This document shows positions 1-64,000 of a DNA stretch of 64,000 nucleotides, piece by piece. The translations under genes and the position numbers were made by a program. The stretch is from Thermoplasmata archaeon (lineage in GTDB: Archaea; Thermoplasmatota; Thermoplasmata; Thermoplasmatales; Thermoplasmataceae): assembly GCA_021797735.1 (NCBI GenBank), contig JAJZZE010000055.1, positions 1 through 64,000 of the forward strand. Direction: 5' to 3'. The first letter of the stretch is position 1, and each line of letters begins with the position of its first letter. The notes under the pieces are model-generated. The model was not told the DNA's origin. It saw only the letters and a program-made list of their open reading frames with translations, and searched no databases.

Positions 1-8
1 GCACATAA

Positions 9-365
9 ACCATAATCAACTCCCCCAATTTTAACCTGTCTGTCACTTCAATACATATATTAATTCATAAAGCTACATTATTTCTCAAAAACTGGAAACT
101 ATTCTGTAAGACATGCGGAGAGTCTGAGAATACAAATAATAATATTAAGAATATAGAAATAAATAAAACAAATGCCATATCAATAGATGCAAATTGGTGG
201 TGTGTTCTTGCACTTATAGGATATATCGGAGCTTGGATTGTTCAAATAATTAGTGCACTTGGTATACCTGCAACACTTGGCTTGTTAGCAGGAGCGTGGT
301 TATTTTCCCTTTTTATGCTAAGTACTGTTGTATTAGCTGGAGTTGCACACGCATGCGAGTGGTAA
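9..365 (+). CDS. Small hydrophobic peptide, copy 1 (putative bacteriocin-like precursor); no ATG/GTG/TTG start found in frame, so possibly 5'-truncated or decayed
   Basis: Open frame after TAA at 6-8 to TAA at 363-365, read as ...ENTNNNIKNIEINKTNAISIDANWWCVLALIGYIGAWIVQIISALGIPATLGLLAGAWLFSLFMLSTVVLAGVAHACEW*. Homologous to the 810..1070 ORF. Not in the supplied ORF track. Confidence 0.5.
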   Translation, partial: TIINSPNFNLSVTSIHILIHKATLFLKNWKLFCKTCGESENTNNNIKNIEINKTNAISIDANWWCVLALIGYIGAWIVQIISALGIPATLGLLAGAWLFSLFMLSTVVLAGVAHACEW

Positions 366-366
366 A

Positions 367-813
367 ATGGTAAATAATATATCTTTAAATATAAATTTAA
401 AAACAGAATATAAAAAATTAAGATTATTTACAATATTAATGATACTGGAAGCTGAAATGCCCACAATTTTAATTATAGATCCATATAATAATATATACTG
501 GAAAGTACTTTCATCACTGCTATATATACCGGCCATAATTAGTGTTATTTCATACAAATATAATAAAAATCTAATAAAATATAGAATCTATAAATATAAT
601 AATATAAGCTATAAAAATGCTATAAAATATAGGACAATGTATCTTATTATACCCGCTATAATATATTTTATAATATCGCCATTAATCTTTATAATAACAA
701 AAAATACCCTCTATTTTACACTGTATGAAATAATTGGGTTTATTATATTTATATTGGATGAACTAATAATAAATAAGAGAGTTATAAAATCTCAACAGGG
801 GCTACAGCAATGA
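367..813 (+). CDS. Small integral membrane protein (about 4 TM), partner of peptide copy 1; putative immunity protein
   Basis: ORF 343..813; ATG at 367 lies 1 nt after the stop of the upstream peptide; hydrophobic segments; its stop overlaps the next ATG (ATGA at 810-813). Confidence 0.6.
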   Translation: MVNNISLNINLKTEYKKLRLFTILMILEAEMPTILIIDPYNNIYWKVLSSLLYIPAIISVISYKYNKNLIKYRIYKYNNISYKNAIKYRTMYLIIPAIIYFIISPLIFIITKNTLYFTLYEIIGFIIFILDELIINKRVIKSQQGLQQ

Positions 814-1070
814 ATAATATGCTTAAGGATACAAATAAGAATATTAAGAATATAGAAATAAATCATACTGAATCAATAATAATAGACTACAGTTTCATGT
901 GTATATATAGCATTATAGTGACCCTGGTTAGCGCATTGGGCATGGCACTATCTGTAGCAGCCGCAATAGGATCCTTTGGGTCAGTAACACCAGCAGCTGC
1001 ATGGGGATTCTTTTTCAGTTTAATCTCTTTTGGCCTGGGTATAGCAGAAATAGCTGCAGCATGCAGGTGA
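810..1070 (+). CDS. Small hydrophobic peptide, copy 2 (putative bacteriocin-like precursor, polar leader + Cys...Cys hydrophobic core)
   Basis: 86 aa; leader NKNIKNIEI shared with copy 1; core C-x53-C ending AAACR. Confidence 0.65.
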   Translation: MNNMLKDTNKNIKNIEINHTESIIIDYSFMCIYSIIVTLVSALGMALSVAAAIGSFGSVTPAAAWGFFFSLISFGLGIAEIAAACR

Positions 1071-1075
1071 TAAAT

Positions 1076-1513
1076 ATGAAAAGAGAAAAATTTATGTATT
1101 ATTTATGGGTAATGCAAACTATTACTTTCGGATTTGTGTTGATAATGTCTGTTATTATATTTCTTGTTTCCAATAAAGCAATATTAAAAGCTATCTATTC
1201 AGTAATTATAATTATGGATTCCCTGTTTTTACCTGTGTTAGTTATATATGTTATGAAATTTAAAGAGATACGCCCAAAAGAAATGGCAATTAACAACGTT
1301 TTAAAAAATGATAACAATTATAAAAAATACATACATTATGTATACATTCTAGGTTTATTTATTTTATTATCTGATATACTGAGTGTAATTTTGGGGCATT
1401 ATTATATCCCAATTTTAGTGCTTGCAATATCAATGCCGGTAATGGTAACAATATATTATAAAATATTTGTAATAATACTCAGGGAATTGCATTTATTGAA
1501 CAAAACATCATAA
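1076..1513 (+). CDS. Small integral membrane protein (about 4 TM), partner of peptide copy 2
   Basis: ORF 1001..1513; likely ATG at 1076 (MKREKFMYYLWVMQ...), 5 nt after the peptide 2 stop. Confidence 0.6.
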   Translation: MKREKFMYYLWVMQTITFGFVLIMSVIIFLVSNKAILKAIYSVIIIMDSLFLPVLVIYVMKFKEIRPKEMAINNVLKNDNNYKKYIHYVYILGLFILLSDILSVILGHYYIPILVLAISMPVMVTIYYKIFVIILRELHLLNKTS

Positions 1514-1591
1514 ATTTAAAATAAAATCATTCATTAACGATTAATAATGGCTATAGATTAAATATAATATATTATTCTTTAATATAGTCTT

Positions 1592-2530
1592 ATGGCGTCA
1601 AATGTAAAAATTGTTTTTCTAGGTACGGGTGGTTCAATGCCGAAACCAGGTAGGAGTTTGCCATCCGTTGCAATACATATAGATAACATTATGAATCTAT
1701 TTGATTGCGGAGAAGGCACGCAGAAACAGTTGATGAAAAGTGCTATTTCATTTATGGATATAAGCAATATTTTTATAACCCATTTCCACGGTGACCATTT
1801 CCTGGGCCTACCCGGATTGTTAAATACATTATCATTCATGGGTAGAAAAAACGATTTAAATATATTCGGCCCAGAGGATGCAATAAATTTTATAAAAAAG
1901 GCAACCGAACTCTGTTATGGATATATAAAGTATAAGGTAAATGCATATGAACTGGAACCGGATAAAACATATGACTTTGATAAATTTTATATAAAAACAT
2001 TGAAAAATGATCATTCTGTACCTGCGCTATCATATTCTCTGGAGGAGAAGGATTTAATGAAAATCGATAAAAATCTTGTGGATAAAATAAAATTTCCGGT
2101 AAATAAACTTGAAGAATTAAGGAATAATGGCTCCTTAAAAATAGATAACAGGGAATATAAAATAGAGGATTTATCTTTAGGTATTAAAAAGGGAAGAAAA
2201 ATAATTTATACAGGTGATACCAGGCCAATGAAATCAATGAGGGTATTTGCCAGGAATGCCGATGTTTTAATACATGACACAACAATGGATTCTTCCATGG
2301 AGCCGATGGTAAATGAATACGGCCACACCTCGGCTAAACAGGCAGCAGAAATAGCAAAAGCGGCAAATGTTAAAAGATTGTTCTTATACCATTACAGTTC
2401 AAGATACAATGATCTGGATATATTATTAAATGATGCAAAATCCGTTTTTACTGAATCATATTTAAGTAAGGAATTAATGGAATATGATGTGCCTAAAACC
2501 AAAGAAGTAATTAAAACAAACAGAGGTTAA
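1592..2530 (+). CDS. rnz: Ribonuclease Z (tRNA 3' endonuclease), metallo-beta-lactamase fold
   Basis: FLGTGGSMP...THFHGDHFLGLPGLL...YTGDTRP...HDTTMD...GHTSAKQAAEIA motifs. Confidence 0.92.
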   Translation: MASNVKIVFLGTGGSMPKPGRSLPSVAIHIDNIMNLFDCGEGTQKQLMKSAISFMDISNIFITHFHGDHFLGLPGLLNTLSFMGRKNDLNIFGPEDAINFIKKATELCYGYIKYKVNAYELEPDKTYDFDKFYIKTLKNDHSVPALSYSLEEKDLMKIDKNLVDKIKFPVNKLEELRNNGSLKIDNREYKIEDLSLGIKKGRKIIYTGDTRPMKSMRVFARNADVLIHDTTMDSSMEPMVNEYGHTSAKQAAEIAKAANVKRLFLYHYSSRYNDLDILLNDAKSVFTESYLSKELMEYDVPKTKEVIKTNRG

Positions 2531-2583
2531 TTAAAAATATTTGCGGGATACCATAAGATTAATTATTAAAATATAATATATAA

Positions 2584-3792
2584 TTAAGCACCGTATTTTT
2601 CAGATCTATCTGAATATGACAGTATTAATGGTATTATATCATCACTTTTTATCTTATAGTAACCATGTGAAACACTTAATTCATCGAATTTTTTAACATC
2701 ATCATTTATTATTCCATCGGTGCTGAATAATATTGGAACGGGGTCTCCGCTATGGTCTCCATATGAGCATGGAGTACTGTGGTCTCCAGTGATTACTATC
2801 AGTGTATTATTTAATACATCCTTAAATGGCTTTAATGCCCTATCAGTTTCTTCAATTGCATATTTTTTTATTTCTGGTTTTTTATCATGACCACCAATAT
2901 CAGCGCCTTTTATATTTATTAAAATAAAATTATATTTATTCAAGGACTCCATGGCACTGTTTATAATATTTTTATAATTCGTATCTATCCTGCCATTCAT
3001 ACCATCAACATCTATTATATCAAATCCCGCCAATTTAGCTATTCCCCTTATTAAAGGCGTTCCTGATATGCACGCTGCCCTTAAATTATATTTTATGTTA
3101 AAATCTGGCAATTCAGGTACTTTTCCAGCTCCTCTAAGTAATATTTCATTTGCCGGCAGTTTTCCATTTGAAATTAAATCTTTATTTATTTTATGTTCAT
3201 TTAAAATTTTCCTTGACCTCTCTAAAAATTTATTTATTATACTGGCTGTAAATTTTGCGTTATCATCCAATGGCGATGTATTTAATGGTTTTGAGTTTAC
3301 CCCATGTGGATCCGTATCACTGACCTTATCGGATAGGTTGTCTCCCCTTAATACCAGGGCAGCCCTGTGCTCAACACCAGATTTCATAATAATTTTTATT
3401 CCATTTATTTCTGTTTCCAGCTTTTTCGATAAATCATTTGTATCCCTTATCCTCCCCGCCCTTCTGTCAACTACCATATCATTTACCACCGAGGCATAAT
3501 TTGCCCTGAATGCTATATCCCCAGGTTTTAAATCTATACCCAGACCCATGGCCTCAAATGGTCCCCTTCCCGTATAATAATCTTCTGGTCTATATCCTAA
3601 AATTGATAAATGGGACGTATCAGATCCGGATCTAATTCCGTAGGAAACAGGTGACATTAGCCCTGTTACACCATGTTCTGCAAGAAAATCCATATTGGGT
3701 TTATATGAATACTGCAATGCAGTTTTATTATCAAAAATTTCATTCGGTCTATCTCCAAGGCCATCCATTATTAACAGTATTACATTTTTCAT
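2584..3792 (-). CDS. apgM: 2,3-bisphosphoglycerate-independent phosphoglycerate mutase, archaeal type
   Basis: MKNVILLIMDGLGDRPN...; TDPHG; ITGDHSTPCSYGDHSGDPVPILF. Confidence 0.9.
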   Translation of the reverse strand: MKNVILLIMDGLGDRPNEIFDNKTALQYSYKPNMDFLAEHGVTGLMSPVSYGIRSGSDTSHLSILGYRPEDYYTGRGPFEAMGLGIDLKPGDIAFRANYASVVNDMVVDRRAGRIRDTNDLSKKLETEINGIKIIMKSGVEHRAALVLRGDNLSDKVSDTDPHGVNSKPLNTSPLDDNAKFTASIINKFLERSRKILNEHKINKDLISNGKLPANEILLRGAGKVPELPDFNIKYNLRAACISGTPLIRGIAKLAGFDIIDVDGMNGRIDTNYKNIINSAMESLNKYNFILINIKGADIGGHDKKPEIKKYAIEETDRALKPFKDVLNNTLIVITGDHSTPCSYGDHSGDPVPILFSTDGIINDDVKKFDELSVSHGYYKIKSDDIIPLILSYSDRSEKYGA

Positions 3793-3814
3793 GATATGTT
3801 ATTATAATTACAAT

Positions 3815-4363
3815 TTAAATTTTATTGAAATATACTCTTTTAAAATTCCATCTTTTATTCATATCAGATCTTCTCCCTATTAATATATGATTAATTTTAA
3901 CCTCCTTATCTATATTAAAATTCTTTAAATCATTCATTATGTTATTTAGCCTATTTCCATCAACATTTTTTCTAACAAGGCTAAAATGCGGAACAAATTC
4001 ATCATTTATAAATGCGTTTTTGCCCAGGGCAATGTTCAGTTTTTTATGAAAAATTATTAATTCCTTAGATGGGATAACATTTATGTAAACAATGTAATAT
4101 TTTTTATCATTTTTTGTTTTCTCAAAATAATCTATATTACCTATTTTCACTGTTAATTCCTTTGTTTCATTACAAACTTTAATTATTTTATCTATACACA
4201 GTTTATTATAATTTTTTAAATATAGCAGAGTTATATGAACTCCTTTATTGCTTAATGTTCCGGTGTAGCCATATTTATTCTCTAATTTCTTTTTCATGTA
4301 TGTAATTTTATCTCTTATATTTTTATCCGGTTTTATTATTACAGTGTAGTACATTGATACCAT
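3815..4363 (-). CDS. thpR: 2'-5' RNA ligase / 2H phosphoesterase family (ThpR-like)
   Basis: Two H-x-S/T-L motifs: VHITLLYL and PHFSLVRK. Confidence 0.75.
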   Translation of the reverse strand: MVSMYYTVIIKPDKNIRDKITYMKKKLENKYGYTGTLSNKGVHITLLYLKNYNKLCIDKIIKVCNETKELTVKIGNIDYFEKTKNDKKYYIVYINVIPSKELIIFHKKLNIALGKNAFINDEFVPHFSLVRKNVDGNRLNNIMNDLKNFNIDKEVKINHILIGRRSDMNKRWNFKRVYFNKI

Positions 4364-4723
4364 CTATGAAATATATTTCATATGCGATATCATTTAAAAA
4401 TTTTATTATTTATCATAAATACTGAAAAATCCGTTACTGTTTTATTTATGACCTACCCGTTTCAGATATTTAGACCTCAATATTTGTGATCTCTTAAAAA
4501 TATCCCTAATTTTAATGGCATTATATGCCGTACCATGGTAAAATAATAAATAGCATACTAACACTTTAAAGTAGAAAATGAATACGGGTCCCGTAAAATT
4601 ATGCTTATATAATCGGACCCACATTAACGTGCTTCAGAACCCAAGATTAAATATTAATTCCGGCGATAAGCTAATATTTATATTATTGTTTACAATACGT
4701 TTAGAAAGTGAAGGAGGATTAAT

Positions 4724-5284
4724 ATGGAAAACAGTTATGTAAAATTTGAAGCTCCCGAATCGTTAGAAAAAGAAGTGTTAGACTTTGTTGAAAATTCTTA
4801 CAGATCCGGAAAGATAAAGAAAGGAACAAATGAAGTAGTAAAATCAATAGAGAGAGGAGAAGCCAAACTGGTTATTATCTCAGAAGATGTCTCACCACCG
4901 GATGTTGTGTTTTATTTGCCAACATTGTGTGAGGAAAGAAAGATTCCCTATGCATATGTAAAAAACAAAAAAGATCTTGGAGTTAAGGTAGGAATAGCTT
5001 CTGCTGCATCACTTTCAATTACGGATTATGGAAAAAATGAAGATGCATATAAATCCATAATATCCGGACTAAATGATGTAAAATCTGGTAAGGAAGACAA
5101 GAAAGCAGAAAAGAAACCTGAAAAGGAAGAGAAACCTAAGGAAGAGAAGAAGGAAGAAAAACCGAAAGAAGAGAAACCTAAGGAAGAGAAAAAAGAATCA
5201 AAATCCGGAGAAAAGAAACCGAAAAAAACCAAGAAAGCAGAAAAGAAGGAAGAAGCACCCGCAGAAGAAACTGATGAGGAGTGA
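4724..5284 (+). CDS. rpl7ae: Ribosomal protein L7Ae with a long Lys/Glu-rich C-terminal extension
   Basis: KKGTNEVVKSIERGEAKLVIISEDVSPPDVVFYLPTLCEERKIPYAYVKNKKDLG core; K/E/P-rich tail; ggagg at about 4712. Confidence 0.93.
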   Translation: MENSYVKFEAPESLEKEVLDFVENSYRSGKIKKGTNEVVKSIERGEAKLVIISEDVSPPDVVFYLPTLCEERKIPYAYVKNKKDLGVKVGIASAASLSITDYGKNEDAYKSIISGLNDVKSGKEDKKAEKKPEKEEKPKEEKKEEKPKEEKPKEEKKESKSGEKKPKKTKKAEKKEEAPAEETDEE

Positions 5285-5289
5285 TGTAG

Positions 5290-5499
5290 ATGGCAGATGA
5301 AGCAACTCCAGCAGAAGTTGTTGAATTAATGGGAAGAACAGGTATGACTGGCGAGGCCACAACAGTAAAGGTAAGAGTACTGGCAGGTAAAGATCAGGGT
5401 AGGATAATAGCAAGGAATGTACTCGGTCCTGTTACCGTAGGAGACATACTTATGTTGAGGGAGACAGCAAGGGAAGCAAGAAGATTATCAATAAGGTGA
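5290..5499 (+). CDS. rps28e: Ribosomal protein S28e
   Basis: [57 protein letters not shown]. Confidence 0.95.
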
Positions 5500-5504
5500 T
5501 ATAA

Positions 5505-5702
5505 ATGGAGAATAGAAAATGTACTTTTTGTGGACATGACATTGAACCGGCATCGGGAATAATATATGTGAGGAAAGATGGTGCTGTTTTAAATTTCTGT
5601 TCAAAGAAATGCAAGGTTAATATGATACAGTTAAAACGTGCCGCAAGAAACATAAAATGGACAAACGAATATCATAGAATAAAGGAAATGAGAAAGGCAT
5701 GA
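5505..5702 (+). CDS. rpl24e: Ribosomal protein L24e
   Basis: [31 protein letters not shown] zinc-ribbon. Confidence 0.95.
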
Positions 5703-5707
5703 TATAA

Positions 5708-6127
5708 ATGGAAAGAACATTAATACTCATAAAACCTGATGGTGTCAAAAGAAAATTAATCGGTAATGTAATTTCCCGGTTTGAAAATAAGGGTTTGAAA
5801 TTAATCGCAATGAAACTCATGACTGTTACAGAAGAACAGGCAAAAAAACACTATAGTGTACACAGTTTAAAACCTTTCTTCGATGGTCTGGTTTCCTATC
5901 TTATTTCCGGTTCTATCGTGGCAATGATTTTCGAAGGTGACAATGCAATAACATCCTGCAGAAATATATGCGGAACTACAGACGGATCAAAGGCAAGCCC
6001 CGGAACAATAAGGGGAGATTTTTCATTGAACATTGAGGAAAATATAGTTCATGCTTCCGATTCAGACGAATCATTTAATCATGAATACCCAATATTTTTT
6101 AACAATAATGAAATACTGAATCATTGA
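5708..6127 (+). CDS. ndk: Nucleoside diphosphate kinase
   Basis: ERTLILIKPDGVKRKLIG; GTTDGSKASPGTIRGDFS; NIVHASDSDE. Confidence 0.96.
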   Translation: MERTLILIKPDGVKRKLIGNVISRFENKGLKLIAMKLMTVTEEQAKKHYSVHSLKPFFDGLVSYLISGSIVAMIFEGDNAITSCRNICGTTDGSKASPGTIRGDFSLNIEENIVHASDSDESFNHEYPIFFNNNEILNH

Positions 6128-6129
6128 TT

Positions 6130-7872
6130 ATGGAAACCACAAAGAAAGATTTAAGGGAGCCTATCGTATGCGTCCTTGGCCATGTTGACCATGGAAAAAC
6201 CACACTATTAGATGATATTAGAGGTACTGCATATGCTAAAAGGGAAATAGGGGGCATAACGCAGAAAATAGGTGCAACCGATATAGATAAAACAACATTG
6301 AAAAAAAACATTGAGAAATATTTTAAAGATACACCAATAAAAATTCCCGGATTATTATTTATAGACACTCCCGGGCATGTTGCATTTTCAAACATGCGTG
6401 CAATGGGGGGTGCACTGGCCGATATAGCTATTTTAGTAATAGATATAAATGAGGGTTTAAAGCCCCAGACAATAGAATCATTAAACATTTTAAAAAAATA
6501 CAAAACACCCTTTATAATTGCTGCAAATAAAATGGATTTAATACCATATTTTACAGGTGGCAAAAACGATTCATTTTCTAACGTATTTAAGTATCAGAGA
6601 CAGGAATATAAGGATGAGTTGGATAATAGAATTTACAAGATAATAAACGATTTATATATGCAGGGTATTTCATCGGATAGATATGATAGAATAACGGATT
6701 TTACAAAATCATTTGCAATAGTTCCTGTAAGTGCAAAACTGAATATAGGAATGCCCGATATTTTAATGGTTTTAACGGGTCTGGCACAGCATTTTCTTGA
6801 AAAGAACATACAGTTTGAGGAAAAAAATACAAGGGGTTCTGTAATCGAGGTAAAAAAGGAAGGGTCACTTGGGACTACTTTAGATACAATATTATATCAG
6901 GGCACCCTGAATAGAGGGGATACAATAGCATTGAATACAATAGAAGGCCCAAAAACAACAAGAATAAAGGCATTATTAATAGCAGGGAAAAAAGGCCTTG
7001 TAGAAAAAGATAGTGTTAAGGCTGCATCTGGCATAAGGATATTAATCACGGATAAACTGGATGTAATATCTGGCACCTCAATAATAAAGATAAATAATAG
7101 TAATATAACGGATGCATATAATGAACTTATTAAGGAATCAAAGCCCGATATAAAATTATCCGAAAATGGTGTTACCATTAAGGCCGAGGCTATTGGATCA
7201 CTTGAAGCAATAGCATATGAGCTGGAGCAGAATAAAATTAATATAAGATCTGCTGAAATAGGTGATATAACAAAAAAGGATATAGTGAATATATCAACAT
7301 TAAACAATCCACTGGATCAGGTTATAGTAGGTTTTAATGTAAATTTATCAAGCGATGCAAAAGATGCTATAGAAACATATAGTGCAATGGCAATAACAGG
7401 CAATGTAATATACTCTATAATAGAGGATCTTGATAAGTGGTTAAAGTTTAAAAAGAATGAAATGGAAGAGGAGAAGAAAAATAGTATGCCGATACCATCA
7501 AAGTTTACCATAATGCCTGATTATATATTCAGGGCTGCCAAACCTGTAATAGTGGGCATAAAAATATTATCAGGCAGGGTTAAGGTAGGTGATAAATTAG
7601 TAAATAGCAATAATAAATATGCAGGTACAGTTCAGAGCTTAAGGGACGGGGATATAAACAAGCAATTTGGGGATAAAGGATCAGAATTATCCTGTGCCAT
7701 AGCGGGAGTTATCCTGAACAGGCACATATTTGCAAATGATGAATTATATGTGGATGTTCCTGAAAATGTTGTAAAGGAATTAAAGGATCAGGATCTGGAC
7801 CCTGATATAAAAGAAACTATGAATGAATTAATAAAAATAAAGAGAAAGGATAACCAGTTCTGGGGATTTTAG
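6130..7872 (+). CDS. infB: Translation initiation factor aIF5B (IF-2 family)
   Basis: VLGHVDHGKTTLLDDIRGT G1; DTPGH G3; NKMDL G4; follows ndk as in other archaea. Confidence 0.95.
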   Translation: METTKKDLREPIVCVLGHVDHGKTTLLDDIRGTAYAKREIGGITQKIGATDIDKTTLKKNIEKYFKDTPIKIPGLLFIDTPGHVAFSNMRAMGGALADIAILVIDINEGLKPQTIESLNILKKYKTPFIIAANKMDLIPYFTGGKNDSFSNVFKYQRQEYKDELDNRIYKIINDLYMQGISSDRYDRITDFTKSFAIVPVSAKLNIGMPDILMVLTGLAQHFLEKNIQFEEKNTRGSVIEVKKEGSLGTTLDTILYQGTLNRGDTIALNTIEGPKTTRIKALLIAGKKGLVEKDSVKAASGIRILITDKLDVISGTSIIKINNSNITDAYNELIKESKPDIKLSENGVTIKAEAIGSLEAIAYELEQNKINIRSAEIGDITKKDIVNISTLNNPLDQVIVGFNVNLSSDAKDAIETYSAMAITGNVIYSIIEDLDKWLKFKKNEMEEEKKNSMPIPSKFTIMPDYIFRAAKPVIVGIKILSGRVKVGDKLVNSNNKYAGTVQSLRDGDINKQFGDKGSELSCAIAGVILNRHIFANDELYVDVPENVVKELKDQDLDPDIKETMNELIKIKRKDNQFWGF

Positions 7873-8796
7873 CTATCTAAATAAAACAGTATAAATTAAT
7901 AATATACATGAAAATATTATCATGGTTATTATTGAGAAAAAACTATTGTAAAATGTTAGTGTTCCTGCAAATGATGCCAGGGAAAAAACTATTGTTTCCT
8001 TGTATAATGTACTGCCTGTGATAAGTCCTATTGAAACATCTTTTCTATTTCTTTTTGCAGCTATAAACATCATTACTATTTCCGGCAGGGACCCGAAGAA
8101 CCCCAGCAAAAAGAATGATGATAAAAATGAATTTATCCTGAATACGTATGCAATTACATATGCTGCATTAACCATATTATATGATGCTATTATTATTACA
8201 GCTATTGAAAATATGCCATAGTAATATGAATAGTCATTATCTGATTTTTCTATAATTTTTTCATTGCTTTCCTGCTTATTAGTTAATAATATGTAAAATA
8301 TAAAGATAAATAACGTGATAAAGCCAATGTAAAACGGAATTCTAACAATAAATAATGATAGTATATATATTATAATAGATGTAATTAATATTAAATATGA
8401 ATCAATTCTAAAATTTTTAATTCCCTTTCTGTAGAATAACGGTATCATAATAAAAAATGCAATTAATGTTATTACATTTGAACCCTGTATTGCCCCAAAA
8501 CTTATTGAACCCAGATTTTCGAATGCGGCTATAACTGACATGGATAATTCATCTATTATTGCGGCAATGCCAACAATAAACAATCCCACAGATTTTGATG
8601 ATATGGCTATACTGTTTCCAAATTTATATGAAACATCTAAAAAAATATCGCCTGCTATAAATATAGATATAACCGACACAGCAATTCCAGGTATAATTAA
8701 AACATTATATTTCTCTGTAATATTAAAAAAAAATATCAGCAAATCAAGTATAAGCAATAAAAAAAATGCAAAATATAAAAAATATTTTTTCAACAA
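7873..8796 (-). CDS. Cation/Ca2+ exchanger family membrane protein (CaCA superfamily)
   Basis: Duplicated alpha-repeat-like segments: GLFIVGIAAIIDELSMSVIAAFENLGSISFGAIQGSNV and FFGSLPEIVMMFIAAKRNRKDVSIGLITGSTLYKE. Confidence 0.75.
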   Translation of the reverse strand: MLKKYFLYFAFFLLLILDLLIFFFNITEKYNVLIIPGIAVSVISIFIAGDIFLDVSYKFGNSIAISSKSVGLFIVGIAAIIDELSMSVIAAFENLGSISFGAIQGSNVITLIAFFIMIPLFYRKGIKNFRIDSYLILITSIIIYILSLFIVRIPFYIGFITLFIFIFYILLTNKQESNEKIIEKSDNDYSYYYGIFSIAVIIIASYNMVNAAYVIAYVFRINSFLSSFFLLGFFGSLPEIVMMFIAAKRNRKDVSIGLITGSTLYKETIVFSLASFAGTLTFYNSFFSIITMIIFSCILLIYTVLFR

Positions 8797-8800
8797 ATTA

Positions 8801-9193
8801 TCACAGCATCAACTGTGGATTATCAATTTTCACGTCTTCTTCCACCTTTGATCCTCTTTCAACTTTTCTATAGTCTATTGATGTTGGTTGTAAAACATTC
8901 AGAATATAATTAAACGCTCTATCTGCATTACTCCGGTCTCCACATGTATATATATCAAGCGTAACAAGACCATGTTCAGGCCATGTGTGAAAAGACAAAT
9001 GTGATTCGGCTAAAAGTGCTATGCCACTCGCGCCCATGGGCCTGAACTGATAATACTGTGAAGATATCTCAGTTAGATTGCCCTCTTTAATTGCACTCTC
9101 CATAATTGGAGAAATAGTATCGGCGCTAGATATTAGCCCCGCATCTACCCCATACAGATCCGCTATTATGTGTACCCCTACTGCCACTTTCAT
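8801..9193 (-). CDS. speH: S-adenosylmethionine decarboxylase proenzyme (prokaryotic class)
   Basis: GASGIALLAESHLSFHTWPEHGLVTLDIYTCG with the pyruvoyl Ser. Confidence 0.93.
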   Translation of the reverse strand: MKVAVGVHIIADLYGVDAGLISSADTISPIMESAIKEGNLTEISSQYYQFRPMGASGIALLAESHLSFHTWPEHGLVTLDIYTCGDRSNADRAFNYILNVLQPTSIDYRKVERGSKVEEDVKIDNPQLML

Positions 9194-9363
9194 CGTCCTC
9201 CATAATTTTTTACACCTCTATTCACCATTATAATAACGTTATATTTAAATATTTATAAAAATTGCAAAATTTATTTTTATAAATATCACTCTATAAAAAT
9301 ATGCAGCCCTTATCCCATTTGCGAATATTGAGATTAATATATTATATATTTTATATTATTAAA

Positions 9364-10134
9364 TCATATGTGTATAAAATCAATCTCAATCTCTGGATTT
9401 TTTATCTGTATTTCCTTTATTTCGTTTAATGAAAAATGGAATAATCTATCGGACATCACTATTAGGGTTATAAAACCTCTCTTTGAGGCCTCAAAGGCAC
9501 AGCTTATCGCTGAATATTCAAAATCAATTTTTATGTTTAAACCATCGAATACATTTTTCGATAATTCTCCTGCAATTCCAAGAAAGTTATAGTATATGCC
9601 CTTAATTTTTTCCCCTAATTTTATTTTGAATTTATTTAAATTCTCTATCTTTTCAATATTATCAACTGTTAATAGGATTATTTTTGAAGGTTTTACATTT
9701 ATTATCCCCCTAACATCTGTTATTCCAGTGCATTCGTTCCTGCTCGCATTTTTTACGGATCTTCCGTATGCTTCTCCTTTACTTTCTAGTGTTGCATGTA
9801 AATAACCCTCATTCATATATAAATATAATTTATCATTTATTTTTACATCATCATCTGATATAACCTCCCATATCAGTGACGAATCTATATTTATCAGGCT
9901 TGTATGGACAAAATTTTCTATATAGTTCAGGCCATTATATAGAAAATCAAAACCTTCCTTTGTTATTTTATTATTACTGTCTATTAATTTTTTTTCCTTT
10001 AAAATTTTCATATGATAGATAACGCCCTGCAGTGTTATTCCAAGTTCCTTAGAAATTTCAGATGGTCTGTTTTTTCCATTTTTGATATTTAATAAAACCA
10101 TTAACTGTGTAATTAAAGCCTGTTCAATTTTCAT
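9364..10134 (-). CDS. Winged-helix transcriptional regulator with uncharacterised C-terminal domain
   Basis: N-terminal wHTH NRPSEISKELGITLQGVIYHMKILKEKKLI; adjacent to thiE on the same strand. Confidence 0.7.
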   Translation of the reverse strand: MKIEQALITQLMVLLNIKNGKNRPSEISKELGITLQGVIYHMKILKEKKLIDSNNKITKEGFDFLYNGLNYIENFVHTSLINIDSSLIWEVISDDDVKINDKLYLYMNEGYLHATLESKGEAYGRSVKNASRNECTGITDVRGIINVKPSKIILLTVDNIEKIENLNKFKIKLGEKIKGIYYNFLGIAGELSKNVFDGLNIKIDFEYSAISCAFEASKRGFITLIVMSDRLFHFSLNEIKEIQIKNPEIEIDFIHI

Positions 10135-10156
10135 GAATGTATATATATTATCATTA

Positions 10157-10777
10157 TTATATTTTTTTGTATTCCCTTAACTTTTCAATATATGATTTAA
10201 CCGTTTCACCCACATTTTTTGAGGAATATATGGATGATACAACTGCTATTCCTGATATATTATATTTCAATAATGTGTCTACATTGTTTAAATTTATTCC
10301 ACCTATTACAAATACTGGTATTTTTAAACTATTGATGTTATTCAAAATATTTATATCACACATTGTTGCATCCTTTTTCGTACCCGTATTAAAAAATGAC
10401 CCGAACGCAACATAGGTAGCACCCAAATTTTGGTATTCTATGGCTTTGTTTACATCACCATATGTTGATACCCCTATGATTTTATTACCATATTTTTCCT
10501 TCAGGTAATCAAATGGCACATCGCCCCTGCCCACATGGATTCCATCCGCATCTATAATATCCATTAAAACAGGGTCATCATCAATTATCAGTGGAACACT
10601 GTAATCATTAGCCAGTTTTTTAAATTTTTTACCCGCATATATTTTTACATCATAATTATTTGTTTTATCTCTGTACTGCAGTATATTAATACCATTTTTT
10701 AAGGCCTCTTCAGTCAGGGTGAATATTCTATCACCGTAATAATCCGGCGTTACCAGATACAGTCCTTTTAATTCCAT
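10157..10777 (-). CDS. thiE: Thiamine-phosphate synthase
   Basis: LQYRDK; IIDDDP; DADGIHVGRGD; IIGVSTYG; FGSFFNTGTK; VFVIGGI. Confidence 0.9.
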   Translation of the reverse strand: MELKGLYLVTPDYYGDRIFTLTEEALKNGINILQYRDKTNNYDVKIYAGKKFKKLANDYSVPLIIDDDPVLMDIIDADGIHVGRGDVPFDYLKEKYGNKIIGVSTYGDVNKAIEYQNLGATYVAFGSFFNTGTKKDATMCDINILNNINSLKIPVFVIGGINLNNVDTLLKYNISGIAVVSSIYSSKNVGETVKSYIEKLREYKKI

Positions 10778-10779
10778 AA

Positions 10780-10977
10780 CTATAAATTACGGAATCTGTT
10801 ATTAATGTTTTTTAAAATTTCCAGAACCCTGCACACATAGCATTTTTTATTATGGGTTTTTTCCATTTTATATAATTTTTCTGCCTCCATGATATCGTGT
10901 ATCAGCTTTCCACTATCACCATTCAGTTCATTTTTTATATAATTATTTATATCTCCATATTTTTTCCCCATATCCAT
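10780..10977 (-). CDS. Short conserved-looking hypothetical protein with CxxC
   Basis: 65 aa, KKCYVCRVLEIL; abuts thiE on the same strand. Confidence 0.45.
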   Translation of the reverse strand: MDMGKKYGDINNYIKNELNGDSGKLIHDIMEAEKLYKMEKTHNKKCYVCRVLEILKNINNRFRNL

Positions 10978-11068
10978 ATTATAAACCCAAATTATATAAA
11001 TATAATAATTTATAAAGTTTATAAAGTATAAAAGATAAATATATTAATAATAAAGCGTTATAATAATT

Positions 11069-11695
11069 ATGTATCCTGTGGAAACTGAAATAATGCTGTT
11101 GTTAAAAAAGGAGTCCATGACGCTGGATGAATTATCGAAGAAGCTCTCCATATCAAAAATGGCGGTTTTAAATCATATAAATAAACTTGAAAAGGAAAAA
11201 ATAATAAAAAGGAATATAATTAAAAAGGATGTGGGAAGGCCCGTGTATAAATTCAGCTTAACTGATTTATCAAAGGATAAAATTTCAAATAGCTACGGTA
11301 AAATGCTGGATGATTTACTGGAGTATTTATATCTGACAGAGAATAGCAAAATTGTTGAAGAATTTTTAAAGACAAGGTACTCCGGAATTAAAAATAAATA
11401 CAGTAAAGACATGGCCGGCCTTGAAAATGAAAGGAGGGTAAAGGAGCTTTTCAAATTAAGGGAAAATGAGGGCTATTATCCGGAAATAAATAACATAGGC
11501 GATGGGAAATACGAACTTTTAGAATATAACTGCCCCATATTTAAACTGGCAAATAAATTCGGAAAGGCATGTTCTATGGAAACAAAATTATTTTCATCAG
11601 TTCTGGATATGAATGTTACATCAACGCACAGGCAGGTCAATGGTTATGATGTCTGCAGGTTCATAATAGGCAAAAATAAAGAATTAAAAAATTAA
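11069..11695 (+). CDS. SufR-like winged-helix regulator with putative Fe-S cysteine motif
   Basis: DeoR/ArsR-like wHTH plus NCPIFKLANKFGKAC...DVCRFIIG; C-x12-C-x27-C. Confidence 0.65.
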   Translation: MYPVETEIMLLLKKESMTLDELSKKLSISKMAVLNHINKLEKEKIIKRNIIKKDVGRPVYKFSLTDLSKDKISNSYGKMLDDLLEYLYLTENSKIVEEFLKTRYSGIKNKYSKDMAGLENERRVKELFKLRENEGYYPEINNIGDGKYELLEYNCPIFKLANKFGKACSMETKLFSSVLDMNVTSTHRQVNGYDVCRFIIGKNKELKN

Positions 11696-12795
11696 AATTT
11701 CAGTATCGGTATTTCCATTTCGTCCTTTAGCAGTCCGCTATGTGCACCTTTCATTTCATATTTTCTCTGGTTTAATGGATAATGGTACAGGTCATTATTT
11801 TTTGATACCCCTATTAATTCCGGTAATTTTTTCAGTATATTATCATCTAATTTTCCGAATAATTTTTTATATAAACTATCATTATTTTTTAATAGCAATA
11901 AATTATCATAATTATTATTTAAATAGTCATATAATTCATCGCTATAGTTAAAGAATATCGACCTGGCATCACCGTATGGTGGAATTGTCGTTAAATCATC
12001 TAATTTCTTATCCTTACTTAAATTTATTATGTTATTTACCTCCACATGGCCATGGTCTGCTGTTATAATAAAATCATAATCATCATGTTTTTTTATTATT
12101 CCATATAATTCTGTTAGTATATATCTTGCAGTTTCCACTGTATACTCATTATACGGCCCAAGTTTATGTGCTGTCTGGTCTATATATGGCAGATAATATG
12201 TTACAAAATCATAATTCTTTTTTAGATCATCGTCTAGCATATAAAAACTATGGAATACGTTAGAAAATGTATCTGTATAATTATTTCCATATAATAAATT
12301 TGAAAATGATGTATTACTTATAAAGGATGGAATTATATTTATCGTTTTTATTCCGGCATTATTCAACTGATTAATTTTTGAATCAAAATTGAATATTTTA
12401 TTTATAGGATATGCTTTTTCCATGGAATCCCTTATATATGAAGCCGAGGAAGTATACCCCAAAATATTTATCACTGCACCAAGCTCCTTAACATATACCA
12501 AATATCCATTTATGCCATGTTCTCCAGGATACTTATTTAAAAATATCGATGATAACACATTTGATGTTGTTGATGGGAATAGGGATGTACCTCTTATTTC
12601 ATTATCGAACTTAATGCCTGTTTTTCTGTAGATATTCCATCCGAGCCCATCCAGCAGTATAAAACATAATTTCTTATTTTTATAATTTAAATTCATAGTT
12701 TCTGATGTCACTTTTAAATTAAAATGGTTGAACATATCACTTGATAAATTTATCAATGAATTCTCATCTGGCATTACAAAATTATTTTCCATCAT
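11692..12795 (-). CDS. Alkaline phosphatase superfamily / type I phosphodiesterase-nucleotide pyrophosphatase-like
   Basis: LLDGLGWN; PSTTSNVLSSIFLNKYPGEHGINGY; YLPYIDQTAHKLGP; IITADHGHVEV. Confidence 0.8.
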   Translation of the reverse strand: MMENNFVMPDENSLINLSSDMFNHFNLKVTSETMNLNYKNKKLCFILLDGLGWNIYRKTGIKFDNEIRGTSLFPSTTSNVLSSIFLNKYPGEHGINGYLVYVKELGAVINILGYTSSASYIRDSMEKAYPINKIFNFDSKINQLNNAGIKTINIIPSFISNTSFSNLLYGNNYTDTFSNVFHSFYMLDDDLKKNYDFVTYYLPYIDQTAHKLGPYNEYTVETARYILTELYGIIKKHDDYDFIITADHGHVEVNNIINLSKDKKLDDLTTIPPYGDARSIFFNYSDELYDYLNNNYDNLLLLKNNDSLYKKLFGKLDDNILKKLPELIGVSKNNDLYHYPLNQRKYEMKGAHSGLLKDEMEIPILKF

Positions 12796-12826
12796 TGTAT
12801 ATTAGTGGCTCCTAAATAATATTTCT

Positions 12827-14194
12827 CTAAAAATTTTTAGCTCCATTTTTGTACTCATAGCATTTCTTTACAAAATTTTCTGGTATTTTCTGGTTTGATG
12901 GAAAATACATGTGTACATAACCTGCAATTGTATTCTTATAATAGAAGCCATCGGTTTTATCATTGAATTTATATGGTTTATTATTTTCCTCGAAATATTC
13001 TATTCCTGTGTAATGAAATTCGTGTCCCCTGATTTTTTGACCCTTTTTTAATAAATAACTGTCATAATTTGATTGGATATCTCTATAGCCTATTGTTAGT
13101 TTATTCATATACACATTTGCAGGTATTACATTTACCATTGGGTATAATTTCTCACCATAATTTATATTACTGCACAGATATATATAACCACCACATTCTG
13201 CAAATACAGGCATATAATTTTCTATTTTATTTTTAATATCATTTAACATACCCCTATTCCCGGATAATTCACCAGCATATATTTCAGGAAAGCCACCACC
13301 TATGTAAATTCCGTCAACGTCAGGCAATTCTGCATCCATAATTGGGTCAAAATATATTATTTCGGCTCCATATTTTTTCAGTATTTCTATATTCTCCTCA
13401 TAGTAGAAATTAAATGCCCTGTTATACGCTATTCCTATTCTCACCTTTTTATTTCTGATACCACTGTATATTACAGGTTTACTGGTTCCAGCAGTACTGC
13501 CTGTTTTTGATATTTTTATTATTTCATTTAAATTTATGCTATTATTTATTACCCTGTTTAATTCTGAAAAATAATCACCATTCAGTTTATCCTCAACAAA
13601 CGGTATCAGTCCCAGATGCCTTGAATTTATCTTTAATTTATCATCATTTTTTATACAGCCCAGAACCTTTACGTGATTTATTTTCTCAACCGCTTCCCTA
13701 ACGAGCCTGCAGTGGTAATCAGAACCTGCCCTGTTTAATATTACGCCCTTTAAATTTATCCTTCTATCTATATTTTTAAAACCATGTATTATGGCAGTAA
13801 CACTTCTTGCCATTGCAGATATATCTATTACCAGTATTACAGGTATATTCAGCAGCAGTGAAATTTCAAACGAACTCCCCCTTATACTGTTTGCAGACTT
13901 TCCATCAAATAGTCCCATAACGCCCTCAACTATTGAAATGTCTTTTCCAGTGGAATTTTTCACAAATATTTCTCTTACAATATTTTTATTTCCCATTACC
14001 GTATCAAGATTCCTTGATTTATTGCCGGTTACATATGTGTGAAAACCCGGATCTATGTAATCAGGCCCTACCTTGAATGGCTGGACACTGTAACCAAGAT
14101 TTTTTAATGCAAGCATAATTCCCACGGTCACCGTAGTTTTGCCAGAATTACTGGAAGGTGCAGCAATCATAACACTATTTATATTCATATTCAA
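12827..14194 (-). CDS. cobB: Cobyrinic acid a,c-diamide synthase
   Basis: MIAAPSSNSGKTTVTVGIM; FKVGPDYIDPGFH; VEGVMGLFDG; YIGGGFPEIYAGEL; FAECGGYIYL. Confidence 0.93.
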   Translation of the reverse strand: MNMNINSVMIAAPSSNSGKTTVTVGIMLALKNLGYSVQPFKVGPDYIDPGFHTYVTGNKSRNLDTVMGNKNIVREIFVKNSTGKDISIVEGVMGLFDGKSANSIRGSSFEISLLLNIPVILVIDISAMARSVTAIIHGFKNIDRRINLKGVILNRAGSDYHCRLVREAVEKINHVKVLGCIKNDDKLKINSRHLGLIPFVEDKLNGDYFSELNRVINNSINLNEIIKISKTGSTAGTSKPVIYSGIRNKKVRIGIAYNRAFNFYYEENIEILKKYGAEIIYFDPIMDAELPDVDGIYIGGGFPEIYAGELSGNRGMLNDIKNKIENYMPVFAECGGYIYLCSNINYGEKLYPMVNVIPANVYMNKLTIGYRDIQSNYDSYLLKKGQKIRGHEFHYTGIEYFEENNKPYKFNDKTDGFYYKNTIAGYVHMYFPSNQKIPENFVKKCYEYKNGAKNF

Positions 14195-15167
14195 ACACCG
14201 ATACTGTAATATTCTTAAATATTTCCTTTCTTATTAATTCCCTGCCATTATTTGACCCTATCCTTCCGGAAGCATTTGAAACCGAATATGCACCCGTATA
14301 TTTATATACTGTACTTGATTTATACAGTGAATTAGCATTCAGTTCATCCCTATTATAAAATATTAAACCGGCATTGAAATATTCTGACAGTTTTTTTATA
14401 TATTCATTATCTTTTTTAATATCAATTGTTGTTATTGTTTTTATTGAATCTGTATAAAAATTGTTTTTATTGAATAATTCCACAATTGCGTTTTTCATAT
14501 CATTAAAATTTGCATCCGTTGAAAAACCAATACCTATAACCAGTATTTTTGGAACCATTATTAGATATTTATTTTCATCATTTTTTTTATATGTAACAAT
14601 TATATAACCATTACAGTTTTCACTGTTATTATATTCCATATTAATGCCTGTTTCGTTTTTTATGCAGATGTTATAATTATTTATTATATCGGATGAAATT
14701 TTTGTTAAAATATTTTTATTTATTATTTTTAAACTGTATTTATGTGCAATATACTCTGGAGAAATTTTGCTGTCAACATCTGATGCTGTAGTTATTACCG
14801 GAATATTATTTAATAATGATGATACATATTCACATAATTCATTTGCACCTTTATGGCCCGAGGCAACACTTACCGTAAATTTGCCTGCATCATCTATAGC
14901 TATTATTTTAGGGTCTGTATATTTACTCTTTAAATATGGTGAAATCAATCTTATTACAGCACCCAAGGATAGAATAAATATTATGCAGTCGTATTTATTA
15001 AAAATCGTTTCAATTATATCACTAAGTTTATCGAAATATCCTGCACTGTATTTACTGTAAAATCTTCTGCTTAAATACAAATCATATTTTATTGAGTCCT
15101 TCAATCTTTCCGATATATTTATTCCATTATCTGTTATTGCTATTAGAGCAGTATTTTTACAGTTCAT
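14175..15167 (-). CDS. cbiG: Cobalt-precorrin 5A hydrolase / CbiG family
   Basis: IFILSLGAVIRLISPYLKSKYTDPKIIAIDDAGKFTVSVASGHKGANELCEYV; VIGIGFSTDA C-terminal domain. Confidence 0.85.
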   Translation of the reverse strand: MNCKNTALIAITDNGINISERLKDSIKYDLYLSRRFYSKYSAGYFDKLSDIIETIFNKYDCIIFILSLGAVIRLISPYLKSKYTDPKIIAIDDAGKFTVSVASGHKGANELCEYVSSLLNNIPVITTASDVDSKISPEYIAHKYSLKIINKNILTKISSDIINNYNICIKNETGINMEYNNSENCNGYIIVTYKKNDENKYLIMVPKILVIGIGFSTDANFNDMKNAIVELFNKNNFYTDSIKTITTIDIKKDNEYIKKLSEYFNAGLIFYNRDELNANSLYKSSTVYKYTGAYSVSNASGRIGSNNGRELIRKEIFKNITVSVFEYEYK

Positions 15168-15284
15168 TAATGGTATATTTATATTTATTATAAATAATGA
15201 TTTAAATTAAAATAGGTATCTTAAAAATTTATTTTTTACACCGTATTAATAAAAATATTTTTATAGCCGTTATAACTACATAAA

Positions 15285-15368
15285 ATACCGGGGAGCTTAA
15301 AAAGCTGAGAGGATAGGGATCGACCCGTGGAACCTGATCCGGGCAATACCGGCGGAGGAAGATGGTCA
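15285..15368 (+). ncRNA. TPP riboswitch (THI element)
   Basis: ACCGGGGAGC...GCTGAGAGGATAGGGATCGACCCGTGGAACCTGATCCGGGCAATACCGGCGGAGGAA matches the THI-box core (CUGAGA ... ACCCG..GAACCUGAUCnGG..AAU.CC.GCG.AGGAA); precedes an MFS transporter. Confidence 0.95.
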
Positions 15369-15393
15369 TGAAGGAAAATACAGTATTTAACAG

Positions 15394-16629
15394 GTGTATA
15401 AAATGTTAAGCAAGAAGCAGAAATTTATGCTGCTTTCCAGCTCTTCTGGCTTAACATTCTGGGGTATGATAGCTACACTGGGTCCCCTGGCAGCAGCCGG
15501 TGCCCTAATAGGAGTTTTACCGAAAACGCTAAAGGTAATAATTCTTTTAATAGGTCCCATATTCGTTCCGTTTGGGAATGTAACAATGGGGTTTTTATCA
15601 GATAAAATTGGCAGGAAGAAAATATTTATAATCACAATGATAATTTACAGTGTAGGAATATTAATAATTTCATTAAGTTATGTTTTTGTTACACTGTTAA
15701 TTGGGCTTCTACTGGCGGAATTTGGTGTTGGTGGTGAGGAGATACCAACATTGTCCCTGGTCTCAGAGGACTCACCTATATCACAGAGGGCAAAGTGGTT
15801 AACGATAATATCGGACTTTGATAATATCGGCAGTGCATTAATAGCCGGGTTATTTATTATAACCGCAGATGTATTCTATGACAGGGTAATATTACTGGTA
15901 TCCGCTGCAGTACTTATAATAATAATGATAATTTCAAGGTTACTGCTGCCAGAATCATACAGATGGTTAAAGGTAAATGGTAAACAGTCAGAGGCCGAAA
16001 AGGAAGAATCTGGACTGTATATTGATGGCAATGGAATAGATGCTAATAAACCACCATATAAATTAAGCCTGCCGGTATTAATGATAATGGGCATATCACA
16101 GTATACAACATTTGGTTTAATGGCGTATATCATTGGCCCATACGAATTCCCCGGAGTTTCCACAGATAATATGATTATATTTGTAGCGTTACTTGGAGCT
16201 TCAGTAGCAGGGTTTATAGCAGCACCCCTGATAACAAGAGGTAGAAAAAAATATACATTATATTCGTATTTCTTCGGTTTTGTATCAACAGTTTTAATAT
16301 TCCTGCTTGTTCCATATTTAAAAAACGTTTTAATATTTTATCCACTACTATTTGTGAATATGATGTTGAGTGAATTTGCATGGGCATCGAGGACAACTTT
16401 AGAACCGGAGCTGGCACCAACAAGGAGGCGTGGAGCATTTATAGGAACTGTAAGGCTTGCCCCTATGATATCATACACATTACTGGTTTTATATACAAGC
16501 ACACTGAATTTATATGATTTTGTTTTACTGAATGTAGTTTTATGGCTAATTGGATTTATTGGAGCAGTGATATGGAATCATTATGGCATAGAGACAAAAA
16601 ATGTAAATATAGATTACCAGGAAGTTTAA
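15394..16629 (+). CDS. MFS transporter, predicted thiamine/thiamine-precursor uptake
   Basis: 12-TM MFS pattern, GFLSDKIGRKKIF signature; downstream of TPP riboswitch. Start GTG 15394 or ATG 15403. Confidence 0.85.
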   Translation: MYKMLSKKQKFMLLSSSSGLTFWGMIATLGPLAAAGALIGVLPKTLKVIILLIGPIFVPFGNVTMGFLSDKIGRKKIFIITMIIYSVGILIISLSYVFVTLLIGLLLAEFGVGGEEIPTLSLVSEDSPISQRAKWLTIISDFDNIGSALIAGLFIITADVFYDRVILLVSAAVLIIIMIISRLLLPESYRWLKVNGKQSEAEKEESGLYIDGNGIDANKPPYKLSLPVLMIMGISQYTTFGLMAYIIGPYEFPGVSTDNMIIFVALLGASVAGFIAAPLITRGRKKYTLYSYFFGFVSTVLIFLLVPYLKNVLIFYPLLFVNMMLSEFAWASRTTLEPELAPTRRRGAFIGTVRLAPMISYTLLVLYTSTLNLYDFVLLNVVLWLIGFIGAVIWNHYGIETKNVNIDYQEV

Positions 16630-16700
16630 ATTTTTTATTTATAATAATTATTAAACAATAAGATTAATATACGTTTTTAACTATTAGATAAAGAATATCA

Positions 16701-19700
16701 ATGGAAGTAAACATAGATGAAAACATAAAAAAATGGGAAAAAGATATAATAGACACATCAAAAAATAATAAATTATTATATTTTGACAATAAAAACTTTT
16801 TAAGAATATTAACCCCGTCAATGGCATTTCTATTCGATGACATTGTTAACAAGGATAAAAAAATGGCATTTAAATTAAATAACGATGAAACAAGAAAAAA
16901 GGATGAAATTATAATATCAAAAAGAGAGGGTATATTAAAATCATTGAATGAAATACTTTATAATTCAAGAAATGCATTGAAGGAACATGGTTCAAATGTT
17001 TTATACCTGTCTTTTGGTGTCTTAAAATGGTTCGATGAAAACAGTAATGGGGTGGAAACACAGTTATTCTTTGTACCCGTTGAAATCAATAAAAAATTAT
17101 ATGATAATTTTTATCTGGAGTCCATTGAGGGTGAGATATTTTTCAATCCAGTATTAAAGGAAAAACTTGAACAGTTTGGCATAAAGTTTGATTTTAATTT
17201 TGATGAGAATCTTAATATTTCTGAAGCCATTAGAGTTTTTAAATTAATAATAAAGGATTCAAAATGGGTTGTCAGCAATTCTGTTTATCTTGGCATTCTA
17301 TCATTTACAAACAATACAATATACAACGATATAAAAAATAATCACGACCTTATAAAGAATAATGAATTAACAAAATCACTTGCCGGTAATTTAGACATAA
17401 TAAAAACATTAAATGACAAAATGCCTGAAAAAATAGATTATAATATTGATACGGTAATGGATGCAGATTCAAGCCAGCTGAATGCAATATATGCTGCAAG
17501 ATGCGGTGCAAGCTTTATTTTAAACGGTCCACCAGGAACAGGCAAAAGCCAGACAATTGCAAATATAATTGCTGATTCCATGAAAAACAATAAAAGCGTT
17601 TTATTTGTAAGTGAGAAATACGCTGCAATAGACGTTGTTAAAAAACGGCTTGATAAAATAGGCCTTGACAATTATATACTGGAATTCCACGGAAACAAGC
17701 CAAAATCTGAAATAATAAAATCATTTTATAGATCCATAACAGATGAGAACAGCATCATTGAGGAAAAAATGCTGGTGGACAGGTATTCAGATACCATAAA
17801 TAATTATGCCAGGGCTATACATTTAAAAAGGGGGAAATCAAATACAAGCATATATGAGGCATGTGATATTTATCTAAAAAATAAAACAGATTTAACACTA
17901 AAAATAGATGATAAGGTGCTGGAAGTATCAAAGGAAGATCTGGATAATATAGAGTTCCAGCTGGCAGAATTTGATGATTATGCCGACATAATAGAAGATT
18001 ATAATAAAATCCCAGCAGGTTTCAATATAGAGAAATTCAAGGATGATAAGGAGGAATTTTATAAGAGTCTGGAAAATCTGTCATCAAATATTGATAAATT
18101 AACTGAAAATGCGGATTTAATAAATAATGTATTTGGAATTAAAATAGATAATATAAATTCACTTGAAACTATCTATAACATTGTAAATTCCATAAATACG
18201 GAAATAAAACTCAGTGATAATTATTTTAATGATGATTACATAAATGAGTTGTACTCCCTGATAGAAAAATATGATAAAACAAAGTCAGAGTATGATTATA
18301 TGTTAGAGCTACTATCAAAGAAAAGGTCACCCAAATTCTTAAACCTGGATATTTTACAGTTAAGGAATGATTTCAGGAATTTATACAGATCAAAACTAAA
18401 ACGGTTATCATCAAATTATAAGGCATTAATAAAGGAAATAATGGATTTAACGGAGGATAAAAGCAGGGATAGTTATGATGATATATTAAATGATCTTGAT
18501 TATGCCGCAAGAGTAGAGGAAAAAGAGAAAGAGTTAAAATCACTGGAAACCACTATGGAAGAAAAAAACATCTCTGTGAATGAAAAGGCAAGGATATTAT
18601 ATGCAAAAAATATTATAAACATGACAGAAAACATACTGAATGACAGTATTAAAGCCTTCTTTTCAAATTATAATGATATAGATGAAATAGTATTTGTAAA
18701 ATCCCTGTATGAGGAGTTAATAAAAAATATAAATTATTTAGATACAATGTTAGACGGTAACGATCTGCAGTTACTGGGCATTAATGAAATAAAAGCCATT
18801 GTAGATAACATATTATCATTCGACATTGAGAGATATGTTAAGCTGAATGACCTGATAGAGGTAATGAAAAATGCGGGAATAGATGTATCATCAATAATGA
18901 ATGAAAAATTAAAACCCGGATTAATTCTGTCAGCATTCATGTCAGAATTTTATAAAAACTTCATTATGTATTATATAAATAATGATGAAAATTTAAAGGA
19001 TTTCAGGGCATCATCCCACGAAAGGATCATAAATATGTTTATATCATTTGATAAAAAGCGGATAATGATAAATAGAAATAACATAATATATAATTTATAC
19101 AGGAATAAAATGGAGGCATTATCCAGATCTCCTGAAATATCAATGATAATTAAAACAGAAAATTCAAAGAAAAAATACCAGAAACCGGTAAAAAAACTAT
19201 TTGATGAAATCGGCAACTCAGTGTTTAAGCTAAAACCATGTGTAATGACAAGCCCAACAAACGTAAGTTCCTTCTTTGGCAATAAAATGAGCTTTGACCT
19301 GTTAATTTTTGATGAGGCTTCCCAGTTAACACCACCGGAGGCAGTTGGATCATTAATGCGGTCAAAGCAGGTTATTGTTTCGGGTGATACACAGCAGCTG
19401 CCTCCAACATCATTTTTTGAAAATATAAATTCCAGCAAATACAGTGAGGATTATGTTGTTCTTGATAATATTCTGGACCAGTTTGATGCACTGGGGTTAA
19501 ATAAAATATTATTAAAATGGCACTACAGAAGCGTAGATGATAAATTAATAGCATTTTCAAATAAATATTTTTATGACAATTTACTTGAATCATTCCCATC
19601 GGCATATAAAAACCCGGAAGAAACAGGAATAAAATTTATTTATACCGAGGGCATGTATTCGCGTGGCAAGAAAAGGAACAACATAACAGAGGCAAATGAA

Positions 19701-20516
19701 GTTGTAAGGATATTAAAGGAAGAATTAAATTATACAACATCAATAGGCATAGTAACATTGAGTGAATCGCAGAGATCTGCAGTGGAGGATGTTATGCTGA
19801 ATTATTCAAAAAATGATACTGTATTATCAGAAATATTGAATAATGGGGATATTTTTATTAAAAATCTGGAAAATGTCCAGGGTGACGAGAAGGATATAAT
19901 AATTTTAAGCATAGGCTACGGCAAGGATGAAAATGGAAAACTGACAATGAATTTCGGCCCGATAAACACGGCAGGTGGAGAAAAAAGGTTGAATGTTGCA
20001 ATAACGAGGGCAAGAAAAAAGGTTATAATTGTATCATCAATAAAATCAGAGGATATCAGGGTGCCATTAAATTCTGGCAAGGGACCGGATCTGTTAAGGA
20101 AATATATAAATTTTGCAGTAAACAGCAATGTCACTGATTTCAGGGAATTTAAAAATAATGATGAGATAATAAACGATATATCAGATAATCTTGAAAAAAA
20201 TGGCTTTAAAACAGAAAAAAACATAGGTTTTTCAAGAAACAATATAGCCCTGGCTGTAATAGACCCTGAAAACGAAAATCATTATATCATGGGCATAGAA
20301 ACGGATGGAAACATTTATAATAGCATGAAAACTGTTTCGGAAAGGGAAAGAATAAGAAATGAAATATTAAAAGGCCGTGGGTGGAGTTTATACAGGGTCT
20401 GGTCTATAGATTACATAAAAAATCCGGAAAGTGTTTTACACGATATTGTAAACAATATAAACAGGATAAACTTTAAAAATTTAAATGAAAAAAACAGCGC
20501 TGGGAGGGAGATTTGA
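16701..20516 (+). CDS. DUF4011-SF1 helicase-Vsr-like nuclease fusion (Hhe-like)
   Basis: N-terminal NNKLLYFDNKNF DUF4011-like; Walker A LNGPPGTGKSQTIANIIAD; LLIFDEASQLTPPEAVG; SGDTQQLPPTSFF; VQGDEKDIIILSIGYGKDENGKLTMNFGPINTAGGEKRLNVAITRARKKV; C-terminal MGIETDGNIYNSMKTVSERERIRNEILKGRGWSLYRVWSIDY. Confidence 0.88.
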   Translation: MEVNIDENIKKWEKDIIDTSKNNKLLYFDNKNFLRILTPSMAFLFDDIVNKDKKMAFKLNNDETRKKDEIIISKREGILKSLNEILYNSRNALKEHGSNVLYLSFGVLKWFDENSNGVETQLFFVPVEINKKLYDNFYLESIEGEIFFNPVLKEKLEQFGIKFDFNFDENLNISEAIRVFKLIIKDSKWVVSNSVYLGILSFTNNTIYNDIKNNHDLIKNNELTKSLAGNLDIIKTLNDKMPEKIDYNIDTVMDADSSQLNAIYAARCGASFILNGPPGTGKSQTIANIIADSMKNNKSVLFVSEKYAAIDVVKKRLDKIGLDNYILEFHGNKPKSEIIKSFYRSITDENSIIEEKMLVDRYSDTINNYARAIHLKRGKSNTSIYEACDIYLKNKTDLTLKIDDKVLEVSKEDLDNIEFQLAEFDDYADIIEDYNKIPAGFNIEKFKDDKEEFYKSLENLSSNIDKLTENADLINNVFGIKIDNINSLETIYNIVNSINTEIKLSDNYFNDDYINELYSLIEKYDKTKSEYDYMLELLSKKRSPKFLNLDILQLRNDFRNLYRSKLKRLSSNYKALIKEIMDLTEDKSRDSYDDILNDLDYAARVEEKEKELKSLETTMEEKNISVNEKARILYAKNIINMTENILNDSIKAFFSNYNDIDEIVFVKSLYEELIKNINYLDTMLDGNDLQLLGINEIKAIVDNILSFDIERYVKLNDLIEVMKNAGIDVSSIMNEKLKPGLILSAFMSEFYKNFIMYYINNDENLKDFRASSHERIINMFISFDKKRIMINRNNIIYNLYRNKMEALSRSPEISMIIKTENSKKKYQKPVKKLFDEIGNSVFKLKPCVMTSPTNVSSFFGNKMSFDLLIFDEASQLTPPEAVGSLMRSKQVIVSGDTQQLPPTSFFENINSSKYSEDYVVLDNILDQFDALGLNKILLKWHYRSVDDKLIAFSNKYFYDNLLESFPSAYKNPEETGIKFIYTEGMYSRGKKRNNITEANEVVRILKEELNYTTSIGIVTLSESQRSAVEDVMLNYSKNDTVLSEILNNGDIFIKNLENVQGDEKDIIILSIGYGKDENGKLTMNFGPINTAGGEKRLNVAITRARKKVIIVSSIKSEDIRVPLNSGKGPDLLRKYINFAVNSNVTDFREFKNNDEIINDISDNLEKNGFKTEKNIGFSRNNIALAVIDPENENHYIMGIETDGNIYNSMKTVSERERIRNEILKGRGWSLYRVWSIDYIKNPESVLHDIVNNINRINFKNLNEKNSAGREI

Positions 20517-20581
20517 ACTCCCGGGCTCTTACGAGCACAGGTTTTCCAGACCTGCGTCTTACCAGGCTAGGCTATCCCAGC
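20498..20581 (-). tRNA. tRNA-Ser (GGA)
   Basis: Reverse complement gctgggatagcc...caggtctggaaaacctg...long variable arm...gggagttcaaatctccctcccagcg; anticodon GGA; discriminator G. Confidence 0.93.
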
Positions 20582-20603
20582 TTCATATCGTAATGCATTT
20601 TGT

Positions 20604-21047
20604 TTATAATATTCTTTCGAATAGTGGTATTGTTAAACTTTTTTCAACACCATCTAGTGTCCTCAATTTTTCAAGGACGAAATTTGATAGATCCTTCATT
20701 GATTTCTGTGCAGTTAAAATCATAATATCCCAGTCACCGGTTATAATTGATGCAGATATAACGCTATCAAGTTTAGCCAGATTGTTGCATAATGTTCTCT
20801 GATCGGTTTTTGATTTAGAGTCATACTGTATAAGTATATATGATAATACAGAGTAACCAAGTTTTTCATAATTAAGGTCAACTGTATATTTTTTGATAAA
20901 ACCGTCCTTTCTCAATCTCTCCATTCTTTCAAATATTGTGGCCCTGGGTATATTTAATGCATTGGACAGATCAGAAATCTTGTCCCTGCCATGCTCTTTC
21001 AGGTAATCTATTATTTTCACATCTTTTTTATCCACGCTATCAAGCAT
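20604..21047 (-). CDS. Lrp/AsnC family transcriptional regulator
   Basis: MLDSVDKKDVKIIDYLKEHGRDKISDLSNALNIPRATIFERMERLRKDGFIKKYTVDLNYEKLGY...; start reassigned from 21158. Confidence 0.88.
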   Translation of the reverse strand: MLDSVDKKDVKIIDYLKEHGRDKISDLSNALNIPRATIFERMERLRKDGFIKKYTVDLNYEKLGYSVLSYILIQYDSKSKTDQRTLCNNLAKLDSVISASIITGDWDIMILTAQKSMKDLSNFVLEKLRTLDGVEKSLTIPLFERIL

Positions 21048-21140
21048 AAAATCAAAATGACATGTAAGTATATAAAAGGTTTGTTTTAATAACATAAAAG
21101 CGTATAGAAAATTTATAAATAGCGGTATAATTATATAATT

Positions 21141-22100
21141 ATGGAAACAGTCAATCAAAAAGAAGAATATGTTGTAAGTGAAATAGAGAGTTCAATAAAG
21201 CATCTCTCAGATGAAAGGGTTAAGCATGCGATAGTTGCCCAGGGCTATGTAAGGGAATATGTAATGGATTTCTTAAGATCCCGGGGGTATATTGAAATAC
21301 CACCCATTATAATTTCGCCGTTAACAGACCCATTAAACCATCCAGTATATGATCCAAGAATACATGCATATGGTGGCGATATGTGGATTACAAAAAGTAT
21401 GATATTCCATAAGCAAATAGCCGTGCAGGAATTAAAAAAGATTTTTATAATGTCTCCCAACATAAGGCTGGAACAGGAAGAAAGATCAGCCACCGGCAGG
21501 CATCTGTATGAGTTTTCACAGATAGATGTAGAGGCTTTAGATAAATCACGGGAGGAAATGATGGATCTGGCCGAAGATTTAATTATATACACAATAGATA
21601 GAATAAAGAAGGAGCATCCAGAAGAATTAAAATATTTCCACAGGGAATTACCGGATTATAAAAAACCATTTGATAAAATAACATATGCCGATGCAGAGAA
21701 GAAATATGGCAGGGATTTTGAAAAAAAGCTATCACTGGAAGCAAAATCACCCGTGTGGTTAATAGATATACCGTTAAGGGAAAGAGAGTTCTATGACCGG
21801 GAATATCCAGATAAACCCGGCATATTAAGGGATATGGATTTAATATATCCTGAGGGCTATCAGGAGGCATCATCAGGTGGAGAAAGGGAATTCGAATTAT
21901 CAAAAATACTTGAAAGAATACACAAAAAAGACCAGACAGAAGAACAGTTTAAATGGTTCATAGAACTGGCTAAACACGGAATAAAATTATCAACAGGATT
22001 CGGTATAGGAATTGAAAGATTCACAAGATTTATCTGTGGTGTTGAAAGAATAGAGGATGTATCACCATTTCCAAAAATACCAGGTAAAATATCATTATAA
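21141..22100 (+). CDS. Archaeal asparagine synthetase A-like / AsnRS paralog lacking the anticodon-binding domain
   Basis: Class II catalytic core (FIMSPNIRLEQEERSATGRHLYEFSQIDVE; HGIKLSTGFGIGIERFTRFICGVERIEDVSPFPKIPG); no OB domain. Confidence 0.85.
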   Translation: METVNQKEEYVVSEIESSIKHLSDERVKHAIVAQGYVREYVMDFLRSRGYIEIPPIIISPLTDPLNHPVYDPRIHAYGGDMWITKSMIFHKQIAVQELKKIFIMSPNIRLEQEERSATGRHLYEFSQIDVEALDKSREEMMDLAEDLIIYTIDRIKKEHPEELKYFHRELPDYKKPFDKITYADAEKKYGRDFEKKLSLEAKSPVWLIDIPLREREFYDREYPDKPGILRDMDLIYPEGYQEASSGGEREFELSKILERIHKKDQTEEQFKWFIELAKHGIKLSTGFGIGIERFTRFICGVERIEDVSPFPKIPGKISL

Positions 22101-22574
22101 ATTTATTGAGGCAATTATAAATAATAACCCTAAGAAAATAAATAAATAATTTACTGCTTTATTATTGTATTTTAAATGCAGAAGGGTAAATCTTTTAAAT
22201 TTATTTCCACTTTTTATAAATATTCCATTACATGTAAATGCATCCAGAAACAAATGTGAAGGACCTGCAAAAAATCCCTGATAGAATACTGCAATTATTT
22301 CACTGTTTATTATAATATTATGATATATATCAAGGGCAAACATTAAAGCAAATGCAGGCATCAAACCAATCATGATGCTGTTATTTATAGAATGTGTCCT
22401 TTTTGTTCTTGTATAAAATCTATTTCTTATTTTATGCCCAAACCTGTCTATTATATAATTTGAGATTACTGATATTATAAATGCCGAAATAAATAAGCCA
22501 AAATTCCCAGAAAATAGTGATCCTATGAATGCCAGCAGGCCAGTTGAAAATATATAGTGTGTTAATAATTTCAT
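22095..22574 (-). CDS. DUF1286-like membrane protein
   Basis: MKLLTHYIFSTGLLAFIG...NYIIDRFGHKIRNRFYTRTKRTHSINNSIMIGL...HLFLDAFT; conserved His/Asp in TM context. Confidence 0.65.
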   Translation of the reverse strand: MKLLTHYIFSTGLLAFIGSLFSGNFGLFISAFIISVISNYIIDRFGHKIRNRFYTRTKRTHSINNSIMIGLMPAFALMFALDIYHNIIINSEIIAVFYQGFFAGPSHLFLDAFTCNGIFIKSGNKFKRFTLLHLKYNNKAVNYLFIFLGLLFIIASINL

Positions 22575-22611
22575 GGCATGACATTGTCCTATCATTTTTA
22601 TATTTTTTGAG

Positions 22612-22695
22612 CGCTGGGAGGGAGATTTGAACTCCCGAGCTATTTCTAGCAGTAGATTTCGAATCTACCGTCTTACCGGGCTAGGCTATCCCAGC
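22612..22695 (-). tRNA. tRNA-Ser (CGA)
   Basis: Reverse complement gctgggatagcc...gtagattcgaaatctac...gggagttcaaatctccctcccagcg; anticodon CGA. Confidence 0.93.
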
Positions 22696-22706
22696 TTTAT
22701 TGTGTA

Positions 22707-23108
22707 TCAATTACCTTTATTTAATTTTTCATGTTCCTTTTTCATGCATTTATCCATTATAACATACATATTATTTTTTTCTGCAATATCTTTTGCCTCA
22801 TTATTTATTATTCCCTCCTGCATCCATATAACTTTTGATTTTCCAATTGCTTCATTGACTATTTCTGGAACAAATTCGGGTTTTCTGAATATATCTACCA
22901 CATCGATATTTCTATCTATTGATTTTATATCCTTATATACCTTAATTCCCTGCCATTCTTCTATGTTTGGATTTACCGGTATAATACTGTATCCATTTCT
23001 TAATAAATAGTCGGCAACCAGATAGCTGTACCTGTCAGGTTTATCGGATAATCCAACAACCGCTATGTCCTTATAATTTTTCAATATATATTTTATATCC
23101 ATGCCCAT
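22707..23108 (-). CDS. CoA-binding domain protein (YccU-like)
   Basis: DIAVVGLSDKPDRYSYLVADYLLRNGYSIIPVNPN...VIWMQEGIINNEAKDIAEKNNMYVIMDKCMKKEHEKL. Confidence 0.85.
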   Translation of the reverse strand: MGMDIKYILKNYKDIAVVGLSDKPDRYSYLVADYLLRNGYSIIPVNPNIEEWQGIKVYKDIKSIDRNIDVVDIFRKPEFVPEIVNEAIGKSKVIWMQEGIINNEAKDIAEKNNMYVIMDKCMKKEHEKLNKGN

Positions 23109-23175
23109 ATATAGGCAATTTTTATTTAAACCTTCTATCTAAATAAATTTAAATATTTTTCTGTAATACTTATTA

Positions 23176-23481
23176 ATGTTCTGTCCTAAGTGTGGTTCAT
23201 TAATGACTCCAAATAAAGATAAATATGTATGTAATAGTTGTGGATATGAAGTTTTAAAGGAGGGTGTTACAAGCCAGAGGATAACATCACGGAGTTCGGA
23301 TAAGGAGATTGTAATGGTTGCAAAGGAGGTTAGTGCAGAACCACTGGATAGCGATGCTGTATGCCCCAAATGCCACCATACCGGTGCATACTATCTATTA
23401 AAGCAAACAAGGTCGGCCGATGAGCCAGAAACAAAATTCTATACCTGTGAATCATGTGGACACAGATGGAGAGAATACTAA
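23176..23481 (+). CDS. tfs: Transcription factor S (TFIIS/RpoM-like)
   Basis: MFCPKCGSLMTP...YVCNSCGYE ... CPKCHHTGAYYLLKQTRSADEPETKFYTCESCGHRWREY. Confidence 0.95.
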   Translation: MFCPKCGSLMTPNKDKYVCNSCGYEVLKEGVTSQRITSRSSDKEIVMVAKEVSAEPLDSDAVCPKCHHTGAYYLLKQTRSADEPETKFYTCESCGHRWREY

Positions 23482-23530
23482 AATCTTTACGAATTAGATA
23501 AAACTAAATATTATTTTTAAATGTTTAATT

Positions 23531-24901
23531 ATGGTTCTTGAAAGTTTATCAGATTCATTAAAGGGTATAATACGAAAAGTATCAGGTGCAAGTTATATAG
23601 ATAAGGATACCATAAAGGATGTTACTAAGGACATTCAAAGGGCTTTATTAAAGGCAGATGTAAATGTAAAGCTTGTTTTAAAATTAACAAATACCGTTCA
23701 GGAAAGGGCGTTAAATGAAAAACCACCTGCAGGCATGACAAATCAGGACTATATTATAAGGATTATCTATGATGAACTATTAAAAATTCTTGGAGAGAAT
23801 GCAAACTTTGAACTGAAGCCGCAGACAATAATGCTTGTGGGTTTATATGGTAATGGAAAAACAACAACAGCAGGCAAATTAGCGAAACTATTTATGAAAA
23901 AAGGTTTTTCTGCAGGTTTAATAGCAGCTGATGTCCACAGGCCCGGTGCATATGAACAGCTGTACCAGATATCAAAGGGCATAAATTCAAAATTTTATGG
24001 TGAAAAGGGCGAAAAAAGCGCATTAAAAATAGTTAAAAATGGTATAAAGGAACTGGATACCAAAATAAAAATTATAGATACCAGTGGCAGGGATTCCCTT
24101 GATGATGAATTAATAAACGAGGTTAGGGAAATAAAGGAAAAAATAAAGCCAGATAATGTTTTGTTTGTTATAGATGCAACGCTGGGCCAGCAGGCTGGTC
24201 CACAGGCTGCAGCACTGAACAATGCGGTAAACATAAATGGTGTTATAATTACCAAGATGGATGGTACTGGAAAGGCTGGAGGTGCTTTAAGTGCAGTTGC
24301 CGATATAAAATCCCCGGTTTATTTTATAGGTACAGGCGAGCATGTGGATGACCTTGAAATATTCAATCCAAAAAAATTCCTGTCAAGATTACTGGGTATG
24401 GGCGATATTGATGCCCTGATGGAGGCCGTTAAGGAAACAAACCTCACAGAGGAAGAGGCGGAGGAATCTCTGGAAAAATTGATGTCTGGCAAATTCAATT
24501 TAATGGATATGTATGATGTCTGGGAAAAGTTTTCTAAACCCGGTCTGCTGAAAAAAATATTTGGATCCCTACCATTAGCTAAACTTCCCGGCGGGAATAA
24601 GATAGATGAATCGCAGATAGACCAGGCTGATGTGAAATTAAAATTATACAGGGTTGTATTAGATTCAATGACGTTTGATGAATTAGAAAATCCCGATTTA
24701 CTGAATGCAAAAAGGATAAAAAGGGTGGCAATGGGATCAGGCAAGGGAGAGGCGAACGTCCGTGAATTATTAAAAGAATACCGCGGAATGAAGAACAATC
24801 TGAAAATGATGAAGGGCAACAGGAATTTCAGAAAACTGTTAAAATCACAGATAAAGGGCGGGGACTTTAGCCTGGATAACATGGGTTTAGATACGAAATA
24901 A
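23531..24901 (+). CDS. srp54: Signal recognition particle 54 kDa protein
   Basis: GLYGNGKTTTAGKLA; DVHRPGAYEQL; DTSGRD; ITKMDGTGKAGGALS; GTGEHVDDLE; Met-rich C-terminal M domain. Confidence 0.96.
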   Translation: MVLESLSDSLKGIIRKVSGASYIDKDTIKDVTKDIQRALLKADVNVKLVLKLTNTVQERALNEKPPAGMTNQDYIIRIIYDELLKILGENANFELKPQTIMLVGLYGNGKTTTAGKLAKLFMKKGFSAGLIAADVHRPGAYEQLYQISKGINSKFYGEKGEKSALKIVKNGIKELDTKIKIIDTSGRDSLDDELINEVREIKEKIKPDNVLFVIDATLGQQAGPQAAALNNAVNINGVIITKMDGTGKAGGALSAVADIKSPVYFIGTGEHVDDLEIFNPKKFLSRLLGMGDIDALMEAVKETNLTEEEAEESLEKLMSGKFNLMDMYDVWEKFSKPGLLKKIFGSLPLAKLPGGNKIDESQIDQADVKLKLYRVVLDSMTFDELENPDLLNAKRIKRVAMGSGKGEANVRELLKEYRGMKNNLKMMKGNRNFRKLLKSQIKGGDFSLDNMGLDTK

Positions 24902-25010
24902 ACTTATAATAACATTCATTTTACAGCACTGGATTTATGATTATATTTAATAATTTACTTATAGTTCCATTCAGGTAAGTTAAAAAATAATAATATAATA
25001 AAAATTTATT

Positions 25011-26201
25011 TTAAATCAAATCCTCTAACTGTTCCACAAGCTCAGGATATTTTATCTGGACAGCTTTCAGTATTTCTTCAACAGATATTTCATTTATTTT
25101 AACACTGGACACAACATCAACTAATTTATCCAGGGTATCATCGGACAGTGTACCTAATTTTTCCTTTGCAAACCAGTTCCTTAAATGTTTTCTTTCAAGT
25201 CTTTCCTTTACCATTAGCTCATAACTTCTCAGCATTTCTTCTGAAAAATCGTTCGCATCTATTGCCTTTTTTGCAACCTGCGCCGCATATTTTCCTGATA
25301 TTAAGCCATTTGCTATACCACCGCCGGTTATAGGGTCTATTAATCTTGCAGCATCACCTATGACCATCAATCCAGGCAATGTCATTTTATCCCTTACCTT
25401 ATTTACCGAAACGCCACCTGTGATTTCCTGTATTATTTTACCTTTTTTGTATCCCGGATGTGAATTTATCCAGTTATCCAGGTAGTTTTTAACATCCCAG
25501 CGATCTTTCATTCTTGATATTGTTACCCCTATACCGACGTTAGCCTCATGGGGACCCTTAGGGAATACCCATAAATAACCGGCAGGTGCTATTGACCCCA
25601 GATAAAAATCTGTATAATCTTCATTTGAATCAACATTTATCATTCTGTACTCTATTGCTGATATTATATCGTTTTTTGCTAAAATTAATGACTTTAATCC
25701 AGCCCATCTTCCGAACTCACTTTCAAAGCCATCCGCTGCTATTACTATTTTAGCTTTTACATCAACTATTTCTGCATTATGCCTTATTCTGGCACCCACA
25801 ATTCTGTTTCCTTCCTTTATAATGCCAACCGCAGGTGATTTAACCCATATATCTGAGCCCTCGGATGCTGCTAAAGCTGCAACGTGTTTATCGAATTTAT
25901 CCCTTTCTATAACATATCCCACCTCATTTCCAGCATTTTCCGCAGTTAACATTATAGGGTTTCTCTCGGATGGGCCATATATTCTTGCACCCTTAACCTC
26001 AACCGATATCCAGTGTGGGTCAGGTTTTAAATCCACTTCAGGCATCCATGATTTTGAAACGCCCTCACCACATCTTACAGGTGACCCTATATCTGGCCTT
26101 TTTTCTATTAATAAAGTTTTTAAACCATATCTTGAAGCATATCTTGCTGCAGAACTCCCTGCAGGACCTGCGCCTATTACTAAAACATCATAATTTAGCA
26201 T
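25011..26201 (-). CDS. Geranylgeranyl reductase family (digeranylgeranylglycerophospholipid reductase)
   Basis: MLNYDVLVIGAGPAGSSAARYASRYGLKTLLIEKRPDIGSPVRCGEGVSK...GDAARLIDPITGGGIANGL. Confidence 0.92.
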   Translation of the reverse strand: MLNYDVLVIGAGPAGSSAARYASRYGLKTLLIEKRPDIGSPVRCGEGVSKSWMPEVDLKPDPHWISVEVKGARIYGPSERNPIMLTAENAGNEVGYVIERDKFDKHVAALAASEGSDIWVKSPAVGIIKEGNRIVGARIRHNAEIVDVKAKIVIAADGFESEFGRWAGLKSLILAKNDIISAIEYRMINVDSNEDYTDFYLGSIAPAGYLWVFPKGPHEANVGIGVTISRMKDRWDVKNYLDNWINSHPGYKKGKIIQEITGGVSVNKVRDKMTLPGLMVIGDAARLIDPITGGGIANGLISGKYAAQVAKKAIDANDFSEEMLRSYELMVKERLERKHLRNWFAKEKLGTLSDDTLDKLVDVVSSVKINEISVEEILKAVQIKYPELVEQLEDLI

Positions 26202-26412
26202 GGAACCACTCCGCTGAAATTGCAGCTGTAGGGCATCCCACAACACAAAAACCACATTTTATGCATTTTTCTTCATTGATATCAATAACAGTCTCATCCA
26301 TAAAAATTGCATCTGTTGGGCACATACCAACACATGCACCACAGTAATTGCAGAGACTCCTATCAACATCCATCTCGCTATTGACTTTCAACTCCATAAC
26401 CATAGAAGACAC
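26188..26412 (-). CDS. Ferredoxin, 2x[4Fe-4S]
   Basis: LCNYCGACVGMCPTDAI ... KCIKCGFCVVGCPTAAI; overlaps start of reductase gene. Confidence 0.9.
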   Translation of the reverse strand: MSSMVMELKVNSEMDVDRSLCNYCGACVGMCPTDAIFMDETVIDINEEKCIKCGFCVVGCPTAAISAEWFHAKL

Positions 26413-26422
26413 ATTAATATAT

Positions 26423-27064
26423 CTATTTTTTGTTTTTTATTTCCTTACCATTTATATAATAATCACAGCATTTTGTTAATAAGCACACATCGCATTTTGG
26501 GGATACCGGCTTACATATGTTCTTTCCAAATTCCACAAATACAGGATTAAATTCTATCTGGTCTTTTACCGGTATTATCTTCTTTAGGGCTTCCTCAGTT
26601 TCATCGGGGTTTTTTGTTTTTACAAGCCCTATACGGTTTGATATTCTGAAAACATGTGTATCAACAGCTATTGCAGGTATATCATAGCCCTGTGTTAAAA
26701 CAATGTTTGCCGTTTTACTGCCAACTCCCGGTATTTTTATCAGTTCATCATGACTGTCCGGAACCTTTCCACCGTAATTATGATTTATTATTTTTGATAC
26801 CTCTATCAATCTTTTTGATTTTACATTGCTGAATCCAACGTTTTTTATTATCTTTTTTATGTCACCCGCATCCGCATTTTCAAGCCCGTACGAATCCCTG
26901 TATGTATTGTATAATGACCTTGCCGCTTCATCGGTTGTTTTATCCTTTGTTCTATGTGATAATATTGTTGTTATAAGTATCCAGAACGGGTCATTTTTGA
27001 ACTCAAAATGATGTTCGGGTGCCATTTTTTTAACCTTTTTATAAATTGTTTCAAAATCTTTCAT
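26423..27064 (-). CDS. nth: Endonuclease III
   Basis: HhH-GPD IPGVGSKTANIVLTQGYDIPAIAVDTHVFRISNRIGL; C-terminal CKPVSPKCDVCLLTKCC FeS. Confidence 0.92.
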   Translation of the reverse strand: MKDFETIYKKVKKMAPEHHFEFKNDPFWILITTILSHRTKDKTTDEAARSLYNTYRDSYGLENADAGDIKKIIKNVGFSNVKSKRLIEVSKIINHNYGGKVPDSHDELIKIPGVGSKTANIVLTQGYDIPAIAVDTHVFRISNRIGLVKTKNPDETEEALKKIIPVKDQIEFNPVFVEFGKNICKPVSPKCDVCLLTKCCDYYINGKEIKNKK

Positions 27065-27166
27065 TTAATGGCAATTATAATACCGTTAATATTTTTTTAG
27101 AATTTAATATTATACATCAATCATTATTTAACAATATTTAAATCGGTATTTTGTAATCATGGTATT

Positions 27167-28099
27167 ATGGATACATATGCATTCAAATTAAGATTTATAA
27201 CTGTACTGGTGGGGATGGCAATAGCATTGATATTTGCCTTTGTTGTAGCCGGTGTTCTTGTTTATCTGTATGGAATAACAGTAACATCATCATTAATTTA
27301 CATGTTATTAATTATAATGCTCTTCATTGATATGGCTCAGTGGTTATTAAGCCCCTATCTGGTCGGGTTAACGTTTAAATTAAAAAAAGCAGGGGAGTCG
27401 GAATACCCCGAACTGTTTGATATTGTAAGGGAAGCATGCAATTACAATAATATACACAAAATCCCGGAAATATATGTAGCATTGAACGGATCACCGAATG
27501 CATTTGCCTACGGTTCTCCATTAACCGGAAAAAGAATAGCATTTACGAAGAGCATATTAAACACGTTAAACCATGATGAACTGTTGGCGGTAACAGGCCA
27601 CGAAATTGGCCACATCAGACATCACGACATGGAATTACTGATGGCTATAGGCCTGATACCCACATTAATATTCTATATGGCTTATGGAACCCTATTTTCC
27701 AGTTTTGGATCAAGAAAAAGTGGGAATTTCCTTTTAATTGCGGTGTTATTATTTGCACTGAGTTTTGTATTTAACATAATGATTTTAGGTGTAAATAGAA
27801 TAAGGGAATCATATGCTGATGTGAATTCTGCAAAGACGGTGCCCGGCGGTGCATACAATCTGCAGAGAAGCCTGGCAAAATTAACAAAAAACACACAAAA
27901 TTATGGGAGAAATAAAAAACGTTCAATAAATGATATGTTAATGTTTTCAGATAATAATTTTAAAACAGATTTCTTTGATGATATAGATGACACTATAGAA
28001 AAATTAAAGGCAATGAAAGCACCGAGATCATTATTTTCAGACCATCCACATCCCGCAAAAAGAATTCAAAATCTCGAAAAGTATAAAAATAATTTTTAA
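27167..28099 (+). CDS. htpX: HtpX-like M48 zinc metalloprotease
   Basis: LLAVTGHEIGHIRHHDMELLMAIGLIPT; N-terminal TM segments; RESYADVNSAKT. Confidence 0.92.
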   Translation: MDTYAFKLRFITVLVGMAIALIFAFVVAGVLVYLYGITVTSSLIYMLLIIMLFIDMAQWLLSPYLVGLTFKLKKAGESEYPELFDIVREACNYNNIHKIPEIYVALNGSPNAFAYGSPLTGKRIAFTKSILNTLNHDELLAVTGHEIGHIRHHDMELLMAIGLIPTLIFYMAYGTLFSSFGSRKSGNFLLIAVLLFALSFVFNIMILGVNRIRESYADVNSAKTVPGGAYNLQRSLAKLTKNTQNYGRNKKRSINDMLMFSDNNFKTDFFDDIDDTIEKLKAMKAPRSLFSDHPHPAKRIQNLEKYKNNF

Positions 28100-31000
28100 T
28101 AATATTCCGCTAATTCCCTGTATTCAATTTTATTATCTGATAGTATAGAATCTATTAATTTTTCTGCAAATTTTATATTTGTTATAACAGGTATGTCCAT
28201 CTTTATTCCCAGTTCCCTTATTGCAAACCCATCTCTCATGGAACCGTATGTTTCTGACGGTGTATTTATTATTAATGATATATTATTATTTTTTATTGCT
28301 TCTATAAGTCCCGGTGACCTCATATCCTTTATTCTGTACACCGTAATATTTTCTATTTTACTATCATTTAATTTCTTCGATGTTCCCGGGGTTGCATATA
28401 TTTTTATACCGTTTTTATTTAATTCCATGGCTATTTTTATTGCTATATCCTTATCACTGTCATTAACTGTAATTATAACGGATTCTAATTTAAAGTTCCT
28501 CTTCATAATTTTTATAACCTTTGACATAGATTCATTAAATGTCTTGCCACAGCACATTGCTTCACCGGTCGATTTCATTTCTGGCCCAAGTATAACATCA
28601 AGGTCTTTAAATCTCTTAAATGGAAATACAGGCACCTTTATGAAATGGGATTTCGGGATTATGTATTTTTCATCTATGTCATTTCCAAAAATAGCCTTTA
28701 TTCCCGCTTCTACCCAGTTGATATCGGTTGCCTTTGAAACAAATGGTATCGATCTGGAGGACCTGGAATTTAATTCTATAATATATATATCATCATTTTT
28801 TATTGCAATCTGTAAATTTGACAATCCTATTAGATTAAAATTACTCCTCATTTTTTCTACTATCTTTTCTATTTCAACCGTTTTCTTATTATCAATTGCA
28901 TCTGGTCCTAAAACCATTGTAGCATCCCCAGAATGTGTCCCCGCTTCCTCTATGTGAACAGATATTCCACATAGTACCGATTTGTTCTTATCTGAAACAA
29001 AATCAACATCTATTTCTGTTGCTTCCTGCAGGTATTCACTTATTAAAATTGGGTATCCGGGCCTTTCCGTAAATAATTCCTTAACCCTTTTTGATAATAT
29101 ATCATAATCATATATTATATCCATTGCCCTTCCGCCTATTATGAAACTTGACCTTATGATTACCGGCAATTTTATTTTAATAATTTTTTCCTCCATGTCA
29201 TTTAAATTATTTATTTCAATAAAGTTTGGCTGTTTAATATTTAATTCTCTCAATTTCCTTGAAAATATTGTTCTCTCCTCTATTTTATATATATCCTCCG
29301 GTTTTGTTCCAAGGATTATGTTATTAAATAACTCATTTAAATCCTTAGCCATGTTCTGTCCGGTCTGCCCGGAGAACTGTATTATTATTCCATCTGGATT
29401 TTCTCTTTTTATTATGTTGGATATATGTTCCAGGGTTATCGGTTCAAAATATAAAATATCAGAAACATCAAAATCCGTTGAAACGGTTTCTGGATTGCTG
29501 TTAACCATTATTGATGTATAGCCGAGTTTTTTCAATGCGATAATAGATTTCACCGCACCGTAATCAAATTCAACTCCCTGTGAAATTCTGTTTGGGCCGG
29601 ATCCTATAATTATTATTTTCCTGCTATCTTTTACCTTTAAATCACTGTATACATCGTAACATGAATATAAATACGGTGTATCGGAATTAAATTCTGCAGA
29701 ACATGTGTCTATATTTTTATAAGCCGGCAAAATATTGTTTTTGAACCTGTATTTTATTATATCCCGAATATCTATTTTTGCATAATATGATACTGTTTCA
29801 TCCGAAATTCCCAGAATTTTCAGTTCCCTGATATTATCTATACTGTTTATCTCTATGTTTTTTATTGCGTTTACAATATTATTCATTTTATTTACAAAGA
29901 AATCATCATATCCAGTTTTTTCACATATAATATTTATATCAATATCCTGGAACAGTGCCTCAAAAATGGCAAATATTCTCTGATCCGTTGACCCTTCCAG
30001 CAGTTCCATAGTTTCATCCTTATTTGTAAACAATCTCAGTGTTTTTGAATTTTTAATATCTAAAGACGATATTGATTTTAATAGGGCCTCTTCAAAGATC
30101 CTGCCGATTCCCATTGCCTCACCTATTGATTTCATCTCTATGCCTATATTTCTTTTTACAGAAAATTTATCAAATGGCCACCTGGGTATTTTTACCGTTA
30201 TATAATCCAGTGAGGGCTCAAAAGCGGCATATGTATTTTTTGTAATGGGATTTTTTATTTCATTTAAATTATACCCCATAGCTATTTTTGTTGAAATTCT
30301 TGCAATTGGATATCCGGAGGCCTTTGATGCCAGGGCAGATGACCTTGAAGTTCTGGGATTTACCTCTACAACATAATATTCGTTTGTTTTCTGATTCAGT
30401 GCAAACTGTATATTGCATGAACCAACAACCCCAATTTCGCTTACTATATGTATTGCGGATGTCCTTAATTTCTGGTAATCGTCATTGCTCAGGGTCAGTG
30501 ATGGTGTAACAACTATGCTTTCACCGGTATGTACTCCCATAGGATCAAGGTTTTCCATGTTGCATATTGATATACAGTTGCCATTGTTATCCCTCATCAT
30601 TTCATATTCTATCTCCTTTAATCCCAGCAATGATTCATCAAGTTCTATGTCATAATCCTTTATTGAGAAATATTCATTGCAGTATTTTAATAATTCATTT
30701 TTATCATTTATTACTGTGCCCCCTGATCCTCCCAGGGAAAAGCCTGTTCTCAATATTAATGGGTACCTTTTAATTTTTCCTATCTCATCCATATAGTTAT
30801 CTTTTTTTAATGTATATGAATCTATTATCGGCTCATTTATTTTTTTCATAAGGTTAAAGAATTTATTTCTATCCTCTGCAATTTCAATAGAACTAACAGG
30901 AGTGCCGAGAACCTTAATATTATACATTGATAAAATTCCAAGTTTACCGAGTAATATAACCAGATTTAAACCTACCTGCCCACCGGTTGATGGCAGTATT

Positions 31001-31257
31001 GAATCTATTTTTTCTTTCCTTATTATCTCTATTACCGTATCCGGCTCTATGGGCTCTATATATATTTTATCTGCTATTTCCTTATCTGTCTGTATTGTTG
31101 CAGGATTCGAATTTAATAAAACTGTTTTTATTCCCTCTTCCTTTAATGCCAGGCATGCCTGTGATCCTGAATAATCAAATTCCGCTGCCTGTCCTATAAC
31201 TATTGGTCCTGAACCTATTACCAGAGTACATTTGAGAGACTTAATCATTTTTAGCAC
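28096..31257 (-). CDS. carB: Carbamoyl phosphate synthase large subunit
   Basis: VIGSGPIVIGQAAEFDYSGSQACLALKEEG; two ATP-grasp halves; IGSGPNRISQGVEFDYG. Confidence 0.96.
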   Translation of the reverse strand: MLKMIKSLKCTLVIGSGPIVIGQAAEFDYSGSQACLALKEEGIKTVLLNSNPATIQTDKEIADKIYIEPIEPDTVIEIIRKEKIDSILPSTGGQVGLNLVILLGKLGILSMYNIKVLGTPVSSIEIAEDRNKFFNLMKKINEPIIDSYTLKKDNYMDEIGKIKRYPLILRTGFSLGGSGGTVINDKNELLKYCNEYFSIKDYDIELDESLLGLKEIEYEMMRDNNGNCISICNMENLDPMGVHTGESIVVTPSLTLSNDDYQKLRTSAIHIVSEIGVVGSCNIQFALNQKTNEYYVVEVNPRTSRSSALASKASGYPIARISTKIAMGYNLNEIKNPITKNTYAAFEPSLDYITVKIPRWPFDKFSVKRNIGIEMKSIGEAMGIGRIFEEALLKSISSLDIKNSKTLRLFTNKDETMELLEGSTDQRIFAIFEALFQDIDINIICEKTGYDDFFVNKMNNIVNAIKNIEINSIDNIRELKILGISDETVSYYAKIDIRDIIKYRFKNNILPAYKNIDTCSAEFNSDTPYLYSCYDVYSDLKVKDSRKIIIIGSGPNRISQGVEFDYGAVKSIIALKKLGYTSIMVNSNPETVSTDFDVSDILYFEPITLEHISNIIKRENPDGIIIQFSGQTGQNMAKDLNELFNNIILGTKPEDIYKIEERTIFSRKLRELNIKQPNFIEINNLNDMEEKIIKIKLPVIIRSSFIIGGRAMDIIYDYDILSKRVKELFTERPGYPILISEYLQEATEIDVDFVSDKNKSVLCGISVHIEEAGTHSGDATMVLGPDAIDNKKTVEIEKIVEKMRSNFNLIGLSNLQIAIKNDDIYIIELNSRSSRSIPFVSKATDINWVEAGIKAIFGNDIDEKYIIPKSHFIKVPVFPFKRFKDLDVILGPEMKSTGEAMCCGKTFNESMSKVIKIMKRNFKLESVIITVNDSDKDIAIKIAMELNKNGIKIYATPGTSKKLNDSKIENITVYRIKDMRSPGLIEAIKNNNISLIINTPSETYGSMRDGFAIRELGIKMDIPVITNIKFAEKLIDSILSDNKIEYRELAEYY

Positions 31258-32296
31258 CTATTGTATTTTTTATTTTTTCAAAAAACCAGTTCCCATCATA
31301 GGGCCCCGGATGTGCCTCGGGATGGAACTGTACAGAATATACCGGCAACTCCCTGTGCTCTATCATTTCAACAGTATTGTCGTTTATATCAGAGCCAGTT
31401 ATCCTTAAATCTGTATTCTTTAACGAATCCCTGTTTATTGCATAGCCATGGTTATGTGATGTTATGTATATTTTATTATCATTTATAACAGCATGGTTAA
31501 CTCCTCTGTGGCCGAATTTCATTTTTTCGGTACTGCCATTAAATGACAGTGCTATTAATTGATTTCCAAGGCATACACCCATAACTGGCACCTCATTATA
31601 TTTCTCCCTTATAAACTCCCTTATATTTTTCAGTGATTCATGGGACGGGTCTCCGGGGCCATTCGGAATAAATATGGCATCATATTTAAATTTTATATTA
31701 AAAAGGTCATAATTATACGGAACTATGTGCAACGACGCTATTTCACCTAACTTATTTATTAAACTGTTTTTTGTTCCAACATCGATAAACAGTATATTTT
31801 TTCTGTTTCCAGAATCATAATACTGGTAATTTTTCCTCGACACTGACCCAACTAAATTTTTATCATAGGGGTTGTTAAATTTATCCGGCATTTCATTTTT
31901 ATTTGATATAACCGCCCTTAAAACACCATTTTCCCTTATCTTCTCCACCAGAAATCTTGTATCCACACCATCTATTGCCGGTATTTTATTATTCTTTAAA
32001 AACTCATTAAAATCCCTGCCCGATTCACCACCATAAAAAATATTATGTGCATCCTTTGTTATCAGGCCTGATATTTGAATTTTATTTGATTCCATATTTT
32101 CATAGCTTAATGGGTAATTTGCAATTTCCGGGAATGCAAAAATGAGTATCTCTCCTGCATATGATGGGTCGGTTATTGTTTCAATATAACCAGACATCGA
32201 TGTGGTGAAAACGAGCTCTCCCTCTGTTTCCCCACCATAGCCGTAACCTTTGCCCCTAATTACCGTTCCGTCTTCAAGAATTAAGTATTTTTCCAT
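31241..32296 (-). CDS. carA: Carbamoyl phosphate synthase small subunit
   Basis: VFTTSMSGYIETITDPSYAGEI; PNGPGDPS; VMGVCLGNQLIAL; YSVQFHPEAHPGP. Confidence 0.96.
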   Translation of the reverse strand: MEKYLILEDGTVIRGKGYGYGGETEGELVFTTSMSGYIETITDPSYAGEILIFAFPEIANYPLSYENMESNKIQISGLITKDAHNIFYGGESGRDFNEFLKNNKIPAIDGVDTRFLVEKIRENGVLRAVISNKNEMPDKFNNPYDKNLVGSVSRKNYQYYDSGNRKNILFIDVGTKNSLINKLGEIASLHIVPYNYDLFNIKFKYDAIFIPNGPGDPSHESLKNIREFIREKYNEVPVMGVCLGNQLIALSFNGSTEKMKFGHRGVNHAVINDNKIYITSHNHGYAINRDSLKNTDLRITGSDINDNTVEMIEHRELPVYSVQFHPEAHPGPYDGNWFFEKIKNTIGAKND

Positions 32297-32457
32297 TTAA
32301 ATCTTAAAAAAGTTAATTTCTACTTTACTTATATTATTTTCTGTTATTTTTATTATCGATATTATAAAATATATTATTTATCTCATTTATATTATTTATT
32401 TTTATTCTAATGTTAACAAAAACATTACATTAATAAATTACTTATCTATTACTAACT

Positions 32458-33117
32458 ATGAAAATAATAGCAGCACCCGGACCTGTGTGTTATCCTATGG
32501 TAGCGGCACAGATGGTAAGGGATGATCTGGATATTGAGTTTAAAAAGGAAGGGAAGGCAGATGTAGTTCTTGATTCTACAGTTTCTTTAATGAAAAGAGA
32601 ACTACCATTGAATTATGTAACAATTGAGAATCTATCAAGGGTTGCACCAAAACTTGGATATAAAATTGGAATGACAAGGAAAGGTGGTGCGGCAGATATA
32701 CTGTTCAGGGCGCTTGTAGACCAGACACATCAGAGCGTTGATATAAAATATTACGAAAGCATGGGTGACCTCATGAACGCCATGAATAAAAACGAAGTTG
32801 ATACAGTTGTTGTACCTGCGATGGATAATTCTGGTGTAAGCATAGAAGAATACTTCAAGAAAAACAGTATTTATATCCCGGGCAGTTGTGGTGCAGCAGT
32901 GTATGACCATGAAAAGGAATTTGTAGAGGCATATAACCAGGGAATAAAACTGTTTAAGGAAAAACCGGAGGAGACAGCAAAATTTGTTGTTTCAAAGCTA
33001 CCGATGCAATTCCCTGTAGAATTTATAATAAACACAATGAAAAACTCGGACCTTAATGTACACAAACCCGAAAACTATGACAGATTCAAGGAACTTGTAG
33101 AAAAATATTCAAAATAA
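32458..33117 (+). CDS. Uncharacterised protein with periplasmic-binding-protein-like (possibly DUF3834) fold, no evident signal peptide
   Basis: MKIIAAPGPVCYPMVAAQMVRDDLDIEFKKEGKADVVLDSTVS...; alternating beta-alpha pattern typical of substrate-binding folds. Confidence 0.5.
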   Translation: MKIIAAPGPVCYPMVAAQMVRDDLDIEFKKEGKADVVLDSTVSLMKRELPLNYVTIENLSRVAPKLGYKIGMTRKGGAADILFRALVDQTHQSVDIKYYESMGDLMNAMNKNEVDTVVVPAMDNSGVSIEEYFKKNSIYIPGSCGAAVYDHEKEFVEAYNQGIKLFKEKPEETAKFVVSKLPMQFPVEFIINTMKNSDLNVHKPENYDRFKELVEKYSK

Positions 33118-33203
33118 TAATTTTTAATTTAAACTAAACTCTATAAAATTATTTATTTTACTGGATAGACCATGCATTGTGTTAGGAGTCCATGCCCATA
33201 TAA

Positions 33204-33227
33204 ACTGTAAACACTTAAATTTACAGT
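33204..33227. repeat. Perfect 8-bp inverted repeat ACTGTAAA-n8-TTTACAGT in the intergenic region
   Basis: actgtaaacacttaaatttacagt. Confidence 0.5.
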
Positions 33228-33387
33228 ATTTCTGGGGCAAAAATGTGTGTTATGTAAATCTGATAATACAATAATTTACCGGATCTTAGAATAATACGGT
33301 ATTTTTATCTATTTTGCTGGATAAAAAATAATGGAAGAAAACTGGCATGGAATATTAGTGCAAGTTTATTATATACGATTGTTATAT

Positions 33388-33906
33388 ATGGATATGTGGG
33401 ACTATATAAACACTGCATTTGACAGCTATCCTGCTGAGAAAATGGTCATACAGAAATTAATCAGTGTCGGACTCTCTGTCAAGATTATTGGTGATGAAAC
33501 CAAAATTTTTTGTGATGAAATAGAGGTAAAGCCAAATTCAATAGCCAGGGCATATAAGGTAGATAGGAGGGTTGTTGTAAATATGCTGGCAAGAATAATT
33601 AAAGATAAAAAATTATACGATTTCTTTTATAATTTAAAACCAGTCTCCAATTTCGAAGGTGCGGGTTCAAAAATAGGTTTCGGTGTTATAGAAATAATAC
33701 CGGATGATGCAAATAAACCCGGCATAATTTCCGGAGTAATGTCAGTACTCTCATCAAATGGGATAAATGTAAGGCAGGTCATAACCGATGACCCCGAGAT
33801 TCTTGATAATCCAAAGGCTATTATAGTAACATCAATACCAGTTTCAGGCAATATTTTAAGTAATATTAAAAAGGTTAATGGTGTAAAAGGTGTTTTATTG
33901 CTATGA
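33388..33906 (+). CDS. ACT-domain amino-acid-metabolism regulator (COG2150-like)
   Basis: N-terminal helical/HTH region plus C-terminal ACT-like GFGVIEIIPDDANKPGIISGVMSVLSSNGINVRQVITDDPE. Confidence 0.7.
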   Translation: MDMWDYINTAFDSYPAEKMVIQKLISVGLSVKIIGDETKIFCDEIEVKPNSIARAYKVDRRVVVNMLARIIKDKKLYDFFYNLKPVSNFEGAGSKIGFGVIEIIPDDANKPGIISGVMSVLSSNGINVRQVITDDPEILDNPKAIIVTSIPVSGNILSNIKKVNGVKGVLLL

Positions 33907-34989
33907 TTATATATAATTATCTAACCCATTTTCATAAACAATATTAATTAATTCATTTATTTTTTTCTGTATATTATCGTAGCAATCATCGTATATATTA
34001 ATGTGCCCCATTTTTCTTTTACGCCTTACCTCGGATTTATGGTACCAGTATATATCAGTTTTATTATCTATTATTTTATTGATTTTACCGTTTATATCCG
34101 TTCCAATAATATTTAAAATTCCAGAGGGCTTAAATAAAACAGGCTTAACTATTTTTAAATTCATTACGGATCTTACATGCTCTTCAAACTGTGATATTGA
34201 TGAACCGGATAATGTATGGTGTCCTGTATTATGAACCCTTGGTGAATATTCGTTTATTATAACATTATCATTTACAGCATAAAATTCTATTCCCATGACA
34301 CCTATGTAATTTAATTTATTCATAAGCGTTTTTGCTATATTAATCATTTTACTGCTTATATTATTATTTTTTACCGGTGCTATATTATATATCAATATCC
34401 CATTTTTATTATAATTGAATGAGGGGTCAAAAAATTCAAAGTCTTTATTTTCATTTCTGACTGCTATTATAGAAGCTTCATAATCATAATCTATGAATTT
34501 TTCTATCACATACGGTATATTATCATGACCTATGTATTTAGTATTCTTATCTATAAAATACTGGTTTTTGCCATCATAGCCACCATGTCTTGATTTAATT
34601 ACACCCTTTCCAAAGGACTGTGCAATATCAAAGGCTTTTTTATAATTATCGGCAATTTCATATTCAGCAACAGGCAGGTTGTTATTCCTCAAAAAATCCT
34701 TTTCCAGCAATCTATCTTTTTTTAAATTTACACTTTTTATATCGGGCCTTAACTTATTCTTTTCTCCGGCATATTTTAAAACCGTTTCATCCACCTGTTC
34801 AAATTCAAAGGTAACATAATCGCATGAATTAACAAAGGTTTTGTAATCATTTAAATAAAAAAATTTATCGGCTATATATCCTGCAGGACCCTTATTTTCA
34901 TCTATAACATAAAATTCCATTGGATACTTTCTCATAGTATTTATCATCATATAGCCCAGCTGGCCGGAGCCAATAATGCCAAGAATCAT
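33907..34989 (-). CDS. purK: 5-(carboxyamino)imidazole ribonucleotide synthase
   Basis: [61 protein letters not shown]. Confidence 0.93.
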
Positions 34990-35459
34990 AATTTTTCACC
35001 CAGAACCTTATCTTTTTGCTTTTCCATATAATCTTCCATTAAAATTCTTAATTTATCATATTTTACTGAAAGTATTCTTACTGCAAGCAGGGCTGCGTTT
35101 CTGGAGCCATTTATAGCCACTGTTGCCACCGGAATACCGGAAGGCATCTGAACTATTGATAATAAAGAATCCAGTCCATTTAAGGCCCTAGATTGAACAG
35201 GAACACCTATAACGGGCAATGAGGTCATTGATGCAACCATTCCGGGCAAATGTGCGGCTCCACCGGCACCGGCAATTATCACCTCTATATTATTCTTTAC
35301 CGCAGTTTTTGCGTATTCCAGCATGAATTCCGGCGTTCTATGTGCAGAAACAATTCTGGCATCAACCTCTATTCCAAACTCCTTCAATGTGTCTATCGCA
35401 TCTTTCATAGAATTAAAATCTGAGGAACTACCCATTATAACAGCTACTTTCATAAACAC
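34986..35459 (-). CDS. purE: N5-carboxyaminoimidazole ribonucleotide mutase
   Basis: [58 protein letters not shown]. Confidence 0.95.
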
Positions 35460-35498
35460 ATATTAAATTATTATTAATAAAATTTAATCATTCTGCAT

Positions 35499-36956
35499 TT
35501 AAAATCTTATTTTATAATTTTTTAGCCAGTTCAGATCACCATTATATATCTCCCTTATATCATTTAAATTATAATATATCATTGCCAGTCTTTCCAGGCC
35601 AAGTCCGAAGGCAAGCACAGGGGATTTCAATCCCAGTGGCCTTGTAACCTCAGGCCGGAATATTCCAGAACCCCCCATTTCCACTTCCTTACCGTTTATA
35701 TCTACTATAACATCCATGCTCGGCTCTGTATAGGGATAATATGATGGCAGAAATCTTATATTGTCAAACCCAAGCCTTGAATAAAATTCTCTCAATAACC
35801 ATTTTAACGTTGATAGATTTGCATCTTTACTGTATACAGACCCCTCTATCTGGTATAGTTCAGATAAATGTTTCCAGTCAACACTTTCATGCCTGAATAC
35901 CTTCTCTATGGAAAAAACAAACTGTGGCTCCTCCTTATTATGATATAAATGTCGTATTGTGTTTACAGTTGTATGCGTTCTTAATATTATTTTTTTAGCC
36001 TCTTCTTCTGACCATTTATAATTCCATCCAGGATAATTTTTATAACCCTTTTCATGAACTCTTTTTACTATTTTCAATATTTCTGGATCTTCAAGTTCCA
36101 TTTCACTGTTATTTTTTAAATAAAATGTATCCTGTAAATCCCTTGCAGGATGATCCTGTGGTATGAATAGCATATCCATATTCCACGCGGTATATTCCAT
36201 ATAATGGCCATGCATTTCTGTGAATCCCATTTCTAAAAATATTTTTCTTATCTCCTCTATTAAATATGTTAATGGATGTAAACCAGCACCATTTATTCTT
36301 TCAACCCTGGAATTCAGGTCATATTTTCTGAATTTTTTATCTTTCCATTCTCCAGATGCTATTATTTCAGGTGTTAATAATTCCATATAATCATTATTCT
36401 CATAGTTTTTTAACACATTTAATCCGCTGTCGTTTATATTTATTATTCTTGTTAGGTTATTTTTCTCAGTTATTAAATTTCTTTTTATAAATTCATTTAT
36501 CTTTTTATTTTCCGAATATTTTTTATTCTTTATTCCACTTAAAACCAATCTATTTTCATTGAAAATATTATTTAGATTATCATTATTATAAACAATTTTT
36601 CCATTTACCGGTTTTATTCCAAGTTTGGCAAGGTTTGCCATTGCTATTTTATATTTGTCGTTTAAATAATTCTGAATTTCCCTTACCGTTAATTCCTTTT
36701 TATCCTTTAATATATTATATAATTTTTCTTCGGGAAAACCATTTTTTAAATATTCATTTCCCTCATCTGTAATACTGTATGTTTTTTTATACTCTTTCCT
36801 GACATCTATTAATTTTTTAAATTCTAAATATGATATTGAACTTGAAATTATTCTCTCATTTTCATTTATATTTATATTATTTTCATTTACATCCTTTTTA
36901 TCTTTTATATAATTCAGTATTTTATATTCATAATTGCTTATTTCTGTTTTTTCCAT
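35499..36956 (-). CDS. pheS: Phenylalanyl-tRNA synthetase alpha subunit
   Basis: N-terminal winged-helix repeats; HPLTYLIEEIRKIFLEMGFTEMHG; DHPARDLQDTFYL; EMGGSGIFRPEV; FGLGLERLAMI. Confidence 0.93.
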   Translation of the reverse strand: MEKTEISNYEYKILNYIKDKKDVNENNININENERIISSSISYLEFKKLIDVRKEYKKTYSITDEGNEYLKNGFPEEKLYNILKDKKELTVREIQNYLNDKYKIAMANLAKLGIKPVNGKIVYNNDNLNNIFNENRLVLSGIKNKKYSENKKINEFIKRNLITEKNNLTRIININDSGLNVLKNYENNDYMELLTPEIIASGEWKDKKFRKYDLNSRVERINGAGLHPLTYLIEEIRKIFLEMGFTEMHGHYMEYTAWNMDMLFIPQDHPARDLQDTFYLKNNSEMELEDPEILKIVKRVHEKGYKNYPGWNYKWSEEEAKKIILRTHTTVNTIRHLYHNKEEPQFVFSIEKVFRHESVDWKHLSELYQIEGSVYSKDANLSTLKWLLREFYSRLGFDNIRFLPSYYPYTEPSMDVIVDINGKEVEMGGSGIFRPEVTRPLGLKSPVLAFGLGLERLAMIYYNLNDIREIYNGDLNWLKNYKIRF

Positions 36957-37235
36957 TGTATGATAGATATATAACAATATTAAATAATTTTCCATGAAAT
37001 GCTCTGTTTAGGGAACTGTATTAAGAATAAGATAATTCAAACCTTATAATACCGTCAGAATGAAGATATGCAGATGATATTGCTGTTACAAATAAATATG
37101 GTGCAAAAATATTATAAAACATAAATAATTAAAACAAAGGGAGATAATAGCTATAGAAATATGTAACAAAATTAATATATAATAAGAATATTAATAAATA
37201 CTAAGCAAAAGTTTTTATGATAGGAGGAAGAGCAA

Positions 37236-38765
37236 ATGGAAAGAAGAGAAGAGAAAAATATTGAAAAAGCATCTCATTTGAAGCATGAAAAGTTATCCAA
37301 TATTACTGGGTCTGGATCAGGTATTTTAAATGATGTTGACTCTTTTTATACATTTCCAGAGAATAATAATGAGATTGAATATTGTTCAGGCACGGCCTGT
37401 TTTGTTTCCCGTTTTCGGGACCCGTCCCTATTTGGACTAGCAGAGAAGAGTGAAAAGAAAACATACTGTCTGGGAAAGTGTTATCTTGGCCCTGCGTCTT
37501 CGAATAAAAATGGAGAGCCTAACATTGAGGTAAAATCAAGTGCAGCTATTGTGCTTGAAAACATTGTCAACGGACCTCTCAGAGACATTAAGGATTATTC
37601 AAATACTGGGGGCTTCTTAGCCCTGAAAAATGCCATTGCAATGAATAGAGAAGAGGTTGTTGGAACAATAAAGGACTCAATGTTGAGAGGGCGTGGAGGT
37701 GCAGGTTTTCCAACGGGAGTTAAGTGGGAAAGTGTGCTCACACAGTCATCAGACAGAAAATATGTTGTTGTTAATGCTGATGAAGGTGACGCCGGTGCAT
37801 ATATTGATAAGGTGATCATGGAATATGATCCTTTTAAATTGCTTGAGGGAACGGTAATAGCCGGATATGCATCCGGATCGAGCACAGGTTATATCTACAT
37901 CAGAAGGGAATATCCTGAAGCCGTTTCCACAATTTTGGGTGCGATCCAGAGTATGAATGAAAATGGTTTTCTAGGCAGGAATATTCTCGGTTCTGATTTT
38001 TCTTTCGACCTTCATGTTGTAGTGGGGAAGGGAAGTTACGTATGTGGAGAGGAAACTGCCATGTTGAGGGCAATAGAGGGCAGGAGGCCGGAAGTTTCCG
38101 TAAGGCCGCCTTATCCAACGGAAAACGGTCTATTTAACATGCCAACGGTGATTGATAATGTCGAAACTCTAGCCAATGTGCCATGGATCCTTACAAAAGG
38201 GGCCGATAAATTCAAGGATCTTGGATTCTCGAAAAGTAGGGGTACCAAAGCAGTCTCCCTGAATTCTCTTTTTAAGCGGCCGGGGCTGTACGAGATTGAC
38301 CCTGGTATGTCCCTTGAAGACCTTATCTTTGAAATTGGTGGTGGCTTAAAAGAAGGAAATGTCAGTGGTGTGATCATAGGAGGGCCACTTGCCGGAATAG
38401 TCACGCCGGATAAATTTTCCACTAAACTTGGTTATGAGGAGATGCACGCCATCGGAGCTTCTCTTGGTCATGGGGGAGTAATAGCATTCGATGAACATAC
38501 ATCCATGCATGAACTCATAGAAAATGTATCGACATTTGTGGCATTTGAGTCATGTGGGAAATGCACCCCCTGCAGGGTCGGGAGCCGTGTCATCAGGGAC
38601 GCATTCTCCGCCAGAACGAATAAATCTCTGTCATATGATGATTATACTGACATTGTATCCACACTGAAAGAGGCAAGTCTCTGTGGTCTTGGAACCGGTT
38701 TAGGTGATTTCCTTTCCAGTGCAAATACAAACTTCAACAGGGAGGTGAGATCATGTTTCGCATAA
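37236..38765 (+). CDS. NuoE'-NuoF fusion: NAD(H)/FMN diaphorase subunit of NAD-dependent formate dehydrogenase
   Basis: EYCSGTACF...TYCLGKCYLGP (Cx4C/Cx3C, NuoE type), LRGRGGAGFPTGVKWE, NADEGDAGAYIDK, SYVCGEETAMLRAIEGRRPEVSVRPPYPTENGLF, SCGKCTPCRVGSR. Confidence 0.88.
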   Translation: MERREEKNIEKASHLKHEKLSNITGSGSGILNDVDSFYTFPENNNEIEYCSGTACFVSRFRDPSLFGLAEKSEKKTYCLGKCYLGPASSNKNGEPNIEVKSSAAIVLENIVNGPLRDIKDYSNTGGFLALKNAIAMNREEVVGTIKDSMLRGRGGAGFPTGVKWESVLTQSSDRKYVVVNADEGDAGAYIDKVIMEYDPFKLLEGTVIAGYASGSSTGYIYIRREYPEAVSTILGAIQSMNENGFLGRNILGSDFSFDLHVVVGKGSYVCGEETAMLRAIEGRRPEVSVRPPYPTENGLFNMPTVIDNVETLANVPWILTKGADKFKDLGFSKSRGTKAVSLNSLFKRPGLYEIDPGMSLEDLIFEIGGGLKEGNVSGVIIGGPLAGIVTPDKFSTKLGYEEMHAIGASLGHGGVIAFDEHTSMHELIENVSTFVAFESCGKCTPCRVGSRVIRDAFSARTNKSLSYDDYTDIVSTLKEASLCGLGTGLGDFLSSANTNFNREVRSCFA

Positions 38766-41461
38766 GCATTGATGGGAAAACGGCAGAATTTGATCGCCAG
38801 ATTACAGTTTTTCAGGCAGCGAAGGAAACCGGAATTGATATTCCAGGATTGTGCCACGATGAACGCCTCAAGGACTATGGCGGATGCCGGTTGTGTGTTG
38901 TACAGTTAGATGGAAACGCCCATCCAGCAACAGCGTGCACTACACCTATACGTGATGGAATGGCTGTGAGTTCAGAAACACCGGATCTAGACAGGTATAG
39001 AAAAACCCTTCTCAAACTTATGATGGATCGAAAAAATTTCAACTTAAATCAGATAGACAGAAATAAGGATTTTTACAGATACCTCGAGAAATACAGTTTA
39101 CTCAAAGGCGTGACATTAAAAGAAAACAGTGAAGTCTATGAAGATCTGGATATCCATCCATTTATACATGTAGACATGAATAAATGCATAAACTGTTACA
39201 GATGTGTCAGGATATGCGATGAGGTTCAGGGACAGTTCGTCTGGAAAAAATGGCTACGCGGGGACAATGTAACCCTTCTGGCAGATGGAAGTAAGAATCT
39301 CACTGAAAGTTCCTGCGTGAGCTGTGGTGCCTGTGCTGATACGTGCCCAACTGGGGCAATTGAAGATGTTTCAGTTATTAAGGAAGGGCATCCAGAAGAA
39401 TTTACACATAGCATCTGTTCCTACTGTGGCACGGGTTGTGAAATAAACATTGGGACATCTCACGGGAAGATTGTACAGATCCTTCCCGTTCTTGATTCAC
39501 CTGTGAATAGGGGGCACCTCTGTGTTAAGGGCCGTTATTCCTTTTCATTCGTTGATTCACCAGACAGGGTCACAGATCCGATGATCAGGGTCAATGGAAA
39601 ATGGGTACCTTCCACATGGGACGAAGCACTGGAATACGCTTCAGAAAAACTCAGGAATATAAGAGCACAGTATGGACCAGATTCAATAGGTGTTCTCGGT
39701 TCGTCAAGGGCCACAAACGAGGAAAATTATCTCACTCAAAAGTTCGCAAGGGTGGTTATTGGAACAAACAACGTAGATAGCTGCGCAAGAGTTTGCCATG
39801 CTCCTACAGCTGCAGGGATGGGCCAAACTCTGGGCACTGGAGCAGCAACAAACTCGTTCAGCGATATAGAGAGTGCCAGAACCATTTTACTCTTTGGAAC
39901 AAATACTACTGAGAATCATCCAGTTGTTGGTGCAAGAATAAAACAGCAAAAACTGAGAGGATCAAAACTAATTGTGGTAGACCCAAGGAAGACCGAACTT
40001 GCGACATATGCTGATATACATCTCCAGATAAGGCCTGGAACTAATATTCCCATGATAAATGCCATAGCGAATGTAATTGTTGAAGAGGGCATGGTAGACA
40101 ATGATTTTCTTCAGGGGAGGGTTGATGGCTATGCTGAATTCCGGGATTATATAAGACCGTGGACTCCAGAGAGGGCCGGTGCAATCTGCGGTGTGGAACC
40201 TGAACTGATAAGAAAGGCTGCAAGAATATACGCTGAGGAAAAGCCATCCATGATGTTTCACGGTCTCGGGATTACGGAGCATTCCCAGGGTACGGATAGT
40301 GTTATTGACCTTGTCAATCTGGCATTGCTGACCGGAAACCTGGGAAAGAAGGGTGCAGGTGTGAATCCCCTAAGGGGGCAGAACAATGTGCAGGGATCAG
40401 CCCATATGGGTTGTGAACCCTCAAAATTAACGGGTTATGTACCGATTGCCACGGCAAGGGATAAATTTGAGAATATCTGGAAAGTGAAATTACCTGAAGA
40501 GAAGGGACTAGACGAGTCCCAGATGATGGATGCTGCCATTTCTGGCAAATTTAAGGCACTATGGGTCATTGGCTGGGATCTCTATCAAACAAATCCGGAC
40601 ATAGAATTAACTGAGAAGTCCCTGTCCTCAATAGATTTTATAATCATCCAGGATCTGTTTTTTAATGAAACTGCTAAAAGATTTGGCTCTGTGTTTTTCC
40701 CTGCGGTTTCATCATATGAGAAAGATGGAACATTCATGAATTCAGAGAGAAGGGTACAGCGTGTTCGCAGGGCTATTCCATCACGTGGAAATGCAAAGGC
40801 CGACTGGGAAATAATACAGCTGTTAGCCCAGAAAATGGGTTATACAGACGGTTTTGATTTCGATTCACCGGAAGCGATATGGAATGAAATAAGGATGGTA
40901 TGGGGAGCCGGATCCGGAATAACATATGAGCGTATAGATAAGCATGGATTGCAATGGCCATGTGAAACGGAACACAGTAATGGTACATTGATACTTCATG
41001 TTGACAGGTTCGCTAAGGGAGACAGAACATCTCTTGTAAATGTTGATTATATCCCCTCCAGGGAAGTTGCGGACAGCAAATATCCGATCCTGCTTTCAAC
41101 AGGGCGATCACTTTTCCAGTTCAATGCATCCACTATGACAGGTCGTTCTGGAAACAAGAGATTGCATAAAACTGACCATGTGTATCTATCATTAGAGGAT
41201 GCAAAGGATCTGAATGTAGAGGCAGGAGACCATGTTCGGGTGGAGAGTAAGTTTGGAAGTGCAGTATTAGAGGTGTCTATGGACTACTCTCTGGACAGGG
41301 GTGTTGCATTCGCCACATTCAATGATCCAGAGACTCTGGTTAACAGAATCACTGGACCATACAGGGATTCAAAACAGAACACTCCAGAGTATAAGGTTAC
41401 AGCAGTCAGAATTGAGAAGGTTGACAAGAGCCAGGCTAACCACATAAAAAATATGCCATAA
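38753..41461 (+). CDS. fdhA: NuoG-like [Fe-S] domain + molybdopterin formate dehydrogenase alpha subunit (Cys-type)
   Basis: CHDERLKDYGGCRLCVVQ 2Fe-2S; NKCINCYRCVRICDE and SCVSCGACADTCPTG ferredoxin; ICSYCGTGCEINIG; SCARVCHAPTAAGMGQTLGTGAATNSFSDIE; LRGQNNVQGSAHMGCEP. Confidence 0.93.
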   Translation: MFRISIDGKTAEFDRQITVFQAAKETGIDIPGLCHDERLKDYGGCRLCVVQLDGNAHPATACTTPIRDGMAVSSETPDLDRYRKTLLKLMMDRKNFNLNQIDRNKDFYRYLEKYSLLKGVTLKENSEVYEDLDIHPFIHVDMNKCINCYRCVRICDEVQGQFVWKKWLRGDNVTLLADGSKNLTESSCVSCGACADTCPTGAIEDVSVIKEGHPEEFTHSICSYCGTGCEINIGTSHGKIVQILPVLDSPVNRGHLCVKGRYSFSFVDSPDRVTDPMIRVNGKWVPSTWDEALEYASEKLRNIRAQYGPDSIGVLGSSRATNEENYLTQKFARVVIGTNNVDSCARVCHAPTAAGMGQTLGTGAATNSFSDIESARTILLFGTNTTENHPVVGARIKQQKLRGSKLIVVDPRKTELATYADIHLQIRPGTNIPMINAIANVIVEEGMVDNDFLQGRVDGYAEFRDYIRPWTPERAGAICGVEPELIRKAARIYAEEKPSMMFHGLGITEHSQGTDSVIDLVNLALLTGNLGKKGAGVNPLRGQNNVQGSAHMGCEPSKLTGYVPIATARDKFENIWKVKLPEEKGLDESQMMDAAISGKFKALWVIGWDLYQTNPDIELTEKSLSSIDFIIIQDLFFNETAKRFGSVFFPAVSSYEKDGTFMNSERRVQRVRRAIPSRGNAKADWEIIQLLAQKMGYTDGFDFDSPEAIWNEIRMVWGAGSGITYERIDKHGLQWPCETEHSNGTLILHVDRFAKGDRTSLVNVDYIPSREVADSKYPILLSTGRSLFQFNASTMTGRSGNKRLHKTDHVYLSLEDAKDLNVEAGDHVRVESKFGSAVLEVSMDYSLDRGVAFATFNDPETLVNRITGPYRDSKQNTPEYKVTAVRIEKVDKSQANHIKNMP

Positions 41462-41851
41462 ATAACGGGAATTCCCCATATTTTCCCTAAGCCGGTTCTC
41501 CTATGACCTTCCCGCGATGAAATGATTTCCCCCATAATACTCAACTCCGACGCTTTCTTAATGCCAGAGTTATCTGGGCGCAGGTAAGAATAACCAACAA
41601 AAAATCTATAGAAAAAATCTCTATAATTTATTATGCAGAGCCATTTCATAACAATATATTATTGCTAATTCCATGAATGACCTTCCTTTTTTTCTCATTT
41701 ATAAAATATTTTAATTTCCTACTGTTTAGCCTCATCTCTGGTTTAGCATTTCTATCTATATTTAAATAATCCTTAAACAGAAATTCAATTCTGGACAACA
41801 TATAATTTTTATGTTTGAAATTATTTAAATAATAATTTACAATTAACTAAT

Positions 41852-43678
41852 GTGGATTACGTACCTGATACATCAGTAATAATAAGCGGAAAGTTTAGAG
41901 AATATCTGGAGGATAAAAAAGGCGTAAAGGTTATTTTACCTGAAGCAATGTTAGCAGAAATAGAGCACCAGGCAAACGAAGGAAGGTCAATAGGTTTTAC
42001 GGCATTAGAAGAGTTAAAGAAATTAAGGGAACTGGCGGATAGTGGTAAAATTTACATAGATATTCTGGGAAACAGGCCAATGGAATGGCAGATAAGAAAT
42101 GCACACAGTGGAGAAATTGACAATATAATAAGAAACATTGCAATAGAAAACAGTGCTACACTGGTAACTGGAGACCACATACAGAGTATACTGGCATCAA
42201 TAAAAGGCATAAATGTTGTATACCTAAAAGGTCCTGAAAAGGAAGTCCGTGATATTGAAGAATTTTTTGATGAGGACACATCATCCGTTCATTTAAAGGT
42301 AAATATGAAGCCTCTGGTAAAAAGAGGGAAACCCGGGGAAGTTAAGCTGGAAGAATTAAATTATACTGTAACAAATGATGAGCTTGAAAATATTGCATAT
42401 AATATAGTTCAAAGGGGCAAATTCGAGGATCAATCTTTCATAGAAATGGATATGTTAGGGGCTACAGTCATACAGTTAAAGAATTTAAGGATTATAATAA
42501 CAAGGCCACCATTTTCGGATATAATGGAAATCACAGCTATAAGGCCCGTTGTAAAAACAACAATAGGAGATTACAACCTGGATAAAAAAATTATGGAAAG
42601 GCTTGATAATAAAGCCAATGGTATTCTGGTTGCAGGATCACCAGGTGCAGGTAAAAGTACATTTGTTACTGCTCTGGCAGAATATTATGCATCAAAAAAT
42701 AAAATAGTAAAAACAATGGAAAAACCAAGAGATTTACAGGTAAATGATAATATAACCCAGTACACATCACTGGAAGGCGACATGGAAAAAACAGGGGATA
42801 TATTACTGCTGGTTCGTGAGGATTACACCGTTTTCGATGAAATGAGGGTAACATCTGATTTTAGGGTTTATTCCGATTTAAGACTGGCCGGTGTTGGCAT
42901 GATAGGCGTTGTCCATTCCACAAGGGCAGTTGATGCAATTCAAAGATTTGTAAGCAGAATAGAATTAGGATTAATACCGCAGGTAGTTGATACGGTATTA
43001 TTTATAGAAAACGGCAAGGTTTCACAGGCCTTAACAACAGAATACGTCGTTAAGGTACCATCAGGGATGAATCAGGAAGATCTGGCAAGACCGGTGATAT
43101 TAATAAAAGATTTTATGAAAAATAAGACACTGAGTGAAATATATACCTTCGGTGATCAGATCGTTGTTATTCCTGTAGGTGCTACAGCATCAAGCAGTGT
43201 AAACCCATTATACGCACTTGCTGCAGGTAAAATAAAGGAGGACATGGAGAAGTTCCTTGGTACAGATCATATCGATGTTAGTTTTGCTTCAGATAATCGT
43301 GTAGTAATAAAAGTTCCGGACACAAAAGTACCAAAATTAATCGGCAAAAAGGGAGAAACCGTAAATAATTTAGAAAAGGCATACAACTTAAAAATAGACG
43401 TTGATACATTATCAGAGGATGTAAATATAATGCAGGAAGCATTATTTGAAATAAAAAACAAAACCATATTCATAGATGTTGGTGCAAGAAACAAACCTGT
43501 AAAAATATATGTTGATGGCATATTAATAATGCAGGCACGCAGTTCTTCAAAGGGCTTTATAAAATTAAGGATGAATAGCGATACCGGTTCAAATTTATAT
43601 AAATACATAAAGCAGGGAAAAAGGATACAGTACATGATAGGTGAAGAAGAATTAAATAAAATACCTCCGGGAAATTAA
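41852..43678 (+). CDS. PIN-domain + PilT-like ATPase + KH-domain protein (COG1855 type)
   Basis: N-terminal PIN VPDTSVIISGKFREYL; Walker A VAGSPGAGKSTFVTALAEYY; KH VPKLIGKKGETVNNLEKAYNLKI. Likely GTG start. Confidence 0.88.
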   Translation: MDYVPDTSVIISGKFREYLEDKKGVKVILPEAMLAEIEHQANEGRSIGFTALEELKKLRELADSGKIYIDILGNRPMEWQIRNAHSGEIDNIIRNIAIENSATLVTGDHIQSILASIKGINVVYLKGPEKEVRDIEEFFDEDTSSVHLKVNMKPLVKRGKPGEVKLEELNYTVTNDELENIAYNIVQRGKFEDQSFIEMDMLGATVIQLKNLRIIITRPPFSDIMEITAIRPVVKTTIGDYNLDKKIMERLDNKANGILVAGSPGAGKSTFVTALAEYYASKNKIVKTMEKPRDLQVNDNITQYTSLEGDMEKTGDILLLVREDYTVFDEMRVTSDFRVYSDLRLAGVGMIGVVHSTRAVDAIQRFVSRIELGLIPQVVDTVLFIENGKVSQALTTEYVVKVPSGMNQEDLARPVILIKDFMKNKTLSEIYTFGDQIVVIPVGATASSSVNPLYALAAGKIKEDMEKFLGTDHIDVSFASDNRVVIKVPDTKVPKLIGKKGETVNNLEKAYNLKIDVDTLSEDVNIMQEALFEIKNKTIFIDVGARNKPVKIYVDGILIMQARSSSKGFIKLRMNSDTGSNLYKYIKQGKRIQYMIGEEELNKIPPGN

Positions 43679-43912
43679 TAAAACCAGTAATGTTTTTTAT
43701 GTAATTAAATTTATTTCATTTATTATAGCAATCAGAGGTTACTTTTGCAGGATTAGGGGGATTGCTGGTTTCCTTAACAGGAGTCCGGGAATGAAATATT
43801 ATAACATGCCGGGTTAATAAGTGAAAGAGGCAAGATCCGATATTATCGCACTCTGGATGTTAGTGTATGCCACTAAATGGGTTTTAAATATTTTTAATGT
43901 ATATACTTAACC

Positions 43913-44287
43913 ATGTATTCGTATGAAAGAACAATAGAAAAAAATGCTGAAAACACATTTGGGGAACTGCACAGGGCGTTAAAAGAGAAGGGCTGGATAA
44001 TATTATCCTATGTGGATGTAAAAGAAATGTTTAAAAAAATGAATAAAGAGATAGAACCGTATTATATTTTAGATGTGTGCTATCCAAAGGCTGCACTGGA
44101 GTTAATAACAGATAATCCTGATATGGGCGCATTTATACCATGTAAACTTGTTCTGATGCAGCAGGGCAATAAAACAAGAATTCTGATGCCAAAACCATCT
44201 GTTCAGGCAAAAGATTATCTGAATTCCGACGGAGAAATAGCAAAAAAATATGAGAACATCCTGATCGAAGTTCTGAGTATATTATAA
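43913..44287 (+). CDS. DUF302 domain protein
   Basis: ENTFGELHRALKEKGWIILSYVDVKEMF...YYILDVCYPKAALELITDNPDMGAFIPCKLVLMQQG. Confidence 0.8.
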   Translation: MYSYERTIEKNAENTFGELHRALKEKGWIILSYVDVKEMFKKMNKEIEPYYILDVCYPKAALELITDNPDMGAFIPCKLVLMQQGNKTRILMPKPSVQAKDYLNSDGEIAKKYENILIEVLSIL

Positions 44288-44420
44288 TCCATTTTCAATC
44301 ACATATAAATAATGGAAAAAATATATCTTTATAATTTTTAATTTCAGTGTTATTGTAAAGGGAAATAAAATATTTTGTACAATCATAAACTTTATTCATA
44401 TAATTTGATATACCGTACTA

Positions 44421-45938
44421 TTGATTGCAAAAAAATCTCCTTTGCTGGTATTGAGCCAGATAACAAATTCATTATTCGGTTACATTGGTTTGTTCTTTAT
44501 AATAAGATTTATCGGACTTCAGTACTGGGGATTTTTAAGTTTTTCACTTGCATTTATTGGATTGATGAGTATTGTTGGAGACCTTGGTTATGGATCGGCA
44601 CATTTAAGATTTTTATCAGATAAAAAAAGTGATAAGGGTTTATGCAACGGTACGTTTTTGACGATAAGAGTAGTTCAAACCTTCCTTACAGTATCTTTTG
44701 TCCTTGCTGCACTGTTTGTATGGATTGATATACTGCACCGTGGATTCCAGAGCAATGTTGAGATATATACAATAATATTATTACTGCCATATGTATTTTT
44801 CAGAAAATTAAAGGATATTCCAAACATATATTTCAATTCAAAATTACAGTCAGCAAGAATGTCCGTACCGCAGATGGTGGAAGCAGCAGTAAGAAATTCC
44901 GCATTTATATATTTAGGTATACTATATTTATACAGAATTCCAGGATATAATATACTCAATGCCTCAATTTTATTTGCAATAATATACAGTGTATCATATT
45001 TCCTGTATTTTATGATAGGTTTTGTCCTTGGAAGACCATGGAATATAAAAAAGCCAACGATGGAAATGTTCAAAAGATATACAAGAATAGCATATCCACT
45101 GGCATTGTCATCCATTATAGCATCCGTAAGCGGCAATATTGATAAGGTTTTAATAGAATTTTACTGGCACGCAGTTGCAACAGGGGCATTTGCATCCCTG
45201 CAGAAAATAACAACGCCAATAGTAACGTTTTCTGGGGCAATAAGTGTGCTTTTCATCCCATTATTGATGAACGGGCACACAAAAAAGGAATTTACGGATA
45301 ACATAACATCATTTGAAAGGATAATATCACTGTTCATATTGCCCTTAGTTGTAATATTTATTGCTTTAAGAATTTATGTTGCGAACCTATGGGATTCCCG
45401 GCTTATACCATATTCGGAACTGCTAATATTTTTATCACTGGCATCATATTTTGTAGCAATAAACTCGCCATATACATCAAGTTTAATAGCCAGAGGGTTA
45501 ACAAAGAAAATAGGACTTGTAACGGTAATATCATTAATTGTAAACATAGCACTTGATTTATTGCTGATTCCATCAAATATCTTTGGAGTAACATATTTTT
45601 CATTAGGCGTTCTGGGTGGGGCAGTGGGCACATTTAGTGCAATGTTTTTTGAAACAATTGCATATCGTTTAATAGTCATAAGATCAGAAAATATGCATGT
45701 AAATTTAAAAATTTTGACACAGTTAATTCCATCAGGGGCACAGTTTTTCTTTCTATTTTTTGTAACATTATATATAAAGATCTATGATATTGTTTTATTT
45801 GCACCTGTGGCAATTTTATCCGTAGTAATATTCTTTACTGTGGCAATTTTATTAAAGGAGATATCATTAAAACAGTTAATGACATTTATAAAATTATTGA
45901 ATCCATTTTCCATTAAAAAAACATTAAAAAATGAATAA
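44421..45938 (+). CDS. Polysaccharide biosynthesis / Wzx-type flippase (MOP superfamily)
   Basis: About 12-14 TM; ITNSLFGYIGLFFIIRFIGLQYWGFLSFSLAFIGLMSIVGDLGYGSAHLRFLSDK. Confidence 0.82.
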   Translation: MIAKKSPLLVLSQITNSLFGYIGLFFIIRFIGLQYWGFLSFSLAFIGLMSIVGDLGYGSAHLRFLSDKKSDKGLCNGTFLTIRVVQTFLTVSFVLAALFVWIDILHRGFQSNVEIYTIILLLPYVFFRKLKDIPNIYFNSKLQSARMSVPQMVEAAVRNSAFIYLGILYLYRIPGYNILNASILFAIIYSVSYFLYFMIGFVLGRPWNIKKPTMEMFKRYTRIAYPLALSSIIASVSGNIDKVLIEFYWHAVATGAFASLQKITTPIVTFSGAISVLFIPLLMNGHTKKEFTDNITSFERIISLFILPLVVIFIALRIYVANLWDSRLIPYSELLIFLSLASYFVAINSPYTSSLIARGLTKKIGLVTVISLIVNIALDLLLIPSNIFGVTYFSLGVLGGAVGTFSAMFFETIAYRLIVIRSENMHVNLKILTQLIPSGAQFFFLFFVTLYIKIYDIVLFAPVAILSVVIFFTVAILLKEISLKQLMTFIKLLNPFSIKKTLKNE

Positions 45939-45967
45939 GTTTATATTTTATTACAAAAATACAGGAT

Positions 45968-46294
45968 ATGGAAGAAATAACCATAGACGATTTCCACAGA
46001 ATAGACTTAAGGGTTGGAAAGGTAATAGAATGCGAAAAGGTAGAGAAATCAAGGAGTTTGTTGAAAATAGTTGTTGACATAGGCGATGAGAAAAAGCAGA
46101 TAATATCAAGTATATCAGATTATTATAAACCTGAGGATATGTTAGGCAAGCAATTAATTATTGTAAACAATTTAAAGCCTGCAAAGTTTATGGGGCTTGA
46201 AAGCCAGGGTATGCTTCTGGCAGTTGAGGATAATAATGGTGTCTCTCTACTGCACCCGGATAGGGATATGGAATCTGGAACAAAGGTGCATTAA
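45968..46294 (+). CDS. tRNA-binding (EMAPII/MetRS-beta-like) domain protein
   Basis: ITIDDFHRIDLRVGKVIECEKVEKSRSLLKIVVDIGDEKKQIISSISDYYKPEDMLGKQLIIVNNLKPAKFMGLESQGMLLAVED. Confidence 0.92.
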   Translation: MEEITIDDFHRIDLRVGKVIECEKVEKSRSLLKIVVDIGDEKKQIISSISDYYKPEDMLGKQLIIVNNLKPAKFMGLESQGMLLAVEDNNGVSLLHPDRDMESGTKVH

Positions 46295-47550
46295 TGTCAT
46301 TGCCTGATGAGTATAGGCCAGATAATATAGACGATTTAATAATAAGCGATGAAACAAAAAACATCTTGAAATCATGGATTGATTCATGGTTAAACCATGA
46401 GGAAACCAAGAAATCCGTGATCCTTTGGGGTACTCAGGGTACAGGTAAAACAAGCACAGCATACGCACTTTCGAAATATGCCGGTTTATCGATAATAGAA
46501 ATGAATGCATCTGATCAGAGGAACAGGGAAAATATGAAAAGAATAGCACTGATGGCTTCTGAATACCACGATTTATTTATCAGCAAAGAACCGGATAAAT
46601 TAATATTAGTAGATGAAGCGGACAATATCTTTGAATCAAAAAATCCATCGAAGGGCGGGGATTCAGGCGGGTTATCTGAGTTGCTGGATATAATAAGAAA
46701 AACAAAAAATCCTATCATAATAACAATGAATGATTACTATGCATTCAGGGGAAAAAACTCTGCAAAGGAGATAATATCATCATCTATCGTTATAGATATG
46801 ACACCGTATAAAAGGAAAAATGAATTAAATTACAAATTATTTTTTCACAGGGCATTTGACCGTTTGAAATTTATTTCAGATAGGGAAAATATAAACATTT
46901 CAGGCAGTGAAATAAATAAAATAATAAAGGAGAACGAACCAGATATGAGGTCAATGATAAATGATTTATATTTATACAAGGTAGCAAACCACGACACAAC
47001 TGGAAATAGCAGGGATACATCAAGATCAATATATTACATAATATCCGATACATTCAGAAAAAATAACTACGACTATATTTTAAACTCGTTATATAGTATG
47101 GATGATGACCCCGATTTTTATATGAAATGGATCGATGAAAATATACCCAATGAATACAGTGACCCCGGGGATATGATGAATTCCTACGATATATTATCAA
47201 AGGCGGATATATACTATGGAAAAAGATTAAAGGATTACTCACTGGTTAATTATGCACTTGAAATATCCTCTGGAGTTTCACTGGTAATAAAAAATAAAAA
47301 TGACCACTATGTAAAATACGAATTCCCTGAATACATAAAAAAACTCAGTGCAAGAAAAAACAACCGTGAGAGATATAACTTAAGAAATTTTATGATAAAA
47401 TTATCCGTTATATCACACACCTCTGTATCTGAAATATTAAATGAAATGTGGTTTTATTATATATTAAAAACAAAAGCAAAAAAGGATTTCAATTATATAT
47501 CACTGGTATTAAATTTATCGGATGATGAAAAAAGCATAATAAAAAAGTAA
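46294..47550 (+). CDS. rfcL: Replication factor C large subunit
   Basis: EYRPDNIDDLIISDETKNILKSWIDSW; WGTQGTGKTSTAYALSKYAGLSIIEMNASDQRN; LVDEADNIF. Confidence 0.93.
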   Translation: MSLPDEYRPDNIDDLIISDETKNILKSWIDSWLNHEETKKSVILWGTQGTGKTSTAYALSKYAGLSIIEMNASDQRNRENMKRIALMASEYHDLFISKEPDKLILVDEADNIFESKNPSKGGDSGGLSELLDIIRKTKNPIIITMNDYYAFRGKNSAKEIISSSIVIDMTPYKRKNELNYKLFFHRAFDRLKFISDRENINISGSEINKIIKENEPDMRSMINDLYLYKVANHDTTGNSRDTSRSIYYIISDTFRKNNYDYILNSLYSMDDDPDFYMKWIDENIPNEYSDPGDMMNSYDILSKADIYYGKRLKDYSLVNYALEISSGVSLVIKNKNDHYVKYEFPEYIKKLSARKNNRERYNLRNFMIKLSVISHTSVSEILNEMWFYYILKTKAKKDFNYISLVLNLSDDEKSIIKK

Positions 47551-47820
47551 TTATTGCAGTATATTTTTTTCAATAAAAGCATTCATAATTTTTTTACATT
47601 TTTTTATTGTTCCACTTACATATATTACACCGTAACCCTTTTTTTCAAGCATTTTTATTATAATATCCTTATTAAACTGGTTACACATAAATATTGCAAA
47701 ATTATTATTCTTATATTTTCTTTTAACGCTGTAATGGTTATATAAATATTTATCAATGCCATTTATTCCGTATTCCGAATGAATCAATATATACCTTTTC
47801 CTTAAAACAGACCCCTTCAA
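47551..47820 (-). CDS. Putative RNase P protein component 2 (Pop5/Rnp2)
   Basis: RKRYILIHSEYG...NNNFAIFMCNQFNKDIIIKMLEKKGYGVIYVSGTIKKCKKIM; adjacent to rpl15e. Confidence 0.55.
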   Translation of the reverse strand: MKGSVLRKRYILIHSEYGINGIDKYLYNHYSVKRKYKNNNFAIFMCNQFNKDIIIKMLEKKGYGVIYVSGTIKKCKKIMNAFIEKNILQ

Positions 47821-47937
47821 TATTACATTATGTTATTGCTATATTTTGTTTTTATGATTGTTTAATAATAATTTCTGTTGAGGCATTAACAAATAACAAG
47901 CTATAAATATTATTTTTAAATAAGCTATTAACTAAAA

Positions 47938-48534
47938 GTGAATAATATGGAAAGTTCTTACAGTTTAATCAGGGATGAATGGAAAAAACTAAAAAAATCG
48001 GAAATATATGGATTACAGAAACAGAGAATGGTATCCTGGAGAAAAGGTCATTCTATAGAAAGGTTAGAATACCCAACAAGAATAGATAAGGCCAGAAATA
48101 TTGGATACAGAGCCAAGGAAGGCTATGTTGTGGCAAGGGCCAGAGTAAGAAGGGGCGGACAGCATAAGCCGAAAATCATGGGCGGAAGAAGACCAAGAAG
48201 GCTTGGATATACAAAAATGACATTAAAAAAGAATATACAGGTAATAGCAGAGGAAAGGACCGCAGACAAATATCCGAATATGGAAGTGTTAAACTCGTAT
48301 TACGTTGGCGAAGATGGTTTATACAAATACTATGAAATAATACTTGTAGATAAGGCAAATCCATCGATATATAAGGACAGGAAAATATCATGGATCGCAG
48401 AACCACAGAATAAAGGCAGGGCTTACCGTGGACTAACCTCCGCCGGATATAAAAACAGAGGGCTGGGCCATGGAAGGCTTGGTAGTTCTAAGAGCAGGCC
48501 ATCAATAAGATCTAATGGCAGGCTTAGAAAGTAA
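47938..48534 (+). CDS. rpl15e: Ribosomal protein L15e
   Basis: [15 protein letters not shown]...[32 protein letters not shown]...[20 protein letters not shown]. Confidence 0.96.
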
Positions 48535-48543
48535 ATATTTTTT

Positions 48544-48624
48544 GCCACGGTGGCCCAGTGGTACGGCGCCAGCCTTGAGAGCTGGTTCCCTTGTGGATCG
48601 GGTGTTCGAATCACCCCCGTGGCG
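48544..48624 (+). tRNA. tRNA-Ser (UGA)
   Basis: gccacggtggcccagtggtacggcgccagccttgagagctggttcccttgtggatcgggtgttcgaatcacccccgtggcg; anticodon TGA; long variable arm. Confidence 0.93.
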
Positions 48625-48661
48625 CTTAGCGTATGTTTTAAATACAATTTTTTAATTTTGC

Positions 48662-49228
48662 ATGATGAATGAAGATAAATTGAATAGCCTCAGGAATAAT
48701 GCACTTAAATTTCTATTTTATATAGAAATACTGGAAGACAATACATATGTTTATGATGAAAATTTAGTTCAGGGCGGCCTGGAATATGATGATCTGGAAT
48801 TCCAGGATATAAATACAATATTTACTGTTGATAATTTTACGGTTTTACAGTTTGATAAACCATTAAGGAAAAATGGAACTTTAATCATAAATTTTAATGG
48901 CATTTATACGGATTCCTATGAAAAAAGTGAATCGTTTTACAGGGAAAAATACGATAAAATCATAGGTAATAACGTGAATGTCAAATTAATAAATTTCCTG
49001 CCCTTAAGAACCCCAAGCAAGGACCATTTTATGAATCTTTTTGAAAGAACGGAATTTAATGGAATTATAAGTTTTGATTACCTTATAGATAAATTATACG
49101 GGATATATATTAAACCGGTGATAGATGAAATTGAACCTGAAAAAATAGTGATAGCCGATAGGGAACTGGTGGATCCATTAAAAAATATTTCAGTCAACGC
49201 CGAATTTATAGGAAATACTAATTATTGA
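48662..49228 (+). CDS. Hypothetical protein
   Basis: 188 aa ORF with native-like codon usage; no recognised domain. Confidence 0.5.
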   Translation: MMNEDKLNSLRNNALKFLFYIEILEDNTYVYDENLVQGGLEYDDLEFQDINTIFTVDNFTVLQFDKPLRKNGTLIINFNGIYTDSYEKSESFYREKYDKIIGNNVNVKLINFLPLRTPSKDHFMNLFERTEFNGIISFDYLIDKLYGIYIKPVIDEIEPEKIVIADRELVDPLKNISVNAEFIGNTNY

Positions 49229-49294
49229 AAAAAAATTCATATTTACATATAATCTATAAAAAAATTTAAATAATATGATTTATTTATAATATTT

Positions 49295-49663
49295 ATGACG
49301 AATAAAATTATTGATACACTAAAGTGGCTGGCTATTTTTGGCTCTGCTATATGGGCGGGCATTCATATGACACTGCTAGTTCTGCCATTGCCATATGTAG
49401 TAAAGGTATTTTTCGGGTTTTTGATTGCCATAGCTATAATCTCAGCAACGATATACGTAAACGGAAAAAAGGAATTTTATTTACCTGTTTTCGCCTTCTA
49501 TATACTTGATATGGCATTACTGTTAGAATCAAGGGTAGCAGCAGCTCCTGTATTCGGAAAAAAATTACCATGGACTCCGTCTGCAGTAGATAGCATAATA
49601 CTTGATGCTGTAATGGTAATACTATCGGGAACCATATATTTCATGGCAAAGAAATCAAAATAA
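49295..49663 (+). CDS. Small integral membrane protein (3-4 TM)
   Basis: Hydrophobic segments LKWLAIFGSAIWAGIHMTLLVLP, VVKVFFGFLIAIAIISATIYV, LDAVMVILSGTIYFMA. Confidence 0.6.
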   Translation: MTNKIIDTLKWLAIFGSAIWAGIHMTLLVLPLPYVVKVFFGFLIAIAIISATIYVNGKKEFYLPVFAFYILDMALLLESRVAAAPVFGKKLPWTPSAVDSIILDAVMVILSGTIYFMAKKSK

Positions 49664-49731
49664 TTTATATTATCCAGTATTTTTTCTTTTTTGGCTAAAT
49701 TTATTAATATATTTTGAATATCTTAAAAATG

Positions 49732-50178
49732 GAATTAAGGTTCTTTAAGAATTCTGATTTATCCGATATATCAAAAATAGAGAATTCTTCATTTAGCGTT
49801 GGCGCCTACTCATTAATTATGCTCAAATCCATGATATATAGCAATTCCAGTTTTACAGTTGTAATAGAGGAAAATAATAAAATTATAGGTTACGGGACGG
49901 CAGCGAAATTAAATAAAAATTCAATGGATATAGAAAGTATAGCAATATTGCCGGGCTATCAAAAGAAAGGCTATGGAACAAAATTGATAGACGCCATTGA
50001 GGACGAAATAAAAAATAGGAGCTATAAAACCGTTATTTTAGAAGTACGGGAGAAAAACGAAAACGCAAAAAATTTTTATTTAAACCATGGCTATAAAATA
50101 ATAGATTTTATAGAAAATTATTACCTGCTGGAATTCAATGGCTCAAGAAACGCATACCGGATGGAAAAACATCTGTGA
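49732..50178 (+). CDS. GNAT N-acetyltransferase (RimI-like)
   Basis: IESIAILPGYQKKGYGTKLIDAIEDEIKNR...LEVREKNENAKNFYLNHGYKII. Confidence 0.88.
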   Translation, partial: ELRFFKNSDLSDISKIENSSFSVGAYSLIMLKSMIYSNSSFTVVIEENNKIIGYGTAAKLNKNSMDIESIAILPGYQKKGYGTKLIDAIEDEIKNRSYKTVILEVREKNENAKNFYLNHGYKIIDFIENYYLLEFNGSRNAYRMEKHL

Positions 50179-50179
50179 A

Positions 50180-51316
50180 TTATACAATATTTTTAATATA
50201 GCTGTATGCATTATTATTTGCCGAAATTATCATTTTCCTCTTTTCAACTTCCTCCTGCAGGGATTTAACCATGTGTGAAATCTCATCTATTTTATATTTT
50301 TTATTATCATAATAAACCTCAATGTAATTTTTAACCCTTTCCTTGCCACCAAAATATAATGGTGGTATTATATCCATTATATAATCAAATTTATTTAATC
50401 CATTTAGTTTATTCAGAATCATACTGTAATTATCCCTATTATAATAGCTACTGTAAGCTGTTTTATATAAATTCCTCTTCAGGATATTTTTTACCATATT
50501 TTTTGATTTCCCATTCAGTAATTTATTTATTAATTCAAAGTCATTTAATTTTAAATCATCTATGTTTCTATCATCACTGTCATAATACGCATAACCAAAC
50601 ATTTTTTGTGCTATCCTGCAGGTTTTGTGAAAATAAACAGAGTTATACATTAATATCCTTGTTATAATTGCGGATTCAATATTTGTTATTGATTTTTCCT
50701 CTCCCACAATTTTATTATCCTCTATTTTTACTGTATTGAATATCCTTTTATAATCTATATTGCCTATTGTGACCCCACAGAAAAATGCATCCCTTCTCAG
50801 ATAATCAATCTCATCAACATCTATTGAGCCACTTATAATATTTGACAGTAAACTATTTTTTTTGGATTCACCAATGGCTATTTTTCCTATTTCGTCAGGG
50901 TCATACCCATATTTCTTTAATATGTCCGGTATACTGCTATCCCCGTATGGTTTTTCACCCTTTATTATTTTTAAGGTTAGATCCTCATGCTTTGTTTTAT
51001 ACAAATCATAAAAAACCTCCTCTATGCCATGGCTCAATGGTGGATGGCCTATATCATGCAATAATGCTGCAAGCTGCAATCTTTCATCATCTATTTTTAA
51101 GGTGCCTGATATCTCCCTTGCCATAAACATTGTCCCTATGGAATGTTCAAATCTTGTGTGATTTGCACCGGGAAAAACTAAATAGCATAAACCTAGCTGT
51201 TTTATGTACCTTAACCTCTGAAAATATGGTGAATCTATAATATCACTGTATATACCATCTATCTTGATTGGCCCATTAATGGTATCCTGAATAATTTTGT
51301 ACATATTTATCATCAT
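50180..51316 (-). CDS. HD-domain phosphohydrolase (dNTPase-like)
   Basis: FQRLRYIKQLGLCYLVFPGANHTRFEHSIGTM; LAALLHDIGHPPLSHGIEE; IDVDEIDYLRRDAFFCGV. Confidence 0.9.
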   Translation of the reverse strand: MMINMYKIIQDTINGPIKIDGIYSDIIDSPYFQRLRYIKQLGLCYLVFPGANHTRFEHSIGTMFMAREISGTLKIDDERLQLAALLHDIGHPPLSHGIEEVFYDLYKTKHEDLTLKIIKGEKPYGDSSIPDILKKYGYDPDEIGKIAIGESKKNSLLSNIISGSIDVDEIDYLRRDAFFCGVTIGNIDYKRIFNTVKIEDNKIVGEEKSITNIESAIITRILMYNSVYFHKTCRIAQKMFGYAYYDSDDRNIDDLKLNDFELINKLLNGKSKNMVKNILKRNLYKTAYSSYYNRDNYSMILNKLNGLNKFDYIMDIIPPLYFGGKERVKNYIEVYYDNKKYKIDEISHMVKSLQEEVEKRKMIISANNNAYSYIKNIV

Positions 51317-51320
51317 AGTA

Positions 51321-51620
51321 CTGGACACGCCTGAATCAGACCAGGTGTTTTGATAGCGTCCTCCACTTCCTCTCCTCCCCGCACCCTCTCAGCATCAATG
51401 GTTCCGAATACCGTTGTTCCCTTCCGGGCCTGGCGGATTTTTTAGATGAATTATATCTGTATTCTCCTTTGAGATTATAGATATAAACCCCCGATCCAAA
51501 AGGACAGAGACTCTACGATTTCATGGAGACTGTCAAAGGCCTGGTTGCCCTCTTCAGGCAGTCGCCCCCGCATTTCGTCTTCGGGTCACAGGGAGGGACT
51601 GGCTCCCCGGTCAAGTCCAG
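51321..51620 (-). ncRNA. ffs: Signal recognition particle (7S) RNA
   Basis: Reverse complement contains the helix-8 signature tccgccaggcccggaagggaacaacgg; ends pair (5' ctggac / 3' gtccag); about 300 nt; GC-rich island in AT-rich context. Confidence 0.93.
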
Positions 51621-51654
51621 TATACACTAATCAATACATGCTAAAAAAATTTTG

Positions 51655-52158
51655 CTATTTCTCAAAAACTTTTCTCGCTTTTATATAATCACTACTGTAA
51701 TTTATATTGAAGAAATCATTCCTGTTATAGTTGATATTACTGTATTTAAGCTCATAATTATATAATTTTTCAAAGAAAATTGATATGCCCGTCAGTTCAT
51801 TATTTATTTTTAAGTTTACAATGCCGGATTTTATTTCCATCGACCCATCGATAAATTTTTCTATTATTTCAATATTAAATATTACATCAGCTGGAAATAT
51901 AATAACGGGCAAATTTAATTTATCCAGTGATAATTTTAAATCATAACTGTAATCACCGGTACCGTGTATAATTTTTTCATTTACTATCTTATTTAAAAAA
52001 GCGGTATTATCGCTTATGCATACGTTTACGTTAAAATTAAGTTTTTTTAATTTTTTTATCAGTATAGATATTATATATTCATCGTTTATTTTTAGAAGCA
52101 TCTTTTTATTATTGTTCATTCTCGACCCCATGCCACCAGCCATAATCAGTGCGTCCAT
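51655..52158 (-). CDS. cobY: Nucleotidyltransferase, likely GTP:adenosylcobinamide-phosphate guanylyltransferase (CobY-like)
   Basis: MDALIMAGGMGSRMNNNKKMLLKINDEYIISILIKKLKK; IIFPADVIF; short MobA-like fold. Confidence 0.6.
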   Translation of the reverse strand: MDALIMAGGMGSRMNNNKKMLLKINDEYIISILIKKLKKLNFNVNVCISDNTAFLNKIVNEKIIHGTGDYSYDLKLSLDKLNLPVIIFPADVIFNIEIIEKFIDGSMEIKSGIVNLKINNELTGISIFFEKLYNYELKYSNINYNRNDFFNINYSSDYIKARKVFEK

Positions 52159-52245
52159 TATTTACCTTAATTTTTTAACATATTTTATGATTTCCATTTA
52201 AAAATATTATAGAAACTTTATAATTATAATTTATAATGTAGTGTT

Positions 52246-52833
52246 ATGGATGACTATTATATAGAGGGCGAGGAAAGATTTGGAAGGTTTGCAACATCAT
52301 TTTATGATGTTATTGCATGGAGAATGCTGAAGAAATTATACAACTTTACATTAAATGAAATGGATAGTTTAAACCCTGAAACTGTACTGGATATAGGTGC
52401 CGGTCCGGGTAAACTAACCATAATGGTTGCTAAAAAGTTTCCCAAGGCTAAAATATACGCTATAGACCCATCAAAATATATGGTAGAAAAGGAAAAAAAT
52501 AATTTCAAAAAGGCGGGTATTGACGCAACATGCGCTATGGGAAGCAGCAGGAATATACCATTTGATAATAATTTTGATTTAATTTTTACAAGTTTATCAT
52601 TACACCACTGGAAGGAAAAGGAAAAGGGTTTTGAAATTATATTAAAAAAATTAAATTTGAATGGTAATTTAATTATAGTAGAATTTTTAAATGATTATTA
52701 CACATCAATAACGCCACAGAAAAAGCACTCATTATCGAAAAACTATGCGGAATCACTAAATTTCGATGGCTTTGAAAAAACGACAGATATTAAAGATAAT
52801 TTTATTGCATTAAAATTTAAGAGAATAATATAA
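52246..52833 (+). CDS. Class I SAM-dependent methyltransferase
   Basis: VLDIGAGPGKLTIMVAKKFPKAKIYAIDPSKYMVEKEKNN...DLIFTSLSLHHWKEKEKGF. Confidence 0.88.
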   Translation: MDDYYIEGEERFGRFATSFYDVIAWRMLKKLYNFTLNEMDSLNPETVLDIGAGPGKLTIMVAKKFPKAKIYAIDPSKYMVEKEKNNFKKAGIDATCAMGSSRNIPFDNNFDLIFTSLSLHHWKEKEKGFEIILKKLNLNGNLIIVEFLNDYYTSITPQKKHSLSKNYAESLNFDGFEKTTDIKDNFIALKFKRII

Positions 52834-54273
52834 TCATTTATTATCCAGGTGATTTATTATTTCATCAACCCTCTTTTCAATATCTGGATCCATTTTCAGG
52901 GTATCTGGCCATTCTCTGTTATAATTTTCCATTTTTGATTTTCTTGTTGCATCTATTCCCATTTTTGAACCATAGTTAAATAACCTTGCTGCGTGATCCA
53001 GACTATCCGTCGGTGTTCCAGGTATTACTGTAACATCACTTTCCGGGTCTATTCTTGTTGTCATTGCCCACATAACCTGTTTCATGTCATGTACATTTAT
53101 ATCATCGTCCACCACAACAACAATTTTTGTAAGTGCCATCTGCCCGGTACCCCATATTGCAAACATTACCTTTTTTGCCTGCCCCGGATATATTTTTTTA
53201 ATGGAAACAACAATCATATTTGTTGTAACCGTCTCCTCAGGAATATTCATATCCACTATTTCTGGTATCTGAATCTGCACCAGGGGCAAAAACATTCTTT
53301 CAAGGGCTTTTGATATTCTGACATCCTCATTCCATAATTTACCGACAATAGTTGTTGAATATACCGGATTTTTTTTCTGTATTATCTTTTTAATATGGAA
53401 TACTGGAAATTCTTCTTCCAGTGAGTAATAACCTGTATGGTCTCCAAAAGGGCCTTCTTTCCTTGTTTCAGCAGGGTCTATATAACCTTCTAAAATTATT
53501 TCCGCGTTTCTGGGATATTCTAAATTAACAGTTTCACCCTTTATCAGTTCTAAATGTTTCTTTGCTATTAATCCGCGGAATGAGAACTCATCAATACCAT
53601 TTGGTAATGGGGCGATTGAAGAGAAAAATGTTAATGGATCTACACCTATTGCTACGGCGACATCCATTTTTTTATTTTCATTTTTATACCCGCTGAAATG
53701 CTCTGCACCACCTTTATGTATCTGCCAGTGCATTCCAGTTGTTTCATTATCATAAACCTGCATTCTATAGGTTCCGACATTTCTGCTTCCCGTATCAGGA
53801 TCCTTTGTTATTACAAGGGGCATTGTTATATACCTGCCACCATCCCCGGGCCAGTTTCTTGTAATTGGATATTTAGATAAATCGGGTTCAAGGACATCAA
53901 ATTCTGAGGCCTTTCTCTGGTATACCTTGGGTTTTATGCCGGATAACTCCCTCATCATTTCCAGTCCACGCGATATCATAGATTCGGTATCATCAGGTAT
54001 CCTTACAAGATTCCTTAATTTTAAACCTATATTGTATGGTGTATCACCTAAAATATATTCTAAACGTTTGTCTGTTGAAAATAAATTTCCTGTAACAGGT
54101 ATATCATAGCCCCTAACATTATCAAAGACCATTGCCCTTTTCTTCCCTATTCTTTCCTCCTCACTTAAAATATATGTTAACTCTAAATCCGGATCCACTT
54201 CGTCTGTTACATGAACAAGTTCCCCATTTTTTTCCAGAAAATTAAGATAGGTCCTCAGGTCTTCAAATATCAT
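52834..54273 (-). CDS. UbiD family decarboxylase
   Basis: MIFEDLRTYLNFLEKNGELVHV; MQVYDNETTGMHWQIHKGGAEHF; GPFGDHTGYYSLEEEFPVFHIKKI. Confidence 0.92.
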   Translation of the reverse strand: MIFEDLRTYLNFLEKNGELVHVTDEVDPDLELTYILSEEERIGKKRAMVFDNVRGYDIPVTGNLFSTDKRLEYILGDTPYNIGLKLRNLVRIPDDTESMISRGLEMMRELSGIKPKVYQRKASEFDVLEPDLSKYPITRNWPGDGGRYITMPLVITKDPDTGSRNVGTYRMQVYDNETTGMHWQIHKGGAEHFSGYKNENKKMDVAVAIGVDPLTFFSSIAPLPNGIDEFSFRGLIAKKHLELIKGETVNLEYPRNAEIILEGYIDPAETRKEGPFGDHTGYYSLEEEFPVFHIKKIIQKKNPVYSTTIVGKLWNEDVRISKALERMFLPLVQIQIPEIVDMNIPEETVTTNMIVVSIKKIYPGQAKKVMFAIWGTGQMALTKIVVVVDDDINVHDMKQVMWAMTTRIDPESDVTVIPGTPTDSLDHAARLFNYGSKMGIDATRKSKMENYNREWPDTLKMDPDIEKRVDEIINHLDNK

Positions 54274-54302
54274 ACTTATAAATAACTTAATTAAATATAA
54301 TT

Positions 54303-55136
54303 TTATCCTATAAATCTATATGTTCTTGGCTTTATCACATCATAATAAAAACTCATTATGGATAATATAACTATCAGTATACCGGCTATCAGTGCTATTA
54401 TACCTGAAATTATCAGTAATATGTTTCCCGGCAAAGAAATATAAGCGGGGATGCCTCTTAAATCAGTGGTGATAAGCAGGGAACCTGTTATCAGATATCC
54501 AATGCCGAATATCAGCATTGCCATTGCTTTTCCAGAGCTAACAAGAAAATCATTTATGACATTACTGCTATTAAACATAAATGCAAGTAATAAAAACAGT
54601 TCAAATATTATAAATGCCTGTGCCCATAAATTTGAGTTAAAGTATGATGTACCGGATATAAAATAAAATGGTGATACCGGATAAGTTTTAAGCGATATAT
54701 ATATCAATATGGCAGATACAATTACCATTAATCTCGATATCAATTCATCTTTTTTAAAGTAAAAATAAAGGAGGCCGAAGAATATACCAACTATCCCAAT
54801 TATTCCGCCAAAAAAGCTTATTTTTAAATAAAGGTCGAACAATATTTCTGATATAAACGCAGTAAAAAACATTATTAATGAATAAAATATTAATTTATCC
54901 GTTATATTAAACTTATCATTACTGTAGAATATAAAATCATTCAGAATATAAATTGCATCAAAAATAATTACAAATATAATAGCTATTTTTTCAATAATAG
55001 CACCAGAGAATAATTCATACAATGAAACAATCAGTGAGGTTATGATTGTAAGCCCAACTGAAATCAATATAATTATTTTTGACATCCCCATAAGTTTGTT
55101 TATGGAATCGTTATCATAATATTTTCTTTTAAACAT
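54303..55136 (-). CDS. Multi-pass membrane protein (about 8 TM), unknown function
   Basis: Repeated hydrophobic segments through 277 aa. Confidence 0.6.
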   Translation of the reverse strand: MFKRKYYDNDSINKLMGMSKIIILISVGLTIITSLIVSLYELFSGAIIEKIAIIFVIIFDAIYILNDFIFYSNDKFNITDKLIFYSLIMFFTAFISEILFDLYLKISFFGGIIGIVGIFFGLLYFYFKKDELISRLMVIVSAILIYISLKTYPVSPFYFISGTSYFNSNLWAQAFIIFELFLLLAFMFNSSNVINDFLVSSGKAMAMLIFGIGYLITGSLLITTDLRGIPAYISLPGNILLIISGIIALIAGILIVILSIMSFYYDVIKPRTYRFIG

Positions 55137-55192
55137 AGGGGTTAATTAAAAAATTACTATTTAATTCTTATTATTAATTTTTATTAATATAT

Positions 55193-55486
55193 TTATTTAT
55201 TCTTATTATGCCAGTTTTCAAGGTCATTTATTGAATCCTTTAATTTTAATCCCTTGTCGGTTAATCTGTATACAAATTTGTTTTCTTTATAGTTTCTCTC
55301 TATTATATTATTCTTTAATAATCTTTTAAGTGATGAAGAAAGTGCTCTGGGTGTTATATCATCTATTCCCCTTAAAAGATCATTGTATCTCATATTATCC
55401 ATAAAGAGTAACCTTATTATCAATGGCTCATATTTGCCATTTATAGTTTTCAAAGCCTCAGTAAACGGGCAATCATCTATATTCAT
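55193..55486 (-). CDS. HxlR-family winged-helix regulator
   Basis: CPFTEALKTINGKYEPLIIRLLFMDNMRYNDLLRGIDDITPRALSSSLKRLLKNNIIER...YRLTDKG. Confidence 0.85.
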   Translation of the reverse strand: MNIDDCPFTEALKTINGKYEPLIIRLLFMDNMRYNDLLRGIDDITPRALSSSLKRLLKNNIIERNYKENKFVYRLTDKGLKLKDSINDLENWHNKNK

Positions 55487-55697
55487 CTGTTCACCACCGG
55501 TATACTGTTATATACCATTCCTGTTTATATTCATTTATGCATAATATTTAAATTATTCTCTGCGAATCCAATTTTGCCGTCCGCATTTTTTAATCTGGAA
55601 TAATAAATTAAATCTGTTAATTCAGTATTATTGAGTTTTGGCCCATAAATTTGCCTATATTTTTAATACTCATATTATTTACTGTCTGATTTAACCC

Positions 55698-55946
55698 GTG
55701 TCAAAAATGATTTATAATAATATTCACTCACTATATGTGCAGAAAACTGATGCAGTAAATTATATAAAAGATTATATTAATAAACATTATAATAATGTAT
55801 ATGATATAAAAATAAGGGAAATAAAATATGATAAATATACAGAAAATTGGGCGTCTCATATAAGTTTTAATGATGATGCGAACAGCCACGAACTTGCAAT
55901 AATTTTGAATAACAATACTATAATTTTTGTTAAGGAATTTAAATAA
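55698..55946 (+). CDS. Small hypothetical protein
   Basis: 82 aa ORF. Confidence 0.35.
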   Translation: MSKMIYNNIHSLYVQKTDAVNYIKDYINKHYNNVYDIKIREIKYDKYTENWASHISFNDDANSHELAIILNNNTIIFVKEFK

Positions 55947-56019
55947 AAATTAATATGATAATTATTTATCTTATAAATAAAAAGTAAAAAGAAGGGAAGT
56001 TTTACCGTTAATGTTAGTG

Positions 56020-56092
56020 AGCCACCGGAGGGAATTGAACCCCCGACCTGCTGATTACGAATCAGCCACTCTACCGACTGAGCTACGATGGC
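56020..56092 (-). tRNA. tRNA-Thr (CGU)
   Basis: Reverse complement gccatcgtagctcagtcggtagagtggctgattcgtaatcagcaggtcgggggttcaattccctccggtggct; anticodon CGT. Confidence 0.92.
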
Positions 56093-57243
56093 TTTATGTA
56101 TACTGATATACCTGATGGGATTTTTGGATAAAAATATGTTGATTTCTGTGGCAATATCTTATTTTCAAGTATTAATTTTAAAAAACGCTCTTTCTGCCAT
56201 GACGGTATAAGTACTGTAAAATCACACTCATGGAGATCCACAGCGTTTATTGCATCAGTATAATTGTAAATGTATCTCACCTTCTCGCCCATTTCCTTTT
56301 CTTCCATTGATAAGGCTTCCTCAAAAAGTATTTTATTTATTATCTCAGTTGGCAATGCATCTAAATTATCAAATTTCTCTCTTAATATGTACTCCTTTGG
56401 AAGTATTTCATAGAATTTATTATTGCTATATATATAAATATTTTCCTCATTTTCTATATTTTTTGTAATTTTTATGTCAAAGAAATTCTTAATTTTATTA
56501 ATGTTTGCTTCAAAATTAATGCCATATACCAGTCTATGAACCCCACCAATCATCAAACCATTACTGTACATAGATGTTACATAGGACATAGCAAATTTCC
56601 AGAAATCGTCCCCCGTCTCATCATATAATTCCATTATTGCTTTTAATCTATGGTGACCATCAGCAACAATGCCAGTTATATTTTTTAATGATTCCTTTAT
56701 TTTATTAATCTTTTCAGTATCATCCAGCAGATACACATAGTTTATAACGCCTGATGGCTCTTCAAATTTATATTGCTCTTCAAGCACGGAAGCCTCCCTC
56801 TTTATGAGTTTATCAAAATTATTGTCTGGCACAACTATAAAAATCGGCTCAAGCTGTGAGTTTAAGTTGCTCATTATACTTTTCCTCTCATAAACCTGCT
56901 TTTCAAAGGTGTTTTCATGCGGTTTTATATCATTATTTATTTCTACAAGTGATATAATTCCATAGCGGGTTAACATTTCCTTATTATAATAAAATGACTG
57001 TTTCAATATTATTATAATGTCTTTACTGTGTAAATTTATAATATTTTCATTTAACCATCTGTTTAATATTGTTTTTGACCCCTTCATTCCAGTTATTTTA
57101 TCAGGTATTGTTAAATTAATTATATTCTCATTTTTTGACCTTAAATTATATTCCTGCTCCCATCTGATAGTGTCAAATGGAGGTGATACAAAACTCTCAA
57201 TATTTCCATTGAACATATAAGGTTTAAATTCATTGATTATCAT
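56083..57243 (-). CDS. DUF1015 family protein
   Basis: YVYLLDDTEKINKIKESLKNITGIVADGHHRLKAIMELYDETGDDFWKFAMSYVTSMYSNGLMIGGVHRLVYG. Confidence 0.85.
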   Translation of the reverse strand: MIINEFKPYMFNGNIESFVSPPFDTIRWEQEYNLRSKNENIINLTIPDKITGMKGSKTILNRWLNENIINLHSKDIIIILKQSFYYNKEMLTRYGIISLVEINNDIKPHENTFEKQVYERKSIMSNLNSQLEPIFIVVPDNNFDKLIKREASVLEEQYKFEEPSGVINYVYLLDDTEKINKIKESLKNITGIVADGHHRLKAIMELYDETGDDFWKFAMSYVTSMYSNGLMIGGVHRLVYGINFEANINKIKNFFDIKITKNIENEENIYIYSNNKFYEILPKEYILREKFDNLDALPTEIINKILFEEALSMEEKEMGEKVRYIYNYTDAINAVDLHECDFTVLIPSWQKERFLKLILENKILPQKSTYFYPKIPSGISVYIKPS

Positions 57244-58094
57244 ACATTATTCACCATTAGATCTACAATTTTATTTAAATTTTCACTGTAGTTTTTATCA
57301 GCTTCCGGGGTTTCCATTATTAATGGAATATTATTAAAACTATTGTCGTTTATTATGTTATAAAACCCCTTTAAGCCTATAAAGCCTTTACCTATATTTT
57401 CGTGCCTGTCCTTTTTTGAGTTTAAATCAAACATTGAGTCATTTAAATGTATTACATCTATTTTTTTAATTAAATCACCGGATTTTAAATTAGAAATTAC
57501 ATTATCATAGTTATTTTTGATGTCATAACCATATGCAAAAAAGTGGCATGTATCCAGGCATATGCCAGTTTTATTATCCGATAAATCAATCATATATTCC
57601 ATTTCTTCTATTGTTGATGGCAGTGTGTTGCCCTTTCCCGATGAATTTTCTATCAATAATTTAACATTTTCTGTATCAAAATTATTTATAATTTCCATAA
57701 TCTTTTTCATTGAATTTTTTCTATTGTCGCTGGAACCAGGATGTAAAACAAGATAATTTATTCCCAGTTCATTGCATGCCTCTATTTCATATTTTAAATC
57801 CTCAATGGATTTATCAAGCAATAATCTATTATCAGTGCCCAGATTTATTAAATATGTTGCGTGTGCAACAGTATTTTTCATACCATATTTTTTTACATTT
57901 TCCTTAAATTCTATTTGTTCATTCTCACTTATTTTTCTGTAATTCCATTGCATATTGCTTTTAACAAACATCTGGAATGTGTTGAATTGAAAATTGTTTG
58001 CCCTTTCCGGGGACTTTGCTATGCCCCCTGCTATGGATATATGGCCACCTATAATTTTATTGTTTTTCTCGAATTTACATCTTAATTTCATCAT
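57240..58094 (-). CDS. nfo: Endonuclease IV (AP endonuclease family 2)
   Basis: GGHISIAGGIAKSPERANNFQFNTFQMFVKSNMQW; YLVLHPGSSDN; GICLDTCHFFAYGYD; IHLNDSMFDLNSKKDRHENIGKGFIG. Confidence 0.93.
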   Translation of the reverse strand: MMKLRCKFEKNNKIIGGHISIAGGIAKSPERANNFQFNTFQMFVKSNMQWNYRKISENEQIEFKENVKKYGMKNTVAHATYLINLGTDNRLLLDKSIEDLKYEIEACNELGINYLVLHPGSSDNRKNSMKKIMEIINNFDTENVKLLIENSSGKGNTLPSTIEEMEYMIDLSDNKTGICLDTCHFFAYGYDIKNNYDNVISNLKSGDLIKKIDVIHLNDSMFDLNSKKDRHENIGKGFIGLKGFYNIINDNSFNNIPLIMETPEADKNYSENLNKIVDLMVNNV

Positions 58095-58791
58095 TGTTGA
58101 TCATCATGTGAATAAATTGTAATACATGCAATGATAGTACAGGATTGTCTGTATATCCACAGGCATCAAGATCTGCCCCGGCAAGCAGTGCCCTGGAATC
58201 ATCACTGGTAACATCTGTGGCTATTAATCCATCCTTTCTATATACCTCCGTATTCTGTGGTACCCTTTTGTTTGGAGGTGTAATAAAAATAACTTTTACA
58301 CCTCTTTTCAGGGCATTTTCTATATTTTTCTTTAATTCTGTTCTTATTTCCCTAATTTTCGGTGTTGCTATCATTATTTCCTTTTCTGTTAAATCAAACA
58401 TTTCAGCCATTTTTTTCATGACCTTAGTTCTGCCATAAATTGTGAAAACCAGCTGCGGATCACCCTTGGATGGTAATACATCCTGCAGCTCTCTCAGTTC
58501 ATCAAATAATTTATTAACGTCATTTATGAAATTTTCCCTAATAGTAGACATTTCCTCGGGTTTAAACATTCTTGGCCTGCCTTCGGTCTCTCTTGCAAAT
58601 CCCCTGTTAACAAGTGACTCCATAACTTTATATGCTGAGGTTCTGGGTATGCCAGCAGTATCCGCAATGGTATCTGCATTTGCTACACCATGGTAAACAA
58701 GGGCAGCAAATGCCTGTGCCTCATATGATGATAAACCCAATATTTTAAGCATATCTGCAGTTTTCATTATATGCTCTGAATTAGCTTCCAT
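58075..58791 (-). CDS. TrmB-family transcriptional regulator
   Basis: MLKILGLSSYEAQAFAALVYHGVANADTIADTAGIPRTSAYKVMESLVNRGFARETEGRPRMFKPE. Confidence 0.9.
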   Translation of the reverse strand: MEANSEHIMKTADMLKILGLSSYEAQAFAALVYHGVANADTIADTAGIPRTSAYKVMESLVNRGFARETEGRPRMFKPEEMSTIRENFINDVNKLFDELRELQDVLPSKGDPQLVFTIYGRTKVMKKMAEMFDLTEKEIMIATPKIREIRTELKKNIENALKRGVKVIFITPPNKRVPQNTEVYRKDGLIATDVTSDDSRALLAGADLDACGYTDNPVLSLHVLQFIHMMINNDEIKM

Positions 58792-59370
58792 AGCTAATTA
58801 ATGCATTATTAATTTAAAATCTTTTCTATTTTATAATGAATAAAATAAATGTTTATGGAATAAGAAAGAATATTTTTATAGTGTATTAAATTTGCTATAA
58901 AATTAAAAAGATCATGCACAATTAAGTTTGAAAGAGGTGATAAACGCGCATGGCTGATCAGGTGTAATAGAAAAAGCAATAAGTAGTTTTGAGGGAAAAA
59001 TATAATAGAGTGGTTTCTAAACATGGTCATCAGTATATTACCCATATTAGATTAACTGTAGGGAATATGAAGGACATGAACTGTTGGAAACCCGATAAAA
59101 TTCTTAACATGTAGGTGATTTATATAATATGTGGCAAGTTTGCACAACTATGAATTATTACAGAGATGTTTTTTTACTGCTATATAGATAAACAAGAGGG
59201 AAAGACATAATAACATTTGTCCACAATATGTAAATAAAAAGAATTTAAATATAAAAAGTATAATTTATGCATAAAATGATAATATAAATGTTACATAGTA
59301 GTAGATAAAATGTCTGAATGCCGCTATCTCTGTTAACTATATAGTAATATATCTACAATAATATTTTTAT

Positions 59371-59400
59371 ATTATATTATATTATATTATATTATATTAT
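59371..59400. repeat. (ATTAT)6 pentanucleotide tandem repeat
   Basis: attatattatattatattatattatattat, preceded by a further partial unit; last AT forms the first two bases of ATG at 59399. Confidence 0.9.
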
Positions 59401-59635
59401 GAAAGGAAATAATATAATAATAGCAATATCAATAGCGGCGGTTATCATGTTTATAACCTGGGATTGTGCATTTAATGAATAGACCGTTGCACGTTTCTAT
59501 GGGGAACTGGGAGCAAAGGTTGGAGCATCATACAGTGGTTTTGGAGTGAGCGCATATTATCCAGTCATAACAAGCTACCTGACACCTGAATATCATAAGA
59601 CATTCATGCCACATTATCAACCTCCATGGTATTGA
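59399..59635 (+). pseudogene. Small secreted/membrane protein ORF interrupted by an in-frame TAG
   Basis: MKGNNIIIAISIAAVIMFITWDCAFNE*TVARFYGELGAKVGASYSGFGVSAYYPVITSYLTPEYHKTFMPHYQPPWY*; TAG at 59480-59482. Confidence 0.5.
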
Positions 59636-59699
59636 TGATCCACAGACCTTTTAAATAAATAATTTTTATATTTTTTAAAAATATATAGGGTGAAAAAAT

Positions 59700-60239
59700 A
59701 TGTTGATTAAAAAAATCTGGATAATCCTAATAGTAATCGGAATAGTTCTTATCATTGCAGGCGTTGCTATAAACCCAAATTTTCATGATGGCCAACCAGG
59801 CAATGGCGCCATTACAACCACAAAATTTATGCAATATACACATTATAGCAATGGAGTTTATGAAACAATAATACCATCGAACATGACCACAGAAACTACG
59901 TGCATGGACATGGTTATGAAAGGGTCAGCGTACGGCCCGGCGCATCCATCTTTTTTGGTTCCTGTTAAAGACCTGCCACAGATCAATTCTACCAATGTTC
60001 AAAAGTATGCCATAAGTAAGCCAACCAACAATTCAAATGCAGGCAATGCATATTTCAACAATGTGCCCCCCGGTTCATATGCATTTATAGAATCTAAAAA
60101 TAACAGTTTGGGAATAATTATAACCCCCAAAGTCCCCAATGAAGTTTCAGGTATCCTCACATTTACCTGAGCAATTTTAATTATATCTGGATTTGTGGCC
60201 GGCATAGTTACTGTAGTTGTTATAATAGGGAAAAGATAG
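59700..60239 (+). CDS. Membrane-anchored extracytoplasmic protein; frame continues past in-frame TGA (60168-60170) into a C-terminal TM segment
   Basis: N-terminal TM IWIILIVIGIVLIIAGVAI; after TGA: AILIISGFVAGIVTVVVIIGKR*. The supplied ORF ends at 60170. Confidence 0.5.
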
Positions 60240-60492
60240 GGATGAAAAATCAAAAAATAAAGTTAATTTTTTTTCATTCATACGTCCTGTGCATTGCCTC
60301 AGAGCACATAAAAGCATGGACCAGGTGACATACATTGATAGCAATTGATACACTGAACCCCGATTTTAACAGAATCCTACCTGGAAAATAAAGGCCCCAA
60401 AAAGCTTTCCATTCACAGAATTAAAAAATATGTTAAATATATAACAGTTGCAAAATTAATAAATGATTTAAATAATAAAGAAATATTAATGT

Positions 60493-61695
60493 ATGAATTA
60501 CATAGAACCGCATTTTGAAAATATGCTTTCAGGTAAAAAGGTGGTCATAGCAAGTTCAGCAAGCATATCGATATACAGAATTCCTGATTTAATACGGGAT
60601 ATTAAAAGGGAGGGTGCTGATGTAGTTTCTGGCATGAGTGAAACAGCATCAAAATTAATAGGTCCCGATGTTATGAAATGGGCTTCAGGCCATGATACCA
60701 TTACAAAAATTACAGGTGATATAGAGCATATCTCACTATTTGATGAAAATACAATACTGTTAATAGCCCCAGCATCATACAATACAATAGGCAAGATGGC
60801 AAATGGCATATCGGACAGCATACCATCATTATTTTTCTCGTTTGCATATGGTCATGGGAATCCAGTTGTTGTAGTTCCCGCAATGCATAAGGATATGATG
60901 AATAATAAAATAAATCTGGAAAACATAAAGAAGCTAAAGGAATTAGGTGTGTTGATTGTGGAACCAGAATATGATGATACAAAGGCAAAAATAGCCGATA
61001 ATGACAGGATAATAGATTATCTCTGCAGGTCAATTTATGGTGATAAATTAAGGGATAAAAACGTTTTGATAATATCTGGGAGAAGCGAATTGCATATAGA
61101 CCCTGTAAGAACATTATCAAACAATTCTTCCGGTTATACGGGTTACTGGTTAACAAGAAATGCATTCAGGCTCGGTGCAAATATGATAACATACATTGGC
61201 AATTCAGAATACAGTATACCATCATATGCAACATATATGAAAAAATATAATCTAAGGGAAATTATCATAGAAATTAATACATATCTGGGCATAAATAAAT
61301 ACGATTATATAATAATGCCAATGGCATTAATGGACTTTGATTTAAACGAAAGTAAGGAAAAATTAAAAAGCAATTCTGATCAGGTTCTGGAATTGAAGAT
61401 AAGGCCAAAAGTCAGGGATCGCATAAGGGATATGTCTCCAGATTCTGTAATGGTATTATTCAACCTGGAAAAGGAAAATGATTATGATGAAAACAAATTT
61501 AAAAAATCCGATCCTGATCTTGTAATACTGAATAACTATGACCATCCATTTGGGGAAACGGTAAATAATTATACACTGGTAGAGCACGGTAAAAGAGAAG
61601 AATTAAAGGGATACGACAAGGGTCAATTATCATTAAAAATATACGATGTCATATCCAGCATTAAAAGGGAAAATAAAACGGATTTCAGGGTTTAA
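60493..61695 (+). CDS. coaBC: Phosphopantothenoylcysteine decarboxylase/phosphopantothenate-cysteine ligase
   Basis: GKKVVIASSASISIYRIPDLIRDIKREGADVVSGMSETA; LLIAPASYNTIGKMANGISDS; VLIISGRSELHIDPVRTLSNNSSGYTGYWL. Confidence 0.92.
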   Translation: MNYIEPHFENMLSGKKVVIASSASISIYRIPDLIRDIKREGADVVSGMSETASKLIGPDVMKWASGHDTITKITGDIEHISLFDENTILLIAPASYNTIGKMANGISDSIPSLFFSFAYGHGNPVVVVPAMHKDMMNNKINLENIKKLKELGVLIVEPEYDDTKAKIADNDRIIDYLCRSIYGDKLRDKNVLIISGRSELHIDPVRTLSNNSSGYTGYWLTRNAFRLGANMITYIGNSEYSIPSYATYMKKYNLREIIIEINTYLGINKYDYIIMPMALMDFDLNESKEKLKSNSDQVLELKIRPKVRDRIRDMSPDSVMVLFNLEKENDYDENKFKKSDPDLVILNNYDHPFGETVNNYTLVEHGKREELKGYDKGQLSLKIYDVISSIKRENKTDFRV

Positions 61696-62389
61696 CTGCT
61701 CTATTTATTATTTCGGCTATTTTTTCCGGATAACTTATAAATGGAGTATGTCCGGCATTATCTATCTGAATGAATTCACTCTTTATTTTTTTATTTAAAA
61801 TTGTGCCATATTTTATATCTATGGTTTTATCATCTTTACCCCATATAATATAGGTCTTTGATTTTATTCTTTTTAATTCTTCATCGGTAATTTTTTCAGA
61901 ATCCATGCTATTATTTTCCATTATTTTATATAACGCATCCTTATTTTTATAATTCCTTACCTTTAAAATTGAGGATATAACTTCATCCATTTTTTCTTTG
62001 CCCTCATTGCTCAATGCGGGGGATATTCCAGCTGAATCTATTAAAAACAGATTATCTGGATTTATATAATTGGATGCTAATTTCAAAGAAATCCATCCAC
62101 CATATGAGTTTCCCACCAGAGAAAGGTTTTTTATTTTTAATTCACTGGCAAGATCCATTACTGATTTACACTGCTGGTCTATTCTATACTCTATATCTGG
62201 CTTATCTGAATGGCCATGGCCCAATAAATCAACAAATACTGGCATTATATCCTTACTCAGGTATGGTTCTACTCTTAACCATGTATTGCCTGTTCCGCCA
62301 AAACCATGTAAGAATATTACAGGATAATTTCCCTCCCTTATAAGATATGATAGTTTTCCATATACTGTATTTACATACTTCCTTTCCAT
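61685..62389 (-). CDS. Alpha/beta hydrolase
   Basis: VIFLHGFGGTGNTWLRVEPYL; LSLVGNSYGGWISLKLA; IWGKDDKTID; NAGHTPFISYPEKIAE. Confidence 0.88.
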   Translation of the reverse strand: MERKYVNTVYGKLSYLIREGNYPVIFLHGFGGTGNTWLRVEPYLSKDIMPVFVDLLGHGHSDKPDIEYRIDQQCKSVMDLASELKIKNLSLVGNSYGGWISLKLASNYINPDNLFLIDSAGISPALSNEGKEKMDEVISSILKVRNYKNKDALYKIMENNSMDSEKITDEELKRIKSKTYIIWGKDDKTIDIKYGTILNKKIKSEFIQIDNAGHTPFISYPEKIAEIINRAVKP

Positions 62390-62391
62390 TT

Positions 62392-63132
62392 TTATTCCTT
62401 CGACCTTGCAGCTATTTTCATAGCCTCATCTATATTTTCAAGTTCCATTGCAATATCAGATGTTATATCATAGATATACCCAAGGTTATCCCTGAATTCT
62501 TTCTTTTCCTTTTTTGTTTTTATTTTATCCATTATTTCATCTACTGTATTAAGTGATTTTTTTCCGAGTTCAAATGCTTCATTTATATTTATATCTCTCA
62601 GTATATTTATTTTACCATATATAGCCTCAAAATAATTTTCCCAGTCGTTTGATTTTTCAGTTATCCCTATAACCTCATCATATATTTTTAATGCATCCTT
62701 ATATTTTGATTTTAGTGTTGATAATGCCTCAGCCTTTGCATTATTTGTCAGTGCTATTAACTGCACGTCTTTAATTTCTGCTGATAAATCAATGGCATCA
62801 TTGAAATGTTTCAGTGCATCATCTCTTTTACCGGAATTAAGATAGATATAACCAAGGTTCATTAGATCCATGACCTTCATATCGTCCTCCTTCAACTTTT
62901 CATGGATCTTTAATGATTCTTCACCATATTTTATTGGATTTTCAAGGCTTTTATGATCTAATGAAAAATATGATTGGGACAATTTATAGCATAATTCTGC
63001 CTTTTCATCGTTATCCTCTTTCATTAAGTCATACGCTTTTGAATATTCCCTTATTGCATCCATGTACTTTTCCTTATTTATAAATTTATCACCGTTTGTT
63101 ATATATTCATCATAATTCTCCATTTTTATCAC
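62392..63132 (-). CDS. TPR-repeat protein
   Basis: Degenerate 34-residue helical repeats (YMDAIREYSKAYDLMKE; MNLGYIYLNSGKRDDALKHFNDAIDLS). Confidence 0.72.
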   Translation of the reverse strand: MIKMENYDEYITNGDKFINKEKYMDAIREYSKAYDLMKEDNDEKAELCYKLSQSYFSLDHKSLENPIKYGEESLKIHEKLKEDDMKVMDLMNLGYIYLNSGKRDDALKHFNDAIDLSAEIKDVQLIALTNNAKAEALSTLKSKYKDALKIYDEVIGITEKSNDWENYFEAIYGKINILRDININEAFELGKKSLNTVDEIMDKIKTKKEKKEFRDNLGYIYDITSDIAMELENIDEAMKIAARSKE

Positions 63133-64000
63133 CCTTTAACAATTCCAGAGCTCTCGAGTAGCTTATATTGTTCTCCCCAAGCATTATGTTAACTATTTTA
63201 TCTACTGCATCATCCTTAGCTCCCGCTGATATTGCTATGTTTCTTGCATGTAGCTTCATGTGCCCTTTCTGTATGCCCTCATTTGCCAGTGCCCTTAAAG
63301 CGGCAAAATTCTGTGCCAGTCCAACGCAGGCTAAAATATTTGCAAATTCATTTGAATTTTTTATTCCGAGTATTTTCATGTTTAACTGTGCCTTTCTGGA
63401 TGTTTTTGTCGATCCGCCAACAGTACCTACTGCTACCGGTATTTTTATTGACCCTATTAAATTACCGTTATTGTCCTTTTTATACTCAGTTAAGGGTTTA
63501 TAACCATTTATCGAAGCGTATGCATGTGCATTTGCTTCCTCAGCCCTGAAATCATTTAATGTAGCCAGTAAAACAGCGTCTATCCCATTCATTATTCCCT
63601 TATTATGCGTTGTTGCGCGGTAAATGTCATTTTTTGCAAAGTTATTTGCCATTATTATTCTATCCACTATATTTTCTCCAATAGCATTTTTATCAAATTT
63701 TGCATATGCATATGTTATCCTTTCTGTTGTTAAATTGCTCATTATACGCAGATTTGTTTTACTGTTTGTTATTTCCTCTATATAGGGTGATATATATTCA
63801 AGCATTGTGTTTATAACATTTGCCCCCATTGCATCCTTAACATTTATTATTAAATTTAAAATTATTTCATCATTAATTATCTTAATCTCTATGTCAATTG
63901 CCCCCGCATTTAGGTCTGATAGTGTTTTTGACCTTGTGTTGGCCATTTCAATAATTTTATTTTTTTCTGTCATTATTTTAATTATAGCCAGCTGTATATC
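63110..64000 (-). CDS. HMG-CoA reductase, class II-like (5' end beyond window)
   Basis: ATTHNKGIMNGIDAVLLATLNDFRAEEANAHAYASINGYKPLTEY; GTVGGSTKTSRKAQLNMKILGI; LAQNFAALRALANEGIQKGHMKLHARNIAISAGA; frame stays open to 64000 (DIQLAIIKI before the first ATG). Confidence 0.88.
   Translation of the reverse strand, partial: DIQLAIIKIMTEKNKIIEMANTRSKTLSDLNAGAIDIEIKIINDEIILNLIINVKDAMGANVINTMLEYISPYIEEITNSKTNLRIMSNLTTERITYAYAKFDKNAIGENIVDRIIMANNFAKNDIYRATTHNKGIMNGIDAVLLATLNDFRAEEANAHAYASINGYKPLTEYKKDNNGNLIGSIKIPVAVGTVGGSTKTSRKAQLNMKILGIKNSNEFANILACVGLAQNFAALRALANEGIQKGHMKLHARNIAISAGAKDDAVDKIVNIMLGENNISYSRALELLKGDKNGEL

What the first reader, a model, noticed from the sequence alone, without database searches (positions are those of the whole stretch)
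9..1513. Tandem [small Cys-x50-53-Cys hydrophobic peptide + four-helix membrane protein] modules: candidate archaeal bacteriocin/immunity cassette
Seen directly: two copies of a two-gene unit. Peptide 1 (…NIKNIEINKTNAISID-ANWWC…HACEW) is followed 1 nt later by a membrane protein. Peptide 2 (…NIKNIEINHTESIIID-YSFMC…AAACR) is followed 5 nt later by a second membrane protein. The middle junction is an overlapping ATGA (810-813), implying translational coupling. Both peptides have a short polar N-terminal leader and a Gly/Ala-rich hydrophobic core bracketed by two Cys (50 and 53 intervening residues), including a similar AGAW.FSL / AAAWGFFFSL segment. Inference: leader + hydrophobic core + membrane partner is the standard architecture of peptide bacteriocins with immunity proteins. 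The Cys pair could form a disulfide, or a ring in a RiPP-like product. I recognise no described Thermoplasmatales family with this layout.
Basis: partly seen in the sequence, partly recalled or inferred. Interest (0 to 1): 0.85.

Follow-up and report, generated by a model that had tools for sequence, protein, structure and literature searches.

The report
Swappable archaeal toxin–immunity gene cassettes
The two small peptide genes are not independent bacteriocins but detached tail pieces of a ~300-residue secreted precursor found in Ferroplasma and relatives, each still linked to its own membrane partner gene, and they appear to be shuffled between loci by recombination much as bacteria swap the toxin ends of Rhs/CDI weapons.

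Summary
Window 127-1513 holds two orphan cassettes, each made of linker, Cys-x50-53-Cys hydrophobic domain and membrane protein. They are 3' fragments of a ~308-residue precursor with an N-terminal hydrophobic signal, an intact copy of which lies elsewhere in this Ferroplasma genome. Peptide 1 has no usable start codon; a repeated IS-like end occupies window 1-126. The ATG of peptide 2 is an internal Met of the precursor. Compared with a close relative, the window is a mosaic: 127-835 is 94% identical to a cassette at the relative's gcvH locus. 806-1560 is 95% identical to its rnz locus, where the same tail still ends a full-length precursor. The switch lies inside the conserved linker. Across 43 tail/partner pairs, tail and partner identities correlate (r=0.63, 0/5000 permutations), while linkers within a genome are homogenised (83% versus 31% for tails). 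Best explanation: a polymorphic secreted membrane toxin with cognate membrane immunity proteins, diversified by recombination at the linker. Toxicity is inferred, not shown. No Pfam, NCBIfam, PHROG, PADLOC or PDB family matches. Promoters carry an (ATATT)n repeat confined to this family, suggesting phase variation. Novelty: new variant of a known kind, with no homology to known members.

The parts
1..126 (.). End of a multi-copy repeat, probably an insertion sequence (terminal ..GACATGCGGAGAGTCTG), that interrupts the precursor just before cassette 1
   Evidence: Copies at C56:1, C36 end, C56:11244 in the own genome and in G007; homology to the precursor family begins at 127
127..365 (+). Orphan toxin cassette 1: linker remnant plus hydrophobic C-terminal domain, Cys at 201-203 and 354-356 (x50); no start codon
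367..813 (+). Putative immunity protein 1 (148 aa, about 4 TM by hydropathy); same partner type in three other species' loci
   Evidence: 59-90% identity when toxin is 71-95% identical; dN/dS 0.19-0.33
801..863 (+). Conserved linker DNA where the sequence switches from the gcvH-locus cassette type to the native rnz-locus type (recombination junction)
810..1070 (+). Orphan toxin cassette 2: linker remnant plus hydrophobic C-terminal domain, Cys at 900-902 and 1062-1064 (x53); full-length at the same locus in relative G007
1076..1513 (+). Putative immunity protein 2 (145 aa, about 4 TM by hydropathy), 97% identical to the partner at the rnz locus of G007
59367..59482 (+). Relic of another precursor locus: (TTATA)6.8 repeat abutting ATG (59399) and a 27-aa signal-peptide remnant MKGNNIIIAISIAAVIMFITWDCAFNE*

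Best explanation
The window holds two orphan toxin/immunity cassettes of a polymorphic, secreted, bacteriocin-like system of Ferroplasma and relatives. SHOWN by sequence: the complete gene encodes a ~308-aa precursor (hydrophobic N-terminal signal, Asn-rich pro-region, conserved linker of about 60 aa, then a hypervariable hydrophobic domain of about 50-60 aa bracketed by two invariant Cys) followed directly by a cognate small membrane protein of 2-4 predicted TM. Extra truncated linker-toxin-partner cassettes lie downstream or elsewhere, and whole toxin+partner units have moved between loci with junctions in the linker. INFERRED: the precursor is exported; the C-terminal domain is released or presented, possibly closed by a disulfide, and inserts into the membrane of competing cells lacking the matching partner protein, which acts as immunity. 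Orphan cassettes would keep immunity to former or foreign toxins and would be a recombination reservoir for switching the expressed toxin. At the window's rnz locus a foreign cassette (toxin 1 + immunity 1) recombined in front of the native toxin 2, displacing it, and an IS-like element later cut off the upstream part.
For: Intact 308-aa copy C37:107334-108257 and 11 matches in the own genome. Alignment of 13 full-length copies: conserved N-terminal ~250 aa, hypervariable end, invariant C254 and C308. Mosaic of the window against two G007 loci, 94% and 95% identity, switch within 801-863. The same displacement pattern at the arg locus: G007 carries ..VYHDGNNCFGGW on a full-length precursor, while own contig C55 has a new toxin+partner ahead of it (the C10-C55 join is inferred from synteny). 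Toxin and partner identities correlate, r=0.63, 0/5000 permutations. Same-genome linker 83%, toxin 31%, partner 27% identity; linker DNA identical over up to 199 nt. Purifying selection on toxins and partners. Family restricted and patchy: 18/117 genomes of the order.
Against: No toxicity, secretion or immunity assay exists. No homology to any known toxin or immunity family, so 'toxin' rests on architecture and evolution only. The signal peptide and TM counts are from hydropathy, not a dedicated predictor. AlphaFold was uninformative (pLDDT 39). Assemblies break at these repeats, so some cassette orders could be mis-assembled; the arrangement (a full-length copy plus two cassettes) is nevertheless present in the single-contig genome G005. 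Several full-length copies are damaged (IS in Fer1, frameshifts in Acidiplasma).
Confidence: 0.75

Rival explanations
1. Stand-alone peptide bacteriocins with leader peptides and immunity proteins: each small ORF is expressed and exported by itself.
For: Peptide 2 has an ATG and overlaps the upstream gene; some orphan cassettes elsewhere start with an in-frame ATG at MK(T/N)LINS.
Against: Peptide 1 has no start codon. Both are 3' fragments of a longer precursor. The same toxin 2 is part of a full-length precursor at the orthologous locus. No export signal is present in the fragments.
Confidence: 0.08
2. A self-recognition or surface-antigen system: the variable hydrophobic end anchors a secreted or surface protein and the partner is a matching receptor or membrane subunit, diversified by cassette exchange without killing.
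For: Variable end co-inherited with a specific membrane partner; N-terminal pro-region conserved; a distant version carries PKD/Ig-like repeats in its N-terminal part.
Against: Accumulated orphan cassettes keeping partner genes, including one lone partner without its toxin (L057 reverse strand 7444-7674), resemble immunity retention rather than antigen storage. IS and frameshift inactivation of precursors with intact partners fits a dispensable costly toxin.
Confidence: 0.13
3. Decayed remnants without current function, a repeat family kept by gene conversion or carried by mobile elements.
For: Repeats, an IS end, truncated and frameshifted copies.
Against: dN/dS 0.16-0.33 for toxin 1 (more distant pairs) and immunity 1 and 0.21 for immunity 2; both Cys kept in all 14 full-length copies compared; no relatives in viral, phage or plasmid collections.
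Confidence: 0.04

Closest known systems
CDI/Rhs orphan toxin-immunity modules (cdiA-CT/cdiI, rhs-CT/rhsI; PMC3150448, PMC3967940)
   Same: Long conserved delivery part, swappable C-terminal domain with an adjacent specific partner, fragments downstream without start or export signal, exchange between loci by recombination in shared sequence.
   Different: No homology to CdiA, Rhs or MafB. Precursor only ~308 aa with a simple N-terminal hydrophobic signal. Toxin part is a ~55-aa hydrophobic Cys-x(n)-Cys domain rather than an enzyme. Archaeal, in cells without an outer membrane.
Polymorphic ionophore CdiA-CT toxins (PMC11630599)
   Same: Polymorphic membrane-spanning toxins with highly polymorphic cognate immunity proteins (only ~30% identity within a group).
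   Different: Those are five-helix bundles delivered by CdiA through the outer membrane; here about two hydrophobic segments and no CdiA.
T6SS effector/immunity arrays of Vibrio cholerae (PMC5361080)
   Same: Sequential displacement leaves arrays of older partner (immunity) genes.
   Different: Here the displaced toxin domain often survives too; no secretion machine genes are present.
Halocin C8 family (TIGR04449)
   Same: Archaeal secreted precursor with a short toxic peptide cleaved from it (as summarised in PMC8628083).
   Different: No profile match in this genome; two rather than many Cys; immunity would be a separate gene.
SdpC/SdpI of Bacillus (TIGR04032)
   Same: Secreted precursor, hydrophobic C-terminal toxin with a Cys pair, separate membrane immunity protein (own knowledge).
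   Different: No profile match; no SdpAB-like neighbours; Cys spacing 42-62 versus a few residues; polymorphic cassettes.
Sulfolobus SSV toxins (SSV9 B310, SSV1 a291; PMC8628083, PMC13431529)
   Same: About 300-aa archaeal secreted toxin with a fast-evolving body and a small TM neighbour gene.
   Different: Virus-encoded, predicted hydrolase-like fold, conserved only at the signal peptide; no sequence match to phage or virus records here.

Membership tests
Polymorphic toxin systems (sense of PMC3482391) | Conserved N-terminal trafficking part with variable C-terminal domain | tested here: met
   Alignment of 13 full-length copies; linker 83% versus toxin 31% within genomes
Polymorphic toxin systems (sense of PMC3482391) | Stand-alone cassettes recombining with the full gene | tested here: met
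   Window mosaic against G007 loci; orphan arrays in several genomes
Polymorphic toxin systems (sense of PMC3482391) | Adjacent cognate immunity gene | tested here: met
   Adjacent ORF co-inherited with toxin type, Mantel 0/5000; protective function itself untested
Polymorphic toxin systems (sense of PMC3482391) | Toxic activity of the C-terminal domain | not testable with these tools
   Needs expression or killing assays
Polymorphic toxin systems (sense of PMC3482391) | Secretion signal on the full-length protein | tested here: inconclusive
   Hydrophobic N-terminal stretch after M(K/R)(R/Q) in full-length copies; no signal-peptide predictor available
Halocin C8 family | Match to the halocin C8 domain model | tested here: not met
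   TIGR04449 finds nothing in the genome
SdpC family | Match to the toxin_SdpC model | tested here: not met
   TIGR04032 finds nothing in the genome
CDI / Rhs / Maf | Homologous N-terminal delivery domain | tested here: not met
   No Pfam or NCBIfam match near cut-off for the precursor or cassettes
Fusellovirus (SSV) secreted toxins | Sequence relationship to virus-encoded toxins | tested here: not met
   No hits in IMG/VR, phage records or PHROGs

The most novel reading that the evidence does not exclude
A new family of archaeal membrane-active polymorphic toxins in which whole toxin+immunity cassettes are swapped into the expressed precursor through a homogenised linker, and whose expression is phase-varied. 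In Ferroplasma an (ATATT)n repeat lies between an archaeal TATA-like box and the start codon; in Acidiplasma an A-tract lies in the coding sequence. This would be a contingency-locus weapon in archaea.
Probability: 0.45. Interest if true: 0.87.

Novelty: new variant of a known kind. Interest (0 to 1): 0.76.

Why it matters
Few archaeal polymorphic toxin systems are described, and this family has no match in any family library searched. It comes with natural recombination snapshots between close relatives, more than 40 toxin/partner pairs for testing specificity, and repeat-controlled promoters. Kin discrimination and warfare among wall-less acidophiles, where a membrane leak at pH near 1 should be lethal, become directly testable with cultured Ferroplasma and Acidiplasma.

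Tried and rejected
Family libraries (Pfam, NCBIfam, PHROGs, PADLOC) and a profile search of the PDB gave nothing above noise. Viral, phage and plasmid origin found no support. Translational coupling through ATGA was set aside because the overlap lies at a recombination junction. Loss of Cys 1 in some orphans (4 of 29 scored, plus frameshifted ones) against none of 14 full-length copies is suggestive but statistically weak. Makarova et al. 2019 (mBio 00715-19), the key survey of archaeal toxins, is not held in the library, so I could not check whether it lists this family. Literature searches for Ferroplasma or Acidiplasma toxin/immunity systems found none.

Full report
OBSERVATION. The four ORFs exist as described: an open frame at 9-365, a membrane ORF at 367-813, an 86-aa ORF at 810-1070 and a membrane ORF at 1076-1513, with gaps of 1 nt and 5 nt, the ATGA overlap, and Cys spacings of 50 and 53. 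Two details change the reading. The first frame has no ATG, GTG or TTG, and window 1-126 is the end of a repeat with 95-98% identical copies at other contig ends. The second 'start' ATG lies inside a longer homologous region.

WHAT IT IS. A search of the own genome (Ferroplasma; the same genus as F. acidarmanus Fer1) with peptide 2 found eight matches. One of them (C37:107334-108257) is the end of a 308-aa protein with a hydrophobic N-terminus, and this protein finds 11 places in the genome. Two of these are N-terminal halves that run off contig ends (C10, C48). Two contigs (C55, C39) begin inside the pro-region, so the assembly breaks in this repeat. Thirteen full-length proteins from eight genomes align over their length. 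They share a conserved N-terminal ~250 residues, including a linker that begins near 'MKTLINSIELIS' and runs to 'TNNNIKN..IN.T..I.ID'. After that comes a hypervariable hydrophobic domain with invariant Cys254 and Cys308. Most cassettes and full-length genes are followed within about -40 to +25 nt by a small membrane ORF of roughly 60-160 aa. The window's two peptides correspond to the last ~78-86 residues of such proteins.

RECOMBINATION. DNA comparison with the close relative G007 (windowed scores) shows a clean mosaic. Window 127-835 is 94% identical to a cassette at G007's gcvH locus (toxin ..AGVAHACGW plus its partner). Window 806-1560 is 95% identical to G007's rnz locus, where the ..AAACR toxin ends a full-length precursor next to the same rnz gene. 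The switch falls inside the ~60-nt conserved linker. Own contig C4 matches the DNA upstream of the rnz precursor in G007 (94%) and stops at the precursor start. The window's rnz locus is therefore native, with a foreign cassette inserted ahead of the native toxin. The arg locus shows the same thing: in G007 ..VYHDGNNCFGGW is on the full-length gene, while own contig C55 has another toxin and partner in front of it (the C10-C55 join is inferred from synteny).

PAIRING AND SELECTION. Among 43 toxin/partner pairs from 10 genomes, toxin identity predicts partner identity (r=0.63; 0 of 5000 permutations, maximum 0.16). Pairs with toxin identity of at least 45% have median partner identity 0.50, against 0.25 when toxins are below 30%. 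The pairs include orthologous copies, so part of the correlation reflects relatedness. Exceptions exist: toxins of 45-55% identity sometimes have unrelated partners. Within genomes the linker is homogenised (median 83% aa, toxin 31%, partner 27%), whereas between genomes the linker is 57%. Linker DNA has identical runs up to 199 nt. dN/dS is 0.16-0.19 for toxin 1 and immunity 1 against G004, 0.21 for immunity 2 and 0.65 for toxin 2 against G007 (few substitutions).

DISTRIBUTION. Profile search: 18 of 117 genomes of the order, all in one family, including 9 of 10 Ferroplasma and all 3 genomes of g18 (probably Acidiplasma). In a phylum sample of 395 genomes only one further family had a match. 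One distant version (L129) has a 474-aa protein with PKD/Ig-like repeats in its N-terminal part (my reading of the sequence, not a profile hit), a similar linker and a Cys..Cys hydrophobic end followed by a 136-aa ORF.

MECHANISM. Shown: precursor-plus-partner organisation, orphan cassettes, exchange at the linker. Inferred: export by the N-terminal signal, action of the Cys-bracketed hydrophobic end on the membrane of competitors, neutralisation by the membrane partner, orphan partners retained for immunity. Ferroplasma cells lack a wall (established knowledge), so a hydrophobic peptide can reach the membrane directly, and a leak at pH near 1 would be lethal. No dedicated transporter or maturase recurs at the loci.

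EXPRESSION CONTROL. In Ferroplasma copies of the own genome and G007 a TTTATATA box is followed by (ATATT)n directly abutting the ATG, n = 4-7 between loci, giving box-to-ATG distances of 25, 30, 35 or 40 nt. In the whole own genome (ATATT)4 or more occurs at five places only: four are precursor promoters (C4, C10, C37, C48) and the fifth, window 59367-59400, precedes a signal-peptide relic of the same family. In g18 genomes an A-tract near codon 45 has lengths that put some copies in frame and others +1. Both patterns suggest phase variation but could partly reflect decay or sequencing error.

KNOWN SYSTEMS. It works most like CDI/Rhs orphan modules and V. cholerae effector displacement (PMC3150448, PMC3967940, PMC5361080) but is homologous to none of them. 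Halocin C8 and SdpC models do not match. I rate it a new variant of a known kind. The main limits are the absence of functional data, the failed structure prediction, draft assemblies, and the fact that the 2019 archaeal toxin survey could not be read.

Noticed in passing
window 59367-59482: (TTATA)6.8 repeat abutting an ATG and a 27-codon relic of the precursor's signal peptide; the repeat occurs only at this gene family's promoters in the genome.
   Followed up: yes
L051, L052, L056, L057, L059, L060, L082 upstream of the precursor start: (ATATT)n between a TTTATATA box and the ATG varies in 5-nt steps (box-to-ATG 25-40 nt), a candidate phase-variable archaeal promoter.
   Followed up: partly
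L069:4403, L120:4675, L121:4386, L122(-):2562, L123(-):3483, L124:4096: A-tract near codon 45 in g18 (probably Acidiplasma) copies: two copies in frame, four +1, a possible contingency or frameshift site.
   Followed up: partly
L067 (Fer1, reverse strand 3921-7559): In F. acidarmanus Fer1 the precursor is split by an inserted stretch with two ORFs, one probably a transposase; the same locus is intact in G003.
   Followed up: partly
L129:3575-4999: Distant homologue with PKD/Ig-like repeats in the N-terminal part, a similar linker and a Cys-bracketed hydrophobic end plus 136-aa downstream ORF.
   Followed up: no
window 1-126; C56:1, C36:49644-49770, C56:11244-11379: Multi-copy repeat end terminating in GCGGAGAGTCTG, probably an insertion sequence whose body is missing from the draft assembly.
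   Followed up: partly
L053:1414-1665: A deletion product in which the linker is fused directly to ..DAGNVCFGGW, a likely recombination scar.
   Followed up: no
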